Shown: piece after piece, positions 1 through 64,000 of the stretch | Layout of the letters: every line of letters starts with the position of its first letter | Numbering within the stretch: the stretch's first letter is position 1 | NCBI GenBank assembly: GCA_000381625.1 | Contig: KB906767.1 | Coordinates: 4,331,357-4,395,356, forward strand | Direction: 5' to 3' | DNA length: 64,000 nucleotides | From: Bryobacterales bacterium KBS 96 | GTDB taxonomy: Bacteria > Acidobacteriota > Terriglobia > Bryobacterales > Bryobacteraceae | The notes under the pieces: model-generated | What the model was told of the DNA's origin: nothing | The model's input: only the letters and a program-made list of their open reading frames with translations | Databases searched by the model: none | Translations under genes and position numbers: made by a program

Positions 1-1
1 T

Positions 2-2620
2 TTCGTTGGGCGCGTCTCAGTCCAGGGTGTGAAGGCGCCGCCGAATAACGGTCAGCTCGTGGGCGCTACAAAGCTGGAACTCGGCCGGGAGTTCTCGGAG
101 CCGCAAAAGGAGCGCGCAATCGAATCGTTGCAAAACGTACTGCGCCGCAATGGCTTTTACAAATCTTCGGTTACGGCGAGCACCCAGTTCGTGCCCGATA
201 TCCAGCAGGTGAATCTCAATTTTCAGGTCGAATCGGGCCAGCGCGCGCGCTTCGAACCGCCCGCGATTACGGGGGCTCCCGAGCGCTCTTCGGATGCCGT
301 TATCGGTTCCACTAAGTGGAAAAGACTTTGGGGCCTACTTGGTTGGCAACAGGTTACGGATTCCCGAGTCGAGCAAGGCCTCGATAATATTCGGCAGTAC
401 TATCAGCAAAAAGACCTCTTACTGGCGAAAGTGACTTTGCGCCAGTTGGAATATCACGCCGCCACCAACACCGTTAAGCCCACTATCCAGATAGACACCG
501 GTCCCTCGGTCGTGATTCGCACTGAGGGCATGCGTATCCGCCGCGGGAAGTTGAAACAGCTAATTCCCGTCTACCAGGAGCGGGCCGTCGACGACGATCT
601 GTTGATCGAGGGGCAACGCAATGTGACTCAATACCTGCAAAGTGAGGGCTATTTTGACGCCGACGTAACCTTTACCCAAAGCACCGGAAAGAATAACAGC
701 CACGTGATCACCTACTACATCAACCGGGGCCAGCGGCACAAGTTCGTGAGGCTCGAGATCGCCGGCAATCATTACTTCAGTTCGGAGACAATTCGTGAAC
801 GCATGTACCTGACTCCGGCGGAATTTCCCCGATATCCTCACGGCCGGTACAGCGGAACACTGCTTCAGCAGGATATCGAAGCCATCAAGGATCTCTACAG
901 TTCGAACGGCTTTCGGGATGTCAAGATTACGGACAGATTGGCCGACAACTACGCGGGCAAGAAAACGAACGTGGCCGTCTTCATTAACATTGATGAAGGC
1001 GCGCAAACACTCGTCTCGTCGGTGTCGATCGATGGTGTTTCATCGCAGGATCTGATGCAAATCCGCTCGATCTTACTCTCATCCAAAGGACAGCCTTACA
1101 GCGGATTGAGCGTTATCGCCGACCGCGACAATATACTGAACTATTTCTATGACAACGGCTATGTCGATGCGACTGTCGATTACTCCGCGACACCGTCGAG
1201 CGATTCCCATCGCGTGGCTGTCGGTTTCATGGTGCGCCCGGGATTGCAGAAATTTGTCAGACGAGTGCTCGTTAGCGGATTGAAGACAACCAAACCGGAT
1301 CTAGTGCGTCGCCGCATCGACCTGCACTCTGGCGATCCGCTATCGTTTGCAAAAGATGCCGACAGCCAGCGGCGCCTTTACGACCTTGGAATCTTTGCCC
1401 GCGTCAATACAGCTCTCCAGAATCCGGAGGGCGCCGAGAACAACAAATACGTGTTGTATCAGCTTGATGAGGCGAGCAGATACTCCGTGAATGTGGGCGT
1501 TGGGGCCGAGTTCGGCCGGCTCGGCGGCGGCTACACTCTGGACGCTCCGGCGGGGGCGGCTGGGTTTTCGCCGCGGCTGACGCTCGGCGTGAGCCGCATC
1601 AATTTCATGGGGCTTGGGCACACGGTTAGTCTTCAGTCGTTGGTTTCAAATATCGAGCAAAGGGTGGGGCTGAGTTACATTGCTCCGCAGTTCATCGGCA
1701 ATCCTGATCTCAGCCTGATATTATCGACCCTGTACGACAGCTCTCACGATGTGCGGACATTTTCCGCGATCCGCCGCGAGGCTTCCGCCCAGGTCAGCCA
1801 GCGGCTTTCGAGAGCAAACAGCCTGCAGTACCGGATTGTATTTCGACGCGTCACGCAAGGAGATCTCCTCATCGATCCCTTGCTTGTGCCCTTGTACTCG
1901 CAACCGGCGCGTGTCGGACTCTTCGGCATGAGCTTTATTCAAGACAAGCGCGACGATCCGGCCGATGCTCACCGCGGTTCCTACACAACCCTCGACGCCG
2001 GTTATGCCACGAGGATTCTTGCCACCGAATCGCCGTTCACTCGTCTGTCATTTCGTAATTCAAGTTATTACCCGCTCACCCGAGAGCTGGTATTTGCCAG
2101 AAGCACTTACTTCGGCTGGATTGCGCCTTTAAAGGGCGGCGAGGTGATTCCGTTGTCGGAGCGCTTTTTCGCAGGTGGGGCGACATCGCAGCGGGCGTTT
2201 CCGGAAAATCAGGCCGGACCCCGGGATTTGGAGACTGGATTCCCCCTGGGCGGCAACGCCGTGCTGATGAATAACCTGGAACTCCGATTCCCGCTGATTG
2301 GCGATAACATTGGCGGCGTGCTGTTTGAGGATGCCGGAAACGTCTACAGCGACATTCGTCACATCAGCTTTCGGTTCCGGCAAGATAATCTCCAGGATTT
2401 CAACTACATGGTTCACTCGGTTGGATTCGGCATCCGCTATCACACTCCGATTGGGCCGGTTCGCGTGGATCTTTCCTTCAGCCCCGACTCGCCGCGCTTC
2501 AGGGGTTATAAAGGATCGCTGCAGGATTTCCTCGATCCCAACATACGCCCCACCTTGCCGATAGTTACGCAGCGCATCAATCAGTTTCAATTTCATTTTT
2601 CCTTAGGGCAAGCATTCTAA
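2..2620 (+). CDS. Multi-POTRA outer-membrane assembly protein (BamA/TamA family), 5' truncated
   Basis: Outer-membrane insertase of the Omp85 superfamily. At least six consecutive POTRA-like units are visible over about residues 1-480; each has a helix followed by a GYF/GFY turn and a strand. A C-terminal surface-antigen barrel follows (about 480-863), with the FAGGATSQRAF stretch in the place of the conserved inward loop of BamA/TamA. The first possible start is a GTG at 29, but the frame is open back to base 2 and encodes the usual first POTRA strand, so the gene almost certainly begins upstream. Its stop overlaps the next start by one base (TAATG). Being followed by a SurA-like chaperone and TamB argues for a TamA-like role, although the POTRA number exceeds the three of classical TamA. 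Confidence 0.88.
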   Translation, partial: FVGRVSVQGVKAPPNNGQLVGATKLELGREFSEPQKERAIESLQNVLRRNGFYKSSVTASTQFVPDIQQVNLNFQVESGQRARFEPPAITGAPERSSDAVIGSTKWKRLWGLLGWQQVTDSRVEQGLDNIRQYYQQKDLLLAKVTLRQLEYHAATNTVKPTIQIDTGPSVVIRTEGMRIRRGKLKQLIPVYQERAVDDDLLIEGQRNVTQYLQSEGYFDADVTFTQSTGKNNSHVITYYINRGQRHKFVRLEIAGNHYFSSETIRERMYLTPAEFPRYPHGRYSGTLLQQDIEAIKDLYSSNGFRDVKITDRLADNYAGKKTNVAVFINIDEGAQTLVSSVSIDGVSSQDLMQIRSILLSSKGQPYSGLSVIADRDNILNYFYDNGYVDATVDYSATPSSDSHRVAVGFMVRPGLQKFVRRVLVSGLKTTKPDLVRRRIDLHSGDPLSFAKDADSQRRLYDLGIFARVNTALQNPEGAENNKYVLYQLDEASRYSVNVGVGAEFGRLGGGYTLDAPAGAAGFSPRLTLGVSRINFMGLGHTVSLQSLVSNIEQRVGLSYIAPQFIGNPDLSLILSTLYDSSHDVRTFSAIRREASAQVSQRLSRANSLQYRIVFRRVTQGDLLIDPLLVPLYSQPARVGLFGMSFIQDKRDDPADAHRGSYTTLDAGYATRILATESPFTRLSFRNSSYYPLTRELVFARSTYFGWIAPLKGGEVIPLSERFFAGGATSQRAFPENQAGPRDLETGFPLGGNAVLMNNLELRFPLIGDNIGGVLFEDAGNVYSDIRHISFRFRQDNLQDFNYMVHSVGFGIRYHTPIGPVRVDLSFSPDSPRFRGYKGSLQDFLDPNIRPTLPIVTQRINQFQFHFSLGQAF

Positions 2621-3255
2621 TGCGGTATCTGCTTACGACACTGCTGTTCTCAGCCCTGCTCTCCGCGAAGATGCTGGATCGCATCGCGATCGTGGTGGAT
2701 CACCGGATCATCACGGAAACGCAGCTTCAGGAAGAGTTACAAGTCACTGCCTTCTTGAATCGCCAGCCTATAAACACCGATGTGGGCGCGCGCCGTGCCG
2801 CCGCCGATCGCCTCGTCGAACAGGAATTGGTCCGGCGCGAGATGCGGCTCAGCCAATATCCTTTGCCTTCGGACGATGATGTGAACGAGTTGTTCGAAGC
2901 GCAACGCCAGCAGTCGGGCAGTGAGGCCCTGCTCGAGAAGGAGCTTGGACGCTACGGCATCGATTCCGGTATTCTTCGCAGGCATTTGCGATTCCAGCTC
3001 ATGATGCTGCGTTTCATCGATTTTCGATTTCGCCCGGATGTGCAGATCACCGACACCGACATCAACCACTACTATGAGCGACAGGTGCAAACTTGGAAGC
3101 AGTCTCACACGGGGCCGCCACCGGGGATTGAGGAGAGTCGCGCTTCGATTGAGAAGGCGCTTTCCGACCAGCGCGTCGACTACGCGCTCTCATCCTGGCT
3201 CGAAGAAACGCGGAAGCAGGTCGATATCGTCTACCTCGACAAGGAGCTCGAGTGA
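2620..3255 (+). CDS. SurA-like periplasmic chaperone, PPIase domain absent
   Basis: 211-residue protein with a short N-terminal signal-like segment, then a helical SurA N-terminal type domain (DRIAIVVDHRIITETQLQEE, with the paired-helix pattern continuing to about residue 150). It ends with a C-terminal helix that in SurA follows the parvulin domains. No parvulin peptidyl-prolyl isomerase domain is present, and the length is about half that of E. coli SurA (428). Its likely role is escort of unfolded outer-membrane proteins to the assembly machinery encoded on either side. Its start overlaps the upstream stop by one base and its own stop overlaps the tamB start by four (GTGA), so the three genes are probably translationally coupled. 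Confidence 0.72.
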   Translation: MRYLLTTLLFSALLSAKMLDRIAIVVDHRIITETQLQEELQVTAFLNRQPINTDVGARRAAADRLVEQELVRREMRLSQYPLPSDDDVNELFEAQRQQSGSEALLEKELGRYGIDSGILRRHLRFQLMMLRFIDFRFRPDVQITDTDINHYYERQVQTWKQSHTGPPPGIEESRASIEKALSDQRVDYALSSWLEETRKQVDIVYLDKELE

Positions 3256-6200
3256 GCGTGCGCCGGAACTGGAAAGTTCTGCTGACGGGCCTCTCGGCTC
3301 TGTTGGCCCTAATTATCGTCCTCGCTGGCGCTTCACTATACGTCCTGCAGACCTCCTGGTTCAAGCGGCAGGTTCGCTCTCATATTGTCTCCACTGTCGA
3401 GCGGGCGAGCGGCGGTCGTGTCGAGCTGAAATCTTTTACCTACAACTGGCGATCGTTGACGGCTGAATTGCAGGGTTTTGTGCTGCGCGGCTCCGAGCCG
3501 CCGGACGCTCCCCCGCTCTTTCGGGCAGACCGCATACGCATCGGCTTTCGAATTGTCTCGTTCTTCCAGAGAAAAATCGATCTCGACTCGATCGTCATCG
3601 ATTCGCCACGTGCGTATGTGCTGGTTCGACCTGATGGAAGCACGAATATTCCGGCTCGACGGGATTCCAATCTGCGAAGGATGCCGCAGGAACTGATCGA
3701 TCTGGGCGTGAGGCGGTTTCAGCTAAATCACGGGATCGCCCAACTGAATGCGAAACAGTTGCCGCTAAATCTCCGTGGCGAGGATCTCAGAACCGGCCTC
3801 CGGTATGTGCCCTCCCAATCGCTCTATCGCGGAACGCTTTCGTCCCGTAACCTGCGCGTTGCTTCCGGCTGGGCGCAACCCGTCACCGCGGATATTCGGG
3901 TGACCTTGGCATTTGGAAAGGATCACGCCGAAATGGAGAGCCTGGCGCTCGCCGTCGGCAGGTCGAAGCTCGAAGGAACCGCTGTGATGCATCACTTTGC
4001 ATCGCCGTCCGGTAAGTTCCAGCTTCGGGCTGCCGTCGATGCTCCTGAAGTTGCGCAACTGCTTGGAGCGCCCGGCGTGCGCTCGGGAAATGTGCAGCTT
4101 GCCGGAGCCGGCGCCTTCGACAGCAACAACCATTCGTTCACTGGCACGGTCACTGGCCAGGATCTCGGGTACCGCAAAGGCCGCCTTGCGATCGCTCGCG
4201 CCGGACTCCGCTCCGAGGTGTCCCTTACCGACGGTGGCTTGTTCCTGAAGAAACTAGTTGTGAACGCTCTCGGCGCCAAATTATCGGGCGAGGCCGAGCT
4301 TCCACACTTTCGACAATTCCACCTTACCGGCAGAGTGGAAGGCCTTGCTGTGCGGGAAGCCGCTCGTTTCCTGACGGATCGGCCGCTCCCTTGGAGCGGC
4401 GCCCTGTCCGGGCCGGTTGAAGTGGAAACGCTTCTCAGCAGCCCACTACGCGACTTGAAGCTCACTGCAACCGCTAGAATCTCGCCGGGAAAGAACGGCG
4501 TTCCCATTTCGGGCTCCATTCCATTCAGCTACAATCAGCGCGCTCGCGAGATTAGGCTGGGCGATTCCCATGTTCTTCTGCCTCATTCGACGCTCGCCAT
4601 CTCTGGGATGCCCAGCCAGCTCGACGTGGCGCTGGATACCTCCGATCTGGATGAGCTGAAACCGGCCCTAGACTTGGTTTCCGGCGGCAAGATGAATCTC
4701 CGGGCTCCCGTTTCGTTTGCGGGAGGCAATGCGAGTTTCAAGGGAACGATCACGGGTCCGCTTGCAACACCGGCAATCGCCGGCACGGTTAGCGCCAGCA
4801 GTGTGCGCTATCGGAACATCTTGTTGAATACTTTCCGTGCTAACGTCAGGGCCGATCGGGATTCGCTTTCCTTCACGGATCTTTCACTTAGCCGGTCCTC
4901 GCTCCATGCGTCCGCTTCGGGCCATGTCGGCCTTACACAATGGACCGCCACGCCGGGTAGCCCCGTCCATCTTCAGTTGACGTTTCGCGATTCCGGGATC
5001 GCTGGATTAGCGCCTGGCAACACTCAACTCGCCCAAATCCACGGTTTGGAAAGCGGATCGCTTACAGTGAACGGGACGATTGGAAATCCATCCGGCTCCG
5101 GGCGTATTAGCGCAAGGGACGTGGAGATACGCGGCGAGCACGTCGATTCGATTCTGGCGGATGTCCAGCTTGCCGGCAATCGCCTGATCGTCCAACAGGG
5201 TACGGCACGGGCGGGCGGCGCCAACCTTTCCTATAGCCTGATTTATGAGCACTTGCCAGGTTCGTGGACGCGAGGCGCTCTGACCGGTCATCTCGATTCG
5301 AACAATTTCTCATTCGCGAGTTTGCGAACCGTCCACGCCTATGATCCCGGCCTGTCCGGGCGGCTGCAGGTTCATGCCCAAGGAGCCGTGGAGATGGGCG
5401 ATTCCGGATTCGCCATCCGAAAATTGGACGGCAACCTTCACGTCTCTGACGTGGTGCTCGACAACGTTCCTTATGGCAGTATGAGCCTGTCGGCCCATAC
5501 AGAAGGGAAAACGCTCGATGCAGCTTTCACGGGCCGCTTGCGTAACTCACGTTTTGATGGGTCCGGCAAGGTGTGGTTGACTGGCGATTATCGGACGGAA
5601 GGATCGCTCAATCTGGAGCAGATCGAACTGTCGAGCATTGTTAGCCTGCTCCCGGAAGCACAGAGAAAGGCGCTGAACCAGCCATTTGAGGGAGTGTTAC
5701 AGGGCGGGTGCAGCTTCCATGGCCCGCTAGCAAAGCCCGGCGAGATCGGCGCCTCCATCCGTCTCGAAACCGTTGAGCTTAAGCCGAAACTTGGGACCGA
5801 CGCGCCCGCCCTGCCCAGCGCGTCGGATCTGGTTTTACGCAACTCCAAACCAATCTTGATCGATATCGAAAATCGCGTCGCTAACATTCACTCGGCGGAA
5901 TTCACCGGAAACAACACGAAGCTCGATGCGAAAGGCCGAATTGCGCTGAATCGCGAGTCGTCCGCCAGTGTCGCCGTCGATGGCGCCGTCAATCTCCAGA
6001 TTTTGCGTTTGCTCGATCCGAATCTACGATCCGCCGGCATAGCCAACGTACATGCTTCCGTGGCTGGTGCGCTTATAAACCCGGCGATCAACGGTTCCCT
6101 CGACCTGCGGGATGCGTCCTTCAGCTCAGCAACGTTTCCGAACGGACTCGATCATGCAAACGGCCTCATTCGTTTCGATCGTAATCGCGCCACCATTCAG

Positions 6201-7253
6201 AATCTGACTGCCGAAAGCGGCGGCGGGAAGATCTCGATGACCGGCTTTGCGACGTTCGGGGGCGGCGTGCCCATGGTCTACCGCCTGGAGGCAAACGCGA
6301 GCGACGTGCGGCTCCGGCACAACGGCGTCAGCGTCACTTTCAATGCGGACCTGCACTACACCGGAACGAGCCAGAAGAGCCTCTTTTCGGGAGATGTCAC
6401 CGTTACAAAGGCGGCGTTCAACCCGAATACGGATGTGGGGAATCTTTTTGCCGAAAGTCTTACCGCCGGATCGGCCTCCTCCAGCGCGAATTCGTTTCTG
6501 CAGAATGTGCGGCTGGAGATTAACGTCGGGAGCGCTCCTAGTCTGGAGCTGGCCACATCGCTCGGGCGCAACGTCGAAGCGGAAATCAATCTGCGTTTAA
6601 GGGGCACGCCGGACCGGCCCGCCGTGCTTGGCGGTGTCTCTTTGAATCAAGGGCAGATCCAACTTTTCGGCAACAAATACACCATCAACCGCGGCGAAGT
6701 CAATTTCTTCAATCCAGTCAAAATCGAACCCACCCTCGATCTCGACCTGCAGACGCAAGCGCGCGGCGTCACCGTGAACATTACCATTACGGGCAGTATG
6801 GACAAGCTTAACGTCAGCTACCGCTCGGACCCGCCACTCCAATCGGGTGATATCATCGCGCTGCTGGCGACCGGCAGAGCCCCTGGCCAGACTTCAACGC
6901 TGTCCGGCGCCCAGGGTAGGCCGCAAGCGCCTCTGATTTCCACCGGAGCGAGTGCACTGCTAGGTTCGGCAATTTCGCCCAATTCGAGCCGTTTGCAGCG
7001 ATTTTTCGGAGTAACGCACCTGAAGATCGATCCCATGCTGCAGGGAGTGGAAGACGTTCCGCAGGCGCGGCTTACGCTCGAACAGCAGATATCCAGGCAA
7101 GTCACCATTACCTACGTGACGAACCTTTCGCGCACCGCTGAACAGATTTTCCGCTTTGAATGGGCTCTGAATCGTGAATATTCGCTGGTTGCGATTCGCG
7201 ACGAGAATGGCCTGTTCGGCGTCGATATTCAATATAAAAAGCGGTTTAAATAG
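3252..7253 (+). CDS. tamB: TamB-like translocation/assembly module protein
   Basis: 1333-residue inner-membrane-anchored protein spanning the periplasm. One N-terminal transmembrane helix (about residues 9-31) is followed by an AsmA-like start and a long beta-repeat region. The C-terminal DUF490/TamB domain (about 950-1333) has recognisable GVSLNQGQIQLFGNKYTINRGEVNF and PLQSGDIIALLATGR-type stretches. The family takes part in outer-membrane protein insertion with TamA and in phospholipid movement to the outer membrane. The GTG start overlaps the upstream stop by four bases. The position directly after an Omp85 protein is the usual tamA-tamB arrangement, here with a SurA-like gene between. Confidence 0.9.
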   Translation: MSVRRNWKVLLTGLSALLALIIVLAGASLYVLQTSWFKRQVRSHIVSTVERASGGRVELKSFTYNWRSLTAELQGFVLRGSEPPDAPPLFRADRIRIGFRIVSFFQRKIDLDSIVIDSPRAYVLVRPDGSTNIPARRDSNLRRMPQELIDLGVRRFQLNHGIAQLNAKQLPLNLRGEDLRTGLRYVPSQSLYRGTLSSRNLRVASGWAQPVTADIRVTLAFGKDHAEMESLALAVGRSKLEGTAVMHHFASPSGKFQLRAAVDAPEVAQLLGAPGVRSGNVQLAGAGAFDSNNHSFTGTVTGQDLGYRKGRLAIARAGLRSEVSLTDGGLFLKKLVVNALGAKLSGEAELPHFRQFHLTGRVEGLAVREAARFLTDRPLPWSGALSGPVEVETLLSSPLRDLKLTATARISPGKNGVPISGSIPFSYNQRAREIRLGDSHVLLPHSTLAISGMPSQLDVALDTSDLDELKPALDLVSGGKMNLRAPVSFAGGNASFKGTITGPLATPAIAGTVSASSVRYRNILLNTFRANVRADRDSLSFTDLSLSRSSLHASASGHVGLTQWTATPGSPVHLQLTFRDSGIAGLAPGNTQLAQIHGLESGSLTVNGTIGNPSGSGRISARDVEIRGEHVDSILADVQLAGNRLIVQQGTARAGGANLSYSLIYEHLPGSWTRGALTGHLDSNNFSFASLRTVHAYDPGLSGRLQVHAQGAVEMGDSGFAIRKLDGNLHVSDVVLDNVPYGSMSLSAHTEGKTLDAAFTGRLRNSRFDGSGKVWLTGDYRTEGSLNLEQIELSSIVSLLPEAQRKALNQPFEGVLQGGCSFHGPLAKPGEIGASIRLETVELKPKLGTDAPALPSASDLVLRNSKPILIDIENRVANIHSAEFTGNNTKLDAKGRIALNRESSASVAVDGAVNLQILRLLDPNLRSAGIANVHASVAGALINPAINGSLDLRDASFSSATFPNGLDHANGLIRFDRNRATIQNLTAESGGGKISMTGFATFGGGVPMVYRLEANASDVRLRHNGVSVTFNADLHYTGTSQKSLFSGDVTVTKAAFNPNTDVGNLFAESLTAGSASSSANSFLQNVRLEINVGSAPSLELATSLGRNVEAEINLRLRGTPDRPAVLGGVSLNQGQIQLFGNKYTINRGEVNFFNPVKIEPTLDLDLQTQARGVTVNITITGSMDKLNVSYRSDPPLQSGDIIALLATGRAPGQTSTLSGAQGRPQAPLISTGASALLGSAISPNSSRLQRFFGVTHLKIDPMLQGVEDVPQARLTLEQQISRQVTITYVTNLSRTAEQIFRFEWALNREYSLVAIRDENGLFGVDIQYKKRFK

Positions 7254-7267
7254 CTAATCTGATCTAT

Positions 7268-7564
7268 ATGAGACTGCGCGCCGAGCGGGGCAAACTGAAG
7301 GTCGAGCATAGCATTATCGATGGACTGCGGCCGGTGCTCGAACGGCTGCTGCGCGATAGCCCCGGCATCCGTTCCGTCATTCCCGGCGTCATTCGCCGCG
7401 TGCGCGATGCCCGCGGGCTGCCAAGCGTGCGGATCACCGTGCCGGTTACGAACGGCTGGAAAGCAATTGCTCTGAGCGCGGGGGCGCGTCAAGAGCTCTT
7501 CATCAGTACGGATTTGAGCAAGGATGACCTCGAACTCGCCCTACGCAATGCATGTGATACCTGA
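7268..7564 (+). CDS. DUF2103-like small protein
   Basis: 98 residues. The pattern KLKVEHSIIDGL near the N terminus, then GIRSVIPGVIRRV and ATNGWKAIALSAGARQELFIST-like segments matches what I recall of DUF2103, a family described as predicted metal-binding and of unknown role. It starts 14 bases after the tamB stop, so it may be the last gene of that operon. No catalytic function can be assigned from the sequence. Family assignment is from memory of the motif spacing and should be treated as moderate. Confidence 0.6.
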   Translation: MRLRAERGKLKVEHSIIDGLRPVLERLLRDSPGIRSVIPGVIRRVRDARGLPSVRITVPVTNGWKAIALSAGARQELFISTDLSKDDLELALRNACDT

Positions 7565-7710
7565 ATCGCATGACTCAGAACCCCTGCAGATTCCCACAAT
7601 TTCGCTATGATGAGAGCAGGGAAGATAATCGACAACTTAGAAGACGATGTGCCGGCTTGGATCGCCCAAAGTCCACGTCGTCAGGGTTCTCTGTTTCCTG
7701 AAATATCCTC

Positions 7711-10700
7711 ATGTCTCAATCGACAGACCCCGCGTTGGGTATCAATAGCTGGCTGGAAGACGAGCTTTATCATCAATATCAATTCGACCGAAAGAGCGTG
7801 GACCAGGGTTGGACCGAGTTCTTTCAGCATTCCTCTAACAATGGAGGCGTGATCCCGGCCGAGACCCCGCCGGATGCAGCGCCCGCTGTCTCCGCCACTG
7901 CTCCTGAGGCGCCGCAAGCAGCCGCTCAACCTGCCGTTCCTGCCAGTCCCGCCCCGACGCCGCCCGCTCAGGAGTCCGCGCCCGCGCCGACTAAGGCTGT
8001 TGCAACCACCCTAAAGGTTCCAGCAAAGCAGGAACCCACTCTGGTTGGCCCGGGCGAACAACTCGTTCCTTTGCGCGGGGCCGCTGCTCGAATCGCCGAG
8101 AACATGGAGGCGAGCCTTTCCATTCCCGTCGCCACGTCACAACGGCAAATTCCTGTTCGCGTTATCGAAGAGAACCGGAACATCATTAACAAACAGCGGG
8201 CATTACAGGGAAAAGGCAAACTCAGCTTCACGCATATTATCGCCTGGGCCATTATCCGCGCCATCAAGAGCCATCCTTCCTTGAATCATGCATTTACGGA
8301 GAATGAAGGGCAGCCGTTTCGAATCGTTCGCAACAACATAAATATCGGCCTGGCGGTCGATGTTCCCGGCAAAGATGGATCGCGCTCGCTGATGGTGCCG
8401 AACATTAAAAACGCCGATGGCATGAGCTTTGCGCAGTTTGTTCAGGCCTACGACGAAATCGTCGCCCGAGCCCGGACGAATAAGCTGCAGATTGCCGATT
8501 TTCAGGGCACTACCATCTCGCTGACAAATCCCGGAACGGTTGGGACCTTCGGCAGCGTGCCTCGCCTGATGCCGGGGCAGGGCGCGATTATCGCAACCGG
8601 CGCCATGGACTATCCTGCCGAATTTGCCGCCACCAGCGACGAAACGCGCGCGATGCTTGGGATCTCGAAGGTGCTGATGGTCACTTGTACCTACGACCAC
8701 CGCATTATCCAGGGAGCCGAGTCCGGTTCCTTTCTCGGCAAGGTTCATCAGTTGTTGCTCGGCGAGGAGAATTTCTACGATCAGATTTTTCGCGACCTGA
8801 AAATCCCCTATCTTCCGATTAAGTGGCAATCCGATAAGCAAATTAATCCGCAGCGCCATTCGGCGTTGAATGCGGATGTCGCAAAAGAAGCGGCGGTCAT
8901 TCAGTTGATCAACGCGTACCGGGTGCGCGGTCATCTGATCGCCAACACAAACCCGTTGGGCGTCGAGCCAGGCTATCATCCCGAACTCGATCCATCTTCT
9001 TACGGGCTATCCCTTTGGGATTTGGACCGGCCGTTTCTGGCGGGAGCCGTGAAGGCCCCCAGCGGCGCGATCGCATCCTACATGCAGCCGTATGAAACGC
9101 TGCGCGAAATCCTTGATCGCTTGCGGCAAACGTACTGCGCGTCCATGGGCGTCGAGTACATGCACATTCAGGACCCCGAGCAGAAGCAATGGCTGCAGGA
9201 TCGTATGGAAGCGACCATGAATCTCTGGCCGCTCGATGAAGCCACGAAAATCCGCACCTTGAACCGTTTGATTCAGGCGGAAGAATTTGAGCACTTCCTG
9301 CAGCGCCGGTTTATCGGCCAGAAGCGGTTCGGCCTCGAAGGTGGAGAATCGACCATCGCGGTTCTGGATGAGGTTTTGGATCGCGCAGCCAATCAAAACG
9401 CCCATGAAGCCGTCATTGGGATGGCCCACCGCGGGCGGCTGAACGTGCTTGCGAACGTGGTCGGCAAATCCATGGTCCAGGTGTTCTCCGAGTTCGAGGG
9501 AGAGCCGGACCCGGACAGCGTCCAGGGGTCGGGCGACGTGAAGTACCATCTTGGCGCGAGCGGTATTCATCGCTCGTCGCAGGGCAAAGAGATTCTTGTC
9601 TCCGTCGCGTTCAATCCGAGTCACCTCGAGGCCGTAAACCCGGTGGTCGAGGGTCTCGTCCGGCCGAAACAGGATCGCTTGGGCGATGCCAAGAGGGAAC
9701 GGGTGATACCGATCCTCATACACGGCGACGCATCGTTTGTGGGACAGGGTGTGGTGGCCGAAGTTCTACAGCTTTCGCAACTCGACGGCTACACGACCGG
9801 CGGCACAGTTCATATCGTCATTAACAATCAGATCGGCTTCACGACAAATCCCATGGACGGACGCAGCAGCGTCTACTGCACCGACATTGCCCGGTCGGTG
9901 CAGGCGCCCATTCTGCACGTCAACGCGGATGATGCCGAGGCTTGCATCCGCGCCGCTAACCTCGCTTACGATTACCGGCAGCAGTTCAAGCGGGATGTCG
10001 TTATCGATCTCATCGGCTACCGGCGCCACGGTCACAACGAGGCTGACGACCCGAGCTACACGCAGCCGGTGATGTACCGCAGAATCAAGAATACGCCGAC
10101 CGCGGCGACGCAGTATTCCGAGCGGCTGCTGCGCGAGAAAGTCGTTAGCCAGGAACAGATCGATGGCATGCGCGGCGCCGTGGCCTCGCGTCTGAACGGG
10201 GTCTACGACGAAGCGAAGAAGAATCGTGAGCAGTACGTTTACGAAGAGTTCGCCGTTGTCCCGGAAGAACAGTTGAACCAGCCGATTCCCTCCACGGCCA
10301 TCGACTACGCGACCCTCAAGGCAGTTATTGAGAATTGCACGACTCTTCCCGAGAGTTTCCATCTTCACGCTAAGCTGAGGACCCTTGTCGATCGCAGGCG
10401 CGAGGCGCTCAACGGTGGACCTATCGATTGGGGTTTCGCCGAGACCATTGCCTTCGGTAGTCTGGTCCTGGAGGGCACGCCCGTGCGGCTGAGCGGTGAA
10501 GACTGCACCCGGGGCACGTTCACACAGCGGCATCTCGAGTTTTACGATACCGAAACCGGCGAAGGCTATCTCCCGCTGAAACACCTGCCAAACGCGGCGA
10601 AATTCGAGTCTATTGATAGCCTGTTGAGCGAATTTGCCGTAATGGGCTTCGAATTCGGCTACAGTGTGGCCGATCCGCTCACGCTTGTGTTGTGGGAGGC

Positions 10701-11508
10701 GCAGTTTGGCGATTTCGCCAATGGCGCTCAAATCATCATCGACCAGTTTGTTGTTTCCGCTGAAGTGAAATGGAACCAGCCGAGCGGCCTCGTGCTGCTG
10801 CTACCCCACGGCTTCGAGGGGCAGGGACCGGAACATTCGAGCGCGCGTATCGAGCGCTTCCTCCAGCTCTGTGCCGAAAACAATATGCAGGTCTGCAACT
10901 GTACGACTCCCGCTCAATATTTTCATCTGCTGCGGCGGCAGATGTATGGCGGCCCGGACCGGCGTGGCATCCGCAAGCCCTTGGTTGTGTTCACGCCGAA
11001 GTCCCTGCTGCGTCACCCGAAGGCGACCTCCACGATTGGCGATTTGACCAGCGGCGCGTTCCAAGAGGTGATTGGCGATTCTCACATCGTCGGAGGAAAC
11101 GTCCGCCGCATCCTGCTTTGTTCGGGGAAGGTTTACTACGATCTGCTCGCGAAGCGAGAGGAGGTTGGCCGCAACGACGTCGCGATCATCCGTCTGGAGC
11201 AGCTCTATCCTTTCCCGTCGCAACTGCTTGCGGATATTCTCCGGCGCTACTCCGATACGGCCGAGATCTTTTGGGTTCAGGAAGAGCCTGAAAATATGGG
11301 CGCCTGGTATTTTGTCGAGGAACAACTACAGGATTTGATCGAGCGATGCCGCCGTTCCGTAAGGTTCGTCGGCCGGCCGGCTGCCGCTAGCCCCGCTGCC
11401 GGCGCTCACAAAGTGCACGTCGAACAACAGCAGCATCTGGTTGAAGAGGCGTTGGCGACCGCGCCTATCGTTCGGAAAGCGAAGCGCCTGGTACGGAAAA
11501 AGCGTTAA
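7711..11508 (+). CDS. kgd: Multifunctional 2-oxoglutarate metabolism enzyme (fused E2-E1)
   Basis: 1265-residue cytoplasmic enzyme of the KGD/OdhA type, acting at the 2-oxoglutarate step of the TCA cycle. Order of parts: a short N-terminal E1o-like helix (NSWLEDELYHQYQFD), an Ala/Pro-rich linker (about 50-105), and an E2 acyltransferase core (about 115-350) with the catalytic DHR at about residue 328. The thiamine-diphosphate E1 part (about 400-1265) has GMAHRGRLNVL, the GDASFVGQGVVAE region and RRHGHNEADDPSY. No lipoyl domain is fused, as in the mycobacterial enzyme. Activities reported for the family include decarboxylase, carboligase and, with a separate lipoylated E2, dehydrogenase. It stands alone and ends 14 bases from the convergent motB. 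Confidence 0.93.
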   Translation: MSQSTDPALGINSWLEDELYHQYQFDRKSVDQGWTEFFQHSSNNGGVIPAETPPDAAPAVSATAPEAPQAAAQPAVPASPAPTPPAQESAPAPTKAVATTLKVPAKQEPTLVGPGEQLVPLRGAAARIAENMEASLSIPVATSQRQIPVRVIEENRNIINKQRALQGKGKLSFTHIIAWAIIRAIKSHPSLNHAFTENEGQPFRIVRNNINIGLAVDVPGKDGSRSLMVPNIKNADGMSFAQFVQAYDEIVARARTNKLQIADFQGTTISLTNPGTVGTFGSVPRLMPGQGAIIATGAMDYPAEFAATSDETRAMLGISKVLMVTCTYDHRIIQGAESGSFLGKVHQLLLGEENFYDQIFRDLKIPYLPIKWQSDKQINPQRHSALNADVAKEAAVIQLINAYRVRGHLIANTNPLGVEPGYHPELDPSSYGLSLWDLDRPFLAGAVKAPSGAIASYMQPYETLREILDRLRQTYCASMGVEYMHIQDPEQKQWLQDRMEATMNLWPLDEATKIRTLNRLIQAEEFEHFLQRRFIGQKRFGLEGGESTIAVLDEVLDRAANQNAHEAVIGMAHRGRLNVLANVVGKSMVQVFSEFEGEPDPDSVQGSGDVKYHLGASGIHRSSQGKEILVSVAFNPSHLEAVNPVVEGLVRPKQDRLGDAKRERVIPILIHGDASFVGQGVVAEVLQLSQLDGYTTGGTVHIVINNQIGFTTNPMDGRSSVYCTDIARSVQAPILHVNADDAEACIRAANLAYDYRQQFKRDVVIDLIGYRRHGHNEADDPSYTQPVMYRRIKNTPTAATQYSERLLREKVVSQEQIDGMRGAVASRLNGVYDEAKKNREQYVYEEFAVVPEEQLNQPIPSTAIDYATLKAVIENCTTLPESFHLHAKLRTLVDRRREALNGGPIDWGFAETIAFGSLVLEGTPVRLSGEDCTRGTFTQRHLEFYDTETGEGYLPLKHLPNAAKFESIDSLLSEFAVMGFEFGYSVADPLTLVLWEAQFGDFANGAQIIIDQFVVSAEVKWNQPSGLVLLLPHGFEGQGPEHSSARIERFLQLCAENNMQVCNCTTPAQYFHLLRRQMYGGPDRRGIRKPLVVFTPKSLLRHPKATSTIGDLTSGAFQEVIGDSHIVGGNVRRILLCSGKVYYDLLAKREEVGRNDVAIIRLEQLYPFPSQLLADILRRYSDTAEIFWVQEEPENMGAWYFVEEQLQDLIERCRRSVRFVGRPAAASPAAGAHKVHVEQQQHLVEEALATAPIVRKAKRLVRKKR

Positions 11509-11522
11509 CTAACGAAGCGAAC

Positions 11523-12365
11523 TCATTGTCGCTTGGAAACCGCTCCCCTGGCATCCTGTATTGGCTCGGCGGAAGCGCCCAGTTCACTTAAAATGACAAC
11601 ATCAACGCGCCTATTCCGCGCCCGGCCCGCTTCGGTATCGTTACTCGCAATCGGAGCCACGTCCGCATAGCCCCCAATAGCCATTCGGGTCCGCGGCACA
11701 TGAAACTGCCGGTCTAAAACTTCAAGAACGGCGATCGCGCGCGCGGCTGATAAATCCCAGTTGCTGTTGAACTGGTTGTTGTGAATCGGAATATCGTCCG
11801 TATGGCCTTCGAGTCGCACGTCGTTGGGCACCTTGAGCAGAGCTGCTCCCACTTTGCCGATCGTCGGAATACTCGATTGCTTCAACCCGGAGCTTCCCGA
11901 ATCGAAGAGCGCGGCCTGTTTGAAGCTGATCGCCAGGCCGCGCGGCTCCATGTGCAGCTCCACCGTCCCCTTTTGTATTTCCGGCTTCAGTTCCTTCTCG
12001 AGCAGTTCCATTGAGGGCAGCAGTTCCAGAAGGGCCTGGGCCATTCGCGCTGCGTGCTGCTCCTTGTCTGGACTGAGATCGCGTTCCGTGTTCGAGCTGG
12101 CCATTTGAGACATGGCGCTCGATTCTTGCTTACCGTCCACCTTGCCCGAAGCGTTGCTTAGCGCCCGCACGACGTCCGACACCTGCCCTTGATCGAGCGC
12201 GGCCCGCACCGCCGCCGCCACCGTGCTGGCTTTTCCCCGGTCGGCATTCGCGGTTGCAAACATCACCACGAAGAAGGCGAACAGAAGTGTGACGAAGTCG
12301 GCGTAGGACACAATCCATCGCTCGTGGTTCGCGTGTGGAGGGTGTTTTCTATTCCGGCGCGCCAT
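11523..12365 (-). CDS. motB: Flagellar stator protein MotB
   Basis: 280 residues. A single N-terminal transmembrane helix carries the proton-accepting aspartate (SYADFVTLLFAFFVVMFA, Asp23). A linker is followed by a C-terminal OmpA-like peptidoglycan-binding domain (about 130-260), recognisable from LEGHTDDIPIHNNQFNSNWDLSAARA and the closing GRARNRRVDVVI. With MotA it forms the ion-conducting stator anchored to the cell wall. The gene lies 13 bases after motA in the same direction and ends next to the convergent kgd gene. Confidence 0.93.
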   Translation of the reverse strand: MARRNRKHPPHANHERWIVSYADFVTLLFAFFVVMFATANADRGKASTVAAAVRAALDQGQVSDVVRALSNASGKVDGKQESSAMSQMASSNTERDLSPDKEQHAARMAQALLELLPSMELLEKELKPEIQKGTVELHMEPRGLAISFKQAALFDSGSSGLKQSSIPTIGKVGAALLKVPNDVRLEGHTDDIPIHNNQFNSNWDLSAARAIAVLEVLDRQFHVPRTRMAIGGYADVAPIASNDTEAGRARNRRVDVVILSELGASAEPIQDARGAVSKRQ

Positions 12366-12378
12366 GTCTTAGTCCTAC

Positions 12379-13203
12379 TTAGGCCGCTGCCCGTTCCTGC
12401 CGCCGGTTCTGGGCGCCCTGCTTCGCGCCATGTAAGTAGGCTTCGAGCTTCGCGCGGATCATCTTCGGATTCGAACCCTCCACCATGCCCACCACACCCT
12501 CCAGGGCCAGCTCATGTAGCTTGCTGTCGCCTGCCGCCCGCGCACGAATCTTCGAAGCCGCCGGCAACAGGAAAAGATTGGCGATCGCCACTCCATACAC
12601 CGTGGCAACGAAGGCGACCGCGATACCGCGTCCTACTTCGCCGATGTTCTGCAAATTCTTCATTACCTGAATCAGGCCGAGTATGGCGCCGATGATGCCG
12701 ATGGTTGGCGAATAGCCTCCACCGCTTTCCCATACCTTAGCCGCATCTTCGGCGTACTGCTCTTCCTGGTCGATCTCGAGTTCCATCATGCTTTTCAATT
12801 CTTCGAGATCGGTGCCGTCCACGGCAAGGTTAATCGCCTTGCGAAGGAACCGGTCCGACGCGTGCTCCGCATCCTGCTCTAATGACACGATGCCTTGCTT
12901 TCGCGCCTTCGTGGCGTAAATGATAATCTCTTCCATCAGCGATGCCGGATCCATCGCCCGCTCGAAGAAGACCACTTTCAGGTGGGCAATAGCCGAGATC
13001 ACGTTTTTCAGGGGACAGGTGACCAAAACGGCCCCCGCCGTGCCGCCTCCCACAATAATGGCCGCCGTGTACTGAATGATGTCCTTGACGTTACCCTTCT
13101 CCAAAATCAACCCGCCGACGATTCCGCAGACCGAAAGCATAATTCCGATGAACGTAGCGAAATCCGGCCGTGTGCTTCCTGTTTTGTCACCGGCCATGCT
13201 CAT
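12379..13203 (-). CDS. motA: Flagellar stator protein MotA
   Basis: 274-residue inner-membrane protein of the MotA/TolQ/ExbB family. Hydrophobic segments lie near residues 12-32 and 40-60, and a second pair near 165-225 includes GGYSPTIGIIGAILGLI and GIAVAFVATVYGVAIANLFLLPA, the typical third and fourth helices of MotA. A charged cytoplasmic loop lies between the pairs. It forms the stator with MotB, encoded immediately downstream. Its start overlaps the end of flbD by four bases (ATGA). No other flagellar structural genes are within the window. Confidence 0.93.
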   Translation of the reverse strand: MSMAGDKTGSTRPDFATFIGIMLSVCGIVGGLILEKGNVKDIIQYTAAIIVGGGTAGAVLVTCPLKNVISAIAHLKVVFFERAMDPASLMEEIIIYATKARKQGIVSLEQDAEHASDRFLRKAINLAVDGTDLEELKSMMELEIDQEEQYAEDAAKVWESGGGYSPTIGIIGAILGLIQVMKNLQNIGEVGRGIAVAFVATVYGVAIANLFLLPAASKIRARAAGDSKLHELALEGVVGMVEGSNPKMIRAKLEAYLHGAKQGAQNRRQERAAA

Positions 13204-13487
13204 TCCCCTCGTCTGCTTTTGGCGCTCGCCGGCTCACCCGGCCGGTGAAACACGGCCAGCGGATACGCCGTCTCGGCCGGGATCTTCCGCGAAACCGGGA
13301 ATGGCTGAGCGACAACCGCGCGCCGGAACTGAACCACTCGCTCGATGATTTCGTCGGGAGATTCGAGCACCAGCAACTTCTGTCCGGTCGTCAGACTGAC
13401 AACCGTATCCGGCGTCGTCTCAATATGTTCAATCAGGTCCGAGTTCAACACGAGCGGAACATGGTTTATGCGTGTCAGATGGATCAT
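13200..13487 (-). CDS. flbD: FlbD family flagellar protein
   Basis: 95 residues. The first 70 carry the FlbD signature: MIHLTRINHVPLVLNSDLIE, then IETTPDTVVSLTTGQKLLVLESPDEIIERV. These small proteins are found beside motA in many bacteria; their precise role is unknown. It is the first gene of the flbD-motA-motB set and overlaps motA by four bases. The last 25 residues are basic and less conserved. The start codon at 13487 directly yields the conserved N terminus. Confidence 0.85.
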   Translation of the reverse strand: MIHLTRINHVPLVLNSDLIEHIETTPDTVVSLTTGQKLLVLESPDEIIERVVQFRRAVVAQPFPVSRKIPAETAYPLAVFHRPGEPASAKSRRGE

Positions 13488-13567
13488 TTCGTCTGCCCGT
13501 CTTTCTTGTTATCGGGGTTTTGGCGGCGTTCTTGAGCAAAGAACTTGCCTGAACCGGGCAGCTCGTA

Positions 13568-13984
13568 TTATGTGGATTTCTCGCCCGGACTCTTGAGAAT
13601 GTTCAGGATCTGGGTCAACTCTCGCCGGATTTCTTGATATAGCGCCGAGTTTCCGACAAACAGTTCGCCCTGGACATGTTGTCTCGGCGCGGGTTTGGGC
13701 GCGAGTGGCCGCGGTCGCCCTTCCAGATATTTACGGGCACCCTCAATGGTGTAGCGCTTTTCGTAAAGCAGGCGCTTGATTTCCAGCACCAGTTCGACAT
13801 CCTTGCGTCTGTAGAGGCGATGGCCGGTACCGGACTTTCTCGGGCCGAGTCCCGAGAATTCCGTTTCCCAGAAGCGCAACACATAGGGTTTGATACCGGC
13901 GAGGCGGGCTACTTCGCCAATCCGAAAGTACAGCTTGTTCGGAACATCGGTACCGGCGAATTGTGGCGCCTCTGAATCGCTCAT
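13568..13984 (-). CDS. MerR family transcriptional regulator
   Basis: 138 residues from the ATG at 13984. An upstream start at 14104 in the same frame would add a basic, low-quality extension and is less likely. The N-terminal winged-helix MerR domain is clear: YFRIGEVARLAGIKPYVLRFWE, then SGTGHRLYRRKDVELVLEIKRLLYEKRYTIEGARKYLEG. The short remaining C terminus lacks an obvious ligand-binding domain or cysteine pair. This resembles the MerR proteins found near ihfA/pheT in other bacteria. Targets cannot be told from the sequence. Confidence 0.82.
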   Translation of the reverse strand: MSDSEAPQFAGTDVPNKLYFRIGEVARLAGIKPYVLRFWETEFSGLGPRKSGTGHRLYRRKDVELVLEIKRLLYEKRYTIEGARKYLEGRPRPLAPKPAPRQHVQGELFVGNSALYQEIRRELTQILNILKSPGEKST

Positions 13985-14120
13985 CGTTGGGAAACGGCGC
14001 GAACTCCATCGATTGTAACGAAGCAAAGCGTTCGCCGCCAGTGGGTTGCGATTTCTGACGAGCTTCCGCCGCGAGCCTGCCGGGTTCATCTCTCGCTGAT
14101 GCAAGACGCGATAAGTGGGA

Positions 14121-14431
14121 CTATGCGCCCCGGTAGCTATCGGCTATGGCGGCCGTGTCGCCCATCACCATGTGCCGACTAATCTTCCCGTCCTGTATCT
14201 GGAATGCAAGGATAACAGCGTATTGATCGGCTTGCCGGTTGGCTTGACAGTGGCCGCGTACCGTCCGATCACTACGACGGTTTCACCTTGCGCAACGAAC
14301 TGGTCAATGCTGAGGTTCGCGTTGCTCTGGGTGTTAATAAGGGCATCGAAACAGCCTTGGACCTCCGACCTCCGTTGGGGCCTCAATACTACCAGAACCG
14401 GCTCATCGCGTGTAATCCCAGGCAATACCAA
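14121..14431 (-). pseudogene. Decayed SnoaL-like (NTF2 fold) gene
   Basis: Reading the minus strand, the piece from about 14431 to 14220 encodes FDALINTQSNANLSIDQF and then VAQGETVVVIGRYAATVKPTGKP, a clear SnoaL-like core. In a second frame the sequence continues as FQIQDGKISRHMVMGDTAAI up to a TAG at 14121, which is the expected C terminus of the same fold. The two pieces are joined by a frameshift near 14215, and no intact N terminus is visible towards hpf. Homologues are about 130 residues and include ketosteroid-isomerase-like enzymes and many proteins of unknown use. It may also be a sequencing error, but the lost N terminus argues for real decay. Confidence 0.65.
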
Positions 14432-14538
14432 CAGGTATGCCTCCTCTCACCGAGTGTTCGGTTTCAAAGAGCGAACGTCCGCTCGATAGCGCGCAACGAA
14501 TCTCAGTTCACTGTTCGGCGGTCGAACCGGCCCGTCCC

Positions 14539-15120
14539 TTACGCTTCAATCAAATCGAAATGGCCGTCGCGGCGGCGCAGCAATACGGAAAGGCGGCTGC
14601 GGTCGAGGTCCTGATAAACGAAATAGTCCGCGTTCGATTCCATTTCGAGCATCGCCTCCTCGAGCGTCATTGGCTTGTGGCCGTCATCGTTATTCACCCG
14701 GTATACCTTCGGATGAGCTGCGTTCCCGTTCATGGATCCGGCCGCGCCGGCGGGAACCCTCGTGGCCTCGATTGGGGCAGTCTCCTCGAGCGATTCCTTC
14801 TGGGCCCTGGTCGTTTTCGGATCGCGATGAGTGTCGCGCCAGCGGCCGCGTAACTTCACAATCTGTTTTTCCAGCTTTTCGATTGCCTGGCAAACAGCGA
14901 TCGTGATGTCGGCGTCCTCTCCCTCACCGAGCAAGGTGTGGTCGTAGAACATCGTTTTGATGTCTACTTTGTGCAGATGCCGCTCCTGGCGATGGCAGAC
15001 ATGTGCCTCTTTCTCGCCTCGCTGCTCGATCATCTTCGCCAGCTTGGCAAGCTTCTCTTCGACTTTCTTCTCAATTTGAGGAGTGAAGTCTTTGGTCTTT
15101 CCAGTGTAGGTGACCTTCAT
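14539..15120 (-). CDS. hpf: Ribosome hibernation promoting factor, long form
   Basis: 193 residues from the ATG at 15120, chosen because GGAGGG lies a few bases upstream; an ATG at 15141 is less well placed. The N-terminal HPF/RaiA domain (about 1-100, MKVTYTGKTKDFTPQIEKKV) is followed by a linker and a C-terminal dimerisation domain (KPMTLEEAMLEMESNADYFV, then VYQDLDRSRLSVLLRRRDGH), the long-form layout used to make 100S ribosome dimers. It is the third gene of lptB-rpoN-hpf, an order conserved across proteobacteria and acidobacteria. Confidence 0.92.
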   Translation of the reverse strand: MKVTYTGKTKDFTPQIEKKVEEKLAKLAKMIEQRGEKEAHVCHRQERHLHKVDIKTMFYDHTLLGEGEDADITIAVCQAIEKLEKQIVKLRGRWRDTHRDPKTTRAQKESLEETAPIEATRVPAGAAGSMNGNAAHPKVYRVNNDDGHKPMTLEEAMLEMESNADYFVYQDLDRSRLSVLLRRRDGHFDLIEA

Positions 15121-15192
15121 CTTTCCCTCCAATAAATGCAAGCCGCCCGAAGGGCCGCGGCTCGCGGAAAGCTCTTTTCCAGTGGGATTATA

Positions 15193-16773
15193 TTATGCGC
15201 GGACTCGGCGCTGGTGTGTAGAAGGAATTTTCATGTCTTCCCTGTATTTGGCGACGGTGCGCCGGGTGACCTGAATACCTTCGCTCTGTAGGCGGGCGGT
15301 TATCTGCTCGTCCGTCAATGGCTGTTTGGAATTTTCTTCTTGAATCATTTTCTTCACACGCCGTTTCAGAATCAGCAAGGGGATTGCGCTGCCGGATGGC
15401 CCCTGGACCGCTTCCGAGAAAAAATAGCGAAGCTCGAAAACGCCTTGAGGGGTGTGTACGTATTTGCTCGACACAGCACGGCTCACCGTCGATGGATGAA
15501 CGCCGATTTCTTCCGCCACTTCTTTGATCATCATCGGTTTGAGTTGATCGATGCCATATTCGAGAAATTCGGTCTGGCGACGCACAATAGAGTGGCACAC
15601 GCGAAGAATCGTCTGTTTCCGCTGCTCAATATTCTTGATGAGTTGTAGAGCGGAAGCATAACGTTCTTTTACGTAATTGCGAACATCTTTATTCGGCTCC
15701 TGCTCGCGGTCGAGCATCCGTTTGTACTCGCCGTTCAGGCGCAACTGCGGAACGTCGTCCTCGTTTAACGAAATGAGGTAGTCGTCGCCGTCTTTCGTAA
15801 TGTAGACGTCGGGCTCGACTAGCCGTGCGCCACCGCCTGAATAACGAAGACCCGGCGCCGGGTCCAAATGGCGAATAACGTCTACCGCGATCTGCACATG
15901 CTCCATGGGGCGGCCCAATACCTTGGCGAGTTGCTGGATTTGCCGGGTCTCGAGCAGCTTCAAACCGTCGTGCACGATTCTCCAAGCGACGCCATCCCGC
16001 CCGCCTCGCGCTTCGAGCTGCAGCAACAGGCACTCTTGCAAGCTAGCGGCTCCGACGCCGGTGGGATCAAGCGATTGTACGGCCTTCAGGCCCGCTTGCA
16101 TATCGCTGGCCGTTAGTCCCTCGGAAGTGGCGATCTCTTCGAGAGGCGTCATTAAATATCCGCTTTCCTCCAGATTGCCGATGATCGCGTTTGCCGCCTG
16201 CCGGGTACGGTCGGGAAGCACAATCACGGAAAGCTGGGTTTGCAGATGATCGCTCAGCGTAACGGGCGAGGAAAGAAAGGTCTCGAATGATGGCTTTTCG
16301 ATCGATTCGCCAGCCGGGCTCTTGAATCCGGGATCGAGATAGTCGTCGAAGAACGATCCGAAATCGATCTCGTCGAAGGGATCCGTCTCCTGCTTGGGCG
16401 TCTCGTCTACCGGCGCTGTCTGCGCGATCTCGCCCGAACTGTATTCGACGGGAGCCTCGGCAGGTCGTTCACCGTCTTCCGAGAACGATTGTTCCTGGAA
16501 CGATTGCTCTTGCCCCACGTTTTCAAGGATGGCCTTGTCGGCCGGTTCCGATTGCCGCTCGCGCTCGAGGAGATCCTGGACCTCTTCTGGAGTCAGCTCG
16601 TCGCCGCGCTCCGCCGCCTCCTCAAGTACCGGATTCTCGGCGATCTCGTTCACGATCATGTCCTTTAATTCCAGCCGGTTGAGCTGGAGGACGGTGACCA
16701 TCTGAACGAGGCCGGGCGTGAGTATTTGCTTTTGCTGAACTCCTAATTGCAGGCGTTGCGAAAGCGTACTCAT
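15193..16773 (-). CDS. rpoN: RNA polymerase sigma-54 factor
   Basis: 526 residues. The N-terminal glutamine-rich activator-interacting region I is clear (LSQRLQLGVQQKQILTPGLV), followed by an acidic region II (about 55-150) and core- and DNA-binding domains. The C-terminal RpoN box RRTVAKYREDMKIPS recognises the -24 promoter element. It lies between lptB and hpf on the same strand, with 155 bases to lptB and about 70 to hpf. No matching enhancer-binding activator is in the window. Confidence 0.95.
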   Translation of the reverse strand: MSTLSQRLQLGVQQKQILTPGLVQMVTVLQLNRLELKDMIVNEIAENPVLEEAAERGDELTPEEVQDLLERERQSEPADKAILENVGQEQSFQEQSFSEDGERPAEAPVEYSSGEIAQTAPVDETPKQETDPFDEIDFGSFFDDYLDPGFKSPAGESIEKPSFETFLSSPVTLSDHLQTQLSVIVLPDRTRQAANAIIGNLEESGYLMTPLEEIATSEGLTASDMQAGLKAVQSLDPTGVGAASLQECLLLQLEARGGRDGVAWRIVHDGLKLLETRQIQQLAKVLGRPMEHVQIAVDVIRHLDPAPGLRYSGGGARLVEPDVYITKDGDDYLISLNEDDVPQLRLNGEYKRMLDREQEPNKDVRNYVKERYASALQLIKNIEQRKQTILRVCHSIVRRQTEFLEYGIDQLKPMMIKEVAEEIGVHPSTVSRAVSSKYVHTPQGVFELRYFFSEAVQGPSGSAIPLLILKRRVKKMIQEENSKQPLTDEQITARLQSEGIQVTRRTVAKYREDMKIPSTHQRRVRA

Positions 16774-16928
16774 GTGCCTCAGTTTAACACCGGAGGCGGC
16801 CCATTCCAGGGCTAATCGCCTTAGCTTTTTTCCGAATTGCCCCGCATTCGGTGTGTTTTGCCATCGGAAAACCGGGCAAACGGAAGCGCAGGTCCACTTG
16901 GCCGAACGCCGGCGACATAGTGACCGAG

Positions 16929-17669
16929 CTAACTCATCAAACTGGGTGGAAAATAAAAGCTTTCGCCGAGATAGACGCGCTTCACTTCCGGATCGTTGCC
17001 GAGCGAATCCGGCGATCCCGAGCGGAAAATACGCCCGCTGCTGATGATATAAGCGCGGTCCGTGACGGCCAGCGTCTCGCGGACGTTGTGATCGGTAATC
17101 AAAATGCCAATACCGGACCGCTTTAGATCGCCAATGATCCGCTGCAGCTCTAAAACTTGAATTGGGTCGATGCCGGAGAACGGCTCGTCCAGCAGGAGAA
17201 AACTGGGCTCCAGGACAAGAGAACGGGCGATCTCGACGCGTCTCCGTTCGCCGCCTGAAAGCATGTAGCCCTTGCTATGGCGCACGGTTTCGAGACCGAG
17301 TTGTGAGATCAGCCGCACCATCCGTTCCCGGCGCTCGCGCCCGCTGATCGGAAGCGTCTGAAGGATCGCCATCAGATTATCTTCAACAGTCAGCTTACGG
17401 AAAACGGACGCCTCCTGCGGAAGGTAGCTGACACCTTTGCGGGCTCGCTGATACATCGGCAGTTTCGTGATTTCTTCTTCATCGAGAAGCACGCAGCCGG
17501 CATCGGGACTGATCAGCCCGACAATGACGTAAAACGACGTCGTCTTTCCCGCGCCGTTGGGGCCCAGCAGGCCGACTACCTCGCCCTGCTCGACGCGAAC
17601 GGACACATTATCAACGACACGGCGACCGTTGTAGGATTTCGAAATTTCCAGCGTCTGAAGGGTTCTCAA
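16929..17669 (-). CDS. lptB: LPS export ABC transporter ATPase LptB
   Basis: 246 residues forming one ABC ATPase domain: Walker [15 protein letters not shown], the LptB-typical [19 protein letters not shown]-loop region, signature LSGGERRR, Walker [16 protein letters not shown] and the H-loop TDHNVRE. It powers LPS extraction from the inner membrane together with LptF/LptG, which are not in this window. The arrangement before rpoN and hpf supports LptB over a LivF-type ATPase. An intergenic stretch of about 190 bases separates it from the divergent rpsT. Confidence 0.93.
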
Positions 17670-17858
17670 GGTATGACTCTTCCATCATATAAATGAACAC
17701 TGGGGTACGACGCATGAATTTGTATGAGCGAAACGAAAACACCCCCGTTGCCGGCCAACTCCACACCAGCGGGCGCCCGCGCCAGCATTTGACCCCCGGG
17801 GCCCCGTCCGGTATCCTAGTCTTTGTATCTTTCTTAAGGATTTAGGTTCGAAGTTTCG

Positions 17859-18137
17859 ATGGCAAATACTATTTCGGCGTTGAAGCGGGTCCGCATTACT
17901 GAGCGGCGGACGCTTGTCAACCGTATGCGGAAGTCCCGGCTACGTCACCAGATTCGTGCAATGCGCCGATTACTGGATCATAAAGATATCGAGGGCGCAA
18001 CGAAGATCGTTCCCGAGACGTACTCCATTGTCGACCGCGCGGCCAAATGGGGCATTATCAAGAAGAATACGGCTGCCCGGTATAAGAGCCGTCTGGCTCT
18101 TCGTCTTCGTAAGGTCTCCGAAGCAGCTGCCGCTTAA
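17859..18137 (+). CDS. rpsT: 30S ribosomal protein S20
   Basis: 92 residues, the normal size for S20, rich in Lys/Arg. [20 protein letters not shown] opens the protein and [17 protein letters not shown] closes it, as expected for the 16S-binding helical bundle. The gene is monocistronic, divergent from lptB and convergent with holA, whose stop lies 44 bases away. Confidence 0.95.
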
Positions 18138-18181
18138 GGCCGGAACCGATTCGGTCCGAATGGGCCTGAGCCGAGCCCAAG

Positions 18182-19264
18182 TCAGGCCGATCGCATCCCG
18201 GTGGTTAATTCCACAACCAGCATCTCCATGACAGTACGGTCGTCGGGACGGGTGTCTCGCAAGCCCTTGTCCGCCCCGTAAATCAACTCTATCGTTCGCC
18301 GCAACTGCTCCGGACTGAACGCGTTTGCGGTGTTCATCAACTGTTCGGCCCGGTCCCGCCACATCCGAACGCCCTGTTTGGTGAAGTAGGCGAAAGCCTG
18401 TTGCGAGTTCCTGATCCCGGCTTCGCGGGCTGCCAATGCAAGGCGAAATTGAGTCGCCAGAAACGTTAGCGCGAGCGGAAGATACTCCCCATCCCGGACC
18501 AAAACGTCGAGCGAACGCAAGGCGCCTGCACGGTCGCCTCTGCCAAGTGCATTTACCAAAGTAAATATCGTGCTCTGGGAAGCATTCGGAACCAGCGCCC
18601 GAATGTCGTCGAGCGTGATGGGCCGGTTCTGCCCCGCAAATAGCGACAGTTTTTCCAGTTCCGTGGCCAGCCGCGATGCATCCCCGCCGAGGATTTCCAA
18701 CAGAAACGAAAGCTCCTGCCGGCCGAGCTTTAGCTTATGACGCCGCGCGAGATCTTCACCGAGAACCCGCGCCGATTCGGGCGTAAACGGCCGGAACTCG
18801 ACCACGCCAGGTATGGCGCTGTAGAATTTCGCCACACGGTCCAGCTTGGCTTTGTCGTCCCCTGAGAAATCGAAACGACTGCACTCGAATACGAGCACTG
18901 TACCGGGAGTTGGCCTCTTTACGTACGAGGCAAGCATCGCGCCCGGGCCGCCTTTGGCCGACCCGTCATCTTCGCCATCGGGCGCGGTCAGGCGGCGCGG
19001 CAGAGCCGCTTCCGCCGCCGTCACCCAGATGACGCGGTCGGTTGCAAAGAGCGATAGCGAGCATGCGTCGTCAAGCACATCGGGAATCGATGTTTCTTCG
19101 AGATCCACCTGTGTGAATCCTTCCGCGCGCGCATCTCCCGGCAAGATCTTGTCCAGCAACGCCTGCTTGCAAACGCGCCGTTGATAGCCTTCCGGGCCAA
19201 GGAACAGATAAACCGGCGCAGGCGGCTGTTTGGCGAGCTTCGAAAGAAATTGTTCCGGAGTCAT
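18182..19264 (-). CDS. holA: DNA polymerase III delta subunit
   Basis: 360 residues with the HolA layout: an AAA+-like N-terminal domain (VYLFLGPEGYQRR, where the ATP-binding loop is degenerate as in delta), a middle part with LLEILGGDASRLATELEKL, and a C-terminal collar domain with ALGRGDRAGALRSLDVLVR and AYFTKQGVRMWRDRAEQL. Delta opens the sliding clamp for loading. It is the last gene of the psd-pssA-asd-like-lptE-holA run, six bases after lptE; the lptE-holA pairing is conserved in many Gram-negative bacteria. Confidence 0.92.
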   Translation of the reverse strand: MTPEQFLSKLAKQPPAPVYLFLGPEGYQRRVCKQALLDKILPGDARAEGFTQVDLEETSIPDVLDDACSLSLFATDRVIWVTAAEAALPRRLTAPDGEDDGSAKGGPGAMLASYVKRPTPGTVLVFECSRFDFSGDDKAKLDRVAKFYSAIPGVVEFRPFTPESARVLGEDLARRHKLKLGRQELSFLLEILGGDASRLATELEKLSLFAGQNRPITLDDIRALVPNASQSTIFTLVNALGRGDRAGALRSLDVLVRDGEYLPLALTFLATQFRLALAAREAGIRNSQQAFAYFTKQGVRMWRDRAEQLMNTANAFSPEQLRRTIELIYGADKGLRDTRPDDRTVMEMLVVELTTGMRSA

Positions 19265-19270
19265 TCGACT

Positions 19271-19801
19271 TCAAAAATTCTCCAGTATTCCGCTGACAAC
19301 GGAGCGTGCAAGGTCCCGGCTCAAACGATCGGCAGCGCTGCTGCTCTCGTCGAAATATTGCCGCGCATCGACACTCGATTCGTACGTGTTGCGAACGGCA
19401 AGGTTCGGCTGGGAATACAGCACTTTGCCGGTTGCACGCTCCTTTAGCGAGATCGCAAGCAACACAACCACCTCCGTGCCGGTGGTTTTCCCGCTGCTGG
19501 GATCGATCAGAGCAGGAGCCAGATAGACCTGCTTTACCGCGCCGCTGAGGACGGCATCGGAATTGTTCGGATCGTTGACGACCTGGTACCGTGTGCGCGC
19601 AACTAGTTCGCGGGCAATTGCCTGCGGCAGTTTGTCGGTCAGTTGATACCGGGTCGTATTGTTTCCGAAGGGGATGACGGCTATCGTCTGAACGCTCTTG
19701 GGAACTGTGTCAGCTTTGCCGCCGACGTGATAACCGCAAGCGCTGAGCAGAAGCGCCGGAATCAAACTCGCTAAAGAAATGACAACAGTGCGAATCCGCA
19801 T
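19271..19801 (-). CDS. lptE: LPS-assembly lipoprotein LptE
   Basis: 176 residues from the ATG at 19801, chosen because it gives a normal lipoprotein signal peptide with lipobox LLSAC (Cys about 23); the longer in-frame opening lacks one and overlaps the upstream gene. The mature part has GYHVGG right after the lipidated Cys, as in LptE/RlpB, and an alternating strand/helix pattern to the end. It plugs the LptD barrel at the outer membrane. The gene starts one base after the upstream stop and is followed six bases later by holA. Confidence 0.88.
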   Translation of the reverse strand: MRIRTVVISLASLIPALLLSACGYHVGGKADTVPKSVQTIAVIPFGNNTTRYQLTDKLPQAIARELVARTRYQVVNDPNNSDAVLSGAVKQVYLAPALIDPSSGKTTGTEVVVLLAISLKERATGKVLYSQPNLAVRNTYESSVDARQYFDESSSAADRLSRDLARSVVSGILENF

Positions 19802-19802
19802 A

Positions 19803-20831
19803 TCAGTTTTCGGCTCCGTCCAGAAGCCTGGCAACGCTGTCGGCGAGCAGGCGCAGATTGTCGGTGACCGCCCACAGCCAGACTGCGCGCGGATTGTTGC
19901 GATCGACGCGAACATCGCCCACCGTGATTCCGCTCTGCCCGGCGGATTCCGCGTTTGTGGGAACCTCCTGCTCAAGAGTTCGGAACTCGATGGATTGCGA
20001 TGCCAGCGATTGAGCGATCTTATCCAGCACTGCGTTCTCCTTAAACTGCACCCACGCCGAGAGACTGTAGCCGTGAAACACGGGCGCCTGGATCAGCCGG
20101 ATAGAGGGCATCGGAACGGAGCGCCCGTTCCGCGCTCCCAGGGCAAGCACGGTGGCGAGGTGCATTTCGATGCGCTGCTCCACCGCCGCGAGCTGAACCG
20201 GCGCTTCTTCTCCATAGGCCGGCAGAAGATTAAAGCTGAGTTGAGCGTCGAACACATGCTTCTCGAGCGGCCGAAAGGATAGCAGATTAGCGGTTTGCTG
20301 CTGTAGTTCCGCAATCCCTTTACTACCGCGCTCACTCGCGGGCTCAAAAATATCGACAACGGCGCGCTCCATTGCCGCGGAGCCTGCAAGCTGCAGCAGG
20401 ACGGCGGCGATGGACACGGCGGCAGGCTGCGCGGGAATCAGCAGCCAGCCCTTTCCGGGCTTGCCGCCCTCGATGAGAGGGGCGCAAATTCGAGCTTCGG
20501 GTTTCTGTTCGAGGTAGCCGCTGCAATCGATCAGTTTCACGGCGCCCCGGCCCGCTTTGGCGAGTTCGTAGGCCTTTAGCGCACCCGCTTCGGAGCCGGC
20601 GCAAACGATCGCTTCGCAACTTTTCAGGGACCCGGCGCTCAGTGCTTCCCGATACACCGCTTCGCCTTCTTCCTCTCCGAAGCTGGCTTCACCATTCGCC
20701 GCAAAACCATCAATGACAGTCCCGGCAACGCTCGATTCCAGCACTTCGCGTATCTCGCGTCCCAATAAAGTGTCACTTCCCACGAGCGCGAGATGCTTTG
20801 CGTGGCGGTGAAGTCGTTCTTTGCTAGCCAT
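19803..20831 (-). CDS. Aspartate-semialdehyde dehydrogenase-like protein lacking the active-site residues
   Basis: 342 residues with a Rossmann-like N terminus (LALVGSDTLLGREIREVL) and an ASADH/ArgC dimerisation domain (about 130-310). Where true ASADH has the nucleophilic cysteine in an NPNCST-type motif, this protein reads LLIPAQPAAVSIAAV. Where the catalytic histidine of the GHS motif is expected, it reads PVFHGYSLSAW. Neither the cysteine nor the histidine is in place, so ordinary dehydrogenase chemistry is unlikely. It sits between pssA and lptE, not in a lysine or threonine operon, which suggests an envelope-related or structural role. It is not a fragment, since the length is close to that of active enzymes. 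Confidence 0.75.
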   Translation of the reverse strand: MASKERLHRHAKHLALVGSDTLLGREIREVLESSVAGTVIDGFAANGEASFGEEEGEAVYREALSAGSLKSCEAIVCAGSEAGALKAYELAKAGRGAVKLIDCSGYLEQKPEARICAPLIEGGKPGKGWLLIPAQPAAVSIAAVLLQLAGSAAMERAVVDIFEPASERGSKGIAELQQQTANLLSFRPLEKHVFDAQLSFNLLPAYGEEAPVQLAAVEQRIEMHLATVLALGARNGRSVPMPSIRLIQAPVFHGYSLSAWVQFKENAVLDKIAQSLASQSIEFRTLEQEVPTNAESAGQSGITVGDVRVDRNNPRAVWLWAVTDNLRLLADSVARLLDGAEN

Positions 20832-20867
20832 AGATGGATTGGTTCAGACCCGTACTGCGTGGTCTCA

Positions 20868-21764
20868 TTAACTAACGGGGTGTTCTGCTTGCGCTGAAGT
20901 CGGCCGCCGCCTCAAACGACGGCGAATAATTCCGCCGATACGGATGACGATACCGCTCGACACATAGCCAACCGCGAGGATCAGCAGCACAATCTGCGCC
21001 CAGTTCCAAATGAGATAGATGAAGAGACCGAAAATAAGGAGTACCAGCGGCGAACGAGGTTTGGCGGCGCTGATTTGCTTGAAACTCGGATATCGCCAAG
21101 TGCTGACCATCAGCAGTCCGACGCAGGCGGTTGCCGCGAGCCAGACGATCGACATAGGGACACTGACGATAGGTTCGGCGTCGAAGAAAAAAATGATAGC
21201 GGCTATGAAGCCGGCAGCGGCGGGAATGGGCATGCCGGCGAAGTATTTCCGATCGGGCCGGCCCGGATTCTTCAGCACGGGATTGCTCTGGATGTTGAAT
21301 CTGGCCAGTCTGGCGGCCCCGCAGAGCAGATAAAAGAACGACACAATATACCCGGCCTTGAGCAGGTGGCTGAGTATCCGCCCCTCCCAAACGGGCCCGA
21401 CGAACTGCACGCCCCAGACAAACGCCATCACGGCCGGGGCCAGCCCAAACGTTATCGCATCGGCAAGAGAGTCCAGTTCGCGGCCGAAATCGCTGGTTGT
21501 GTTGGTCATGCGGGCAATGCGCCCGTCGAGTCCGTCAAAAAAGACGGCGAATCCAATCGCCTTAGCGGCGGTGGATAGATGCGCGTTCGGCCCAAGATCG
21601 CCGGCCTGTATCACCAGTGCGCCCTGGAATGCTTGCAAAATCGCCAAAAAACCGAGGAAAAGATTGCCGCTGGTGAACAGCGTCGGTAATGCGTAAGCAG
21701 CGCGCCTCGGTCTACGCCGTGGCGCATTCGGTTCGCCTGGCCGCAGTCCCGTGTCCTCTGCCAC
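20868..21764 (-). CDS. pssA: CDP-diacylglycerol-serine O-phosphatidyltransferase
   Basis: 298 residues from a GTG at 21764, which overlaps the psd stop by one base (TAGTG); a longer in-frame start at 21851 would overlap psd by 88 bases. The CDP-alcohol phosphotransferase motif is complete: DGLDGRIARMTNTTSDFGRE followed by LDSLAD, giving the D..DG..AR........G...D...D pattern. About six to eight hydrophobic segments place it in the inner membrane. It makes phosphatidylserine, the substrate of the decarboxylase encoded immediately upstream. Confidence 0.9.
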   Translation of the reverse strand: MAEDTGLRPGEPNAPRRRPRRAAYALPTLFTSGNLFLGFLAILQAFQGALVIQAGDLGPNAHLSTAAKAIGFAVFFDGLDGRIARMTNTTSDFGRELDSLADAITFGLAPAVMAFVWGVQFVGPVWEGRILSHLLKAGYIVSFFYLLCGAARLARFNIQSNPVLKNPGRPDRKYFAGMPIPAAAGFIAAIIFFFDAEPIVSVPMSIVWLAATACVGLLMVSTWRYPSFKQISAAKPRSPLVLLIFGLFIYLIWNWAQIVLLILAVGYVSSGIVIRIGGIIRRRLRRRPTSAQAEHPVS

Positions 21765-22387
21765 TACGATGCCGCTCCATTCTCGATACGCCGGGCGAGC
21801 ACGCTCGATCCCGCCGAAACTCGCTGGCCCGTTGTCACTTCGGGCGCCCACTCAGGTCCGAAGAACACGTCCACGCGGGAGCCGAACTTAATCAACCCGA
21901 TGCGTTCTCCGGCCGTGACAATGTCGCCCACCTGCTTGTAACAAACGATCCGGCGCGCAATCAACCCGGCAATCTGGCTGAAGACTACTGTCGTGCCCCC
22001 CGCGTCGAGAGTAATTGTATTTTTCTCGTTTTCCGCGGATGCTTCGTCCAAGCTTGCGACGCGAAACTTGCCTTTCTCATAACGAATAGCCGTGATTCTC
22101 CCGGCCGCGGGCGACCGGTTCACATGTACATTGAACACATTCAAAAAAATGCTGACGCGTATTTCCCCCGGGCCGTTCCTGACGGCGACAATTTTGCCGT
22201 CGGCCGGCGAAACGAGTACATCGCCGGGTGGAATCTTCCGGTTGGGATCGCGAAAAAACCAGAGGCAAAACAGGGCTAACAGGTAGAGAGGCGTTCCCAA
22301 CCAGGGATTCAGAAAATAGGACAGCGTCAGGCCCAACAGGGTCAGCCCGCAAGCATAATTAATTCCGTCCGAAACGATACGCAACAC
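21764..22387 (-). CDS. psd: Phosphatidylserine decarboxylase proenzyme, short type
   Basis: 207 residues from a GTG. Two N-terminal hydrophobic segments (about 12-45) are followed by the core VSPADGKIVAV, NVHVNRSP, and the self-cleavage site LIKFGSRVDVFF, where Ser170 would become the pyruvoyl group. The FGS cleavage motif and the small size match the short archaeal-type/PSD-related class rather than E. coli Psd with LGST. It converts phosphatidylserine to phosphatidylethanolamine. It leads the psd-pssA-asd-like-lptE-holA run. Confidence 0.9.
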   Translation of the reverse strand: MLRIVSDGINYACGLTLLGLTLSYFLNPWLGTPLYLLALFCLWFFRDPNRKIPPGDVLVSPADGKIVAVRNGPGEIRVSIFLNVFNVHVNRSPAAGRITAIRYEKGKFRVASLDEASAENEKNTITLDAGGTTVVFSQIAGLIARRIVCYKQVGDIVTAGERIGLIKFGSRVDVFFGPEWAPEVTTGQRVSAGSSVLARRIENGAAS

Positions 22388-22994
22388 TTGATTCTCTCAT
22401 GCGTGCGTGCCGGAACGTGGCCAGGTAAGCAGTTGATTTCAAGCGCGATTCATACTGTACACGTGCAGCGGTTCGCCCGCCCTCTGCCGCTAATCGGGAA
22501 AACTGGTCCTGGCGAGATCCGCTTTGAGGGCGGCAATAATCCCAGGCGTGAAGTGCCGCCATGGTTCCTCGGCAAAGATCTGCTGTTCAATGGCATCGTC
22601 GTGAATCCAGCGCCGCTTCTGCTATTCCCACCATCAGGAAGGACAGCGAAGTGAGGCTCACTTAACGGAACCGCTCCAACGAGGTGATCGATGGATTGAG
22701 TTGGTCCTTACGACGCATGCCAGGCACGCGTACGGAAGACCACTGGCAGTCCGACTTCGTTCCTGATGCCGGCTGCTGCATCTAGGCCGCACACTGGACG
22801 GGCATAAGGCGGGCGACCCTGCCCTCCGGCCATGCCCAGACTCAGCTCAAGGATGTCCTATTGAGCTCCCAAAGAACTACCGAGGTGATCGCTCTTTACT
22901 CCGCCGCAGTAACTTTTACTCCGCCTTTGACATCTCCAAGCGGCGGAACAATGAACCGTCAAACAATCCTGTGCGTTTGAAAAGATCGACGATC
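22388..22994. other. Intergenic region upstream of the TonB-receptor-like gene
   Basis: About 600 bases between divergently transcribed psd and the receptor gene. No convincing protein is encoded. The 11-mer TTTACTCCGCC occurs twice, at 22895-22905 and 22915-22925, and CGAGGTGATCG recurs near 22680 and 22881. The region probably holds both promoters, but none can be assigned confidently. Confidence 0.4.
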
Positions 22995-25900
22995 ATGTTA
23001 AACGGCACTTTCGCAACAGTCCGCAAGGGTTTCGCATTACTCTTCCTCTCTTCTCCGTTTTGCTTCGCCCAGTTCAGCGGCAGTGTGCAAGGGATCATCC
23101 GTGATCCTGCCGGCGAGGCTGTACCAAACGCCGCCGTCACTCTGCTCAACAATGCCACTCAGGTTTCTCATGAAACGAAAAGCGACAACGCGGGGAACTA
23201 CAGTTTCGTGAGTCTCGCCCCCGCCTCGTATACCATCTCGGCGCAGGCTCCGGGTTTCGTGAAAACAAATGTGACCGTTACTCTCGAAACCAGCCAGAAT
23301 CTGAACGTCCCGATTTCGCTGACCCTAGCCACCAGCACGACGGCGGTCGAGGTGACCGGCACGTCGCCGGTAATCGATACGGCCGACAGCCGGAATCAGG
23401 CGACGATCGAGACACGCGAATTGAGCGCCCTTCCACTGCCGGGACGCAACATGATCAATCTGGTAACGCTTGCGCCTGGAGTCACGGGCAGAGGCGTAGC
23501 TGCTTTTGGAAGTCCAGGATCGGCGGTGGACAATTTTTCAACCGAGACGCAAGTAGACGCCAGCGCCAACGGCCGAAGCAGCAACGCGAATATGTTTGTG
23601 GTCGACGGCTTGGACGTCACCAGCAACATTCGGCCGGGCGTCCTCAACCTCGTTCCGAATCCCGACTCGGTGCAAGAAACCAGCATCCAGGTAAACACCT
23701 TTACCGTCGATTACGGGCGCGCCAGTTCCGTCCAGATGACCATGACCACGAAATCCGGCTCGGATCAATTCCACGGGCTCGCGAGCGACTACTACAGCTA
23801 CCAGAATTTTTGGGCTGGAACCGAATTTGTTCACAGCTACGCTCCGTTTCACAGCAACAACATATCCGCGAACCTTGGCGGCCCCATTGTTCCGCATCAT
23901 CAGTTCTTTTTCTTCTTTGGCATCGAGCCGCTTCGCTCCTCCATCTCGACCGGAAACAATGTCATTACGTTCGAATCCCCCGAGTTCGCCAATTTTGCGG
24001 CGAGCACATTTCCGAATACCATCGGAACAAAACTGCTTACCAGCTATCCCGCGACCGGCGCAACCACTACCGGCGTCTCACAAACCGCCGCTCAGCTTTT
24101 TCCCGGTACATGCGGCACAGATGCTACGGCGTTTTTGCCGTGCGGCCTGCCCGTCATCGACAACGGTATCTTTAATGCAAGTAATTACCGCAATGCCCTG
24201 CAATGGAACACTCGGATTGATAAATACTTCACCAAGGACCGGCTGTACGGTAATTTCTTCCGTACAACCTTGGACACGGGCGGCCCGGCCGTACGTCCTG
24301 CGTTTGCCACGACCAACAGATACACCACCGATTCGCTACAGGTGAACGAGACCCACACAATCAATCCATCAACCCTGAACGAGGCCGCCTTCGCTTATCT
24401 GCGAGTGGAAGGAATCTCGCCCGCCACCGGCAGCTTTCAAGTGCCGGTTGTGAGTGTTACCGGATTAGGAACGGGCTTCGGGAATGGTTTCGCTCTGGGC
24501 GATTTCATTCAGCACAGTTATCACTGGCGCGATGTGCTATCGCACATCCAGGGAAATCATACGTTGAAATTCGGCTACGACGGATGGCATGGTGACGATG
24601 TAGCTCTGTTTGCGGGCGCCCGCGGGCAGGGAAACTTTCAGTTCAACAACATTCTTGACCTTGTCGAAGACAAACCGTTCAGCGAGACAGGCCTGTCCTA
24701 CAATCCGCTCACTGGTCAGCCCCAGGATGGAAACTACGGTTATGCCATGACCACAGGCGGTCTCTTCGCGGAAGATACCTGGAAAATCAGGCCCAATCTC
24801 ACTCTGAACTACGGGGTTCGCTGGGATGACTTTGGCAATCCCTATCCGTCTCTGAGGGGCACCAATCTCTCCAACTTTTACTTGGGGCTCCGCCCGGCGT
24901 TCAATGAAAGCGTGGCTTCCGGCGTCATGCGAAAAGTCAACAATGTCTTTCTCGGATCTATTACGAATGTCTGGTCACCGCGCTTCGGTGTTGCCTGGGA
25001 TCCGACGGGTAATGGGAATTGGGTTCTTCGCGGCGGCTTCGGTATGTATCACGATTTCCCGACCCTCGGAAACGACGAAAATGGCTTGAATGCCAATCCG
25101 CCCGGATATATCATTCCAACCTTCTTTTCAAATGGTTCGACAGCGCCGCCCATCTTTGCCTTTGGCACAAGCAACACGTACCCGTTTGGATTTCCGTATC
25201 CCGCGCTCGCCTCCACCACGTTGACTGCGCAGGGCGGCCTGGAAGGCGTGCAGGCGGGTGTCGGCGGGATCGATCCGCTTCTCGTGGCGCCCACTACCTT
25301 CAACTATGCAATTACGCTGGAACACAAGCTGGTAGGAAATCTTGTAGGTAGTATCGGCTATTCCGGTTCGAACTCGTATAACTTAATCACCGGCTATGGC
25401 CAGACGAGTAACACTTCCTACGGAATAGATATCAATCGTTACGCAGGCGATTTAATTCAGCACAACAGTACGTCTCCCACCCGGTTGAACTCTAGCTTCG
25501 GCGCAATTAACTACGCCGAGAACGCAGCAGAAGCAAGATACGATGCCCTGATTGTCGAACTGAAGGGCCGCTTTACTCGACGCGGATACTTCGATGCATC
25601 TTATACTCGTTCTCGTGCGATGGACGATACCGGGGTCTACCCCACATTTCAGAACCTCTCGCAATACTATGCGCCTTCGCCGTGGGACGCGCCGAACCGC
25701 TCCTCCTTTCTGTGGAATTATGATGTGCCGGGGCTCAACGCGGGCCGCGGTTTCTTTGGCCGCGTGCTGAGCGGCTGGTCCATTAGCGGCACAACCATTC
25801 TGCAGAGCGGTAATCCTTTCACCGTCTACACAGATGCCTCGTTTCAGCCCATCTTCGGGCCCACCGGCATCATCGTTGGACTCAACCCGGGAAGCGGTGA

Positions 25901-26270
25901 TTTCAATGCAGACGGCTTCAATTATGACTTTCCGGACGCCACCAGCTATACCATGGCGTCAAGCCGTCAGGCATACTTGAACGGTGTCTTCTCCACAGGG
26001 CAGTTCACGCAGCCGGCGCTCGGCGCGGGAGGCAGCGAGAAGGTCAATCGTTTCAGAAACCCCAATTTCGCGGAAGTCGACGCCGCACTATTAAAGGAAA
26101 CGAAAATCTTTGAGCGGCTCGACCTTCAGTTGCGGTTTGAGATCTACAATGTCCTGAACCGCGTGAATTTGCAGGGAGTCGACGCCAATTTGCCGGACGG
26201 CAACTTCGGCCGGGTCACTTCGCAATACAATCCCCGCAATTTACAAGTCGGTGCGAAGATCGTCTTTTAG
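22995..26270 (+). CDS. TonB-dependent receptor-like protein with carboxypeptidase-regulatory domain
   Basis: 1091 residues from the ATG at 22995 (an in-frame GTG at 22971 gives a longer, less typical signal peptide). Signal peptide, then a carboxypeptidase-regulatory-like beta domain (about 25-115, GSVQGIIRDPAGEAVPNAAV), a plug-like region (NQATIETRELSALPLPGRN, VDGLDVTSNIR) and a large 22-strand-type barrel ending in an aromatic/hydrophobic residue set. This is the Oar-like/SusC-like class abundant in acidobacteria, thought to bind and import glycans or peptides. The following arabinofuranosidase-type gene begins six bases after its stop. Confidence 0.88.
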   Translation: MLNGTFATVRKGFALLFLSSPFCFAQFSGSVQGIIRDPAGEAVPNAAVTLLNNATQVSHETKSDNAGNYSFVSLAPASYTISAQAPGFVKTNVTVTLETSQNLNVPISLTLATSTTAVEVTGTSPVIDTADSRNQATIETRELSALPLPGRNMINLVTLAPGVTGRGVAAFGSPGSAVDNFSTETQVDASANGRSSNANMFVVDGLDVTSNIRPGVLNLVPNPDSVQETSIQVNTFTVDYGRASSVQMTMTTKSGSDQFHGLASDYYSYQNFWAGTEFVHSYAPFHSNNISANLGGPIVPHHQFFFFFGIEPLRSSISTGNNVITFESPEFANFAASTFPNTIGTKLLTSYPATGATTTGVSQTAAQLFPGTCGTDATAFLPCGLPVIDNGIFNASNYRNALQWNTRIDKYFTKDRLYGNFFRTTLDTGGPAVRPAFATTNRYTTDSLQVNETHTINPSTLNEAAFAYLRVEGISPATGSFQVPVVSVTGLGTGFGNGFALGDFIQHSYHWRDVLSHIQGNHTLKFGYDGWHGDDVALFAGARGQGNFQFNNILDLVEDKPFSETGLSYNPLTGQPQDGNYGYAMTTGGLFAEDTWKIRPNLTLNYGVRWDDFGNPYPSLRGTNLSNFYLGLRPAFNESVASGVMRKVNNVFLGSITNVWSPRFGVAWDPTGNGNWVLRGGFGMYHDFPTLGNDENGLNANPPGYIIPTFFSNGSTAPPIFAFGTSNTYPFGFPYPALASTTLTAQGGLEGVQAGVGGIDPLLVAPTTFNYAITLEHKLVGNLVGSIGYSGSNSYNLITGYGQTSNTSYGIDINRYAGDLIQHNSTSPTRLNSSFGAINYAENAAEARYDALIVELKGRFTRRGYFDASYTRSRAMDDTGVYPTFQNLSQYYAPSPWDAPNRSSFLWNYDVPGLNAGRGFFGRVLSGWSISGTTILQSGNPFTVYTDASFQPIFGPTGIIVGLNPGSGDFNADGFNYDFPDATSYTMASSRQAYLNGVFSTGQFTQPALGAGGSEKVNRFRNPNFAEVDAALLKETKIFERLDLQLRFEIYNVLNRVNLQGVDANLPDGNFGRVTSQYNPRNLQVGAKIVF

Positions 26271-26275
26271 CTTCT

Positions 26276-28294
26276 ATGCCGAAACGCTTGTATGCGCTCT
26301 GCGCCATAACCTTTTTTGCCGGTTGGCCCATGATCGCTCAGACCTCCCAGTCTGCCGCGGGTATGGTGGTTGCGAACCGCGCTCCCCTGCAGCCGAACGC
26401 CTTTAATGCGCTGCCGCTGGGTGCGGTTGAACCGAGTGGTTGGCTCCGCCGTCAGCTTGAGATTCAGGCCAAAGGCCTCACCGGTCACCTTGGCGAGTTC
26501 TGGGACGATGTTGGATCGAATAGCGGCTGGCTAGGAGGAACGGGTGAATCGTGGGAGCGCGGACCTTATTATCTGGATGGCCTGCTTCCTCTCGCATATG
26601 AATTAAAAGATGCAACACTGATCCGCAAAGCAAAACAATGGGTCGATTGGACGCTAACCCACCAGCGCCCTGACGGTCAAATTGGACCGCTGCGAAACGA
26701 CGATTGGTGGCCGCGCATGGTCATGCTCAAGGTCCTTACTCAATACCAGGAGGTCAGTGGCGATCCTCGCGTAATACCCGTCATGCGGAAGTATTTCGCG
26801 TATGAGTTGCGCGAACTGCCGGGCCGGCCACTCAGGGATTGGGGTAAATACCGCTGGCAGGATAACGTCTATTCGGTCTTGTGGCTCTACAACCGGACCG
26901 GAGATCGTAGCCTGCTGGAACTCGCCAAACTCCTGCACCAACAAGGGTACGATTGGGAAGCGCAGTTCGCGAATTTCAAATACACCTCGAAAGAAACGAG
27001 CGCCAGACTGGGGCTGAAAGAGCACGGCGGCCCCATTCCCGATGCCGCCATGCAAACACATGGTGTGAATAATGCGATGGCGTTGAAGGTGGCGCCCCTA
27101 TGGTGGTTGCTGAGCGGCAACGCTAGAGATCGCGATGAGATCGATCGTCAACTGGCAATGCTCGACAAGTTTCATGGACTGCCTAATGGGATGTTCAGCG
27201 GTGACGAGCACTTCGCCGGCACCGATCCGTCCCAAGGCATAGAACTCTGCGCCGTCGTCGAAACCATGTTTTCCTTCGAGCAGGCGTTCGCAGTCTTAGG
27301 CGCCTCGAGCATTGCCGATCGCCTGGAAAAAGTTGCCTATAACGCATTGCCCGGCACGCTCTCCAATGACATGTGGTCGCATCAATACGATCAGCAGCCG
27401 AATCAGATTGCCTGCACCAGGGCACACCGGCAATGGTCCACCAATGGACCCGACTCAAACCTGTTCGGCCTGGAGCCGAACTTCGGCTGCTGCACCGCGA
27501 ATCTGCATCAGGGGTGGCCGAAGCTGCTTTCGAGTCTCTGGATGGCGACGCCTGACGGCGGTCTCGTAACGGCCGCCTACGCCCCTAGCCGCGTTCATAC
27601 CAAGCTCAACGGCGTTGACGTTGCAATCGAAGAAGAAACCGAATATCCGTTCCGTGGAACCGTTCAGTTTACGGTGCATACTCCTCGCCCCGTTTCATTC
27701 CCGCTGGTATTGCGGATTCCTGCATGGGCCGGAAGAGCCATTGTCGCTGTGAACGGAAATCGATTGCAGACGCCGGATACTCCCTTCTATCCGATCAAAC
27801 GCGTGTGGAGAGAGGGCGATCACGTCGCTTTGAGTTTGCCGATGGATTACCATGTGAGCCACTGGTTCCACAATTCGGCTGTATTCGAGCGCGGCCCGCT
27901 GGTTTTCTCCCTTCCTCTCGATGGACAATGGACGGAGCTCAAGAAGTACGCTGCGAAATCGGCGGATTGGCAAATCACGCCTACGGCCAATTGGAATTAC
28001 GCGGTTGAACTCGGCGACTGTGCCGCTGCGTCGCTTGAACATCCGGTTGGCGCAATACCATTCGATGTGAAGAATCCGCCCGTTACCCTGAAGATTCAAG
28101 GCCGCCGTGATGCGGCCTGGTCTGTGCATGAAAACTCAGCCGGCCCAGTGCCGCTCAGTCCCGTTAGTTCACAGGATCCTCTGAAAACTTTGGTTCTCGT
28201 GCCATACGGCGCGGCGAAGCTGCGCATCACCGCGTTTCCTTTCCTGCGGGAGAGATCACAATGCAGCACAGACAAACCGGAATCACACCTATAG
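26276..28294 (+). CDS. GH127-type beta-L-arabinofuranosidase, secreted
   Basis: 672 residues with an N-terminal signal peptide (to about residue 22). The DUF1680/GH127 fold is recognisable: SGWLGGTGESWERGPYYLDG, then QWVDWTLTHQRPDGQIGP and DDWWPRMVMLKVL. The zinc-thiolate active site known from HypBA1 (Glu338, Cys340, Cys417, Cys418) is matched here by Glu323, Cys325 in GIELCAVVE and Cys405-Cys406 in FGCCTAN, so a retaining enzyme with a cysteine nucleophile is predicted. GH127 and related families act on L-arabinofuranosyl or other sugars of plant glycans; the exact sugar is not certain. It sits six bases after a TonB-receptor-like gene, which suggests one operon. Confidence 0.85.
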   Translation: MPKRLYALCAITFFAGWPMIAQTSQSAAGMVVANRAPLQPNAFNALPLGAVEPSGWLRRQLEIQAKGLTGHLGEFWDDVGSNSGWLGGTGESWERGPYYLDGLLPLAYELKDATLIRKAKQWVDWTLTHQRPDGQIGPLRNDDWWPRMVMLKVLTQYQEVSGDPRVIPVMRKYFAYELRELPGRPLRDWGKYRWQDNVYSVLWLYNRTGDRSLLELAKLLHQQGYDWEAQFANFKYTSKETSARLGLKEHGGPIPDAAMQTHGVNNAMALKVAPLWWLLSGNARDRDEIDRQLAMLDKFHGLPNGMFSGDEHFAGTDPSQGIELCAVVETMFSFEQAFAVLGASSIADRLEKVAYNALPGTLSNDMWSHQYDQQPNQIACTRAHRQWSTNGPDSNLFGLEPNFGCCTANLHQGWPKLLSSLWMATPDGGLVTAAYAPSRVHTKLNGVDVAIEEETEYPFRGTVQFTVHTPRPVSFPLVLRIPAWAGRAIVAVNGNRLQTPDTPFYPIKRVWREGDHVALSLPMDYHVSHWFHNSAVFERGPLVFSLPLDGQWTELKKYAAKSADWQITPTANWNYAVELGDCAAASLEHPVGAIPFDVKNPPVTLKIQGRRDAAWSVHENSAGPVPLSPVSSQDPLKTLVLVPYGAAKLRITAFPFLRERSQCSTDKPESHL

Positions 28295-28408
28295 CGGAAG
28301 TACGGACAGCGCCGGATCGACCAGTATCCGGTTCAGAACCGGGATCTCGCGGCAGGCCGTCCGGCGGAAAAAACCGCTTGGAGCAGACATTTTCTCCCTT
28401 GCGTTAGG

Positions 28409-29890
28409 ATGAATTCGGAAGTGCGGAGAGGCTTGGTTCTGTTGCTCGTGTGCGGCTTCACCCTGTATTCTCAGGTGTCTCCGGATCCTGCACAGATTAT
28501 CTCGGCTCTCCGCACGCAGAATTACACAGAGGCGAAGCGGCTTTCGGATATTCAACTGCAAAGCTTTCCGCAAGACGCCCGTTTGTGGACTCTAAACGGA
28601 TTGGCCCTGGTTCGGTTAGGAAATAGCGTTCATGCCTTGGCGTCGTTTAAGCGTGCTCTGCAGATTTCGCCGAATTACTTAGCTGCTCTCGAAGGTGCGG
28701 CGGAAATCGAATATAAGGATGGAGACCAGAGCGCTGTTCCTTTGCTCCAGCAAATTGTTAGCCTTCATCCAGGCGACAAAACCAGCCATGCCATGCTGGC
28801 CGGGCTGGCATTCAAACGGGACAACTGCGCAACAGCGGTGGAGGAGTTCGGCCGAAGCGAGCCGCTCATTCATTCGCAAGTAAGCGCACTCTCGGAATAC
28901 GGTTCCTGCCTGGTGAAGCTTAGCAAGCCGGGACAGGCGATCCCGATTTTCAAGCGCATTGCAGAACTCCGGAACGACGATGAAAGAGCACTTTATAACC
29001 TAGCTGTCGTTCAGTCTCTGGCAAGGCGCTATACAGAGGTCATTCAAACGCTTTCCTCCATGGAGAAAGCACGGACAACCGATCCCGACGCTCTCGACCT
29101 CTTGGCTGAAGCGTACGAAGCGAACGCCGATACTCCCCGGTCGGTGCAAGCATTGCGGCGAGCAATTAGCGCCAATCCCGACAATCCCCGCTATTATGTG
29201 CACTTCGCAGATCTCTGCATGGCCCATGCTTCCTACAAGGTTGGCATAGACATGTTGAACGTGGGTCTCAAGCGTTTGCCTGATTCAGCGGCTCTGTACA
29301 CGGCACGGGGTGTCCTATATATCCAACTCGGGCAGTACGACAAAAGCGAAAGCGATTTTGCGAGCGCAGAGCAATTAGACTCGAATGCGTCTATGGGAAT
29401 GGCGGCTCTTGGTATGGCCGCGCTACAGCAGAATAATCTGCCGGAGGCGGAAGCAACCATTCGGGATCGCCTTAGTAAGCAGCCGGATGACGCATTTCTT
29501 CAATATTTGCTAGCCGAGACGCTCGCTCGCCGAGGTGCCGTGGCCGGCACTCCTGAGTTCACACAGGCGCTTAAGGCCGCTCGCAAAGCCATTCAGCTTC
29601 AGCCCAATTTATCATTGGCCAGGGATGTACTAAGCCGGCTTTATCTGCAAGAAGGCAACGTCAGCGGAGCGATTGAACAAAGCCGCCTGGCCGTTCGAGC
29701 GGATCCCGACGACCAGACTGCCCTTTATCATCTGATCTTAGCTGTGCGAAAGGCAGGTAAGAAGGAACAAGTTATCGAGCTCACGAAGCAATTCGCAGAG
29801 CTGCGGGAGCGGGTCCGGAGAAAGGAGGCGAATGAACGGAGATATGCACTCGTCGAGCAGAATACAACAGCGAAATCGTCACGCAAGTGA
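28409..29890 (+). CDS. Secreted/periplasmic TPR-repeat protein
   Basis: 493 residues with an N-terminal signal peptide (to about 24) followed by about a dozen tetratricopeptide units, e.g. ARLWTLNGLALVRLGNSVHA and SAALYTARGVLYIQLGQYDK. No catalytic domain is present, so it is probably a scaffold or binding protein. It follows the glycosidase on the same strand after 114 bases. Such TPR genes are often found behind receptor/glycosidase pairs in acidobacteria. A CCGGTTC-A-GAACCGG inverted repeat at 28328-28342 lies in the gap but lacks a T-run. Confidence 0.75.
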   Translation: MNSEVRRGLVLLLVCGFTLYSQVSPDPAQIISALRTQNYTEAKRLSDIQLQSFPQDARLWTLNGLALVRLGNSVHALASFKRALQISPNYLAALEGAAEIEYKDGDQSAVPLLQQIVSLHPGDKTSHAMLAGLAFKRDNCATAVEEFGRSEPLIHSQVSALSEYGSCLVKLSKPGQAIPIFKRIAELRNDDERALYNLAVVQSLARRYTEVIQTLSSMEKARTTDPDALDLLAEAYEANADTPRSVQALRRAISANPDNPRYYVHFADLCMAHASYKVGIDMLNVGLKRLPDSAALYTARGVLYIQLGQYDKSESDFASAEQLDSNASMGMAALGMAALQQNNLPEAEATIRDRLSKQPDDAFLQYLLAETLARRGAVAGTPEFTQALKAARKAIQLQPNLSLARDVLSRLYLQEGNVSGAIEQSRLAVRADPDDQTALYHLILAVRKAGKKEQVIELTKQFAELRERVRRKEANERRYALVEQNTTAKSSRK

Positions 29891-29917
29891 GATTCGCTCG
29901 GCACGCTCGATTCTGAA

Positions 29918-30979
29918 CTATTGTCCGGTTGAGATCGTTTGCGGCCGGAATCGACGGATAGCTTGTTCAATCCCTTCGATGGCCTGCTCACAGTCGGCGC
30001 GAGTCACGTCCCGGTGGGTGACAAGCCGCATCTGAGTAGAATTCACGCCGTTAGCCAGCACTCCGCGCTGCTTCAACTCCTCGCTGAACTCTACGGAATT
30101 GCATCCCAATTTTTCGATTCCGAAAATAACGATGTTCGTTTGAACGCGTCCGGGATCGACCGTAAGCCGCGGCGAAACGGAAAGCCGTTCCGCCAGAAAC
30201 TTTGCGTTCGCGTGATCTTCCACGAGGCGATCCGGTACGTCCGCCAGCGCGATCAGGCCGGCTGCGGCGACTACGCCGGCCTGGCGCATTCCTCCGCCGA
30301 GGCGTTTCCGGTAAAGGCGGGCGCGATCGATATCCTTCCGAGTCCCCGCCAGAACCGAGCCTATCGGGGCTCCCAATCCCTTCGAAAGGCAAAACATGAC
30401 GGAGTCGACATCGCGCACAATACGATCCACGGCTATGCGCGATGCGGCCGAAGCATTGAAGACACGCGCGCCATCCATGTGAACCTTCAGGCCTCGTTCA
30501 TGAGCGCCTTCGCAGATTTCATCGATCGCTTCGAGCGGGTAAACGGTTCCACCCGCCATATTATGTGTGTTCTCAATCGCGATAAGCGTTGTCGCGGCAT
30601 GGTGAGGACCACCAGTCTGCAATGCGTGTTCGACATTGGGCCAGCGCAGGATGCCGTCTTCCGACGCGACCGTTCGGGCCAAACAGCCGCTGAACCAGGC
30701 CATCATCGACAGTTCCCAATCCATCATGTGGGAATGTGCTTCACAAAGCACTTCCTCGCCGTGATTGGTATGCAGTTTAATCGCAATGGTATTGCCCATC
30801 GTTCCGGTGGGCACAAATAGAGCCGCTTCTTTGCCCATGATGGCGGCGGCGCGCTGCTCGAGCCGGTTCACCGTCGGGTCTTCGCCGTACACGTCGTCGC
30901 CCACTTCGGCATCGGCCATGGCCGCGCGCATCGCGGCGGTAGGACGAGTCACTGTATCGCTGCGCAGGTCGACCGGCAT
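29918..30979 (-). CDS. ltaE: Low-specificity L-threonine aldolase
   Basis: 353 residues from the ATG at 30979, supported by GGAGG seven bases upstream; earlier in-frame starts overlap hemW. It opens with the family signature [19 protein letters not shown] and [15 protein letters not shown]. The PLP lysine lies in [17 protein letters not shown]. The enzyme splits L-threonine or allo-threonine to glycine and acetaldehyde. It is the third gene of cyaY-hemW-ltaE on the minus strand. Confidence 0.9.
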
Positions 30980-30992
30980 CGCCGGTCCTCCG

Positions 30993-32099
30993 TCATATTG
31001 CAGGGGCATGTACAAATTCCTGGAAGACTTCATTAGACAGCAGAAAGCCGCGGTCCGTCAGACGCAACCGCTCGGCGTCCCGCACGAGCAAGCCCGAGGC
31101 AAGCGAACGATCGATCGGCTCCTTGAACCGGGACCACTCCCGTGCGCTCGGCTCGATTCCGGCAGCCAAGCGGAGGCCAACGAAGAAGTGCTCTTCTTCG
31201 AGATCGGAACAGGACTCGTCAGCACGCGGGCTTGCGCCACGTTCGAGACGCGTGATGTAGTCCTCCGGCGAATCGACGTTCGACCAGCGCAGCGATCCGT
31301 CAAACGAATGTGCGTCCACACCAAAGCCAATGTAAGGCTCGAGATTCCAGTACTTCAGGTTGTGCACCGATTCGAAACCGGACCGTGCGAAATTCGAGAT
31401 CTCGTAGCGTGGCAAACCCAAGACCCTCAGCCGCTCCACTGCGTATTCATAAAACCCGGCAACGGCGTCGTCGGGCGGCAACACGTCGGCCCCATATCGG
31501 GTTCCGCCGAGCAGCGCTTCCTGCCCGAGTCGGCTATCCTCGTCGATCTCGAACATGTAGATGGAAACGTGGGGAGGCGCCAGCCGCTCGACCCAGCCGA
31601 GCGACGCGCGCCAGGAGTCGAATGTCTGGCCTGGAAGGCCGGCGATCAAATCGATATTTACGTTGTCGATTCCGGCATCCGCAAGAACGCTCAACTCACG
31701 CTGGACTACTTCGGCAGAATGTTTCCGGCCCGTACGCCGCGCTTCGGCCTCAACAAACGACTGCACGCCGAGACTCACGCGATTGATGCCCGCGGCGCGC
31801 CAGGCTTGCGCGCGTTCCGCCGTTACCGATCCTGGCGCACATTCGATTGTCGCTTCCCGGATATGGTCCGCCGGAATCACTCGCATGGCGCCTTCAAGCG
31901 CCTCGGGCCTCATGAGACTGGGCGTGCCTCCGCCCCAGTACACAGTTTCGGGAAGCCAATTCCACTCATGTTGCTCGATCTCCCGAGCCAGCATCCGCTC
32001 ATAGCGCTGCTTCATGGCATCCGGCCATACGCCCGAAGCGAAATTGCAGAACGTACACTTCTGCGCGCAAAAAGGATAGGAAAGATACACTCCTGCCAT
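30993..32099 (-). CDS. hemW: Radical SAM HemW/HemN-like protein
   Basis: 368 residues. The radical SAM cluster motif CX3CX2C is at Cys11, Cys15, Cys18 (FCAQKCTFC), followed by WGGGTPSLM and the typical [12 protein letters not shown] segment. The C-terminal HemN domain (about 280-368) is present. HemW proteins bind haem and act as haem chaperones; they were formerly called oxygen-independent coproporphyrinogen oxidases. The extended N terminus of true HemN is absent, which favours HemW. It lies nine bases after the frataxin-like gene and 13 bases before ltaE. Confidence 0.87.
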
Positions 32100-32108
32100 G
32101 AGGTTCCG

Positions 32109-32435
32109 CTATAAGGTGACCGGTTCTCCGAGATGCGTCGTAATGGCTTCCGCCATGAATGTCTCAAGCGTTTGCCCCGTATCGGACAGCACGAAAGCCG
32201 CACGACCTGGATTCCAATCGAGTTTGTAACTTTTAGAATGCGCCGAGACCCAGATCTGCCGCACCGGCGAATTGGGGCTGACAACGAACTTTCCCCTAGG
32301 CTGTTCAAACTCCACCGAGAGGGCTCCGCTATTGAAGTCGGGCTCAAACTCGTACTTGTCGGACGCAGCGACCAGTTTTTTGTAAAGACGTTCGAACGCC
32401 TGATCCGCTCTCGTTTTGAACTCCTGTTCGTCCAT
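32109..32435 (-). CDS. cyaY: Frataxin/CyaY-like iron-binding protein
   Basis: 108 residues, the normal CyaY size. An acidic first helix (DEQEFKTRADQAFERLYKKL) is followed by a beta sheet ending in GKFVVSPNSPVRQIWVSAHS and YKLDW, the frataxin core. CyaY modulates iron delivery and cysteine desulfurase activity in Fe-S cluster assembly. The pairing with the Fe-S protein HemW immediately downstream fits this. Bases 32436-32610 upstream are divergent with bshC and contain a short repeated CAGTGYCTAAC motif near 32579-32609. Confidence 0.8.
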   Translation of the reverse strand: MDEQEFKTRADQAFERLYKKLVAASDKYEFEPDFNSGALSVEFEQPRGKFVVSPNSPVRQIWVSAHSKSYKLDWNPGRAAFVLSDTGQTLETFMAEAITTHLGEPVTL

Positions 32436-32610
32436 TAATCGTCCTTTACTTCATTGTCGACGAGGATGCCCTCGCAGGCGACACGCATTTGATGAAGACA
32501 AAGATCAACGGTTAACGACAGTTCGAACGCCAAAACAAAGTTTGGTAACTTTAGTCTGCTCGGTATCATCACTTTAGCCAGTGCCTAACACGCTACCCAG
32601 TGTCTAACGC

Positions 32611-34185
32611 ATGAAAGCCTCGTGTCTCAAGCAGACCCTGATTCCAGGCACGAGCCGTCTCTTCTCCGACTATCTCTACAATTTCGATCGAGTCGCTGGA
32701 TTCTATTCTTGGGACGCGTTCTCACCCGAGTCCTACGCGGGCGCTGCGCGGCAGATCCGCTACCCGTCTGAACGCCGCGAGCGGCTGATGGGCGTTCTCG
32801 GCAAGCAGAATCCTGGGAGCGAATCGCTCCAGGTGTTAGCGAGACCGGAAACAGTTGCGGTTGTAACCGGGCAGCAGGTTGGGTTATTTAGTGGGCCCGC
32901 ATACACGATTTATAAGGCATTGACCGCAGCGCGGCTGGCGCGGCGGCTAACCGAGCAGGGGCTCCCGGCGGTACCGGTCTTTTGGCTTGCGACCGAAGAC
33001 CATGACCTCGCCGAGGTAGATCACGCGTGGACATTCGGGTCGGATTCGAAACCTTGGAAGCTGACTGCCAAATGTGAGCCGACGCAGGGCCCAGCAGGGC
33101 CAGCGGTACTGACGGAAGTACCCGTCGAGGAATTGGCCAGTTCGCTGGCTCATCTGCCGTACGGCCAAGACGTAGTAAATCTCATACGAAAGGTGTATCG
33201 CCCGGGCGCCACCCTAGGGGCTGGATTCCGGCAATTGCTGGGTGAATTGCTGGATGGCCTGGGATTGTTGTATCTCGATCCGCTCGATCCGGATGTGCGG
33301 AGCATTGCCGCGCCATTTCTGGCGGAGGCGGCCCATGCCGCTCCGGATCTGATGGAGTCGCTGGGACAGAGAGATGCGGAGCTTTCCGCTGCCGGATACC
33401 ACAGCCAGGTGCATGTCGAGAAAGACACATCGCCGTTTTTCCTGCTGGACCGGGGCCGCCGGCTCAGTTTGAAGCTGCGTGACGGACGATTCGCATCCCG
33501 GGATGGAACTTATTCCGCCAGCGACTTGCAGGCCCGCGCGGCGGATGTGTCTCCGAATGCGCTGCTGCGGCCCGTCATGCAGGATTATCTGCTTCCGACT
33601 GTAGCCTATGTGGGCGGCCCGGCGGAAGTAGCCTACATGGCGCAGGCAGAAACGATTTATCGGGAACTGCTGGGCCGCATGCCAGTCATTGTGCCGCGCA
33701 ACGGATTTACGTTGCTCGACTCGCGCGCCACAAAATTACTGGACCGTTACGGGCTACAGATTCAGAATTTGTTGGATCACGAGGACCGGGTTCAGAGCCG
33801 GATAGCGAAACGACTGGTTCCCACGCAAATCGAGGCCGCTTTCAAAGCCGTGCGCGAGACTGTCTCCGGCGGACTTGTGGAACTGCGATCCCAACTTAGC
33901 CGCCTCGATCCTACACTGGAGGCGGCGGCGCTCAAGAGCGAAGCCAAAATGCTTTACCAACTCGATAAGCTAGCGCGAAAAGGAGCGCGGGCGGCACTGC
34001 AACGTACCGCGCACGCAGCGGAAGATGCAAATTACCTGATGAACCTGATCTATCCGCATGGCCACTTGCAGGAGCGATTCTATACAATTCTTCCGTTCCT
34101 CGCGCGACACGGACTCGACCTGATTCCGCGCCTCGCCGCCGAGTCACAGCTCGATTGTCCGGACCACATGATTCGGACGGTATAA
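32611..34185 (+). CDS. bshC: Bacillithiol biosynthesis cysteine-adding enzyme BshC
   Basis: 524 residues, within the 510-545 range of the family. Signature stretches: VAVVTGQQVGLFSGPAYTIY, FWLATEDHDLAEVDHAW, and a central coiled coil before a C-terminal part with LIYPHGHLQERFYTILPFLA. BshC is the putative ligase adding cysteine to glucosaminyl-malate in bacillithiol synthesis. bshA and bshB are not in the window. Its stop is 58 bases before the tRNA-Leu gene. Confidence 0.9.
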   Translation: MKASCLKQTLIPGTSRLFSDYLYNFDRVAGFYSWDAFSPESYAGAARQIRYPSERRERLMGVLGKQNPGSESLQVLARPETVAVVTGQQVGLFSGPAYTIYKALTAARLARRLTEQGLPAVPVFWLATEDHDLAEVDHAWTFGSDSKPWKLTAKCEPTQGPAGPAVLTEVPVEELASSLAHLPYGQDVVNLIRKVYRPGATLGAGFRQLLGELLDGLGLLYLDPLDPDVRSIAAPFLAEAAHAAPDLMESLGQRDAELSAAGYHSQVHVEKDTSPFFLLDRGRRLSLKLRDGRFASRDGTYSASDLQARAADVSPNALLRPVMQDYLLPTVAYVGGPAEVAYMAQAETIYRELLGRMPVIVPRNGFTLLDSRATKLLDRYGLQIQNLLDHEDRVQSRIAKRLVPTQIEAAFKAVRETVSGGLVELRSQLSRLDPTLEAAALKSEAKMLYQLDKLARKGARAALQRTAHAAEDANYLMNLIYPHGHLQERFYTILPFLARHGLDLIPRLAAESQLDCPDHMIRTV

Positions 34186-34243
34186 CCGGCGCCGGCTGGT
34201 ATACTCGGACTGACATGTGCCTTCGAGGCATGTTCGTCAACTT

Positions 34244-34332
34244 GCTGGAGTGGCGGAACTGGCAGACGCACGGGACTCAAAATCCCGCGACCTTCACTGG
34301 TCATGTGGGTTCGACCCCCACCTCCAGCACCA
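34244..34332 (+). tRNA. tRNA-Leu(CAA)
   Basis: Cloverleaf with a fully paired acceptor stem (34244-34250 with 34322-34328), discriminator A at 34329 and CCA encoded at 34330-34332. The anticodon stem CGGGA/TCCCG encloses the loop CTCAAAA, giving anticodon CAA at 34278-34280. A long variable arm, typical of class II leucine tRNAs, and a GGTTCGA T-loop are present. A TATACT box at 34200-34205 is a plausible -10. The integrase gene starts its 3' end 13 bases downstream, so the tRNA 3' end is the likely attachment site of the adjoining element. Confidence 0.93.
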
Positions 34333-34344
34333 AGATAAATCGTG

Positions 34345-35541
34345 TCAATTCAAGAAGTTGTCCGCCAGCCCCTCGCCTTCAGGTGGACTTGGCGCTAAAT
34401 CCCAGTTACCTGATTTATTACCCAATTTTTCCTGCTCCAGTCGTTCGTCGGCCGCCTGCGCCTGCTGCTCGGCGAGCTGTTCCCAGTGCTTGCGCATGTG
34501 CTTGCCGGTCTCAATCGCGTCACGTTCGGTCGCGATGTCGTAGCGATCGAATACCGACCGTGTGCGATGTCCCGAGATCTGCATGGCGCGCTTTTCGGGG
34601 ATGCCAGCGAGAACCATGTTCCGGACCGCCGTCCGCCGCGTATCGTGGAAGATCAGTTCGGAGAGGCCAGCCTCAACCCGCGCGGCTTCGAAGCCGGTGC
34701 GGATGCTCTTCAGTTGTCGTCCGCGGTACTGGAACAGGTGGGAGCACTTTGGATCTCGCTGCGTCAGGGCGATCTCGACCATAGCGCGCATTTCGGGATG
34801 GTAGATCGGTATGGTGTGGGGCTTCTTGTTCTTGGTGTATTTTCCGGGAATCTTGACGATCGGCTCCTTCTGTTTCCAATAGGGCAACAGCCACTCCCAG
34901 CGGAATTTCAGCAACTCGCCCTTCCGAATCCCCAGGTAGTATGCGAAGCACCAGAGCATGTGCTGGTGGCGCGGCAGATAATTCATGATGCGACGATATA
35001 CGTCGTGTTCCAGAAATCCCTCGCGGACGTTGTTCTCGGGCAGTTGGTCGTACTTGGGTAGGGGATTCGAGATGACGTGCTCTTTGACGCCGCAGTTAAA
35101 GGCGCGCCGCAGATTCGATAGCTCGCGATTGATCGTCGCTGGTCTCGCGCCTTTGGCAAGCCGCAGATCTATATATCGATTGATGTCCGACAATTTGACC
35201 GTGGAAGCTTCACGTGATCCGAAGAAGGGTGTGAGATGCTTCTTGATCTTTTTCTCCTGATCGAGGATGTTTTTCGGATCGCGCTGCATGCGGCGCATAG
35301 TGGCAAGGTGTAGTTCGAGCAAGTGGGAGCAGGGCACTTTAACGCCAGGATTTTGCTGACCGTCCAACTCCTTACGCCAAGCGGTCAATTCGTCTTCGGC
35401 GGCCTTCCGATTCGGAGCTTCAACCACTTTGCCCAACCGCTTGCTGTTTTTGGGCGTATACCGTAGCAGCCATTTGCTATCGTCGAGCGAGCGTACCGAA
35501 CCCGTTCCGTAGGTGCGCTTCTTCATTGAGCGGCCTCGCAT
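34345..35541 (-). CDS. int: Tyrosine recombinase (integrase) of the tRNA-Leu element
   Basis: 398 residues. An N-terminal arm-binding part (about 10-60) is followed by a SAM-like core-binding domain (about 75-170) and a catalytic domain. Catalytic residues visible: Arg in YYLGIRKGELLKFRW, Lys in KYTKNKKPHTIPI, HxxR in FHDTRRTAV, GH in ISGHRTRS and the nucleophile Tyr in VFDRYDIA. It points away from the element towards the tRNA, with its stop 13 bases from the tRNA 3' end, the usual arrangement for island integrases. Its start overlaps the end of a small upstream gene. Confidence 0.92.
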   Translation of the reverse strand: MRGRSMKKRTYGTGSVRSLDDSKWLLRYTPKNSKRLGKVVEAPNRKAAEDELTAWRKELDGQQNPGVKVPCSHLLELHLATMRRMQRDPKNILDQEKKIKKHLTPFFGSREASTVKLSDINRYIDLRLAKGARPATINRELSNLRRAFNCGVKEHVISNPLPKYDQLPENNVREGFLEHDVYRRIMNYLPRHQHMLWCFAYYLGIRKGELLKFRWEWLLPYWKQKEPIVKIPGKYTKNKKPHTIPIYHPEMRAMVEIALTQRDPKCSHLFQYRGRQLKSIRTGFEAARVEAGLSELIFHDTRRTAVRNMVLAGIPEKRAMQISGHRTRSVFDRYDIATERDAIETGKHMRKHWEQLAEQQAQAADERLEQEKLGNKSGNWDLAPSPPEGEGLADNFLN

Positions 35542-35696
35542 TTCTGTACCTGCAATTTGCGTGCTCCTGCTTTGATTTCACAGCGGGAACGTTTTCGAAT
35601 CACTCTTGGGTGGCCGATGCTGCCAGCGCTATATTGCTTGCCCACTCCTTTGATCGCTCGGCCGATCTCAAAAAAGCTAATCGCTTTCAGCCTCAT
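35523..35696 (-). CDS. Small basic protein upstream of the integrase
   Basis: 57 residues from the ATG at 35696, selected because GGAGGTG lies five bases upstream. The protein is rich in Lys/Arg (VIRKRSRCEIKAGARKLQVQ) and overlaps the integrase start by 19 bases, suggesting coupled expression. It has no recognisable domain; a role as a directionality factor or regulator is possible but unproved. A longer reading from 35789 has poorer start signals. Confidence 0.45.
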   Translation of the reverse strand: MRLKAISFFEIGRAIKGVGKQYSAGSIGHPRVIRKRSRCEIKAGARKLQVQKCEAAQ

Positions 35697-35837
35697 CTGC
35701 TCACCTCCAACATTGCAGCCCGAACCATGAAGTTCAGAACGCTGGAGAACCAAAATAACCGCCGGTTCGTCATGGATGGAAACTAGCACAGAACTACGGG
35801 CTTTGTACTTGCTGGGAACTAGGCCGCCGTACTGGAT

Positions 35838-36125
35838 CTAGTGCCCTTTCTTGGACGCTTCGATAAGATTGTCCAATTCCCGGATGTCGAATCGGAGACG
35901 TCGGTCGACGCGCACTGGCGTGAGTTTTCCATCAGAGACGAGACGAATGATTGTGTCCTCGCTCATGCCAAGATAGTCCACCGTCCGTTCCATGTCGAGG
36001 AGCCGCCTGCGGGCGCCTTGACGGCGCTCGAGCCGATCCACGATGGCGTCGGCGATCGCATCGAGGAACACGTCGACAGCTTGCCGCGATTCCGAGGGAT
36101 GATTCATCTCGGCCATGCGTTTCAC
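35838..36125 (-). CDS. Excisionase-like helix-turn-helix protein
   Basis: 95 residues from a GTG at 36125 (ATGs at 36116 and 36107 are alternatives). The C-terminal half is an HTH_17/MerR-like winged-helix: RTVDYLGMSEDTIIRLVSDG, then KLTPVRVDRRLRFDIRELDNLIE. Such proteins next to integrases act as excisionases or as regulators. The N-terminal half is a charged helix (VFLDAIADAIVDRLERRQGA). Its GTG start overlaps by four bases (GTGA) the end of an uncertain upstream reading frame. Confidence 0.7.
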   Translation of the reverse strand: MKRMAEMNHPSESRQAVDVFLDAIADAIVDRLERRQGARRRLLDMERTVDYLGMSEDTIIRLVSDGKLTPVRVDRRLRFDIRELDNLIEASKKGH

Positions 36126-36586
36126 CTGACCAATCTCCGCAATTCGGTTTCGATTTCAGTCTGCACGTGCTGCCCTAATAGCGCACATTCCAAATCGGGA
36201 AGCTGTTTGATTTCTACTGAAACGGGCCACAACGTACCGCTATTTAGCCGGCATGTTCTGGTGTGTGTTTCCGTTCCATGAGTTCTCTCGTTTCCGGCAT
36301 CTTTATTCGTGACCTGTCCAACTGGCCCACCGTCCCACCTAGGTTCCAAACTTCCTTTAGACACATCCGCATACAAGCGGTCTGTAATTCCACATCCCTC
36401 ATTGAAAGAACTGTTGGGACCACTGGGGCAGGCCTTAAAAGGAAGGCATTTGCCTTTGGGCCCTCGCGGAGACCCCGAGATGGGACAGTACCTGGACCTT
36501 AGCTCTCCTGCACACGTCGATACCTCCACGGTCGGCCTTCGCCATCGCGTGACCTGTAACGTTTCCAACCTTGGTATTTGAGGCAT
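36122..36586 (-). CDS. Possible small protein between primase and HTH gene
   Basis: An open frame of up to 154 codons whose last about 65 residues look protein-like (VEIKQLPDLECALLGQHVQT then EIETELRRLVR) and whose stop overlaps the next gene by GTGA. The beginning overlaps the primase gene by 88 bases, and no good start or ribosome-binding site could be chosen after that gene's end. It may be a shorter real gene starting at a GTG near 36330, or chance. No domain is recognised. Confidence 0.25.
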   Translation of the reverse strand: MPQIPRLETLQVTRWRRPTVEVSTCAGELRSRYCPISGSPRGPKGKCLPFKACPSGPNSSFNEGCGITDRLYADVSKGSLEPRWDGGPVGQVTNKDAGNERTHGTETHTRTCRLNSGTLWPVSVEIKQLPDLECALLGQHVQTEIETELRRLVR

Positions 36587-38469
36587 TTGGCAATTCGGGT
36601 CTTGTCATGCTGAGACCAAAGTGCTCGCTCCTTGTTCAGACAAAGGGACAGAATTTCATCCACGGACGTATCGGACTTGAGGGTCAAAAACGTTTCGACA
36701 ATTGGCTCCCATGGATCCCCCTCATATCGGGCCTCTTGCTCTATCTGCGCGGCGCCTGTGAGCGAATCGGTGTCAAGCCACCAGGGATGGCCCTCACTAT
36801 ACTGCGCTATCGCTTCAGCCCATAGCTGGTCTCGATCGCGCTTGAGCGCTTTCAAATCAATCGAGCCGCAAGCCACGGGCCAAAAACGCCGAGCTCCCGT
36901 TTCGTCTTTCAGGTATTCGCGATCATTTACCGTGCCGACGAACACGCACTGGCGCTTAGGTTCGATCAGTCGGCGGCCGTATGGGGGGCGGAAACGCTCC
37001 TTATCACGGCTCATGAAGGCCTTGATGCGCCCAGTCTCGGCTTTACTCATGCTGTCGAGCTCACCAAGCTCGATGATCCATACTCCGCATATTTGGAGCG
37101 ATGCGTCCTTGCTGCCGAGTTCCGCGAGATCGTCTGTAGTCCACTCGCCCCCGAGAATCCGCACTGCGGTGGATTTACCCGCGCCCTGCTTACCCTCAAG
37201 GATGAGACAACAATCTGCTTTACATCCCGGCTCCATGATTCGTGCGACGGCAGAAATCAGAAAGCGCTCGCCAACCGCTCGTGAATAGTTCGAATCTTGA
37301 ACGCCGAGATAGCGCGAGAGCCAAGTCCCTAAGCGCGAGATCCCGTCCCATGTCACTGCATTAAGGTAATCGCGAACGGGGTGAAATGCACTCTCTTGCG
37401 ATACGGTCTGGACTGCTTCCGCAGTCACGCTAACGGAGACGTCAATTCCCTTGGTTTGGAGCCACTCACACGTCAAACGATCGTCATTGTCAGTCCAGTT
37501 TCTGTCGGCTTCGCCGCCCCATGGCGGCTTGTTCGCAATCTCTGTGCTGTGAGTGAATTCGTTAAACCGCAGAACTCCATTCCATTCCGGCGCGTGCCGG
37601 AGTGCAATAGTCGCATTCGCAAAAATTTTCTTGGGCTTACCAGTGTCCGTGCAGATGAGCTTTGCGTACCATCCGCTCGCGGTGTTGTACTCAACGTTGG
37701 TGATCGCCGCCAGCACAACGTAGGGGCCAACCTTGGCGAGCCAATCATCCGGTCCTTTGCCGTCTTCGGCATTCCATTTGAGGTAAGCCACATCGGCGCC
37801 GCGGCTGCGCAGTTCCACCGACAGCGCATGGCGAGCCCGGCGAACCTGGGCCTTGTCGGCGGCATCCGCGTCGAAGGCGATGATCACCTTGCGCCCCACC
37901 CATGCGATCAGATCGAAATCCGGGATGACGCCTTTAACCGGCACGCGCACGCCATTCGCGTTGTTCTCTTTGCCGACCGTGCCGCGCCAGTTCCAGACGC
38001 CGGATATCGCAATCGGGATAAACCGCAGCTTCGGGGAGTTGCCGTCGCTAGCCAGCCTCCGGAGCGCGAGCGCCTTAAACTCCCCCTCGACAATGATGAT
38101 GGGGATCGTCGGATCACGCAGGTCTTCCGGGCTTATGAGCGGGGGGAAGTAGATGTGATTGCGGTCTTCTTGCGCGCCGACGTACTTGTTCTTCGGCTTC
38201 TGTGTCTGCGCGTCAATCTCGGGGTTCTCGCGCCGCAGCCTCCAGGTAACCTCGTGTGCCTGCCCCGGCATGAAGTACGGGATCGCGATGCCGGCGTAAT
38301 CACCGTGCAATTTGCCTCCGACCAGGTCGCGCCCGTCGAAGTGGCCCACTTTGCGCAGCCCGGCGGCTTGCGCCCAAGTGCGGTCAATCCAACGGCGCTC
38401 CAGGTCTGCATACTCGCTCTCGCCCAGTTCGCCGCCGACTGTGCTTGTAAATGTCGTCGTCGCGCTCAT
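36499..38469 (-). CDS. VapE-family primase-helicase
   Basis: 656 residues. The N-terminal half has a DUF3854/Toprim-like region with IIIVEGEFKALAL and KVIIAFDADAADK, which binds metal in primases. The C-terminal half is a VirE/VapE P-loop ATPase with Walker A LEGKQGAGKSTAV (about residue 430), WIIELGEL and an arginine-containing FVGTVNDREYLKDETGARRF segment. Such proteins start replication of plasmids, phages and satellites. It overlaps by four bases with the gene upstream, and is the central replication gene of the element. Confidence 0.87.
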   Translation of the reverse strand: MSATTTFTSTVGGELGESEYADLERRWIDRTWAQAAGLRKVGHFDGRDLVGGKLHGDYAGIAIPYFMPGQAHEVTWRLRRENPEIDAQTQKPKNKYVGAQEDRNHIYFPPLISPEDLRDPTIPIIIVEGEFKALALRRLASDGNSPKLRFIPIAISGVWNWRGTVGKENNANGVRVPVKGVIPDFDLIAWVGRKVIIAFDADAADKAQVRRARHALSVELRSRGADVAYLKWNAEDGKGPDDWLAKVGPYVVLAAITNVEYNTASGWYAKLICTDTGKPKKIFANATIALRHAPEWNGVLRFNEFTHSTEIANKPPWGGEADRNWTDNDDRLTCEWLQTKGIDVSVSVTAEAVQTVSQESAFHPVRDYLNAVTWDGISRLGTWLSRYLGVQDSNYSRAVGERFLISAVARIMEPGCKADCCLILEGKQGAGKSTAVRILGGEWTTDDLAELGSKDASLQICGVWIIELGELDSMSKAETGRIKAFMSRDKERFRPPYGRRLIEPKRQCVFVGTVNDREYLKDETGARRFWPVACGSIDLKALKRDRDQLWAEAIAQYSEGHPWWLDTDSLTGAAQIEQEARYEGDPWEPIVETFLTLKSDTSVDEILSLCLNKERALWSQHDKTRIAKCLKYQGWKRYRSRDGEGRPWRYRRVQES

Positions 38470-38840
38470 TGAATCGGAGTGCCCTCATTTACGTTGAGAT
38501 GCGAGGCCAAGGCAGCATCGACGGCCGCTCTAGCTTCGCTCAAAAATTCTCTACATTCATCTGTCGACCGAAACTCGACGCTGTTAACCCAGCAAATGCT
38601 GCCGTCCTCTCTTGAACATTTCGAGAGCGGCGGCGATAGCCATTTGCGACCATTAGCCGCATGAAGCGAGACTCCGTGAATCACAAGCCCATTGGGAAGC
38701 CATAAGGAAAAGAAGCCGAGAAACGAGCCCTGCAGCTCTATCGGAAGGTTCTCCTTTTCTCCTGGAATGCTCAGCGGAGTAGCGAAGATGCCGTGAAATG
38801 CGCCAAGCTTTGGCGAGTTGGAGTATGATTTAAGGGGCAC
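38466..38840 (-). CDS. Small phage/satellite-type protein upstream of the primase
   Basis: 124 residues from a GTG. The segment LPNGLVIHGVSLHAANGRKW with SPP and a following strand/helix resembles a small family found before primase genes in phages and integrated elements, with a pattern reminiscent of SpoVG-like single-domain proteins. Its function is not known. The stop overlaps the primase start by four bases, so the two are probably co-translated. Confidence 0.55.
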   Translation of the reverse strand: MPLKSYSNSPKLGAFHGIFATPLSIPGEKENLPIELQGSFLGFFSLWLPNGLVIHGVSLHAANGRKWLSPPLSKCSREDGSICWVNSVEFRSTDECREFLSEARAAVDAALASHLNVNEGTPIQ

Positions 38841-38930
38841 AGTAAACTTAACGCTCTCGAAGTTGCGATTCGGGGGCGTTTTTCCTTTCTACCTTCTGTT
38901 GGAAGTTGAGGGAGTAGCGACGCGGGAGTG

Positions 38931-39140
38931 TCAGTAATCCGCCGCTTGCCTCACTTCTACGCCGCCGCGCGGGCGCGAATTTAGGTAGGCGTAAAGCTCC
39001 GGTTCTGGATAATAGATGCGCCTGTCGCAGCGAATGAACGGGGCGCCTTTGCCTGTAGCTCGATCCCTCTTCAATTTGGCCGACGACACCGGATATATCT
39101 GTTGGACCTGCCTGACGGTCAGATATCGCTTGAACACCAT
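38931..39140 (-). CDS. AlpA-like small HTH protein
   Basis: 69 residues. YLTVRQVQQIYPVSSAKLKR followed by IYYPEPELYAYLNSR fits the AlpA/HTH_17 winged-helix of excisionase and phage-regulator proteins. It lies upstream of the primase operon and downstream of the XRE-type regulator, both on the same strand. The start ATG at 39140 is preceded by AGGAG. A longer reading of the overlapping frame (38848-39171) looks like a shadow. Confidence 0.7.
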   Translation of the reverse strand: MVFKRYLTVRQVQQIYPVSSAKLKRDRATGKGAPFIRCDRRIYYPEPELYAYLNSRPRGGVEVRQAADY

Positions 39141-39217
39141 ATGCCTCTCCTGAGGTCACTATGAGGCACAATGGGCTCAGAACGTAGGGGGCAAACCGGG
39201 GGCACAGCTCCCCGAAA

Positions 39218-40291
39218 TCAGGACTTCAACTCTTCGGGTGTTATGTGACGACCAAGTTTTGCGGAAAAAGCCTTGGCGAGTCTATAGCGGGCGTCTGGAC
39301 CAGGAACGTGCTTGCCCTGTTCATATCGGCGGATGGCCTTAGGATCATCCGTCCCGATCTCGTTCGCGAGATTCATCTGAGACCAGCCTGCTTCTCCGCG
39401 TAGACGTTTAATGCGTTGTCCACCGGTTTCGAATTCAGGGCCGTAAGCGTTCATGGCTCCGAATGTGTCGCGAAGAGTTGACGCGTAGTCGTGGCAATCT
39501 CTGAAGAACCAATCGAGTGAACGCTCTATGGCGCTCTCATCGTTTACCAACAGCGCAAGCTGGATTTCCGCGAATTCCGCAAAATGTGAATATAGTTGCA
39601 CGGAGCCAAACAGAATTGAAGCCTCAGCGGGACCAAGGGCGTTGCTTCGAATTACTTCGTCGAAATCAGCGCCGGCGGCTAGAAGGGATTGATACGGTTC
39701 CAACTGAGCTTTGCCGCCAATCACGTGGCCAACTTCTTTATTTGCGGCATCTTCGAATGCGGTCCAGCCTGTTCTTAAGTAGTTGTCGATGAGTGAATAA
39801 ATGTCTGGCTGCCCGCAAACCGCGATTGTCTCTCGGAGGGCTTCTTCGCTGCCGACCGTGTCCGCGCGACGACGGGGGCCGCGGCTCTCTATCCATTCCT
39901 TAAACCGCGGAAAGTCAGGGCCGATGTATGGTTGCCTTCGTAGAGCATGAATCGGGAACGGGCCGATCCAGCGATGCGGGGTCTTCTGAGCCTCTAGGAA
40001 CTTAATGGACTGCTCACGCGTAACGAAGAACCTGGTTGCTCCCGTTCCCCAATAAAATAGTGCGAATTGATCGTTCTCAGATGGCTCTAGAACCTGATAG
40101 TGATCGAGGATTACGCACCGGATCCGCTTCTTCCGTTCCTTGCGTCTTTGAAAATTCTCCGCTGTTTGACCGCAATGCATACAGCGGACTATCCCCTGAT
40201 CATCCTTCTCGAACAGATGGCCACTGCTATTTGTACCGTGGAGCGGCGCTCCTTGGACGGGTTTGCTTGTTGCCTTTGTCTTGGATTTCAC
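39218..40291 (-). CDS. XRE-type HTH regulator with unusual large N-terminal part
   Basis: 357 residues. The C terminus (about 290-345) is a Cro/CI-type HTH: GQRIKRLRGEAGWSQMNLAN, EIGTDDPKAIRRYEQGKHVP. The first about 60 residues carry a lone CMHCGQ pair that could bind zinc. The middle 200 residues are helical and match nothing I recognise. The layout, with the DNA-binding domain at the C terminus, is atypical for a phage repressor. It is divergent from hsdR across 560 bases, a suitable place to control both the replication genes and the R-M operon. Confidence 0.6.
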   Translation of the reverse strand: MKSKTKATSKPVQGAPLHGTNSSGHLFEKDDQGIVRCMHCGQTAENFQRRKERKKRIRCVILDHYQVLEPSENDQFALFYWGTGATRFFVTREQSIKFLEAQKTPHRWIGPFPIHALRRQPYIGPDFPRFKEWIESRGPRRRADTVGSEEALRETIAVCGQPDIYSLIDNYLRTGWTAFEDAANKEVGHVIGGKAQLEPYQSLLAAGADFDEVIRSNALGPAEASILFGSVQLYSHFAEFAEIQLALLVNDESAIERSLDWFFRDCHDYASTLRDTFGAMNAYGPEFETGGQRIKRLRGEAGWSQMNLANEIGTDDPKAIRRYEQGKHVPGPDARYRLAKAFSAKLGRHITPEELKS

Positions 40292-40853
40292 GATTGCCTC
40301 CTGCCCGGTGCTCGCCTGTCTGGTATGGCCGTCAACAGGGCTCGCTTGTCCCTCAGTTAATCTGGCGGGGCAGACGGCCGTCCTAAATTATAAAAAATGG
40401 GCACTGCCGATAACGCTATTCGGGATCGGGCACATTTGGAAGGAGGTTGCGCTGTTTACAAAGGCGTCCCGATATGCCTTTGCTGACTGGCGGCAAGCGC
40501 TTGATAGCGGATTTTGGGACATTACCGATGGTGGGCTACTGAACGCGATCTGACTGAAGTACAGGCGGTGATTGTGTCACTACTTCAGCCGGCGGCCTGA
40601 ACGCCACCCGAACACCCCCCGAACGCTCCCAACATTGCCCAGAATCGTCCGACGGGATACAATTCGAAATGTTTTGACTATACTGCGTACGCGCCCCAGA
40701 ACCAGAATTCCCGCCCTCCGGGTCGGCCTGAACGCCGCCACCGCTACGCCGATTTGCTTGTATGTGCGGCATCCTTGACCCGTTGATGCTGATTCCTGAC
40801 AAACAGAAAGAGGCGGAATAACGATCCCGCCGCGCCGCGCCGGCAGAACCCGT
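40292..40853. other. Divergent intergenic region between XRE regulator and hsdR
   Basis: About 560 bases with no supported gene. It must hold the promoters for the minus-strand element genes and for the plus-strand R-M operon. Repeated CCGAAC/CGAAC words at 40608-40630 and 40730-40742 are visible but not regular enough to call operators. Nothing else stands out. Confidence 0.35.
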
Positions 40854-43562
40854 GTGACCGGGGCCACTCCGCAAAACTCCGAATTTCTCACGCGCAAGCA
40901 GTTGATAGACCGTCGGATCATGGACGCCGGTTGGCGTATCGTGCGCCAGAAGGATTTCGACCCCGCAAAGCCGCTGACCGCGTATGACCGCTGCGCAATC
41001 GAGGAATATCCGACCGATAACGGCCCGGCCGATTACGCCCTCTCCGTGAACGGCCAGATCTATGGGATCGTGGAAGCCAAGAAGCTGAGTCTCGGGCCGC
41101 AGAACGTCCTCCTCCAGGCCGAGCGTTACTCGAAGGGTCTCAGCAACAGTCCCTTCAACTTCCGCGGCTTCCGCGCGCCGTACCTCTATTCGACAAACGG
41201 CGAGGTGATCTGGCATCACGACATTCGGCACAAGCTGAACCGTTCTCGCGAGATCTTCGGCTTTCACACACCCGATGCGCTCCTTGAGCTGATGAGCCGC
41301 GATTTCGAAGCCGACTGTGAAAAACTCCTCGCGGTTCCCAACGATCACGAACTGATCCGGCCCTATCAAAAAGAGGCGAACGCCGAGACGGAAAAGGCCA
41401 TATCCGAGCGCAAGCGCGCGATGCTCCTTGCGATGGCGACGGGCACCGGTAAGACCTTCACTCTCGTCAATGAGATTTACCGCCTCATGAAATCCGGCGT
41501 TGCCAAGCGTGTCCTCTTCCTCGTGGACCGCCGGGCGCTCGCCGCCCAGGCGGTGAAGGCATTCGCGTCCTTCGGGGCGGAACCCGGTCTCAAATTTAAT
41601 CAGATTTACGAGGTCTACCATCAGCAATTCCAGAAGGACGACCTGGAGGAAGACGACAAGTGGGACCCGAAAGTCCTCCCGAAGGGTTACTTGAAAGACC
41701 CCAAGCCGGCGCATGCGTTCGTTTACGTTGCGACGATCCAGCGGATGGCCGTCAACCTCTTCGGCCGGAACGTCATCCCCGACCTCGGCGCGGAAGTGGT
41801 GGAAGAGGATGCCGAGCAGGAGTCGATCCCTATCCATGCCTTCGATCTCATCATCGCGGACGAATGCCACCGCGGCTACACCGCGAGCGAAACCGCGATC
41901 TGGCGCCAGGCGATGGATCATTTCGACGCCATCAAAATCGGTCTGACCGCCACGCCCGCCGCGCATACTACGTCGTACTTCAAGGATGTCGTGTACCGCT
42001 ACGAGTACGAACGGGCGGTCCGCGAAGGGTTCCTGGTGGACTACGACGTAGTGACTATCAAATCGAACGTGCGTATGCAAGGAGTCTTCCTCAAGGAAGG
42101 GGAGCAGGTGAGCTTCGTCGATCCCGAGACCGGCTTGAAGCAGCTCGACGAGCTCGAAGACGAACGCCAGTACGACACGACGGAGATCGAGCAGAAGGTA
42201 ACCTCGCCCGACTCGAATCGGAAGATCCTGGAAGAGATCAAGAAGTACGCCGATGAACACGAGGCCGAATACGGCCGTTTCCCGAAGACCTTGATCTTCG
42301 CCGCCAACGATCTGGCCCACACCTCCCATGCTGATCAGCTTGTGAACACCGCTCAGGACGTGTTCGGACACGGTGATGCGTTTGTGGCGAAGATCACCGG
42401 GTCAAAGAACGTGGACCGGCCGCTCCAGCGCATACGCGAGTTCCGCAACCGGCCCGAGCCCGCGATTGTCGTGACGGTGGACATGCTCTCGACGGGCGTG
42501 GATATCCCGGATCTGGAGTACATCGTTTTCCTGCGACCGGTGAAATCCCGTATCCTCTTCGAGCAGATGATCGGGCGAGGGACCCGCAAGGGCGAGCGTC
42601 ACAAGGACAAATCTCATTTCGTGGTGTTCGATTGCTTCGATGGCACGCTCCTCGAATATTTCAAAAAGGTCACGGGGATCACCGCGGAACCCCCGCTGAA
42701 GGAGACCCGCGCGATCGAGGAAGTAATAGAAGCGATCTGGCAGAACCAGGACCGCGAGTACAACACGCGCTGTCTCATAAAGCGTTTCCGACGGATTGAG
42801 AAGGAGATGTCGGCCGAGGCCCGCGAGGAGTTTGCTGCTTTCATTTCCGATGGCGACATCGGCCGTTTCGCCGCCTCGTTTCCCCGGCTGCTAAAAGATG
42901 ACTTCACCGGCACGATGAAGCTCCTCCGCGACAAGAACTTCCAGGACTTGCTCTACTCTTATTCGCGGAAGAAGCGCACGTTCGTCATCGCTCATGAGAC
43001 CGTCGATACCGTCAGCTCGGAATGGAGGGTGCGCGGCGCCGACGGCAAGGAATACAAGCCCGCGGATTATCTGGCCGCGTTCTCGCAGTTCGTGAAAGAA
43101 AATCCTGCACAAATTGACGCAATCCGTATCCTGTTGAAGCGGCCGAAGGACTGGCGCACGGACGCGCTTTCCGAACTCCAGAAGAAACTGGCCGAAGCCC
43201 CCCAGCGCTTCACGGTCAAAAACCTCCAGGCGGCGCACAAACTCCGGTACGACAAGGCGCTCGCGGACATTATTTCCATGGTGAAGCGCGGCGCGAACGA
43301 CGCGAGCCCGCTGCTCACCGCCGAGGAGCGCGTGTCAGGCGCATTCGATCGCGTAACCGCGGGCCAGTCCTTCTCACCAGAGCAGCGGCAATGGCTCGAC
43401 CGCATCCGCGCGCACCTCGTGGAAAACCTCTCCATCGATAAGGAGGATTTCGACACGTTCCCCATCTTCGAACGCGCGGGCGGGTGGGCGCGAGCGCGCA
43501 ATGTGTTTGCCGGCCAGCTTCCGCAGCTTATTCATCAATTTAACGAGGCAATCGCAGCATGA
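40854..43562 (+). CDS. hsdR: Type I restriction enzyme, R subunit
   Basis: 902 residues from a GTG. The N-terminal endonuclease domain has the D-E-K pattern (GPADYALSVNGQIYGIVEAK; Asp, then Glu-x-Lys). A superfamily-2 motor follows with Walker A ATGTGKTF (about residue 197), DECH box (about 336), a TATP motif and the helicase C domain with VDMLSTGVDIPDLEY and IGRGTR. Together with HsdM and HsdS it translocates and cuts DNA lacking methylation at a bipartite target. Its stop overlaps hsdM by four bases (ATGA). Confidence 0.95.
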   Translation: MTGATPQNSEFLTRKQLIDRRIMDAGWRIVRQKDFDPAKPLTAYDRCAIEEYPTDNGPADYALSVNGQIYGIVEAKKLSLGPQNVLLQAERYSKGLSNSPFNFRGFRAPYLYSTNGEVIWHHDIRHKLNRSREIFGFHTPDALLELMSRDFEADCEKLLAVPNDHELIRPYQKEANAETEKAISERKRAMLLAMATGTGKTFTLVNEIYRLMKSGVAKRVLFLVDRRALAAQAVKAFASFGAEPGLKFNQIYEVYHQQFQKDDLEEDDKWDPKVLPKGYLKDPKPAHAFVYVATIQRMAVNLFGRNVIPDLGAEVVEEDAEQESIPIHAFDLIIADECHRGYTASETAIWRQAMDHFDAIKIGLTATPAAHTTSYFKDVVYRYEYERAVREGFLVDYDVVTIKSNVRMQGVFLKEGEQVSFVDPETGLKQLDELEDERQYDTTEIEQKVTSPDSNRKILEEIKKYADEHEAEYGRFPKTLIFAANDLAHTSHADQLVNTAQDVFGHGDAFVAKITGSKNVDRPLQRIREFRNRPEPAIVVTVDMLSTGVDIPDLEYIVFLRPVKSRILFEQMIGRGTRKGERHKDKSHFVVFDCFDGTLLEYFKKVTGITAEPPLKETRAIEEVIEAIWQNQDREYNTRCLIKRFRRIEKEMSAEAREEFAAFISDGDIGRFAASFPRLLKDDFTGTMKLLRDKNFQDLLYSYSRKKRTFVIAHETVDTVSSEWRVRGADGKEYKPADYLAAFSQFVKENPAQIDAIRILLKRPKDWRTDALSELQKKLAEAPQRFTVKNLQAAHKLRYDKALADIISMVKRGANDASPLLTAEERVSGAFDRVTAGQSFSPEQRQWLDRIRAHLVENLSIDKEDFDTFPIFERAGGWARARNVFAGQLPQLIHQFNEAIAA

Positions 43563-45070
43563 GTGACGTTGTTCAAAAACTTTGGGGCTTCTGCAATACG
43601 CTCCGCCATGACGGTATCGGCTACGGCGAATACATCGAGCAGTTAACCTACTTACTTTTCTTGAAAATGGCCGATGAGCGCGGGATCGACCTAAGTGATA
43701 TCAGTTACTCGGACGATAAGGGCAGGAAAGTAGAAATCGACTGCTCTTGGCCGAGCCTGACAGAAAAATCGGGCACGATGTTGACGGAGTGCTACGTGGA
43801 TGTCCTCCGTGCGCTCGGGCGGCAGAAGGAACTCCTGGGGGCAATCTTCGCCAAGGCCGTCTCGAAGTTCACCAATCCCGTTAACCTCAAAAAGCTCATC
43901 GGCGCCATCGATGAGACCGAGTGGACGTCCCTCGATATTGATGTCAAGGCTGCTGCATTCGAGGGTCTGCTGGAAAAAGCTGCTAGCGAAGGAAAGAAAG
44001 GAGCGGGACAATACTTCACGCCGCGCATCCTCATCAAGTCTATCGTCCGCTGCTTCAAGCCCGACCCCCGCGCCCATGTCGAATTCACGATATGTGATCC
44101 GGCCTGCGGCACCGGCGGATTTCTCGTCTGTTCTTACGAATGGCTTATCGAAGCGACAAAAGGCGGCGCTATGGATCGTGCTCTGGCCAAGCGCATCAAC
44201 AAAGAAACGTACTTCGGGGAGGAACTCGTGGATCAACCGCGGCGCCTCGCGTTGATGAATCTTTACCTCCACGGTCTCCAGCCGCAGATCAAAGCGGGCG
44301 ATTCCATCTACGAATCCCCTGATTCGCGGCGCTTCGACATCGTTCTCACAAATCCTCCGTTCGGCACCAAGGGCGCCAACCAAGTGCCTGATCGCGAAGA
44401 CTTCACCATCGCCACAAGCAACAAGCAATTGAACTTTTTGCAACACGTCCTCACGATCCTGAAGCCCGGCGGCCGTGCCGCGGTCGTGGTGCCCGATAAC
44501 TGCCTTTTTGCCGACCAAGCGGGCGACGTCTTCGAGATCCTGATGAAAGACTGTAACGTCCACACGGTCTTGCGTCTCCCAAACGGGACGTTCTCGCCTT
44601 ACAGCCCCGGAACAAAAACGAACGTAGTCTTCTTCCAGAAGGGCCTGCCTACCGCCAATATGTGGGTGTATGACGGCCGGACCAACGTCCCGCGGATCAC
44701 GAAGAAGGATCGCCCGCTCACTTCGGAATACTTCAGGGAATTCGAGAAGTGCTTCGGCTCGGACCCGAACGGCCGTGCCAAGCGCAAGGCGTCCGACTCT
44801 AAGGAGGACCGCTGGCGTTCATTCGATTTTGAGGAAGTGCGAAAGCGCAATTACAAAATCGACGGCCTCAAATGGCTGAAAGACGAGTCTCTCGATGACA
44901 TCGACGATCTGCCCGAGCCGGATGAACTCGCCACCGACGCTATCGCCGAGCTTGAAGCCGCCGTCGAAGAGTTGAATGCAATGATTGCTGCGCTTGAGAA
45001 TGGCAACGGGAACGGCAACGGCAAGGCAATAGGCTTGGACCGAGCTAAGACACTCTTGGAGAAGGCATGA
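43559..45070 (+). CDS. hsdM: Type I restriction enzyme, M subunit (N6-adenine methyltransferase)
   Basis: 503 residues. N-terminal HsdM helical domain (about 5-130), then the SAM-dependent core with motif I DPACGTGGF (about 180) and catalytic motif IV NPPFG (about 264), which indicates N6-adenine methylation. A C-terminal coiled coil (about 455-500) with a Gly/Asn repeat (GNGNGNGK) may bridge to HsdS. The four-base overlaps with hsdR and hsdS mark a single operon. Confidence 0.95.
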   Translation: MSDVVQKLWGFCNTLRHDGIGYGEYIEQLTYLLFLKMADERGIDLSDISYSDDKGRKVEIDCSWPSLTEKSGTMLTECYVDVLRALGRQKELLGAIFAKAVSKFTNPVNLKKLIGAIDETEWTSLDIDVKAAAFEGLLEKAASEGKKGAGQYFTPRILIKSIVRCFKPDPRAHVEFTICDPACGTGGFLVCSYEWLIEATKGGAMDRALAKRINKETYFGEELVDQPRRLALMNLYLHGLQPQIKAGDSIYESPDSRRFDIVLTNPPFGTKGANQVPDREDFTIATSNKQLNFLQHVLTILKPGGRAAVVVPDNCLFADQAGDVFEILMKDCNVHTVLRLPNGTFSPYSPGTKTNVVFFQKGLPTANMWVYDGRTNVPRITKKDRPLTSEYFREFEKCFGSDPNGRAKRKASDSKEDRWRSFDFEEVRKRNYKIDGLKWLKDESLDDIDDLPEPDELATDAIAELEAAVEELNAMIAALENGNGNGNGKAIGLDRAKTLLEKA

Positions 45071-46611
45071 GGGCAAAGGCGAACGCAGAACCCGCGCTCG
45101 AGGACAAGAACCACGATGATCTGCCGGAGGGGTGGGCGGCCGCAACGATCGACGATGCCGGACACTGGCTCACCGGTGGCACACCATCTCGTCGAGTTAA
45201 CGAATACTTCAATGGTTCGATACCTTGGGTGAAGAGCGGAGACCTCAATGACGGACTCGTAACGAACACCGCTGAAAAGATTACCAAGGTTGCCTTGCAG
45301 AATAGCGCCGCCAGACTTCTCCCCGCGGGCACACTCTCGATCGCGCTGTATGGAGCAACAATCGGAAAACTAGGTCTGTTGGATATCCAAGCTGCAACAA
45401 ATCAAGCCTGTGCAAACTGCATCGTGGACGCGAATCTTGTTGACCGATGGTATCTCTTTTATTACCTGCTCCACGAAAGACAGGCGTTGATCGATGCTGG
45501 ACAGGGCGGAGCGCAACCCAATCTTACGAATCAAATTGTGCGAAATTGGCCGTTCATCCTGGCTCCGCTACATGAACAGCACCGCATCGTCGCCAAGGTC
45601 GAAGAACTCCTCGAAAACGTCAACGCCTCCCGCGAACGCCTCGCCAAAGTTCCCAAGATTCTCAAAGCCTTCCGCCAATCCGTTCTAGCCGCCGCCTGCT
45701 CTGGCCGCCTGACGGAGGATTGGCGTGATGGGCATACGGAGATCGAGCCAAGTTCAAAACTTCTTGACCGAATCCTTCAAAAACGGAAACACCTCTCTGG
45801 CCGCCAGCCTTGCGAGCCGGACGGGACTTCGTCACTGGATCTGCCCGACGAGTGGGCGGTCAAAAGTATGGATGCTTTGACCTCCCGTATCACCAGTGGC
45901 TCTCGGGATTGGAAGAAGTATTACCGAGATGATGGACCGGGCACATTCATCATGGCCCAAAACATCCGGCCGCTATTTTTTGACAGTTCCTACCGGCTGG
46001 CTGTCGCTCCGCCGCAGGATGATCGTGACCGTGCAAGGAGCTTAGTCAGGCGGGGCGACATCTTGGTAACTATTGTCGGAGCGAACACAGGAGATGTATG
46101 CAGGATTGTGTTTCCGATTAAGGAACATTATGTTTGCCAGAGCGTAGCCCTGATGAGGCCTGTCGATTTGGAAACGGCTCCATGGCTTGAGTTATGGCTG
46201 AACTCTCCATCCCACGGCCAAGCACAATATAAAACATGGATCTACGGGGAAGGAAGACCCCATCTAAGCTTCGACAATTTGAAAGCAACCGCGGCTGCAC
46301 TGCCGCCCCTGGAAGAACAGCACGAAATCGTCCGCCGGGTCGAGATCCTTTTCAAGCTCGGCCATAAGATCGAGAAGCGTGTCGCGGCAGCAACGAAGCG
46401 CGCCGACAAACTGACCCAGGCGATCCTCGCCAAAGCCTTCCGCGGCGAACTTGTACTGACCGAAGCTGAACTCGCCCGGCAAGAAGGCAGAGATTACGAA
46501 CCGGCGTCCGTCCTCCTCGAACGCATCAAAGCCAAACGCAACAGGGCTGCTTCTGCCTCCAAGAATGGTGCCGGCCGCCAGCGCCGCGGACCCAACGCTG
46601 GAAAGAACTAA
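45067..46611 (+). CDS. hsdS: Type I restriction enzyme, S (specificity) subunit
   Basis: 514 residues with two target-recognition domains in tandem. The first opens with LPEGWAAATIDDAGHWLTGG and GSIPWVKSGDL; the second starts near residue 255 with LPDEWAVKSMDALTSRITSG. Each is followed by a conserved helix (LHEQHRIVAKVEELLENVNA and LEEQHEIVRRVEILFKLGHK) that spaces the two half-sites. A Lys/Arg-rich tail follows. Two full TRDs indicate an intact, bipartite specificity. The recognition sequence cannot be derived from the protein. Confidence 0.94.
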   Translation: MRAKANAEPALEDKNHDDLPEGWAAATIDDAGHWLTGGTPSRRVNEYFNGSIPWVKSGDLNDGLVTNTAEKITKVALQNSAARLLPAGTLSIALYGATIGKLGLLDIQAATNQACANCIVDANLVDRWYLFYYLLHERQALIDAGQGGAQPNLTNQIVRNWPFILAPLHEQHRIVAKVEELLENVNASRERLAKVPKILKAFRQSVLAAACSGRLTEDWRDGHTEIEPSSKLLDRILQKRKHLSGRQPCEPDGTSSLDLPDEWAVKSMDALTSRITSGSRDWKKYYRDDGPGTFIMAQNIRPLFFDSSYRLAVAPPQDDRDRARSLVRRGDILVTIVGANTGDVCRIVFPIKEHYVCQSVALMRPVDLETAPWLELWLNSPSHGQAQYKTWIYGEGRPHLSFDNLKATAAALPPLEEQHEIVRRVEILFKLGHKIEKRVAAATKRADKLTQAILAKAFRGELVLTEAELARQEGRDYEPASVLLERIKAKRNRAASASKNGAGRQRRGPNAGKN

Positions 46612-46648
46612 TGCCCCTCTCCAAAGACCTCTGCGGCTAACGTACCGT

Positions 46649-47632
46649 ATGACCGAGCATCCCAAAGTATTCATCAGCCATGCCAGCGAGGACAAGGAAC
46701 GATTCGTCACTAAGTTCTACGAGCGCCTTCGAGTAAAGGGCATTGACGCGTGGTTGGACAAGTTTGAAATGCTTCCCGGTGATTCCCTCGTCGACAAAAT
46801 ATTCAATGAGGGCCTCAAGCCTGCTGACGCCATGGTGGTCGTCCTCTCAAATACGAGTATCACGAAGCCGTGGGTTCAGAAGGAATTGAGCTTAGCACTT
46901 GTCAGGAATATCGTGGACAAGAAGCGCCTCATTCCGATGCGGCTCGACGCGTGCGAAGTTCCAGAATGTCTCCGGGATACCTTGTGGCAAGACATCCCCG
47001 ATCTTCAGAATTACGACGAGCAACTTGAGCGTATTGTGGCGGCGATTCACGGGCAGTATGATAAGCCGCCTCTCGGGAGTCGCCCGGCATACACCCACCT
47101 AGAGGTTTTGCAGATCGACGATCTCGCCCGGAATGACAGCCTGTTTCTGGCTGCCGCTTGCAAGATAGCAATGGAACAAGGGCATCCAGGGATCGATCCT
47201 GATCCGCTCGTAGAAGCTCTTAAGAAATTGGGGATCTCCGACCAGGACATGTTGGATGCCCAGGAAGTATTGGCGAATCGTTATTACATTAAGACGCACC
47301 CAACCATCGGTAGACCGCACGTTTATCATTTCGACATCACTACGAGCGGCTTCGAATCCTTTGCGCAGTCAGGCGGCATTCCAGCGTATGGAAAGAAGAT
47401 TACCGACGTTGCCCGCCTGCTTGTTGAAATCGTAGCGTTGAGCGGCGGCATGGCATCGAATACTTCGGTAGAGGCCGAACTAGAACTGCCACCGATGCTC
47501 GTAGAACATATCTTCAAGCGGCTCCGAGATAGCGGGCTGATCAAGTACGATACCGAGATTGGCGGTAGATTGTTCATGACGGTTTATAGGGTTTCGCCGG
47601 AGCTTCGGCGCCGCTTGGAGGGCAACGGTTAG
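46649..47632 (+). CDS. TIR-domain protein with C-terminal winged-helix region
   Basis: 327 residues from the ATG at 46649, which begins directly with the TIR domain; upstream in-frame codons run into hsdS. The TIR part (about 1-135) has KVFISHASEDKERFV at its first strand and the catalytic-type glutamate Glu79 in SITKPWVQKELSLAL, as in bacterial NAD-cleaving TIRs. The C-terminal part (about 150-327) reads like a winged-helix pair (LELPPMLVEHIFKRLRDSGL then IKYDTEIGGRLF). It follows hsdS by 37 bases on the same strand. Inference: an abortive-infection or partner defence gene linked to the R-M operon. Confidence 0.8.
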   Translation: MTEHPKVFISHASEDKERFVTKFYERLRVKGIDAWLDKFEMLPGDSLVDKIFNEGLKPADAMVVVLSNTSITKPWVQKELSLALVRNIVDKKRLIPMRLDACEVPECLRDTLWQDIPDLQNYDEQLERIVAAIHGQYDKPPLGSRPAYTHLEVLQIDDLARNDSLFLAAACKIAMEQGHPGIDPDPLVEALKKLGISDQDMLDAQEVLANRYYIKTHPTIGRPHVYHFDITTSGFESFAQSGGIPAYGKKITDVARLLVEIVALSGGMASNTSVEAELELPPMLVEHIFKRLRDSGLIKYDTEIGGRLFMTVYRVSPELRRRLEGNG

Positions 47633-47776
47633 AACAGACCTCTTTATGGGCAGACAAGAGGTGCCGAACCGAATCTTTACTTCCGGCGGCAACTGCCGCC
47701 ATGAAGAACCCGGCGCGGCACCCGCAGATTCAGATGGGATTTCTTAACGAACTATTTGAAAGCATCATCAAGACCC

Positions 47777-48288
47777 TTCCTTCATCTGACTCAACGCCTT
47801 CTGCACGTGCATGATATGTTCAGCAGCCATGTGGATGAGGCTCTCTCGATGTCTCCACAGCGAGCGAATGACGCAGATCTCATCCGGAGGCCGGAAGCTA
47901 GCTTTCAGCAGACCGACGGAATGGAGATACTGAATCCATTGGCAATCAGAGACGTCGCTCTTTCGTCCAGGCACATTCTTGACATGCTGTGCGTTCACAA
48001 AAAATACCTGGAAGCCGCGCGTCTCTAGGATCTGGTAAAGCGGAATCCAGTAAACGCCGGTTGATTCCATAGCACGGTGCGCACACGGCACTCCTGTAAC
48101 CAGTCGGCTAACTCATGCAAGTCGCGAGTGAACGTTCCGAACGATCGTACGGATTCGAGTGTCCGCTCCGCAGGTACCGCGACATAGATCTCTTCGGCAC
48201 CGATGTCGACTCCAGCCGCGCCCGCATGCAGAACCGGCAGCATGCGGGCGCCAGCCCTGCCTTTGCTCTTAGTCTTCTTTGCCATCAC
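47777..48288 (-). pseudogene. Truncated, frameshifted IS110-family transposase
   Basis: Minus-strand pieces encode the DEDD catalytic region of IS110 transposases: GVDIGAEEIYVAVPAE (first Asp), the Glu of MESTGVYWIPLYQ, and RKSDVSDCQWIQYLHSVGLL (third and fourth Asp). The first piece (48288 to about 48085) runs into a different frame (48091 down), so a frameshift lies near 48085. Homology stops around 47777, after LIHMAAEHIMHVQKALSQM. The transposase domain carrying the serine (second half of a 340-400 residue protein) is gone. The element is not mobile by itself. Confidence 0.82.
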
Positions 48289-48594
48289 AGGCTCCTTTCC
48301 GCTGGAACCTGCGGCCCGAGGTTACAAAACGCGCAAACTCCTGAACGGGATCACTGCGAATGCGGATAACACCACTGATCTGTACGTGACCTCAGACCCA
48401 TGCTTTTCGACGGGCTTCAAATGGAGCACCAATGTCGGCCGCGGGCTGTAGCTGCCGCAGATGCCAGCGCGACCATTTTCTACCGAAAACCCGTTCCTCT
48501 CGTCCCTGTTGAGACCATCCCATCCAGTGCTCATCGGTCCTGACGTGAGCTTAGCCGGAGAAAAGCGCAGTTTATTAGACTGGAGAGTTCACAA
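48289..48594. other. Intergenic region upstream of the unknown 543-residue gene
   Basis: About 300 bases without a supported gene. It probably includes the outer remains of the IS110 copy and the promoter of the next gene. No terminal repeats or regular motifs were recognised. A TATTAGACT-like sequence near 48571 is a poor -10 candidate. Confidence 0.3.
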
Positions 48595-50226
48595 ATGCCA
48601 CGCCTTCTGAAGAGTGAAACCGCACGTCGGCTGCTCGTGGGGCAACGAGCGCTTGCAACCGCATTCACCTCGCTCGCGACCCCGAAGAGCGTCTCTCACG
48701 AAAAAGACAAGTCAGACGGAGCCATTGAGATCGGGTTGATCGGCATCGCCGCCGAACTTGCCATCTCCGCGTGCCTCTACGAAATACTCGGGCCAGGAGC
48801 GATCATCAGAAAGGACAGTGGGTTCTACATCACCGCCGGGGAGGCGCTCGCAAGATTCCGTGAAGCCCTCGGCTCGGGCATTCCACGACTCTCGCTACTC
48901 ACGCAGGGCATCGGCGCTGCCGCCGATCATCTGAGTGCGCTCGATCGGTCCTGCGCGGGATTCAAGATCCTCTTCACGTCCCGAGCGGCAGCGGTCCACG
49001 CTGGCCAGGGAGCATCAGCAGATGTCGTGTTCGTCGTCGGCAAGGACGTCGCAAGCTTCTTTGAGCTCCTTGCGGCCAGTCCCAAGTGGAAACCCTATCT
49101 CAAAGACGTGCCAGCGGTGCCCTCCCTTCCCAAGGAGCGCACCATCATCGCGCAAGAACTCGCGGCAGCAGCAAAGGGTAAGGACAAAGCAGCCGTAGGG
49201 GCCGCGCTCGCCAACATCTTTCTCGTCCTGCCCGATCTGTCCGAGGATGCTCCCGAGTGGCTGTCCGCGCTGCAACACGTGCATGTGAACGCCAAACCGA
49301 ACGACATCTCCATCCTCCTCAAGACCCTGCAGAACGCCAAGGCCGGCGATCTCGTCAAAGTCGGCAAGGGCGCATCCGGCATCGCGACGAAGATCGACTC
49401 GAACAATCCGAACGCCCTTCCGATCTACATCGCCGGGATGAAAAAGAAGTTCGAGAACGCCGCTGACACATGGAATGCCTACGTGGGAACGGCAAACGCC
49501 CAGCTCGACCAGGGCGTACTCTCCTTGCCGCCTATCGCGGCGCTCTACGGGTTCTCTGCGCTCGGCATCGACGGTATCGGCCTTGCACCTGAGGAAATTA
49601 ACGAGGGTCTGCCGGCGCACGTGCTCTGGCCGTTCGTGGCGTCAGCCCTGAACTATAACGGCACGAAGGGTCCCTGCTTTTTTCTCGCTCGCTCCTTGAA
49701 GTCAGATGCAACAGGCCAACTGACAGCGCTCTTGAAGAAGGCAGCGACCAAGAGCACCACCCTCGCTAAAACTCTCAAGGACTACCTTCCGCTCATTGAT
49801 GCCACGGCCGCAAAGCAGCCCGCGCCCGCAAGCTCCACGCTCGCAACCACGCTCACCAAGAACGGCACGACGCGCGACGAGAACCGGGAGAACCTCGCCG
49901 ACTTCCTCGCGAACCGCCGCGAACTGGCGCCAGCCGAACGGCAGGCAGCGTACGATCAACTCGTCGCGACCTTCACGCAATCGGATTCCGTGGGAGCGTG
50001 CATCACGGCGATGGTCGAGGGAAAGATCAAGCTCGGCGATGACAAGTTCCCCGTACTTCGAGCCCTCATCGCTGCCGCCTCCGACCGCGAAGACATCGCG
50101 CCCCTCGCGCGCATTGTCCCCGAGAACGACCTCAAGATGGTCGCGACCCAAGCAAGAAAAGCCATTACGGAAATCGATTACGTCCTCTTCGGCCCACAAC
50201 CACCGAAAACGCGCAAAGCCACATAA
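48595..50226 (+). CDS. Unknown protein, possible HEPN domain, next to an Mrr-like nuclease fragment
   Basis: 543 residues, intact. I do not recognise the family. The N terminus has long hydrophobic helices (DGAIEIGLIGIAAELAISAC) and FTSRAAAVHAG, which fits the Rx4H motif of HEPN ribonucleases and lies at the end of a helix as in that fold. The rest is alanine- and lysine-rich helical sequence with no recognised catalytic motif. The Mrr-like nuclease piece starts 30 bases after its stop, with GGAGGAG before its ATG, so the two looked like an operon before the second gene was damaged. A defence role is suggested by this context only. Confidence 0.5.
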   Translation: MPRLLKSETARRLLVGQRALATAFTSLATPKSVSHEKDKSDGAIEIGLIGIAAELAISACLYEILGPGAIIRKDSGFYITAGEALARFREALGSGIPRLSLLTQGIGAAADHLSALDRSCAGFKILFTSRAAAVHAGQGASADVVFVVGKDVASFFELLAASPKWKPYLKDVPAVPSLPKERTIIAQELAAAAKGKDKAAVGAALANIFLVLPDLSEDAPEWLSALQHVHVNAKPNDISILLKTLQNAKAGDLVKVGKGASGIATKIDSNNPNALPIYIAGMKKKFENAADTWNAYVGTANAQLDQGVLSLPPIAALYGFSALGIDGIGLAPEEINEGLPAHVLWPFVASALNYNGTKGPCFFLARSLKSDATGQLTALLKKAATKSTTLAKTLKDYLPLIDATAAKQPAPASSTLATTLTKNGTTRDENRENLADFLANRRELAPAERQAAYDQLVATFTQSDSVGACITAMVEGKIKLGDDKFPVLRALIAAASDREDIAPLARIVPENDLKMVATQARKAITEIDYVLFGPQPPKTRKAT

Positions 50227-50255
50227 GGGTGTTGCACACTATTCCTGGAGGAGTA

Positions 50256-50690
50256 ATGGCACGTCACGGACGGGAAGTTCCGGATTGGAAGGAGTTCGAG
50301 CAGCTCGTAGCACGCATAGAAAAGGACGCTGATCCAATCGGATTGACGGTCACCTCCCCGGATAGATCTTATGCAAGATCACCGGCCGAAAACGAGAAGT
50401 TGATGTGAGCATCTGCAGCCATGCGGGAACGAGCAACATTCTGATCACCATCGAGTGTCGCAAGAGGCACCCGAAACAGGACGTCACGTGGATCGAGCAA
50501 CTCGCTGCGAAACGGGACGCCATCGGCGCATCATGCACGCTCGCGGTCAGTTCCTCAGGCTTCACGCCCAGTGCAGTAGCGGTCGCCAAGCGGCACGGCA
50601 TCCAGTTGCGGCGGCTGTCGGAAGTCTCCGTGACAGAGATCAACGCCCTGATGCGACTCGACTTCGTCGTCTTCACCCACAAACGCGCGG
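50256..50690 (+). pseudogene. Mrr-like restriction endonuclease fragment, frameshifted
   Basis: The reading frame starting at 50256 gives DWKEFEQLVARIEKDADPIG, then the protein continues in a second frame as KITGRKREVDVSI followed by ILITIECRKRHPKQDVTWIE and SSSGFTPSAVAVAKRHGIQL. This is a PD-(D/E)XK nuclease of the Mrr type, with ECR at the usual ExK position. The frame change is near 50365. The similarity ends about 50685, within LMRLDFVVFTHKRAA, where the sequence joins the tail of an unrelated gene. So the nuclease is broken twice and is probably not made in active form. Confidence 0.7.
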
Positions 50691-51194
50691 CTCTCGCGGT
50701 TCGCTGGCATTCCCTACGCCCCGATCAAACGGCTGCTCGCGAAGGACAACTGCGAGGTGCTGATCACGTTCATGGTGGACTCGATCAACCGGTGGCTCAC
50801 CCATCCCGACGAGAACATCCGCGCGCACATCACGGAGACGTTCGGCACCGAAGACGCCGTGAAGATCGCGTTCGGCACTGGGGACCGAGCGGAAGGGCTC
50901 AAGAACCTCTACTATCGGCAGTTGCGACAAGCCGCGAAATTCGTCCGGCACTTTGAAATGCGCGACCGCGACAACCGCGTCGTTTACTACCTGTTCTTCG
51001 CCACGAACAACCCAGTCGGGCACCTCAAGATGAAGGAGGCCATGTGGAAGGTCGATCCCATGGGCGACTTCTGGTTCTCGGACGCCACCGACCCGAACCA
51101 GGCGCTCCTGTTCAATGCGCCATCCACCGCGCCCCTCGCCGGAGCCCTAGCCGCGAAATTCAACGGCACCCCACAGGTTGAGGCGTGGGCATAA
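50691..51194 (+). pseudogene. C-terminal fragment of three-Cys-motif partner protein TcmP
   Basis: In the frame beginning about 50691 the sequence gives RFAGIPYAPIKRLLAKDNCE, then LITFMVDSINRWLTHPDENI and AKFVRHFEMRDRDNRVVYYL, ending in KMKEAMWKVDPMGDFWFSDA and a stop at 51194. This is the C-terminal half of TcmP, a protein found in defence contexts with three-Cys-motif partners. Its N terminus is missing and its frame differs from the adjoining Mrr-like piece by one register, so a deletion or recombination appears to have fused the two genes out of frame. It could be a start-in-the-middle product, but no good start was seen. Confidence 0.72.
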
Positions 51195-51224
51195 GTAGGG
51201 CGCCGAGTCATTTTCGATAAGGCC

Positions 51225-51255
51225 GTTTGAACGAAGCCGTTGGGGTAGCGGACGC
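51225..51255. repeat. Left 31-base inverted repeat of the IS91-type element
   Basis: Begins GTTTGAACGAAGCCGTTGGG. It is the inverted match of 55142-55172 with two adjacent mismatches (TA against AG at 51246-51247). It lies 30 bases after the TcmP stop. Confidence 0.8.
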
Positions 51256-51478
51256 GGCCAGCTATGTGTTTGGTATCGAGTTTTGGATGGTTCTGTTTCG
51301 ACTGGGGCGGGTGGCAGGAAAAAGATAAGCGAGTGCCGAACGAACTCTTGAGGTTCGAGTGAGCGGACGTCGGTGACGGCAATCGCCGAGCGCCGGTTGG
51401 ATCGGCGAATTTCCCGCGGCAAGGCATACGGCGACTGCGCGAGCCGGAGCACGGTTTGAGTTCGTGAGTGGGAGAGGA

Positions 51479-52671
51479 TTACGAGGTATCAACGAAGCTC
51501 CTGTGGCCATCAAGCTTGGATAGGATCTGCTGAGAGGTCAGCTTTTCGATCCGTTTCATGGCGCGCCCCCGCAACGCGGGCAATGCCACGCGCCAGTTGG
51601 CTGTGACATAGCCGGAGTTGGTGAAGGTGGTTGCGGTGGATGGGCGAGAAGTTGCTGGCACAGCGGCAGCAACTGCGCTCGGGGCCGGGGCGCTAGGAAT
51701 CCGAAGAAGCGGATGCGGATGAAACCCTTGGTCAACACATGCAGCAGGAAGCGGCGCAGGAACTCCTCGCCGGACACGGTCATCTTTCTGTGTTTCTTGC
51801 CGTGCGCGTAATCTTTCCAGCGGAAGGTCACTTCTCCATCGGACACGTTCAGCAATCGATGGTTGGAAATGGCGACGCGGTGGGTGTAGCGCGCCAGATA
51901 CTGCAGTACATGTTCTGGCCCGCCGAACGGCGGCTTGGCGTAGACGACCCAGTCTTGCCGGAACAGCGGCCGGAGAAAAGCGCGGAACGCCTTCTCTGCG
52001 CTAATAGCCTTCAGAGTGCCAGGGAAGAGCAGTTTGCCGCGCCAGAATGCCCGCTTCAGACCCGCCACGAACTTGCCGCGGAAGACGCGGCTGAGAACTT
52101 TGACCGGAAGGAAAAACGCGTAACGTGGATGGACCCACTGTCGGTGGTCTAGCGAGAGACCACCGGCGGGAATCACGCAATCAACATGCGGATGATGCTG
52201 GAGGTTCTGTCCCCAGGTATGCAACACGCTGAGGAAGCCGATCTTGGCGCCGAGGTGCTGGGGATCGGCGGCGATCTCGAGCAGAGTGGCGGCGCTGGCG
52301 CGAAGCAACAGATGATAGACGGTCTTGTTGTTTTGCAGCACCAGTCATGACATTTCATGCGGCAACGTGAAGACCACGTGGAAGTAGCCGATGGGAAGTA
52401 GTTCTTTACTGCGTTCCGCCAGCCAGAGGTCGCGCGCGTGGGTAAGGCACTTGGGGCAGTGCCGGTTGCCGCAAGAGTTATACGAGATGTCGGAGCGGTA
52501 GCCGCACCGGGAACAGCCATCTAAGTGGCCGCCGAGCGCCGCCGTGCGGCAATGCTCGATGGTGTGGAGGACCCGCAGATGCAGATAGGTCAGCCAGGAC
52601 CGGTTGTTCTCAATGAAGTTTTTGCCGTGCTGCCGAATGATGTCCGCCACCTCGAAGGGTGGCCGGTTCAT
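51479..52671 (-). pseudogene. IS91-family HUH transposase, stop codon and frameshift
   Basis: The zinc-binding N terminus (CSRCGYRSDISYNSCGNRHC, then PKC) is followed by HVVFTLPHEMS, an in-frame TGA at 52345-52347 where homologues have tryptophan, and then LVLQNNKTVYHLLLRAS in the same frame. The HUH motif HHPHVDC and the catalytic Tyr in YLARYTHRVAISNHRLL are intact. Near 51562 a two-base change in a GCGCGC run shifts the frame, so the normal end AMKRIEKLTSQQILSKL up to a stop at 51479 is read out of register. Two lesions make it a pseudogene unless the TGA is read through. The start overlaps the upstream recombinase stop (ATGA). Confidence 0.82.
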
Positions 52672-52904
52672 TTTTTCTTCTGCAGCTTGCGGGAGCGTTT
52701 TACCTGATCCGGTGCGGAGACCTGGATCTGATCCAACGGATTGGCCACCGCGGTAAGATGCCGGCGCGACAGATGTAAGTACAGCGCGGCGTGCTCGATC
52801 TTGGAGTGGCCGAGCAAGGCTTGAATGGTGCGCAGATCAGCGCCGGCTTCCAACAAATGTGTTGCATAGCTGTGGCGCAGCGTGTGTGGAGAAACATGCT
52901 TGCG

Positions 52905-52912
52905 AATGCCCG
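52905..52912. repeat. Target site duplication of the IS256-family insertion, left copy
   Basis: AATGCCCG on the plus strand, identical to 54411-54418. Eight bases is the usual length for IS256-family insertions. It is within a codon context of the split tyrosine recombinase. Confidence 0.88.
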
Positions 52913-54410
52913 GAGACTGTAACGGGAACTGTGTAAGCGGGTGAAGCAGGGTTACATTAGAGCGAGTCGATCAAGTCAGGCTTGAGGCGATCGCCAAAGA
53001 TCATCATGAGCTGATTCATAACTGTATCCCAACCCTGGCGTTTGGTCCAGCGATTGGTAAAGTTGCGGATATTGAGGAACAAGATTTTAAAAACCGCGTC
53101 ATCGTTGGGGAATACTTTGCGGTTGGAGATATTTTTACGCATCTGTGAGTGAAGGCTCTCGATGGCATTGGTGGTGTAAATCATACGCCGCAACTCGACC
53201 GGGTATTTGAAGAAGGTCGTGAGGTCGTCCCAATGACTTCTCCAGGCGCTGGCCGACATGGGATAGCGCTCGCCCCAGAGTCGTTCGAATCGATCGAGGG
53301 CGGCGGCAGCGGCTTCCACGGTGGGCGCCGTATAAATTGGCCGCATGGCGGCGCAGAGTGGTTTGCGGTCTTTCCAGGAGACAAACTTGGACACGTTGCG
53401 GATGTGATGCACGACGCAGAGCTGCACGTCGGCTTGCGGGAAAACCGATTCCACGGCATTACGCAGGCCGGTGAGTCCGTCGCCGCAAACAATGAGGGCA
53501 TCGAGCACGCCACGAGCCTTCAGATCGTTGAACACCTTGAGCCAGAAGCGGGCGCCTTCGGTTTCTTCAATCCACAGCCCGAGCACTTCCTGCTTACCAG
53601 AGGCGCCGACGCCGAGCACGGTGTACACACATTTCTTGAGAACGCCTTTCTCGGTGCGTACGGCCACGCGCAACCCATCGACAAAAATGATGGAATAAAC
53701 ACGCTCCAAGGGCCGGTTCTGCCAATCGACAATCTGCTGCTGCAACTCCTCGGTCGCGCGAGAAACGAACTGCGGCGAGATCTCGACGCCGTAAATATCC
53801 TTGACGTGCTGCTCGATCTCGCGCGTGGTCAGGCCGCGGGCATAGAGCGAGATGACGGCTTCCTGGAAGTTGCCAACCGAGCTTTGGCGCTTGGCGACGA
53901 TCTTGGGTTCGAAGCTGCTGTTGCGATCGCGCGGAGTTTCAATCTCGACTTGACCAAAATCTCCGCGCACGGTTTTGCTGGTGACGCCATTACGCGAGTT
54001 GCCGCTGCCGCGGCCCTCGGCATCGTGCATGGCGTAGCCGAGATGCTCTTCCAGTTCCAACTCCAGGAAGGCCTCGATGGTGTCCTTGAGCATGGCCTGA
54101 AACAGTTGCTTGGTATCCATGGCCTGGGTGCCGCCGCCGGCGCGCACCTGGTCCATCAATAGTTTCTTGAAGTCTTTGGAACCCTCGCTGCGAGCGGCCA
54201 GAGCCCGTCTCCAGCGGATTGGTTTGAGTCATGGAGCTTTTCCTTTTCCTTTTTATGTCGTTTCGGGTGAGCTCCACCACCTTCGGACTAGGTTAAGCCG
54301 ACCGCCCGCTTTGGGAGCTTCGGTCGCCCTCCGGGCTCCCTTCGCCCCAAAGCAGCTATTGCTAGCCTATCCAAGCCCAAAACAACTTACACAGAAAATG
54401 TTACAGCGCC
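52913..54410 (-). mobile_element. IS256-family insertion sequence, complete
   Basis: 1498 bases with imperfect terminal inverted repeats of about 25 bases: GAGACTGTAACGGGAACTGT at the left and, inverted, GGCGCTGTAACATTTTCTGT at the right, both continuing with GTAAG. They share CTGTAAC and CTGTGTAAG with a variable five-base block between. The flanks are an 8-base direct repeat, and one gene for a 400-residue transposase fills the interior. Insertion into a recombinase gene can be reconstructed exactly, so the insertion is later than the arrival of the host element. Confidence 0.9.
52957..54159 (-). CDS. IS256-family (mutator type) transposase
   Basis: 400 residues, normal for the family, uninterrupted. 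The DDE catalytic set is visible as Asp in [13 protein letters not shown], Asp in [15 protein letters not shown] and Glu in [15 protein letters not shown]. The N-terminal part has the mutator-type pattern [16 protein letters not shown] and [20 protein letters not shown]. The reading frame starts ATG ATG at 54159, within the IS. The enzyme is probably functional, since no lesion is seen. Confidence 0.93.
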
Positions 54411-54418
54411 AATGCCCG
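54411..54418. repeat. Target site duplication of the IS256-family insertion, right copy
   Basis: AATGCCCG, identical to 52905-52912 at the other end of the insertion. Confidence 0.88.
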
Positions 54419-55062
54419 CTCGCTGGGCTGCTTCCCGGCAGGCCTCCCGTGGCACTTTCGTGGTGACCGGCACGTCACTACGCCAGTTCTTCACGGTTCC
54501 AGGAAACAGATAGATCTTCGGCTTCATCCAGCGCCAGTACACGCGCAGCGTAGCCAGCAGTTTCTCACTCAGTGGGACATCGCGATCATGACCGCCTTTG
54601 CCCTTGTGAATGTGGATAACCATGCGCTCGCTATCGATGTCGTTCACCTGCAAGCGGCACAGCTCCGCGCGCCGGATGTCAGCGGAATAAAGAGTCATCA
54701 GCATGGTGCGGTGGAAAAAATTGCTGGCCGAATCGATCAACCGGGTCACCTCCTCGGGGCTGAGGATTTCCGGAATGCGACGGCTACGTTTCGGCATCGC
54801 CAAATCCTCCAGCAGAAAGTGCCGCTTCAAAGTCTTGATGTAGAAGAACCGCAGGCCTGCCACGTGTTGCTGTACGGTGCCAGCCTCTAACTTCCGTTCC
54901 CGGAATAGATAAGCCGAATACTCCCGGATCTGGTCCGGACCGAGTTGATCCGGTGCTTTGCCGTAGTGTTTGGCAAACTCTCGAACGATCCGTACATACT
55001 GTTTCGCGGTACTCTGAGCATAATTACGACGCTGGAGTTCCTCCAGCATCTTTTTTCTGAGA

Positions 55063-55090
55063 TGGGTCACAGGGACCCCCTTGTGACCCA
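55063..55090. promoter_or_regulatory. Strong hairpin at the start of the split tyrosine recombinase
   Basis: TGGGTCACA (55063-55071) pairs with TGTGACCCA (55082-55090), and the GGG/CCC inside extends the stem to about 12 pairs with one bulged base. It spans both candidate starts of the recombinase and lies about 50 bases inside the right inverted repeat. It may regulate translation or serve as a transposition end structure; hairpins are common at ends used by HUH enzymes. Confidence 0.5.
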
Positions 55091-55141
55091 CACAATAGCC
55101 GAATCAACGCCGGCCAAAATGCCCGGTTACCGGCACGCGTA

Positions 55142-55172
55142 GCGTCCGCCTCCCCAACGGCTTCGTTCAAAC
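55142..55172. repeat. Right 31-base inverted repeat of the IS91-type element
   Basis: Inverted counterpart of 51225-51255 with two adjacent mismatches. It begins 51 bases beyond the longest recombinase start. A GCCGG...CCGGC inverted pair lies just inside, at about 55108-55134. Confidence 0.8.
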
Positions 55173-55557
55173 GCCGTTGCGTCCGGGCATCCCGTGGATT
55201 GTGCGCATACGCGGCGAAAGTGTTCGGTAAGGTGGCGAGCGTGTGCGCGCCAAAATTCGACTTATAGCGAATGAAAAGAATGCTTTTTCTGAAAAGGGGT
55301 ATGGGTTAGCCGAAGGCATTTCCAAACCAGATAGCTTTTCCTCGAACGGCAATCGGAGAGGCCTCGACTAAATTGAGGCGAATCGCAGCCTTTCCAGCTC
55401 CGGTAGTCATTCAGAACTCCAGATGCTTCCCATCTAAAACGTGTAGCGCCGTTCGCGAACGAGCTGGAGAACTTGCGGATCGGTCGAGGTCGGCTCTCCG
55501 GTTCTGATGGCGTCGGCCACGCATTAGCCACTTTGCTGTTGAAATAGAATTCAGATT
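55173..55557. other. Intergenic region upstream of the NACHT gene
   Basis: About 385 bases between the IS91-type element and the NACHT ATPase gene. No supported gene; a minus-strand open frame here is the shadow of the NACHT start. The NACHT promoter is probably within it, but no strong boxes were seen. Confidence 0.3.
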
Positions 55558-57213
55558 ATGTGTGGAGACATTTCTATTGATATCGGCGATGCACTGCCGT
55601 ACTACACGGAAAAGCTGTTGAAATTCTTCGGCAAGGACGTGGGTACGAAAACGGCCAATGAACGATTCATGCGTATGCAACACATGGGCATAGAACGTGC
55701 TTCATTCATCCAGTGTGTGGGAATGCCTGACCCTATCCGGCTAGAGCGTCTTTATCAGCCTTCGAGACTGTACACCGACGTTGGCACCACCACCACGGTC
55801 CAGGATGTAGTCCGATCTGAAAAGTCGGCCGTCATCATGGCCGGACCCGGTCGGGGAAAGACAACTCTGTTGCATTGGGTTTTCATTACGACGCTTCGAG
55901 ACGAAACATTGCCGTTGCTTTTCACGCTTCGGCTTCCCTCGGCTGTGGAGGATTTGGCAAATCTAATCGGGTATTTAAAGGAGGGAACGAATATCAAAGG
56001 TCTTAAACAGAAACTCCTTCTGCTCGTTGACGGGTACGATGAAATTGACGAATCGGAGCGCAAGCTCGTCTCCGACAGTTTAAGTGAATTCAAGACTCTC
56101 CATCGCGGCTCATTCCTTTTGACTTGCCGCTCTTATTACTCTGTTTTAGATCTTTTCGCATCCCAGTATAATGTCGCGCCTTTCGCCCCGGAGGACAGCG
56201 AACGTTTCGTGAACACGTTCGCGAGCGCCATTGGAGTCGATATTGACGGGGCTGACTTCTGTCGGGAACTCATCGCCAGGGGGTTTGATGATTTTGTCGG
56301 GCATCCACTAATGCTAGCGCTGGCCTGTGTGCTCAGGACGGGTCCCTTGCAATCGATTCCTTCGAATGCTATTGGGCTGATCCGGCGTGCGCTTGACACG
56401 CTAACTTTTCGATGGGATGAGTCGAAAGGCATTGCGCGAGATGCGGCATTGCCCGTCGATGGCGAAGTGCGCCAAAGATGCTTGATGCGTGTTGCTTTCG
56501 AGTGCGTGAGACTCCCCGCGGCAAAAGAGGCCGTGGAGGCTCATGTGCGAACGCAGCTATCCCTCGAACAATGTGATGCCGCTGATCCGGGACGTCTGCT
56601 CGATGAAATGGCTAAATGGTATGGAATTCTTATACCGACCGCATCTGGAGAATGGGAGTTCGTTCATAAGTCTCTCCATGACTATCTCGCCGCGCGTTAT
56701 TGGGTGGAAAGTGGCCGATTCAACCCTTCCAGTGTCGAACGATGGAGCACTCGCGCATCTTATGCGTGCTGCCTGGTTCCCGACGGTACTTCCGGAATCT
56801 GCTGCGCGCTGAGGCTGACCTCCGGACTGAGCGGGTTAATAGAATGCATATACAACCGGGCGGCATTCGACGGACATGTTGTCGCCCGTGCCCTACACAG
56901 AGCTTTTCGCGACGACAATACGCTTAGGTTGGTTGTGCAAAAGGACTCGCATCGATTCTCGATTGCGCCCGAAGCCGACTTCTTCGGCTTAGCTAAAACG
57001 GAATTTTTGCATGACCTCCTCGTAGCTCCTGCAGAGCCCTCAAACGGGCGCTTGGTGCTGGCTGCGTATTGCCTAGCGGAGTTGAACAGGCGCGGCAAAA
57101 TTATTGAGCGCAAAATTCTGCCGGAGTATGTTAAAAGCTTGGAAACGTTTACGGTCGCTAGGCGTCATGGCCTCCAGCAGGTACGGCTTGCTGATTGCAT
57201 CTCGCGACCTTAG
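55558..57213 (+). CDS. NACHT-domain STAND ATPase (candidate anti-phage protein)
   Basis: 551 residues. An N-terminal region of about 75 residues of unknown type is followed by the NACHT NTPase: Walker A MAGPGRGKTTLLH (about residue 96) and Walker B LLLLVDGYDEID with the NACHT-type small residue and acidic pair (about 157). A sensor-like RSYYS and winged-helix region follow (about 215-380, WEFVHKSLHDYLAARYW). The C-terminal 150 residues are helical with no clear repeats. Known bacterial NACHT proteins (bNACHT/Avs) sense phage and trigger cell death through an N-terminal effector; the short N-terminus here is not a recognised nuclease. It appears alone among mobile-element debris. Confidence 0.8.
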   Translation: MCGDISIDIGDALPYYTEKLLKFFGKDVGTKTANERFMRMQHMGIERASFIQCVGMPDPIRLERLYQPSRLYTDVGTTTTVQDVVRSEKSAVIMAGPGRGKTTLLHWVFITTLRDETLPLLFTLRLPSAVEDLANLIGYLKEGTNIKGLKQKLLLLVDGYDEIDESERKLVSDSLSEFKTLHRGSFLLTCRSYYSVLDLFASQYNVAPFAPEDSERFVNTFASAIGVDIDGADFCRELIARGFDDFVGHPLMLALACVLRTGPLQSIPSNAIGLIRRALDTLTFRWDESKGIARDAALPVDGEVRQRCLMRVAFECVRLPAAKEAVEAHVRTQLSLEQCDAADPGRLLDEMAKWYGILIPTASGEWEFVHKSLHDYLAARYWVESGRFNPSSVERWSTRASYACCLVPDGTSGICCALRLTSGLSGLIECIYNRAAFDGHVVARALHRAFRDDNTLRLVVQKDSHRFSIAPEADFFGLAKTEFLHDLLVAPAEPSNGRLVLAAYCLAELNRRGKIIERKILPEYVKSLETFTVARRHGLQQVRLADCISRP

Positions 57214-57381
57214 CCGGTAATTAGGCGAATGTTGCCTCCGGGTTTGGCGGTCGCCACCTAGCGCTAACGTCGGCGACTCGTAAATCTCTCCTGTCAGGCG
57301 CGGATTGAGGCCCTCTCGGACCTTTGCCACGTCCGTCCGCGGGTGTGCAAAGAAGGCGAATTGTTACAACGCGCGGTCCGC

Positions 57382-57530
57382 CTATGCTGCGGATTTCAGT
57401 GCTCTGACTACCATTGACAGGCTTAGCCGCTTTTGCTCGGCGATCTTGCGCAGAGATAGGCCGCGCTCCTTAAGACTTTGAAGCCTATCCACATTCACCG
57501 CTAAACGTGGCCCCCATGTTTCTCCGGCTC
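57382..57530 (-). pseudogene. C-terminal HTH remnant of a serine resolvase
   Basis: Minus-strand reading gives GPRLAVNVDRLQSLKERGLS then LRKIAEQKRLSLSMVVRALK and a stop at 57382. This is the GRP-like linker and HTH of small serine recombinases; the closely related intact resolvase at 58716 has the same layout (GRPKSIFREDEAIRMRAEGL). No catalytic domain precedes it: the frame merges into the end of an unrelated membrane-protein gene. Confidence 0.65.
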
Positions 57531-57851
57531 GGCGGGCGCAAGCCGGACATGACGGACAAAGCGCTTCGACCGCGCATTGAATCGCTTTCTAATGGAAGCC
57601 GCCAGGGCTCTGGATGCAACAACCAGAGCCGCCAGCAAGACCGCCATATAAAAGATTTGAACGAGGATGAAGAACCTCTTGAGAACCAGATCTTCTTTCG
57701 AGACCGTGGCATCGAGTTGTGCAATACCCAGAGTTGCACGAAATCCTTGATAACGCGCATACCCGAGCAAGTAACAAAGGCCTGTTATGCATGCCAGTAC
57801 TACCGGCCACGTCTTAATCAGCTTTTCCAAGAGATCTTCCGCATGCGGCAC
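57501..57851 (-). CDS. Small two-helix membrane protein, unknown
   Basis: 116 residues from a GTG at 57851. Two hydrophobic segments (about 13-32, WPVVLACITGLCYLLGYARY, and 60-85, FILVQIFYMAVLLAALVVAS), then a basic tail (RKRFNARSKRFVRHVR). It may be a full small protein or the truncated front of a longer one, since its last codons overlap the resolvase remnant. No function can be assigned. Small membrane proteins often accompany defence ATPases, but this one is on the opposite strand from the NACHT gene. Confidence 0.45.
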   Translation of the reverse strand: MPHAEDLLEKLIKTWPVVLACITGLCYLLGYARYQGFRATLGIAQLDATVSKEDLVLKRFFILVQIFYMAVLLAALVVASRALAASIRKRFNARSKRFVRHVRLAPAEPEKHGGHV

Positions 57852-58507
57852 GACCGTTGCTCCAGTCGTAATTTATTGCGATTTAAGCTCGGCTACTGTT
57901 GAATTTGGGTCAACTATTGGGGAAAACCTATATTGTCGCTTAGTTGGATATGGTCTTACCAATCTCGGCGAACAGGAGATGCTGGCCTGGCGTAATATTT
58001 GGCGCGACCTTACGTTTGGGCATCTCGGCTCCGGACCATAGGCGATAGCAACCGCCGTCTACCTTGCTTTCGGTGCGGCCGCGCGGGGCGCACCTCAGAA
58101 TTAGACTTTAGGCTGGCCGCGCTGGGACTCCTGAATTTCGGGGCATGGGGGTGGGGCCGGATGTCTTCTAAAGGGTTCCTCCCTCCTCGGTTCTCTCAAT
58201 ATTGGCGAGCGGCGCCGGGCCCGGCGATCCGGCTACATCCAGCCTCCAGCCCGCGTATTCAGGTCGAAGCGGTCCAAGGCGCCGTGAAGTAAGAGATTGT
58301 CATCGGGAAGTTCCATGATGACGCAAAAGTGCTATTTCGATCATTCTCGGCCAGAACCTGAAAAAATCCGCCCTCATACAGGCTCTAGGAGCGACGATCT
58401 GACCTCGGTTGATACCTCGATACGGATTTTTCAACGGCCCGGCTTTTGGTTTGAACGTTGACAATAGTACTTACATGCATGTACTCTTCAATCAGTGATC
58501 GAATTCA
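57852..58507. other. Non-coding stretch before the resolvase operon
   Basis: About 650 bases with no supported gene; the open frames present are short and have no recognisable protein. The last 70 bases contain the promoter/operator described separately. The remainder may be decayed mobile DNA. Confidence 0.35.
58458..58487 (+). promoter_or_regulatory. Promoter with palindromic operator for the resolvase operon
   Basis: A perfect -35-like TTGACA at 58458-58463, an 18-base spacer and a TACTCT at 58482-58487 as -10. The 12-base perfect palindrome TACATGCATGTA (58472-58483) overlaps the spacer and -10, as expected for an autoregulated repressor or resolvase binding site. The small gene starts at 58508. 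Confidence 0.5.
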
Positions 58508-58711
58508 ATGAAATACCGGAAAGACTGGGATCTCACATCGATTCCGTTAGACGCCATACCCGATGACTTGCTGAAATCGTGGTGGGCCAAACGATCAGCG
58601 GCTAAGCGGGAATACGTCATCAAACGGGTGCCGAACAAAACTATTGCAGAGAAGCGGCGCGTGCAGCGGGAATACCGGCGCAAACGAAGAGCTGAGGGTA
58701 AAGATAGGTGA
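58508..58711 (+). CDS. Small basic protein upstream of the serine resolvase
   Basis: 67 residues, strongly basic C terminus (RRVQREYRRKRRAEGKDR) and a tryptophan pair (LLKSWWAKRSAAKREY). It ends four bases before the resolvase start and shares its promoter. It may be a DNA-binding accessory or regulator; I do not recognise the family. Confidence 0.5.
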   Translation: MKYRKDWDLTSIPLDAIPDDLLKSWWAKRSAAKREYVIKRVPNKTIAEKRRVQREYRRKRRAEGKDR

Positions 58712-58715
58712 TCGT

Positions 58716-59369
58716 ATGAAAGCGGGCATCTACGCGCGGGTATCAACCGCCGATCAGAACTGCCACATGCAGTTAACCGACCTGCGGCAGTATTGCGCAA
58801 CTCGCGGTTGGGACGTCTACAACGAGTACGTAGACACAATCTCTGGGGCAAAATCTTCACGGCCCGGCCGGGACACACTGATGAAAGATGTACGTGCCCG
58901 GCGTGTTGATGTAGTTCTCGTATGGAAACTGGATCGATGGGGGCGAAGCTTGCCAGATACGGTAGTGACTCTCCAAGAACTCGCCTCCGCCGGCGTTCGG
59001 TTCATCTGCACGACTCAGGGACTCGATACAGACAACTCGAACCCCATGGGGCGAGCCATGCTGGGCATGCTCCAGGTCTTCGCTCAATTCGAACGGGACA
59101 TGATCAATGAACGGGTGAACGCCGGTGTAAAGCGATACCAAGCAGAACACGCAGCGGGCCGCGCCCGGAGTAAGTCCGGAAAGAATCTTCCGATTGGCCG
59201 CCCAAAGAGCATCTTCCGCGAGGATGAAGCGATTCGGATGCGTGCGGAAGGACTAAGCTGGCGCAAGATCGCCAAACAGCTCGGCGTGCCGGAAGCAACC
59301 GTTCGGTCCCGGTGCGCAGAAAACCGTACCGCAGATGTTGAGAAGACGCTAAGCAAACAGGTGGCGTGA
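58716..59369 (+). CDS. Serine recombinase (resolvase/invertase family)
   Basis: 217 residues from the ATG at 58716. The catalytic serine is Ser10 in YARVSTADQN, and the other family residues are in VLVWKLDRWGRSLPD and FAQFERDMINERV. The C-terminal HTH follows a GRPKSIFREDEAIRMRAEGL segment. The protein is complete. It may resolve or invert DNA of a small transposon whose other parts were lost, or act on the palindrome upstream. A related HTH tail lies at 57382-57530. Confidence 0.92.
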   Translation: MKAGIYARVSTADQNCHMQLTDLRQYCATRGWDVYNEYVDTISGAKSSRPGRDTLMKDVRARRVDVVLVWKLDRWGRSLPDTVVTLQELASAGVRFICTTQGLDTDNSNPMGRAMLGMLQVFAQFERDMINERVNAGVKRYQAEHAAGRARSKSGKNLPIGRPKSIFREDEAIRMRAEGLSWRKIAKQLGVPEATVRSRCAENRTADVEKTLSKQVA

Positions 59370-59823
59370 ACGACTCTGAACGGGCGAGCGGCAAACTCCT
59401 CTTTTCTGCGCATCTTGACTACGCTTCTAATCCCCCGCGTGTCCGCACAACGAAGGGCTTGCGGTTGGTGTCCTTGTTGAGTTTGGCTGGCCTTCTCAAT
59501 TTCCGGCTTGTCGACAATCCTCCCGCAAAATCCTATCAATGAGCGCATTGCCCTGTGGTCGTCACTCCGGACAAGGTATGCAAGATCGGCGGCTGCCTCG
59601 CAGACCACTTCTAGCTATGTGCTGTTCCGTCCAATTCCCGAGTCCCTTTTCCCCGTAGCGCCGCTGGGAATCATCAACAGCGACTTCCTCCCCCACCCCT
59701 GCGAATGATGTAATGCTGGCCCCCTTGGTTGTGCCGGTTGATCCACAGGATAATAACCGGGACTGGCGCAGGCGGGCACGGTGGTATCCTCCTGTTAAAC
59801 ATCAATTCGGAGGAGTTAGGACC
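59370..59823. other. Gap before the sce7725-like gene
   Basis: About 450 bases. A minus-strand frame (59608 down to about 59360) gives a weak protein-like stretch, EAAADLAYLVRSDDHRAMRS, that I cannot identify. No start signals support it. The last bases contain GGAGGAG at 59809-59815, the ribosome-binding site of the next gene. Confidence 0.3.
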
Positions 59824-60993
59824 ATGCCGGCAGATAAGGATTCCTCGCGCCCGAAGCGGCAGAGGAAGGAACCGCAGCCCACCAAAACTGCATTGAGAGT
59901 TGCGCGGGCGCAGGTTGCAGTTCCGCATGTTGGACTCGCTTTCAATCACAAGCACCACATCTTTATCGCAAAACTGAAACGCGGCGAAGTATGGGCGTTG
60001 AACCAACTGAGTTTCAATGCAAAGACGGCGGTCACGCCGCTCTTTGAAATCTGGCCTCCGAATCCCGGAACAAAAAACAAACCGGCGAAGACTCTCACAG
60101 AGCACACGACTGACCTGATGCAGTTTGTCGCAACCGAATGGACGGGACTTCCATGTTACGTTGACACGCAGTATTTGGTCGCTGGTGGGGCACCGTCGCC
60201 CGCATCGGTTCAGACCGTGTTCGGCATTGCGCGTAACGCAAATGTTGTCGCCATTCCTGTCACTTCGCTCAAGTTCGCCCAGCCCTTTCAACAGGCCATT
60301 GCTGCTGTGATCGCAGCAGACGGGCGCGGCGTGATGTTCCGTCTTACGCTTGACCTTTTCAATGCGCCGCAAATGCTCGGGCAATATCTTGACGGCCTTG
60401 CAAACTTCCTCGCGGTGAATCGGAATCAGGTGGATATTCTCATCGACCTCCAGTACCGGCCGAACGTCGTGGAGGTTCAGCAGATGGGTGCCTATTGTCT
60501 AAACAACCTGCCATTCATGAATGATTGGCGGACCCTAACCCTCGCGGCGGGTTGCTTCCCGTCCTCAATCTCCGATGAACCCACCGGCCAGTGGATTGAC
60601 TTTGACCGAAGTGATTGGAGAGGGTGGAATACGATCATCGGGCAGCGAGCGGCGGCAAATGTACGGGTGCCGTCATACGGCGATTACGGCGTCCGATGTG
60701 GAGGAGAACCACTCGTGATACCTAACGCTCCTGCCCCGAACATCAGGTATACGGACAGCCAAGTGATTCGGGTGAGAAAAGGACCGAAGGCACCCGGAGC
60801 GACGAGAGCAATCTGTGTGTCACTGGTGAGCCAGCCCTACTTCAGGGGTACGCAATTCACTCAAGGCGATGCTGACATTGCACAGAAAGCAGCCACGACA
60901 AATCCGGCGAATGGCTCACCAGAGCAGTGGATTCAATGGTGCACGAATCATCATCTTGAGTTGACTTTCTCGGAAATCCAGAGCCTCCCCTAA
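59824..60993 (+). CDS. sce7725-like protein, phage T4 beta-protein family
   Basis: 389 residues from the ATG at 59824, chosen for GGAGGAG eight bases upstream; the frame also opens earlier. It matches the beta family: an opening FIAKLKRGEVWALNQL and TAVTPLFEIWPPN, a central alternating beta/alpha region (ILIDLQYRPNVVEVQQMG) and a C-terminal ...WIQWCTNHHLELTFSEIQSL. Homologues are paired in many bacteria with sce7726-type proteins. The pair here is convergent and overlaps by 137 bases. The role of the family is unknown; phage T4 beta is an accessory protein. Confidence 0.72.
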   Translation: MPADKDSSRPKRQRKEPQPTKTALRVARAQVAVPHVGLAFNHKHHIFIAKLKRGEVWALNQLSFNAKTAVTPLFEIWPPNPGTKNKPAKTLTEHTTDLMQFVATEWTGLPCYVDTQYLVAGGAPSPASVQTVFGIARNANVVAIPVTSLKFAQPFQQAIAAVIAADGRGVMFRLTLDLFNAPQMLGQYLDGLANFLAVNRNQVDILIDLQYRPNVVEVQQMGAYCLNNLPFMNDWRTLTLAAGCFPSSISDEPTGQWIDFDRSDWRGWNTIIGQRAAANVRVPSYGDYGVRCGGEPLVIPNAPAPNIRYTDSQVIRVRKGPKAPGATRAICVSLVSQPYFRGTQFTQGDADIAQKAATTNPANGSPEQWIQWCTNHHLELTFSEIQSLP

Positions 60994-61567
60994 CCTTGAT
61001 TGCTTGCCGGACTTCATCTGTGAGGACCGGCACGGGGATACATTCGGCCATAGCAAGCAATACCTCTTCGGCGGTGTTTCTTGAGGTAACGATTTTGTGG
61101 CCGTACTTGCGTAAGCACGCGAGTGCTTCAGCCTTCCAAAACATTCCGGCCAACGCGAGCGCATCCTGAGATGGATTCAGTTTAGGCGCCCTGATGTTCC
61201 GCAATACAACCTGTCCGCCCTTGTATACGGCTTTTTGCAGACCCCACCAGTCGGGAACCGTCGTGCGAGCTCGTTCCAAGAGGCGCCGTCCGCAGACTAG
61301 CGTTACGTACTCGAAGACGCCCCGGTAAGCCTCAACTTGGCCGGGTAGCCGTTCCAAGCTGTCACTGTCACTCTTGATCTCGAACGCATGAAGCGAGCCA
61401 TTGATAACGGCCACATCTGCACGGGCTGCGTTGCAGCCGAATTCCTCAACGATCAAGTCATGTCGCGGATCGTTGTACTTCTGGCCTAGATTGGCGAGCA
61501 GCACGCGACGGATGTCCGAATCGCGCGTGACAAGTTGCTCCCCCGATTTGCCCGCCCGTGTGGCCAC
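60857..61567 (-). CDS. sce7726-like protein with PD-(D/E)XK-type motif
   Basis: 236 residues from a GTG at 61567 (a TTG at 61603 is possible). ADVAVINGSLHAFEIKSDSD gives the Asp and Glu-x-Lys of a PD-(D/E)XK nuclease-like fold, preceded by the helix RDSDIRRVLLANLGQKYND and by VEEFGC. The C-terminal about 35 residues, which overlap the convergent gene, look unlike the rest and may be an extension after loss of an earlier stop. It pairs with the sce7725-like gene; a toxin or defence role is only inferred. Confidence 0.68.
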   Translation of the reverse strand: MATRAGKSGEQLVTRDSDIRRVLLANLGQKYNDPRHDLIVEEFGCNAARADVAVINGSLHAFEIKSDSDSLERLPGQVEAYRGVFEYVTLVCGRRLLERARTTVPDWWGLQKAVYKGGQVVLRNIRAPKLNPSQDALALAGMFWKAEALACLRKYGHKIVTSRNTAEEVLLAMAECIPVPVLTDEVRQAIKVRGGSGFPRKSTQDDDSCTIESTALVSHSPDLSWLLSVQCQHRLE

Positions 61568-61603
61568 GGTTGGATTGTAGCGCGGGCCATGCTTGGCAGC
61601 CAA

Positions 61604-62311
61604 AGTTACTGAGGGACGGTCTTCAGTTTATTAGCTTTACGGGAGGGCGCGTCTCAGTCGGCGTTGAAGGGTGGTCCGGTCCGTCAGACACGAACATGAG
61701 CTTACCCCAGAACCTTGGCGCTTGGCGACGGCGAAACCGCATGCTCCATAGGAAGGGAACTGGAGCACAGTGAGTCCCGAGGAGATGGGCCTCGGTCCTG
61801 CGATTCTCTTACCGCATGTCAACGAGCGTCAAATCGCCAAGTCACTCATCGACAGCGTTCTGGGCGGATGACGGGCCATCCGGAAACTATACTTGTCCCG
61901 GAAGCCTGGATATCGGAATCAACTGTCGCCACGACACGGCAAGATCTATTTGCGTAAGACCGTGGGCGATGAAGAGGGAACAAATAAAGTGGCCGTTCAT
62001 GTTCGCCCGACTGAAAACGAAGGAGCGGGGTTAAGGCCTAAATTGCCGAGCTGAGCCTACAAGGCCGGCCCACGCGATCAGCAGCAGCGTTAGCGAAGCC
62101 TCCGAAAAGGTTCTGGGCCGACTCCCCGAAAAACCGGCGCTCCCATTCTACGCAAAACTGAAGACCTCGCGCCCCAACTGATTCCACCAGAGACCTGGAA
62201 TAACGCCCCGAAGCGGTGGCTAAAGGCTTAACTCTGCGTTCGACTGGATGCTCTCTTCGTGCGGTTGTGAGAACGAGACCCATCCTGCCCATCAGCCGCT
62301 ACCATCTCAAA
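61604..62311. other. Non-coding stretch between sce7726-like gene and PLP decarboxylase
   Basis: About 700 bases with no gene I can support. Short frames on both strands have no recognisable protein features. It may contain decayed mobile DNA. Confidence 0.3.
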
Positions 62312-63663
62312 ATGAGAGCCTTGCTGAAATTGACGGCTGAGACGGCCGCGCGGTATCTGGAGAACCTCAAGGAACGCAGCGTAGCGCCGTCGCCGCAAGC
62401 GCTGGAGCGACTCACCGAATTAGAGGAGCCCATGCCCGAACTGCCAACGGAAGCCGATAGAATTCTGGAAACGCTGGATCGTATCGGTGCGCCGGCAACC
62501 ATGGCCATGGCCATGGCCGGACCTCGATACTTCGGGTTCGTGGTCGGTGGCTCGCTTCCGGCGGCCCTGGCGGCGAACTGGCTGGCCGGTGCATGGGATC
62601 AATGCCCAGGCCTGTTCGCGGCCTCACCAATTGGTACTGTTCTGGAAGAGGTTTCGCTGCGCTGGTTATTGGACGTGTTGAAGCTTCCGGCGGATTGCGG
62701 CGGAGCATTCGTTTACAGGCGCCACAATGGCTAACTTCACCGCCCTAGCGGCAGCACGGCATTCGGGTATTGACCAACGCGGGATGGGACGTGGAGGCCG
62801 ACGGGTTGTTCGATGCACCCCCAATTACCGTCGTGGTTGGAGACGAGGCGCATCCGTCGCTGATCAAAGCGCTCGGAATGCTCGGCTTGGGGCGATCCCG
62901 GATAAAGCGCATTCCAGTAGATCGTCAGGGTCGTATGCTCGCCAGTGAGATGCCGCCCCTAAACGGACCGGCGATCGTCTGCATGCAGGCGGGGAACGTG
63001 AACACGGGAGCGTTCGACCCGGCAGAGGAGATCTGCGCGCGGGCTCACTCCTCGGGAGCGTGGGTGCACATAGATGGTGCGTTCGGGTTGTGGGCTGCGG
63101 CGAGCCCGAGGTATGAGCGCCTAATAGAAGGCGCCGGCGGCGCCGATTCCTGGGCAACTGACGCACACAAGTGGCTGAATGTGCCGTACGACAGCGGTCT
63201 GGCATTCGTTAAAGACGCGGCGGCCTTGAAGGATGCTATGTCCCTGACAGCCGCATACCTGCCGCAGGGGGAGCATCGCGAGCCTTCGCAATATACGCCG
63301 GCGCTTTCCAGACGGGCGCGTGGTGTAGAGATCTGGGCAGCTCTGAAATCGCTAGGACCCACCGGTTTGGCGGATCTGATCGAACGGAACTGTTGCCTTG
63401 CGCGCCGTTTCGCCGAAGGGCTGCAGCGAGGCGACTGCGAGATTCTGAACGAAGTCGTTCTCAACCAAGTTTTGGTTTCGTTCGGCAATGATACCCGCAC
63501 TCGAGAAGTGATCGAACGGGTACAGCGCGATGGCACCTGCTGGTGTGGCCCGACAGAATGGCAGGGCCGAACGGCGATGCGCATCAGTGTATCGTCTTGG
63601 GCGACGCGTGATGAGGATGTAGAACGAAGCGTGGCTGCAATCTTACAAGCGTCAATCGTCTAG
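62312..63663 (+). pseudogene. PLP-dependent amino-acid decarboxylase, two frameshifts
   Basis: Family of aromatic-L-amino-acid/tyrosine decarboxylase-like enzymes. Start ATG at 62312. Frame 1 runs to about 62715 (AGPRYFGFVVGGSLPAALAA), frame 2 gives TGATMANFTALAAARH, and frame 3 from about 62770 gives NAGWDVEADGLFDAPPITVV, the PLP-binding His-Lys in SWATDAHKWLNVPYDSG, and a normal end at 63663. The shifts fit one extra base in a TTT run near 62715 and one in a GGG run near 62768. Repaired, it would be about 450 residues. Both are homopolymer changes, so a sequencing error is possible. Confidence 0.8.
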
Positions 63664-64000
63664 CTTTACGGGTGAGACTACGAGCGGCCTATGTCGGTTC
63701 GGAACCACCTCCGCCGGCGGGCGTCCCCGTGCTAACTCTCTCTTCAACCGCACACCCTCAGCCTGAATGTGTGCCAGTTCCGCGCGGCGGGCCGCCACGG
63801 CGGCGCGGTTTGCATTTAGCTCGCCCCTCCGTTGCTCTTTCGCGGCCTCTGTGAACCTGCCGTGTTTCATATTGGCCGCACTGATCTTAGCCTTACCCTC
63901 CGCGGTACGGCAGCCCGCCAGCCCGCCGTGGAATCGGCATCGGGTGCGTCGCCCGGTCAGCGGATTGACCTCCGCCGGGCGCTGGCACGGAGTTCCGCGG
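63652..64000 (-). CDS. Small HGG-motif, Cys-containing protein (phage/mobile-associated), 5' end outside window
   Basis: Reading in from the window end gives TPCQRPAEVNPLTGRRTRCR, then FHGGLAGCRTAEGKAKISAA and a basic, helical C terminus (GELNANRAAVAARRAELAHI). The CQ...RCR.HGG pattern is typical of small proteins seen near transposases and phage genes; no function is known to me. An ATG at 63870 could start a shorter version, but the conserved motif lies before it, so the gene probably begins beyond 64000. It overlaps the end of the convergent decarboxylase by 12 bases. Confidence 0.55.
   Translation of the reverse strand, partial: RGTPCQRPAEVNPLTGRRTRCRFHGGLAGCRTAEGKAKISAANMKHGRFTEAAKEQRRGELNANRAAVAARRAELAHIQAEGVRLKRELARGRPPAEVVPNRHRPLVVSPVKLDD

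Follow-up and report, generated by a model that had tools for sequence, protein, structure and literature searches.

A rare undescribed 543-residue protein family found beside an Mrr-like nuclease gene in two Bryobacteraceae genomes

When an uncharacterised gene stands directly ahead of a damaged nuclease gene, are the two chance neighbours or the remains of a functional unit, and what might the first gene encode? The question is raised by a locus within a 64,000-nucleotide stretch of the genome of Bryobacterales bacterium KBS 96, here called the window (G000:C1:4331357-4395356, G000 being the window's own genome). A preliminary description, made from the sequence of the locus, had proposed that an intact gene of 543 residues carrying a HEPN-like Rx4H motif and an Mrr-like nuclease gene behind it form an undescribed two-gene defence module, now damaged in this strain. 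The features on which the argument turns are the following:

48595..50226, + strand: gene for the 543-aa protein, a candidate immune-type family without prior description; reading frame intact, 543 codons
48982..48999, + strand: candidate Rx4H motif, R130-AAAV-H135, located by its codons and invariant in 3/3 copies
50247..50253, + strand: GGAGGAG ahead of the start codon of the Mrr-like gene, read from the sequence
50256..50408, + strand: first fragment of the Mrr-like gene, about residues 1-36 and then out of frame to a stop, assigned by homology
50357..50698, + strand: further Mrr-like fragment, read in a different frame; covers residues 34-148 at 79% identity to the intact protein of genome G349
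50700..51194, + strand: C-terminal half of TcmP (three-Cys-motif partner, PADLOC PDC-M30A), a neighbour and not a member of the pair, assigned by profile match

The 543-aa gene is a single unbroken reading frame (48595-50226), as had been described, and neither Pfam, PADLOC, NCBIfam and PHROGs nor the PDB sequences yielded a family for its protein. The sole Pfam rows (E 0.11 and 0.24) both fall below the cut-off, and the PADLOC models returned no family for the window copy at E up to 1 and none for the copy of G349 at E up to 0.1; Rfam likewise gave no match at gathering scores between 46000 and 52000 of the window. Three complete copies of the family were found, namely that of the window, one on an IMG/VR contig (L006, 80% identity) and one in G349 (L010, 77%). 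Comparing the three, with synonymous sites near saturation and dS correspondingly rough, gives dN/dS values of 0.066 and 0.103 where the window copy is included and 0.070 for the remaining pair; the gene is under purifying selection and the window copy, by these values, shows no clear relaxation of it.

The family is sparsely distributed. Within the phylum, 4 of 297 genomes gave a match, these being the window's own genome and three chance matches; L003, L004 and L005 (E 0.0016-0.0078) were rejected as relatives because the matches cover just 60 to 77 residues, that of L005 inside a 65-aa frame and those of L003 and L004 in frames that we take to be antisense to ordinary enzyme genes. The family is represented in G000, in G349 and, by a relic of residues 1-33, in G611, which amounts to 3 of 349 genomes of the class, 3 of 257 of the order and 3 of 237 of the family, the phylum, class, order and family sets overlapping one another. 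A search of 299 genomes of another phylum returned no match to the 543-aa protein, a result that, having no positive control, shows little. No relative was found among plasmids (E up to 0.01), among phages (E up to 0.1) or in a scan of GTDB contigs that needs exact short peptide patterns, and four viral scans, in which the query was the window protein, a part of it or its alignments, returned the L006 contig alone. The literature searched, as far as its text was accessible, holds no description of the 543-aa gene and Mrr-like gene as a pair, which does not by itself show absence from print. The 543-aa protein is a member of a rare undescribed family. The window's genome also holds a relic of a second family copy (L012, G000:C1:1464472-1464691), about 60 residues with a stop, covering residues about 90-104 and 121-163.

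The Mrr-like gene starts with an ATG at 50256, 29 nt after the stop of the 543-aa gene (30 bases in the preliminary description), and the GGAGGAG reported ahead of it is present at 50247-50253. The Mrr-like nature of the downstream frames also holds, window positions 50405-50953 matching Pfam Mrr_cat with E 7e-4 at 20.1 bits, just under the 21-bit cut-off. When the Mrr-like protein of G349 was used as a tblastn query, residues 8-36 were found at 50280-50366, in a frame that stops at 50406, and residues 34-148 in a different frame at 50357-50698. The match ends at 50668-50698 for five of six Mrr queries and at 50725 for the other, and from about 50700 the sequence matches TcmP (TIGR04474 positions 141-262, E 2e-22), so that the second half of the Mrr-like gene is missing and a TcmP tail stands in its place near 50699. 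As TcmP continues in a different frame from the longer Mrr piece, no fusion protein is expected. The first start given by the ORF finder in the longer Mrr frame is a GTG at 50405, just after the invariant residue D49. Frameshifted, with D49 ahead of this start and a match ending near residue 148, the window copy is not intact, and the damage suspected from the sequence is therefore real, consisting of a frameshift and a TcmP junction near 50699. Programmed frameshifting was rejected as an account of the break, since the gene has lost its second half as well and runs into TcmP sequence that is read in a different frame.

An undamaged version of the arrangement occurs in G349, which belongs to the same family as the window genome. 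Its 543-family gene (L010, 8015-9646, 77% protein identity) ends 5 nt ahead of an intact Mrr-like gene of 319 aa (9652-10611), whose product matches Mrr_cat with E 2e-7 at 31.6 bits, above the cut-off of 21. An intact neighbouring nuclease is accordingly found in one of the two other complete copies, and the notion that homologues are never adjacent to the nuclease is refuted. In the family set of 237 genomes, of which 148 reach 90% completeness with no more than 5% contamination, two have a complete 543-aa gene, and those two, G000 and G349, are also the ones with a close Mrr relative (E below 1e-50); in both, the genes are adjacent. Relaxing the Mrr threshold to E 1e-5 gives matches in eight genomes, with the close one confined to G000 and G349. 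The two pairs come from different genera, are about 73% identical in DNA and keep the same gene order, with gaps of 29 nt and 5 nt, and each probably constitutes one operon.

The two genes have also diverged to a similar degree. Between the window and L010, the 543-aa gene has an amino-acid identity of 0.77 and a pN of 0.138; for Mrr residues 34-148, a piece of 113 codons whose dS is not computable, the values are 0.81 and 0.131. Third codon positions account for 280 of 434 differences in the former and 72 of 101 in the latter. The N-terminal Mrr piece of 36 codons is less alike (identity 0.67, pN 0.229). Because both genes diverge alike and mostly at third codon positions, the damage in the window looks recent, a dating that the less similar N-terminal piece and the near-saturated synonymous sites make tentative; the codon pattern suggests that the two genes worked as a unit in both lineages before the window copy broke.

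The nuclease itself has a wider distribution. Relatives with 45-62% identity were found at six GTDB loci, in organisms that by their titles belong to several phyla, together with one viral locus encoding an Mrr-like nuclease (28% identity); plasmids gave partial matches only, in 3 records in one search and 2 in another. The neighbours of these relatives vary: in L018 (4093-6984) the order is TcmP, a radical-SAM-pair-A-like gene (100.6 bits, below its 355-bit cut-off) and then Mrr; in L017 (4673-7047) TcmP overlaps the Mrr-like gene; in L014 a same-strand ORF of 428 aa lies upstream; and in L015, L016 and L019 no partner was recognised beside the Mrr-like gene, whose reading frame looks interrupted in L019. 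None of the six genomes has a match to the 543 family. Given these genomes and the TcmP neighbours of L017 and L018, the nuclease is not exclusive to the 543-aa protein, which suggests that one Mrr-like nuclease is common to different partner genes.

Across seven aligned sequences (L010 and six relatives, L019 left out), D49, E66, R68 and Q81 are invariant. We take these residues to be the PD-(D/E)XK core, in which the position of the ExK lysine is apparently occupied by arginine. The partner gene resembles Mrr and other type IV restriction nucleases in having an Mrr_cat domain (PF04471); it differs in the length of the G349 protein, about 320 aa with the Pfam match at residues 9-118 and none in the second half, and in following a 543-aa gene in two genomes. 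The arrangement also recalls the TcmP pairs (TIGR04474; TIGR04471-like; PDC-M30A), inasmuch as TcmP immediately precedes the nuclease gene in L017, TcmP and the radical-SAM-pair-A-like gene precede it in L018, and in the window the broken Mrr abuts the tail of a TcmP gene. The 543-aa protein, in contrast, has no match to the TcmP model, and tblastn with the TcmP proteins of L017 and L018 found no TcmP in L010.

The remaining complete copy of the 543 family is phage-borne. The L006 contig encodes a major head protein (E 8e-78), a head maturation protease, head decoration and tail proteins by PHROGs matches, and its capsid is 71% identical to that of phage WO. The 543-aa gene lies on the opposite strand, between a gene of 206 aa (8107-8727) that has no PHROG match and a tape-measure-like gene with a weak one (E 0.0056), and its G+C content is 57.2%, against 62.9% for the whole of L006. 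Six Mrr queries found no Mrr in this 31-kb record, which may be a fragment.

To describe this position we used the best 80 of 120 IMG/VR stretches that encode a relative of the 206-aa gene (L045-L124, L045 being the L006 contig). The distance from the 206-aa gene to the tape measure is 316-325 nt in 31 loci and 643-2774 nt in 38, so that the site is empty in 31 and filled in 38 of the 69 measurable loci (11 of the 80 were not measurable); the L006 site is accordingly a variable locus between two conserved genes, with both empty and filled versions. The 543-aa gene itself was found in one of the 80, the L006 contig. The cargo is often on the opposite strand, and in some filled sites the coding status of the ORFs is presumed. 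Sixteen distinct filled-site ORFs were scanned, ten against Pfam and ten against PADLOC, with four in both. The matches comprise PDC-S02 (L055, E 2e-83), HicB (L051), PIN and AF2212-like (L100), an HTH protein (L059), a UvrD helicase (L096), a metallo-beta-lactamase fold (L047) and DUF4926 (L069), so the cargo of other loci includes toxin-antitoxin genes and one PADLOC candidate. No match was found for L106 in Pfam and PADLOC, for L107 in Pfam, or in PADLOC for L047:6907-7920, L064, L071, L097, L098 and L110. P2 and P4 phages are described as having hotspots, small variable loci between two conserved genes that carry antiviral systems (PMC9122126). The L006-type site is alike in being small, variable, set between conserved genes and supplied with defence-type cargo, and it fits the published notion of small phage antiviral hotspots; it differs in belonging to a different phage group and in its position, flanked by a tail gene and the tape-measure gene.

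The bacterial copies likewise have mobile and defence-type surroundings. The island of the window has an integrase beside a tRNA-Leu, type I restriction-modification genes (hsdR-like, hsdM and hsdS), a TIR protein, transposase genes of IS110, Y2 and Mutator type, a PD-Lambda-2_C/Beta_protein gene and an sce7726 gene. That of G349 has an integrase, a plasmid RepA-like gene, a HamB-like helicase (E 6e-34), a helicase like PDC-S41/AbiO/Nhi and, about 10 kb upstream of the 543-aa gene, a weak relative of Avs4 (E 6e-9). A defence role drawn from island location is an association, and the function is to that extent predicted.

It had also been proposed that the 543-aa protein is a HEPN ribonuclease. 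The string on which this was based, FTSRAAAVHAG, is where it was reported to be, with R130 encoded at 48982-48984 and H135 at 48997-48999, and no R-x4-6-H other than R130-AAAV-H135 occurs in any of the three complete proteins. With 22 R and 6 H in the protein, however, at least one R-x4-6-H arose in 2610 of 5000 shuffled versions, and in a second shuffle set an Rx4H arose in 1083 of 5000; the presence of the motif alone is therefore no evidence for HEPN, and the shuffles count against that identity. The HEPN survey gives the residue after R as typically N, D or H (PMC3710099), from which A131, non-polar and present in all three copies, departs, although 'typically' in that text does not make a strict requirement (PMC3710099). 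What speaks for a genuine HEPN ribonuclease, a toxin or abortive-infection effector which with the nuclease would make the pair one of combined RNA and DNA cleavage, is that this single R-x4-H is invariant in 3/3 copies and falls within residues 121-150, a block 90% invariant and level with 271-300 as the two most conserved of the 30-residue blocks (the least conserved full block, 421-450, is 33% invariant). With only three sequences of 77-84% identity, however, such invariance is weak evidence.

Profile searches for a HEPN family gave no match. Pfam with N-terminal pieces at a limit of E 10 found none, the HMMER filters dropping most matches above about 0.1, and hhalign of the 543 family against DUF3644 and DUF4145 members gave probabilities of at most 0.5%, and of 0.1% against five DUF3644 proteins. 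A positive control within DUF3644 works (97.2% and 99.6%); the control of DUF3644 against DUF4145, between HEPN families, fails, so that the test has little power and its negative is weak against remote HEPN kinship. The DUF3644 set labelled 'six' in this comparison consists of five proteins, L129 having yielded no sequence, and another DUF3644 alignment includes L129 as 31 aa of unrelated sequence; some of the DUF3644 and DUF4145 proteins are the longest ORF near a match, chosen automatically. Among the retrieved loci, L034 and L036 (two parts of a single broken gene), L041 and L130 did not enter the analysis. No HEPN_Apea members were found in 60 genomes, and a viral scan with a DUF3644 protein as query returned no relative. 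AlphaFold2 with the three-row alignment gave models of very low confidence for the full-length protein (pLDDT 35.6, pTM 0.23) and for residues 1-178 (pLDDT 41.8, pTM 0.32), and it is solely in these that helices appear before and after the motif. Their pattern is compatible with HEPN, though we give it almost no weight. An acidic residue, E54, falls in a preceding predicted helix, which agrees with what the survey describes for helix 2 (PMC3710099). The survey also reports N-terminal domains common to fusions with either HEPN or Mrr-type nucleases (PMC3710099), a further point in favour of the HEPN reading. Beside the HEPN superfamily (DUF3644, DUF4145 and others) the 543-aa protein thus offers a likeness in one R-x4-H and a possible helical neighbourhood, set against the missing profile match, the A after R, the chance-level motif and the absence of a confident fold. 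The HEPN assignment is not borne out by the motif, by the residue after R or by profile and sequence matches, and as an established identity we reject it; the AlphaFold2 models are too poor to speak for or against a four-helix HEPN core with the motif at the end of helix 3. That the protein is nevertheless a HEPN ribonuclease we consider doubtful, a reading that is a special case of the explanation preferred below and whose likelihood overlaps with it.

What, then, is the pair for? The explanation we prefer, giving it about an even chance, is that the 543-aa protein is an immune-type protein borne by mobile elements, which travels alone or paired with an Mrr-like nuclease. The phage copy would show it able to travel alone, and in the Bryobacteraceae its gene would form a two-gene operon with that of the Mrr-like PD-(D/E)XK nuclease. 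Most likely the 543-aa protein would sense or act on an invading element and the nuclease would add DNA cleavage, a defence function and a division of labour that we infer; in the window the nuclease would have been killed, apparently recently, by the frameshift and the TcmP junction, the 543-aa gene being without sign of decay. Of the module first proposed, the pair and its defence-type setting in islands and a phage cargo site thus stand, and the HEPN membership does not. Weighing against our preferred explanation are the phage copy without Mrr, in a 31-kb record that is possibly a fragment, the six genomes that have wider Mrr relatives and no 543 family, two of them with TcmP beside the nuclease, and the failure of the 543-aa protein to match any PADLOC model; two of three complete copies with an adjacent Mrr is, moreover, a small sample, both being from one family.

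Several of these points would suit a lone type IV-like restriction nuclease to which island traffic has brought the 543-aa gene as an unrelated neighbour, since wider Mrr relatives do without that gene, beside TcmP or with no recognised partner, and the phage copy does without Mrr. That account is unlikely in view of the gene order kept between different genera at about 73% DNA identity, with gaps of 5 and 29 nt, and of the similar divergence of both genes. Somewhat less probable still is that the 543-aa protein serves the fitness of phages or islands outside defence, by anti-defence, regulation or lysogeny: its gene stands alone in a phage cargo site of a kind that also carries ORFs without a recognised defence role, whereas in the bacterial genomes it has defence-type neighbours and a linked nuclease. 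A further version of the immune-type explanation, which we regard as a long shot, would make the protein the founder of a novel family of compact immune effectors whose active site is diverged but HEPN-like, acting alone against competing phages and, with the Mrr-like DNase of islands, cutting both RNA and DNA. If the pair is a defence module, an undescribed family would join an Mrr-like nuclease of about 320 aa that elsewhere stands beside TcmP, and one nuclease would serve several kinds of sensor or partner gene. That the 543 family also moves in phages is shown by its copy at the cargo site, and the tail-gene/tape-measure site provides, independently of the 543-aa gene, a list of candidate phage-borne defence genes.

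Other features of the window were recorded along the way. Outside the tRNA-Leu region itself, the window has no exact repeat of 14 or more of that region's bases, and hence no att repeat that would mark the distal end of the island. A TIR-domain protein (TIR_2, E 4e-27) is encoded at 46649-47632, immediately behind the type I restriction-modification genes; its C-terminal part gave a weak match only (HTH_Cmi2_C, E 0.015). Positions 55558-57213 encode a 551-aa protein with a weak match, far below the cut-off, to the NACHT antiphage protein EruA (E 5e-6). Further along, a Beta_protein / PD-Lambda-2_C-like gene (59713-60993, + strand) overlaps a gene of the sce7726 family (60857-61603, - strand), which is also matched by the PADLOC model 'cll'.
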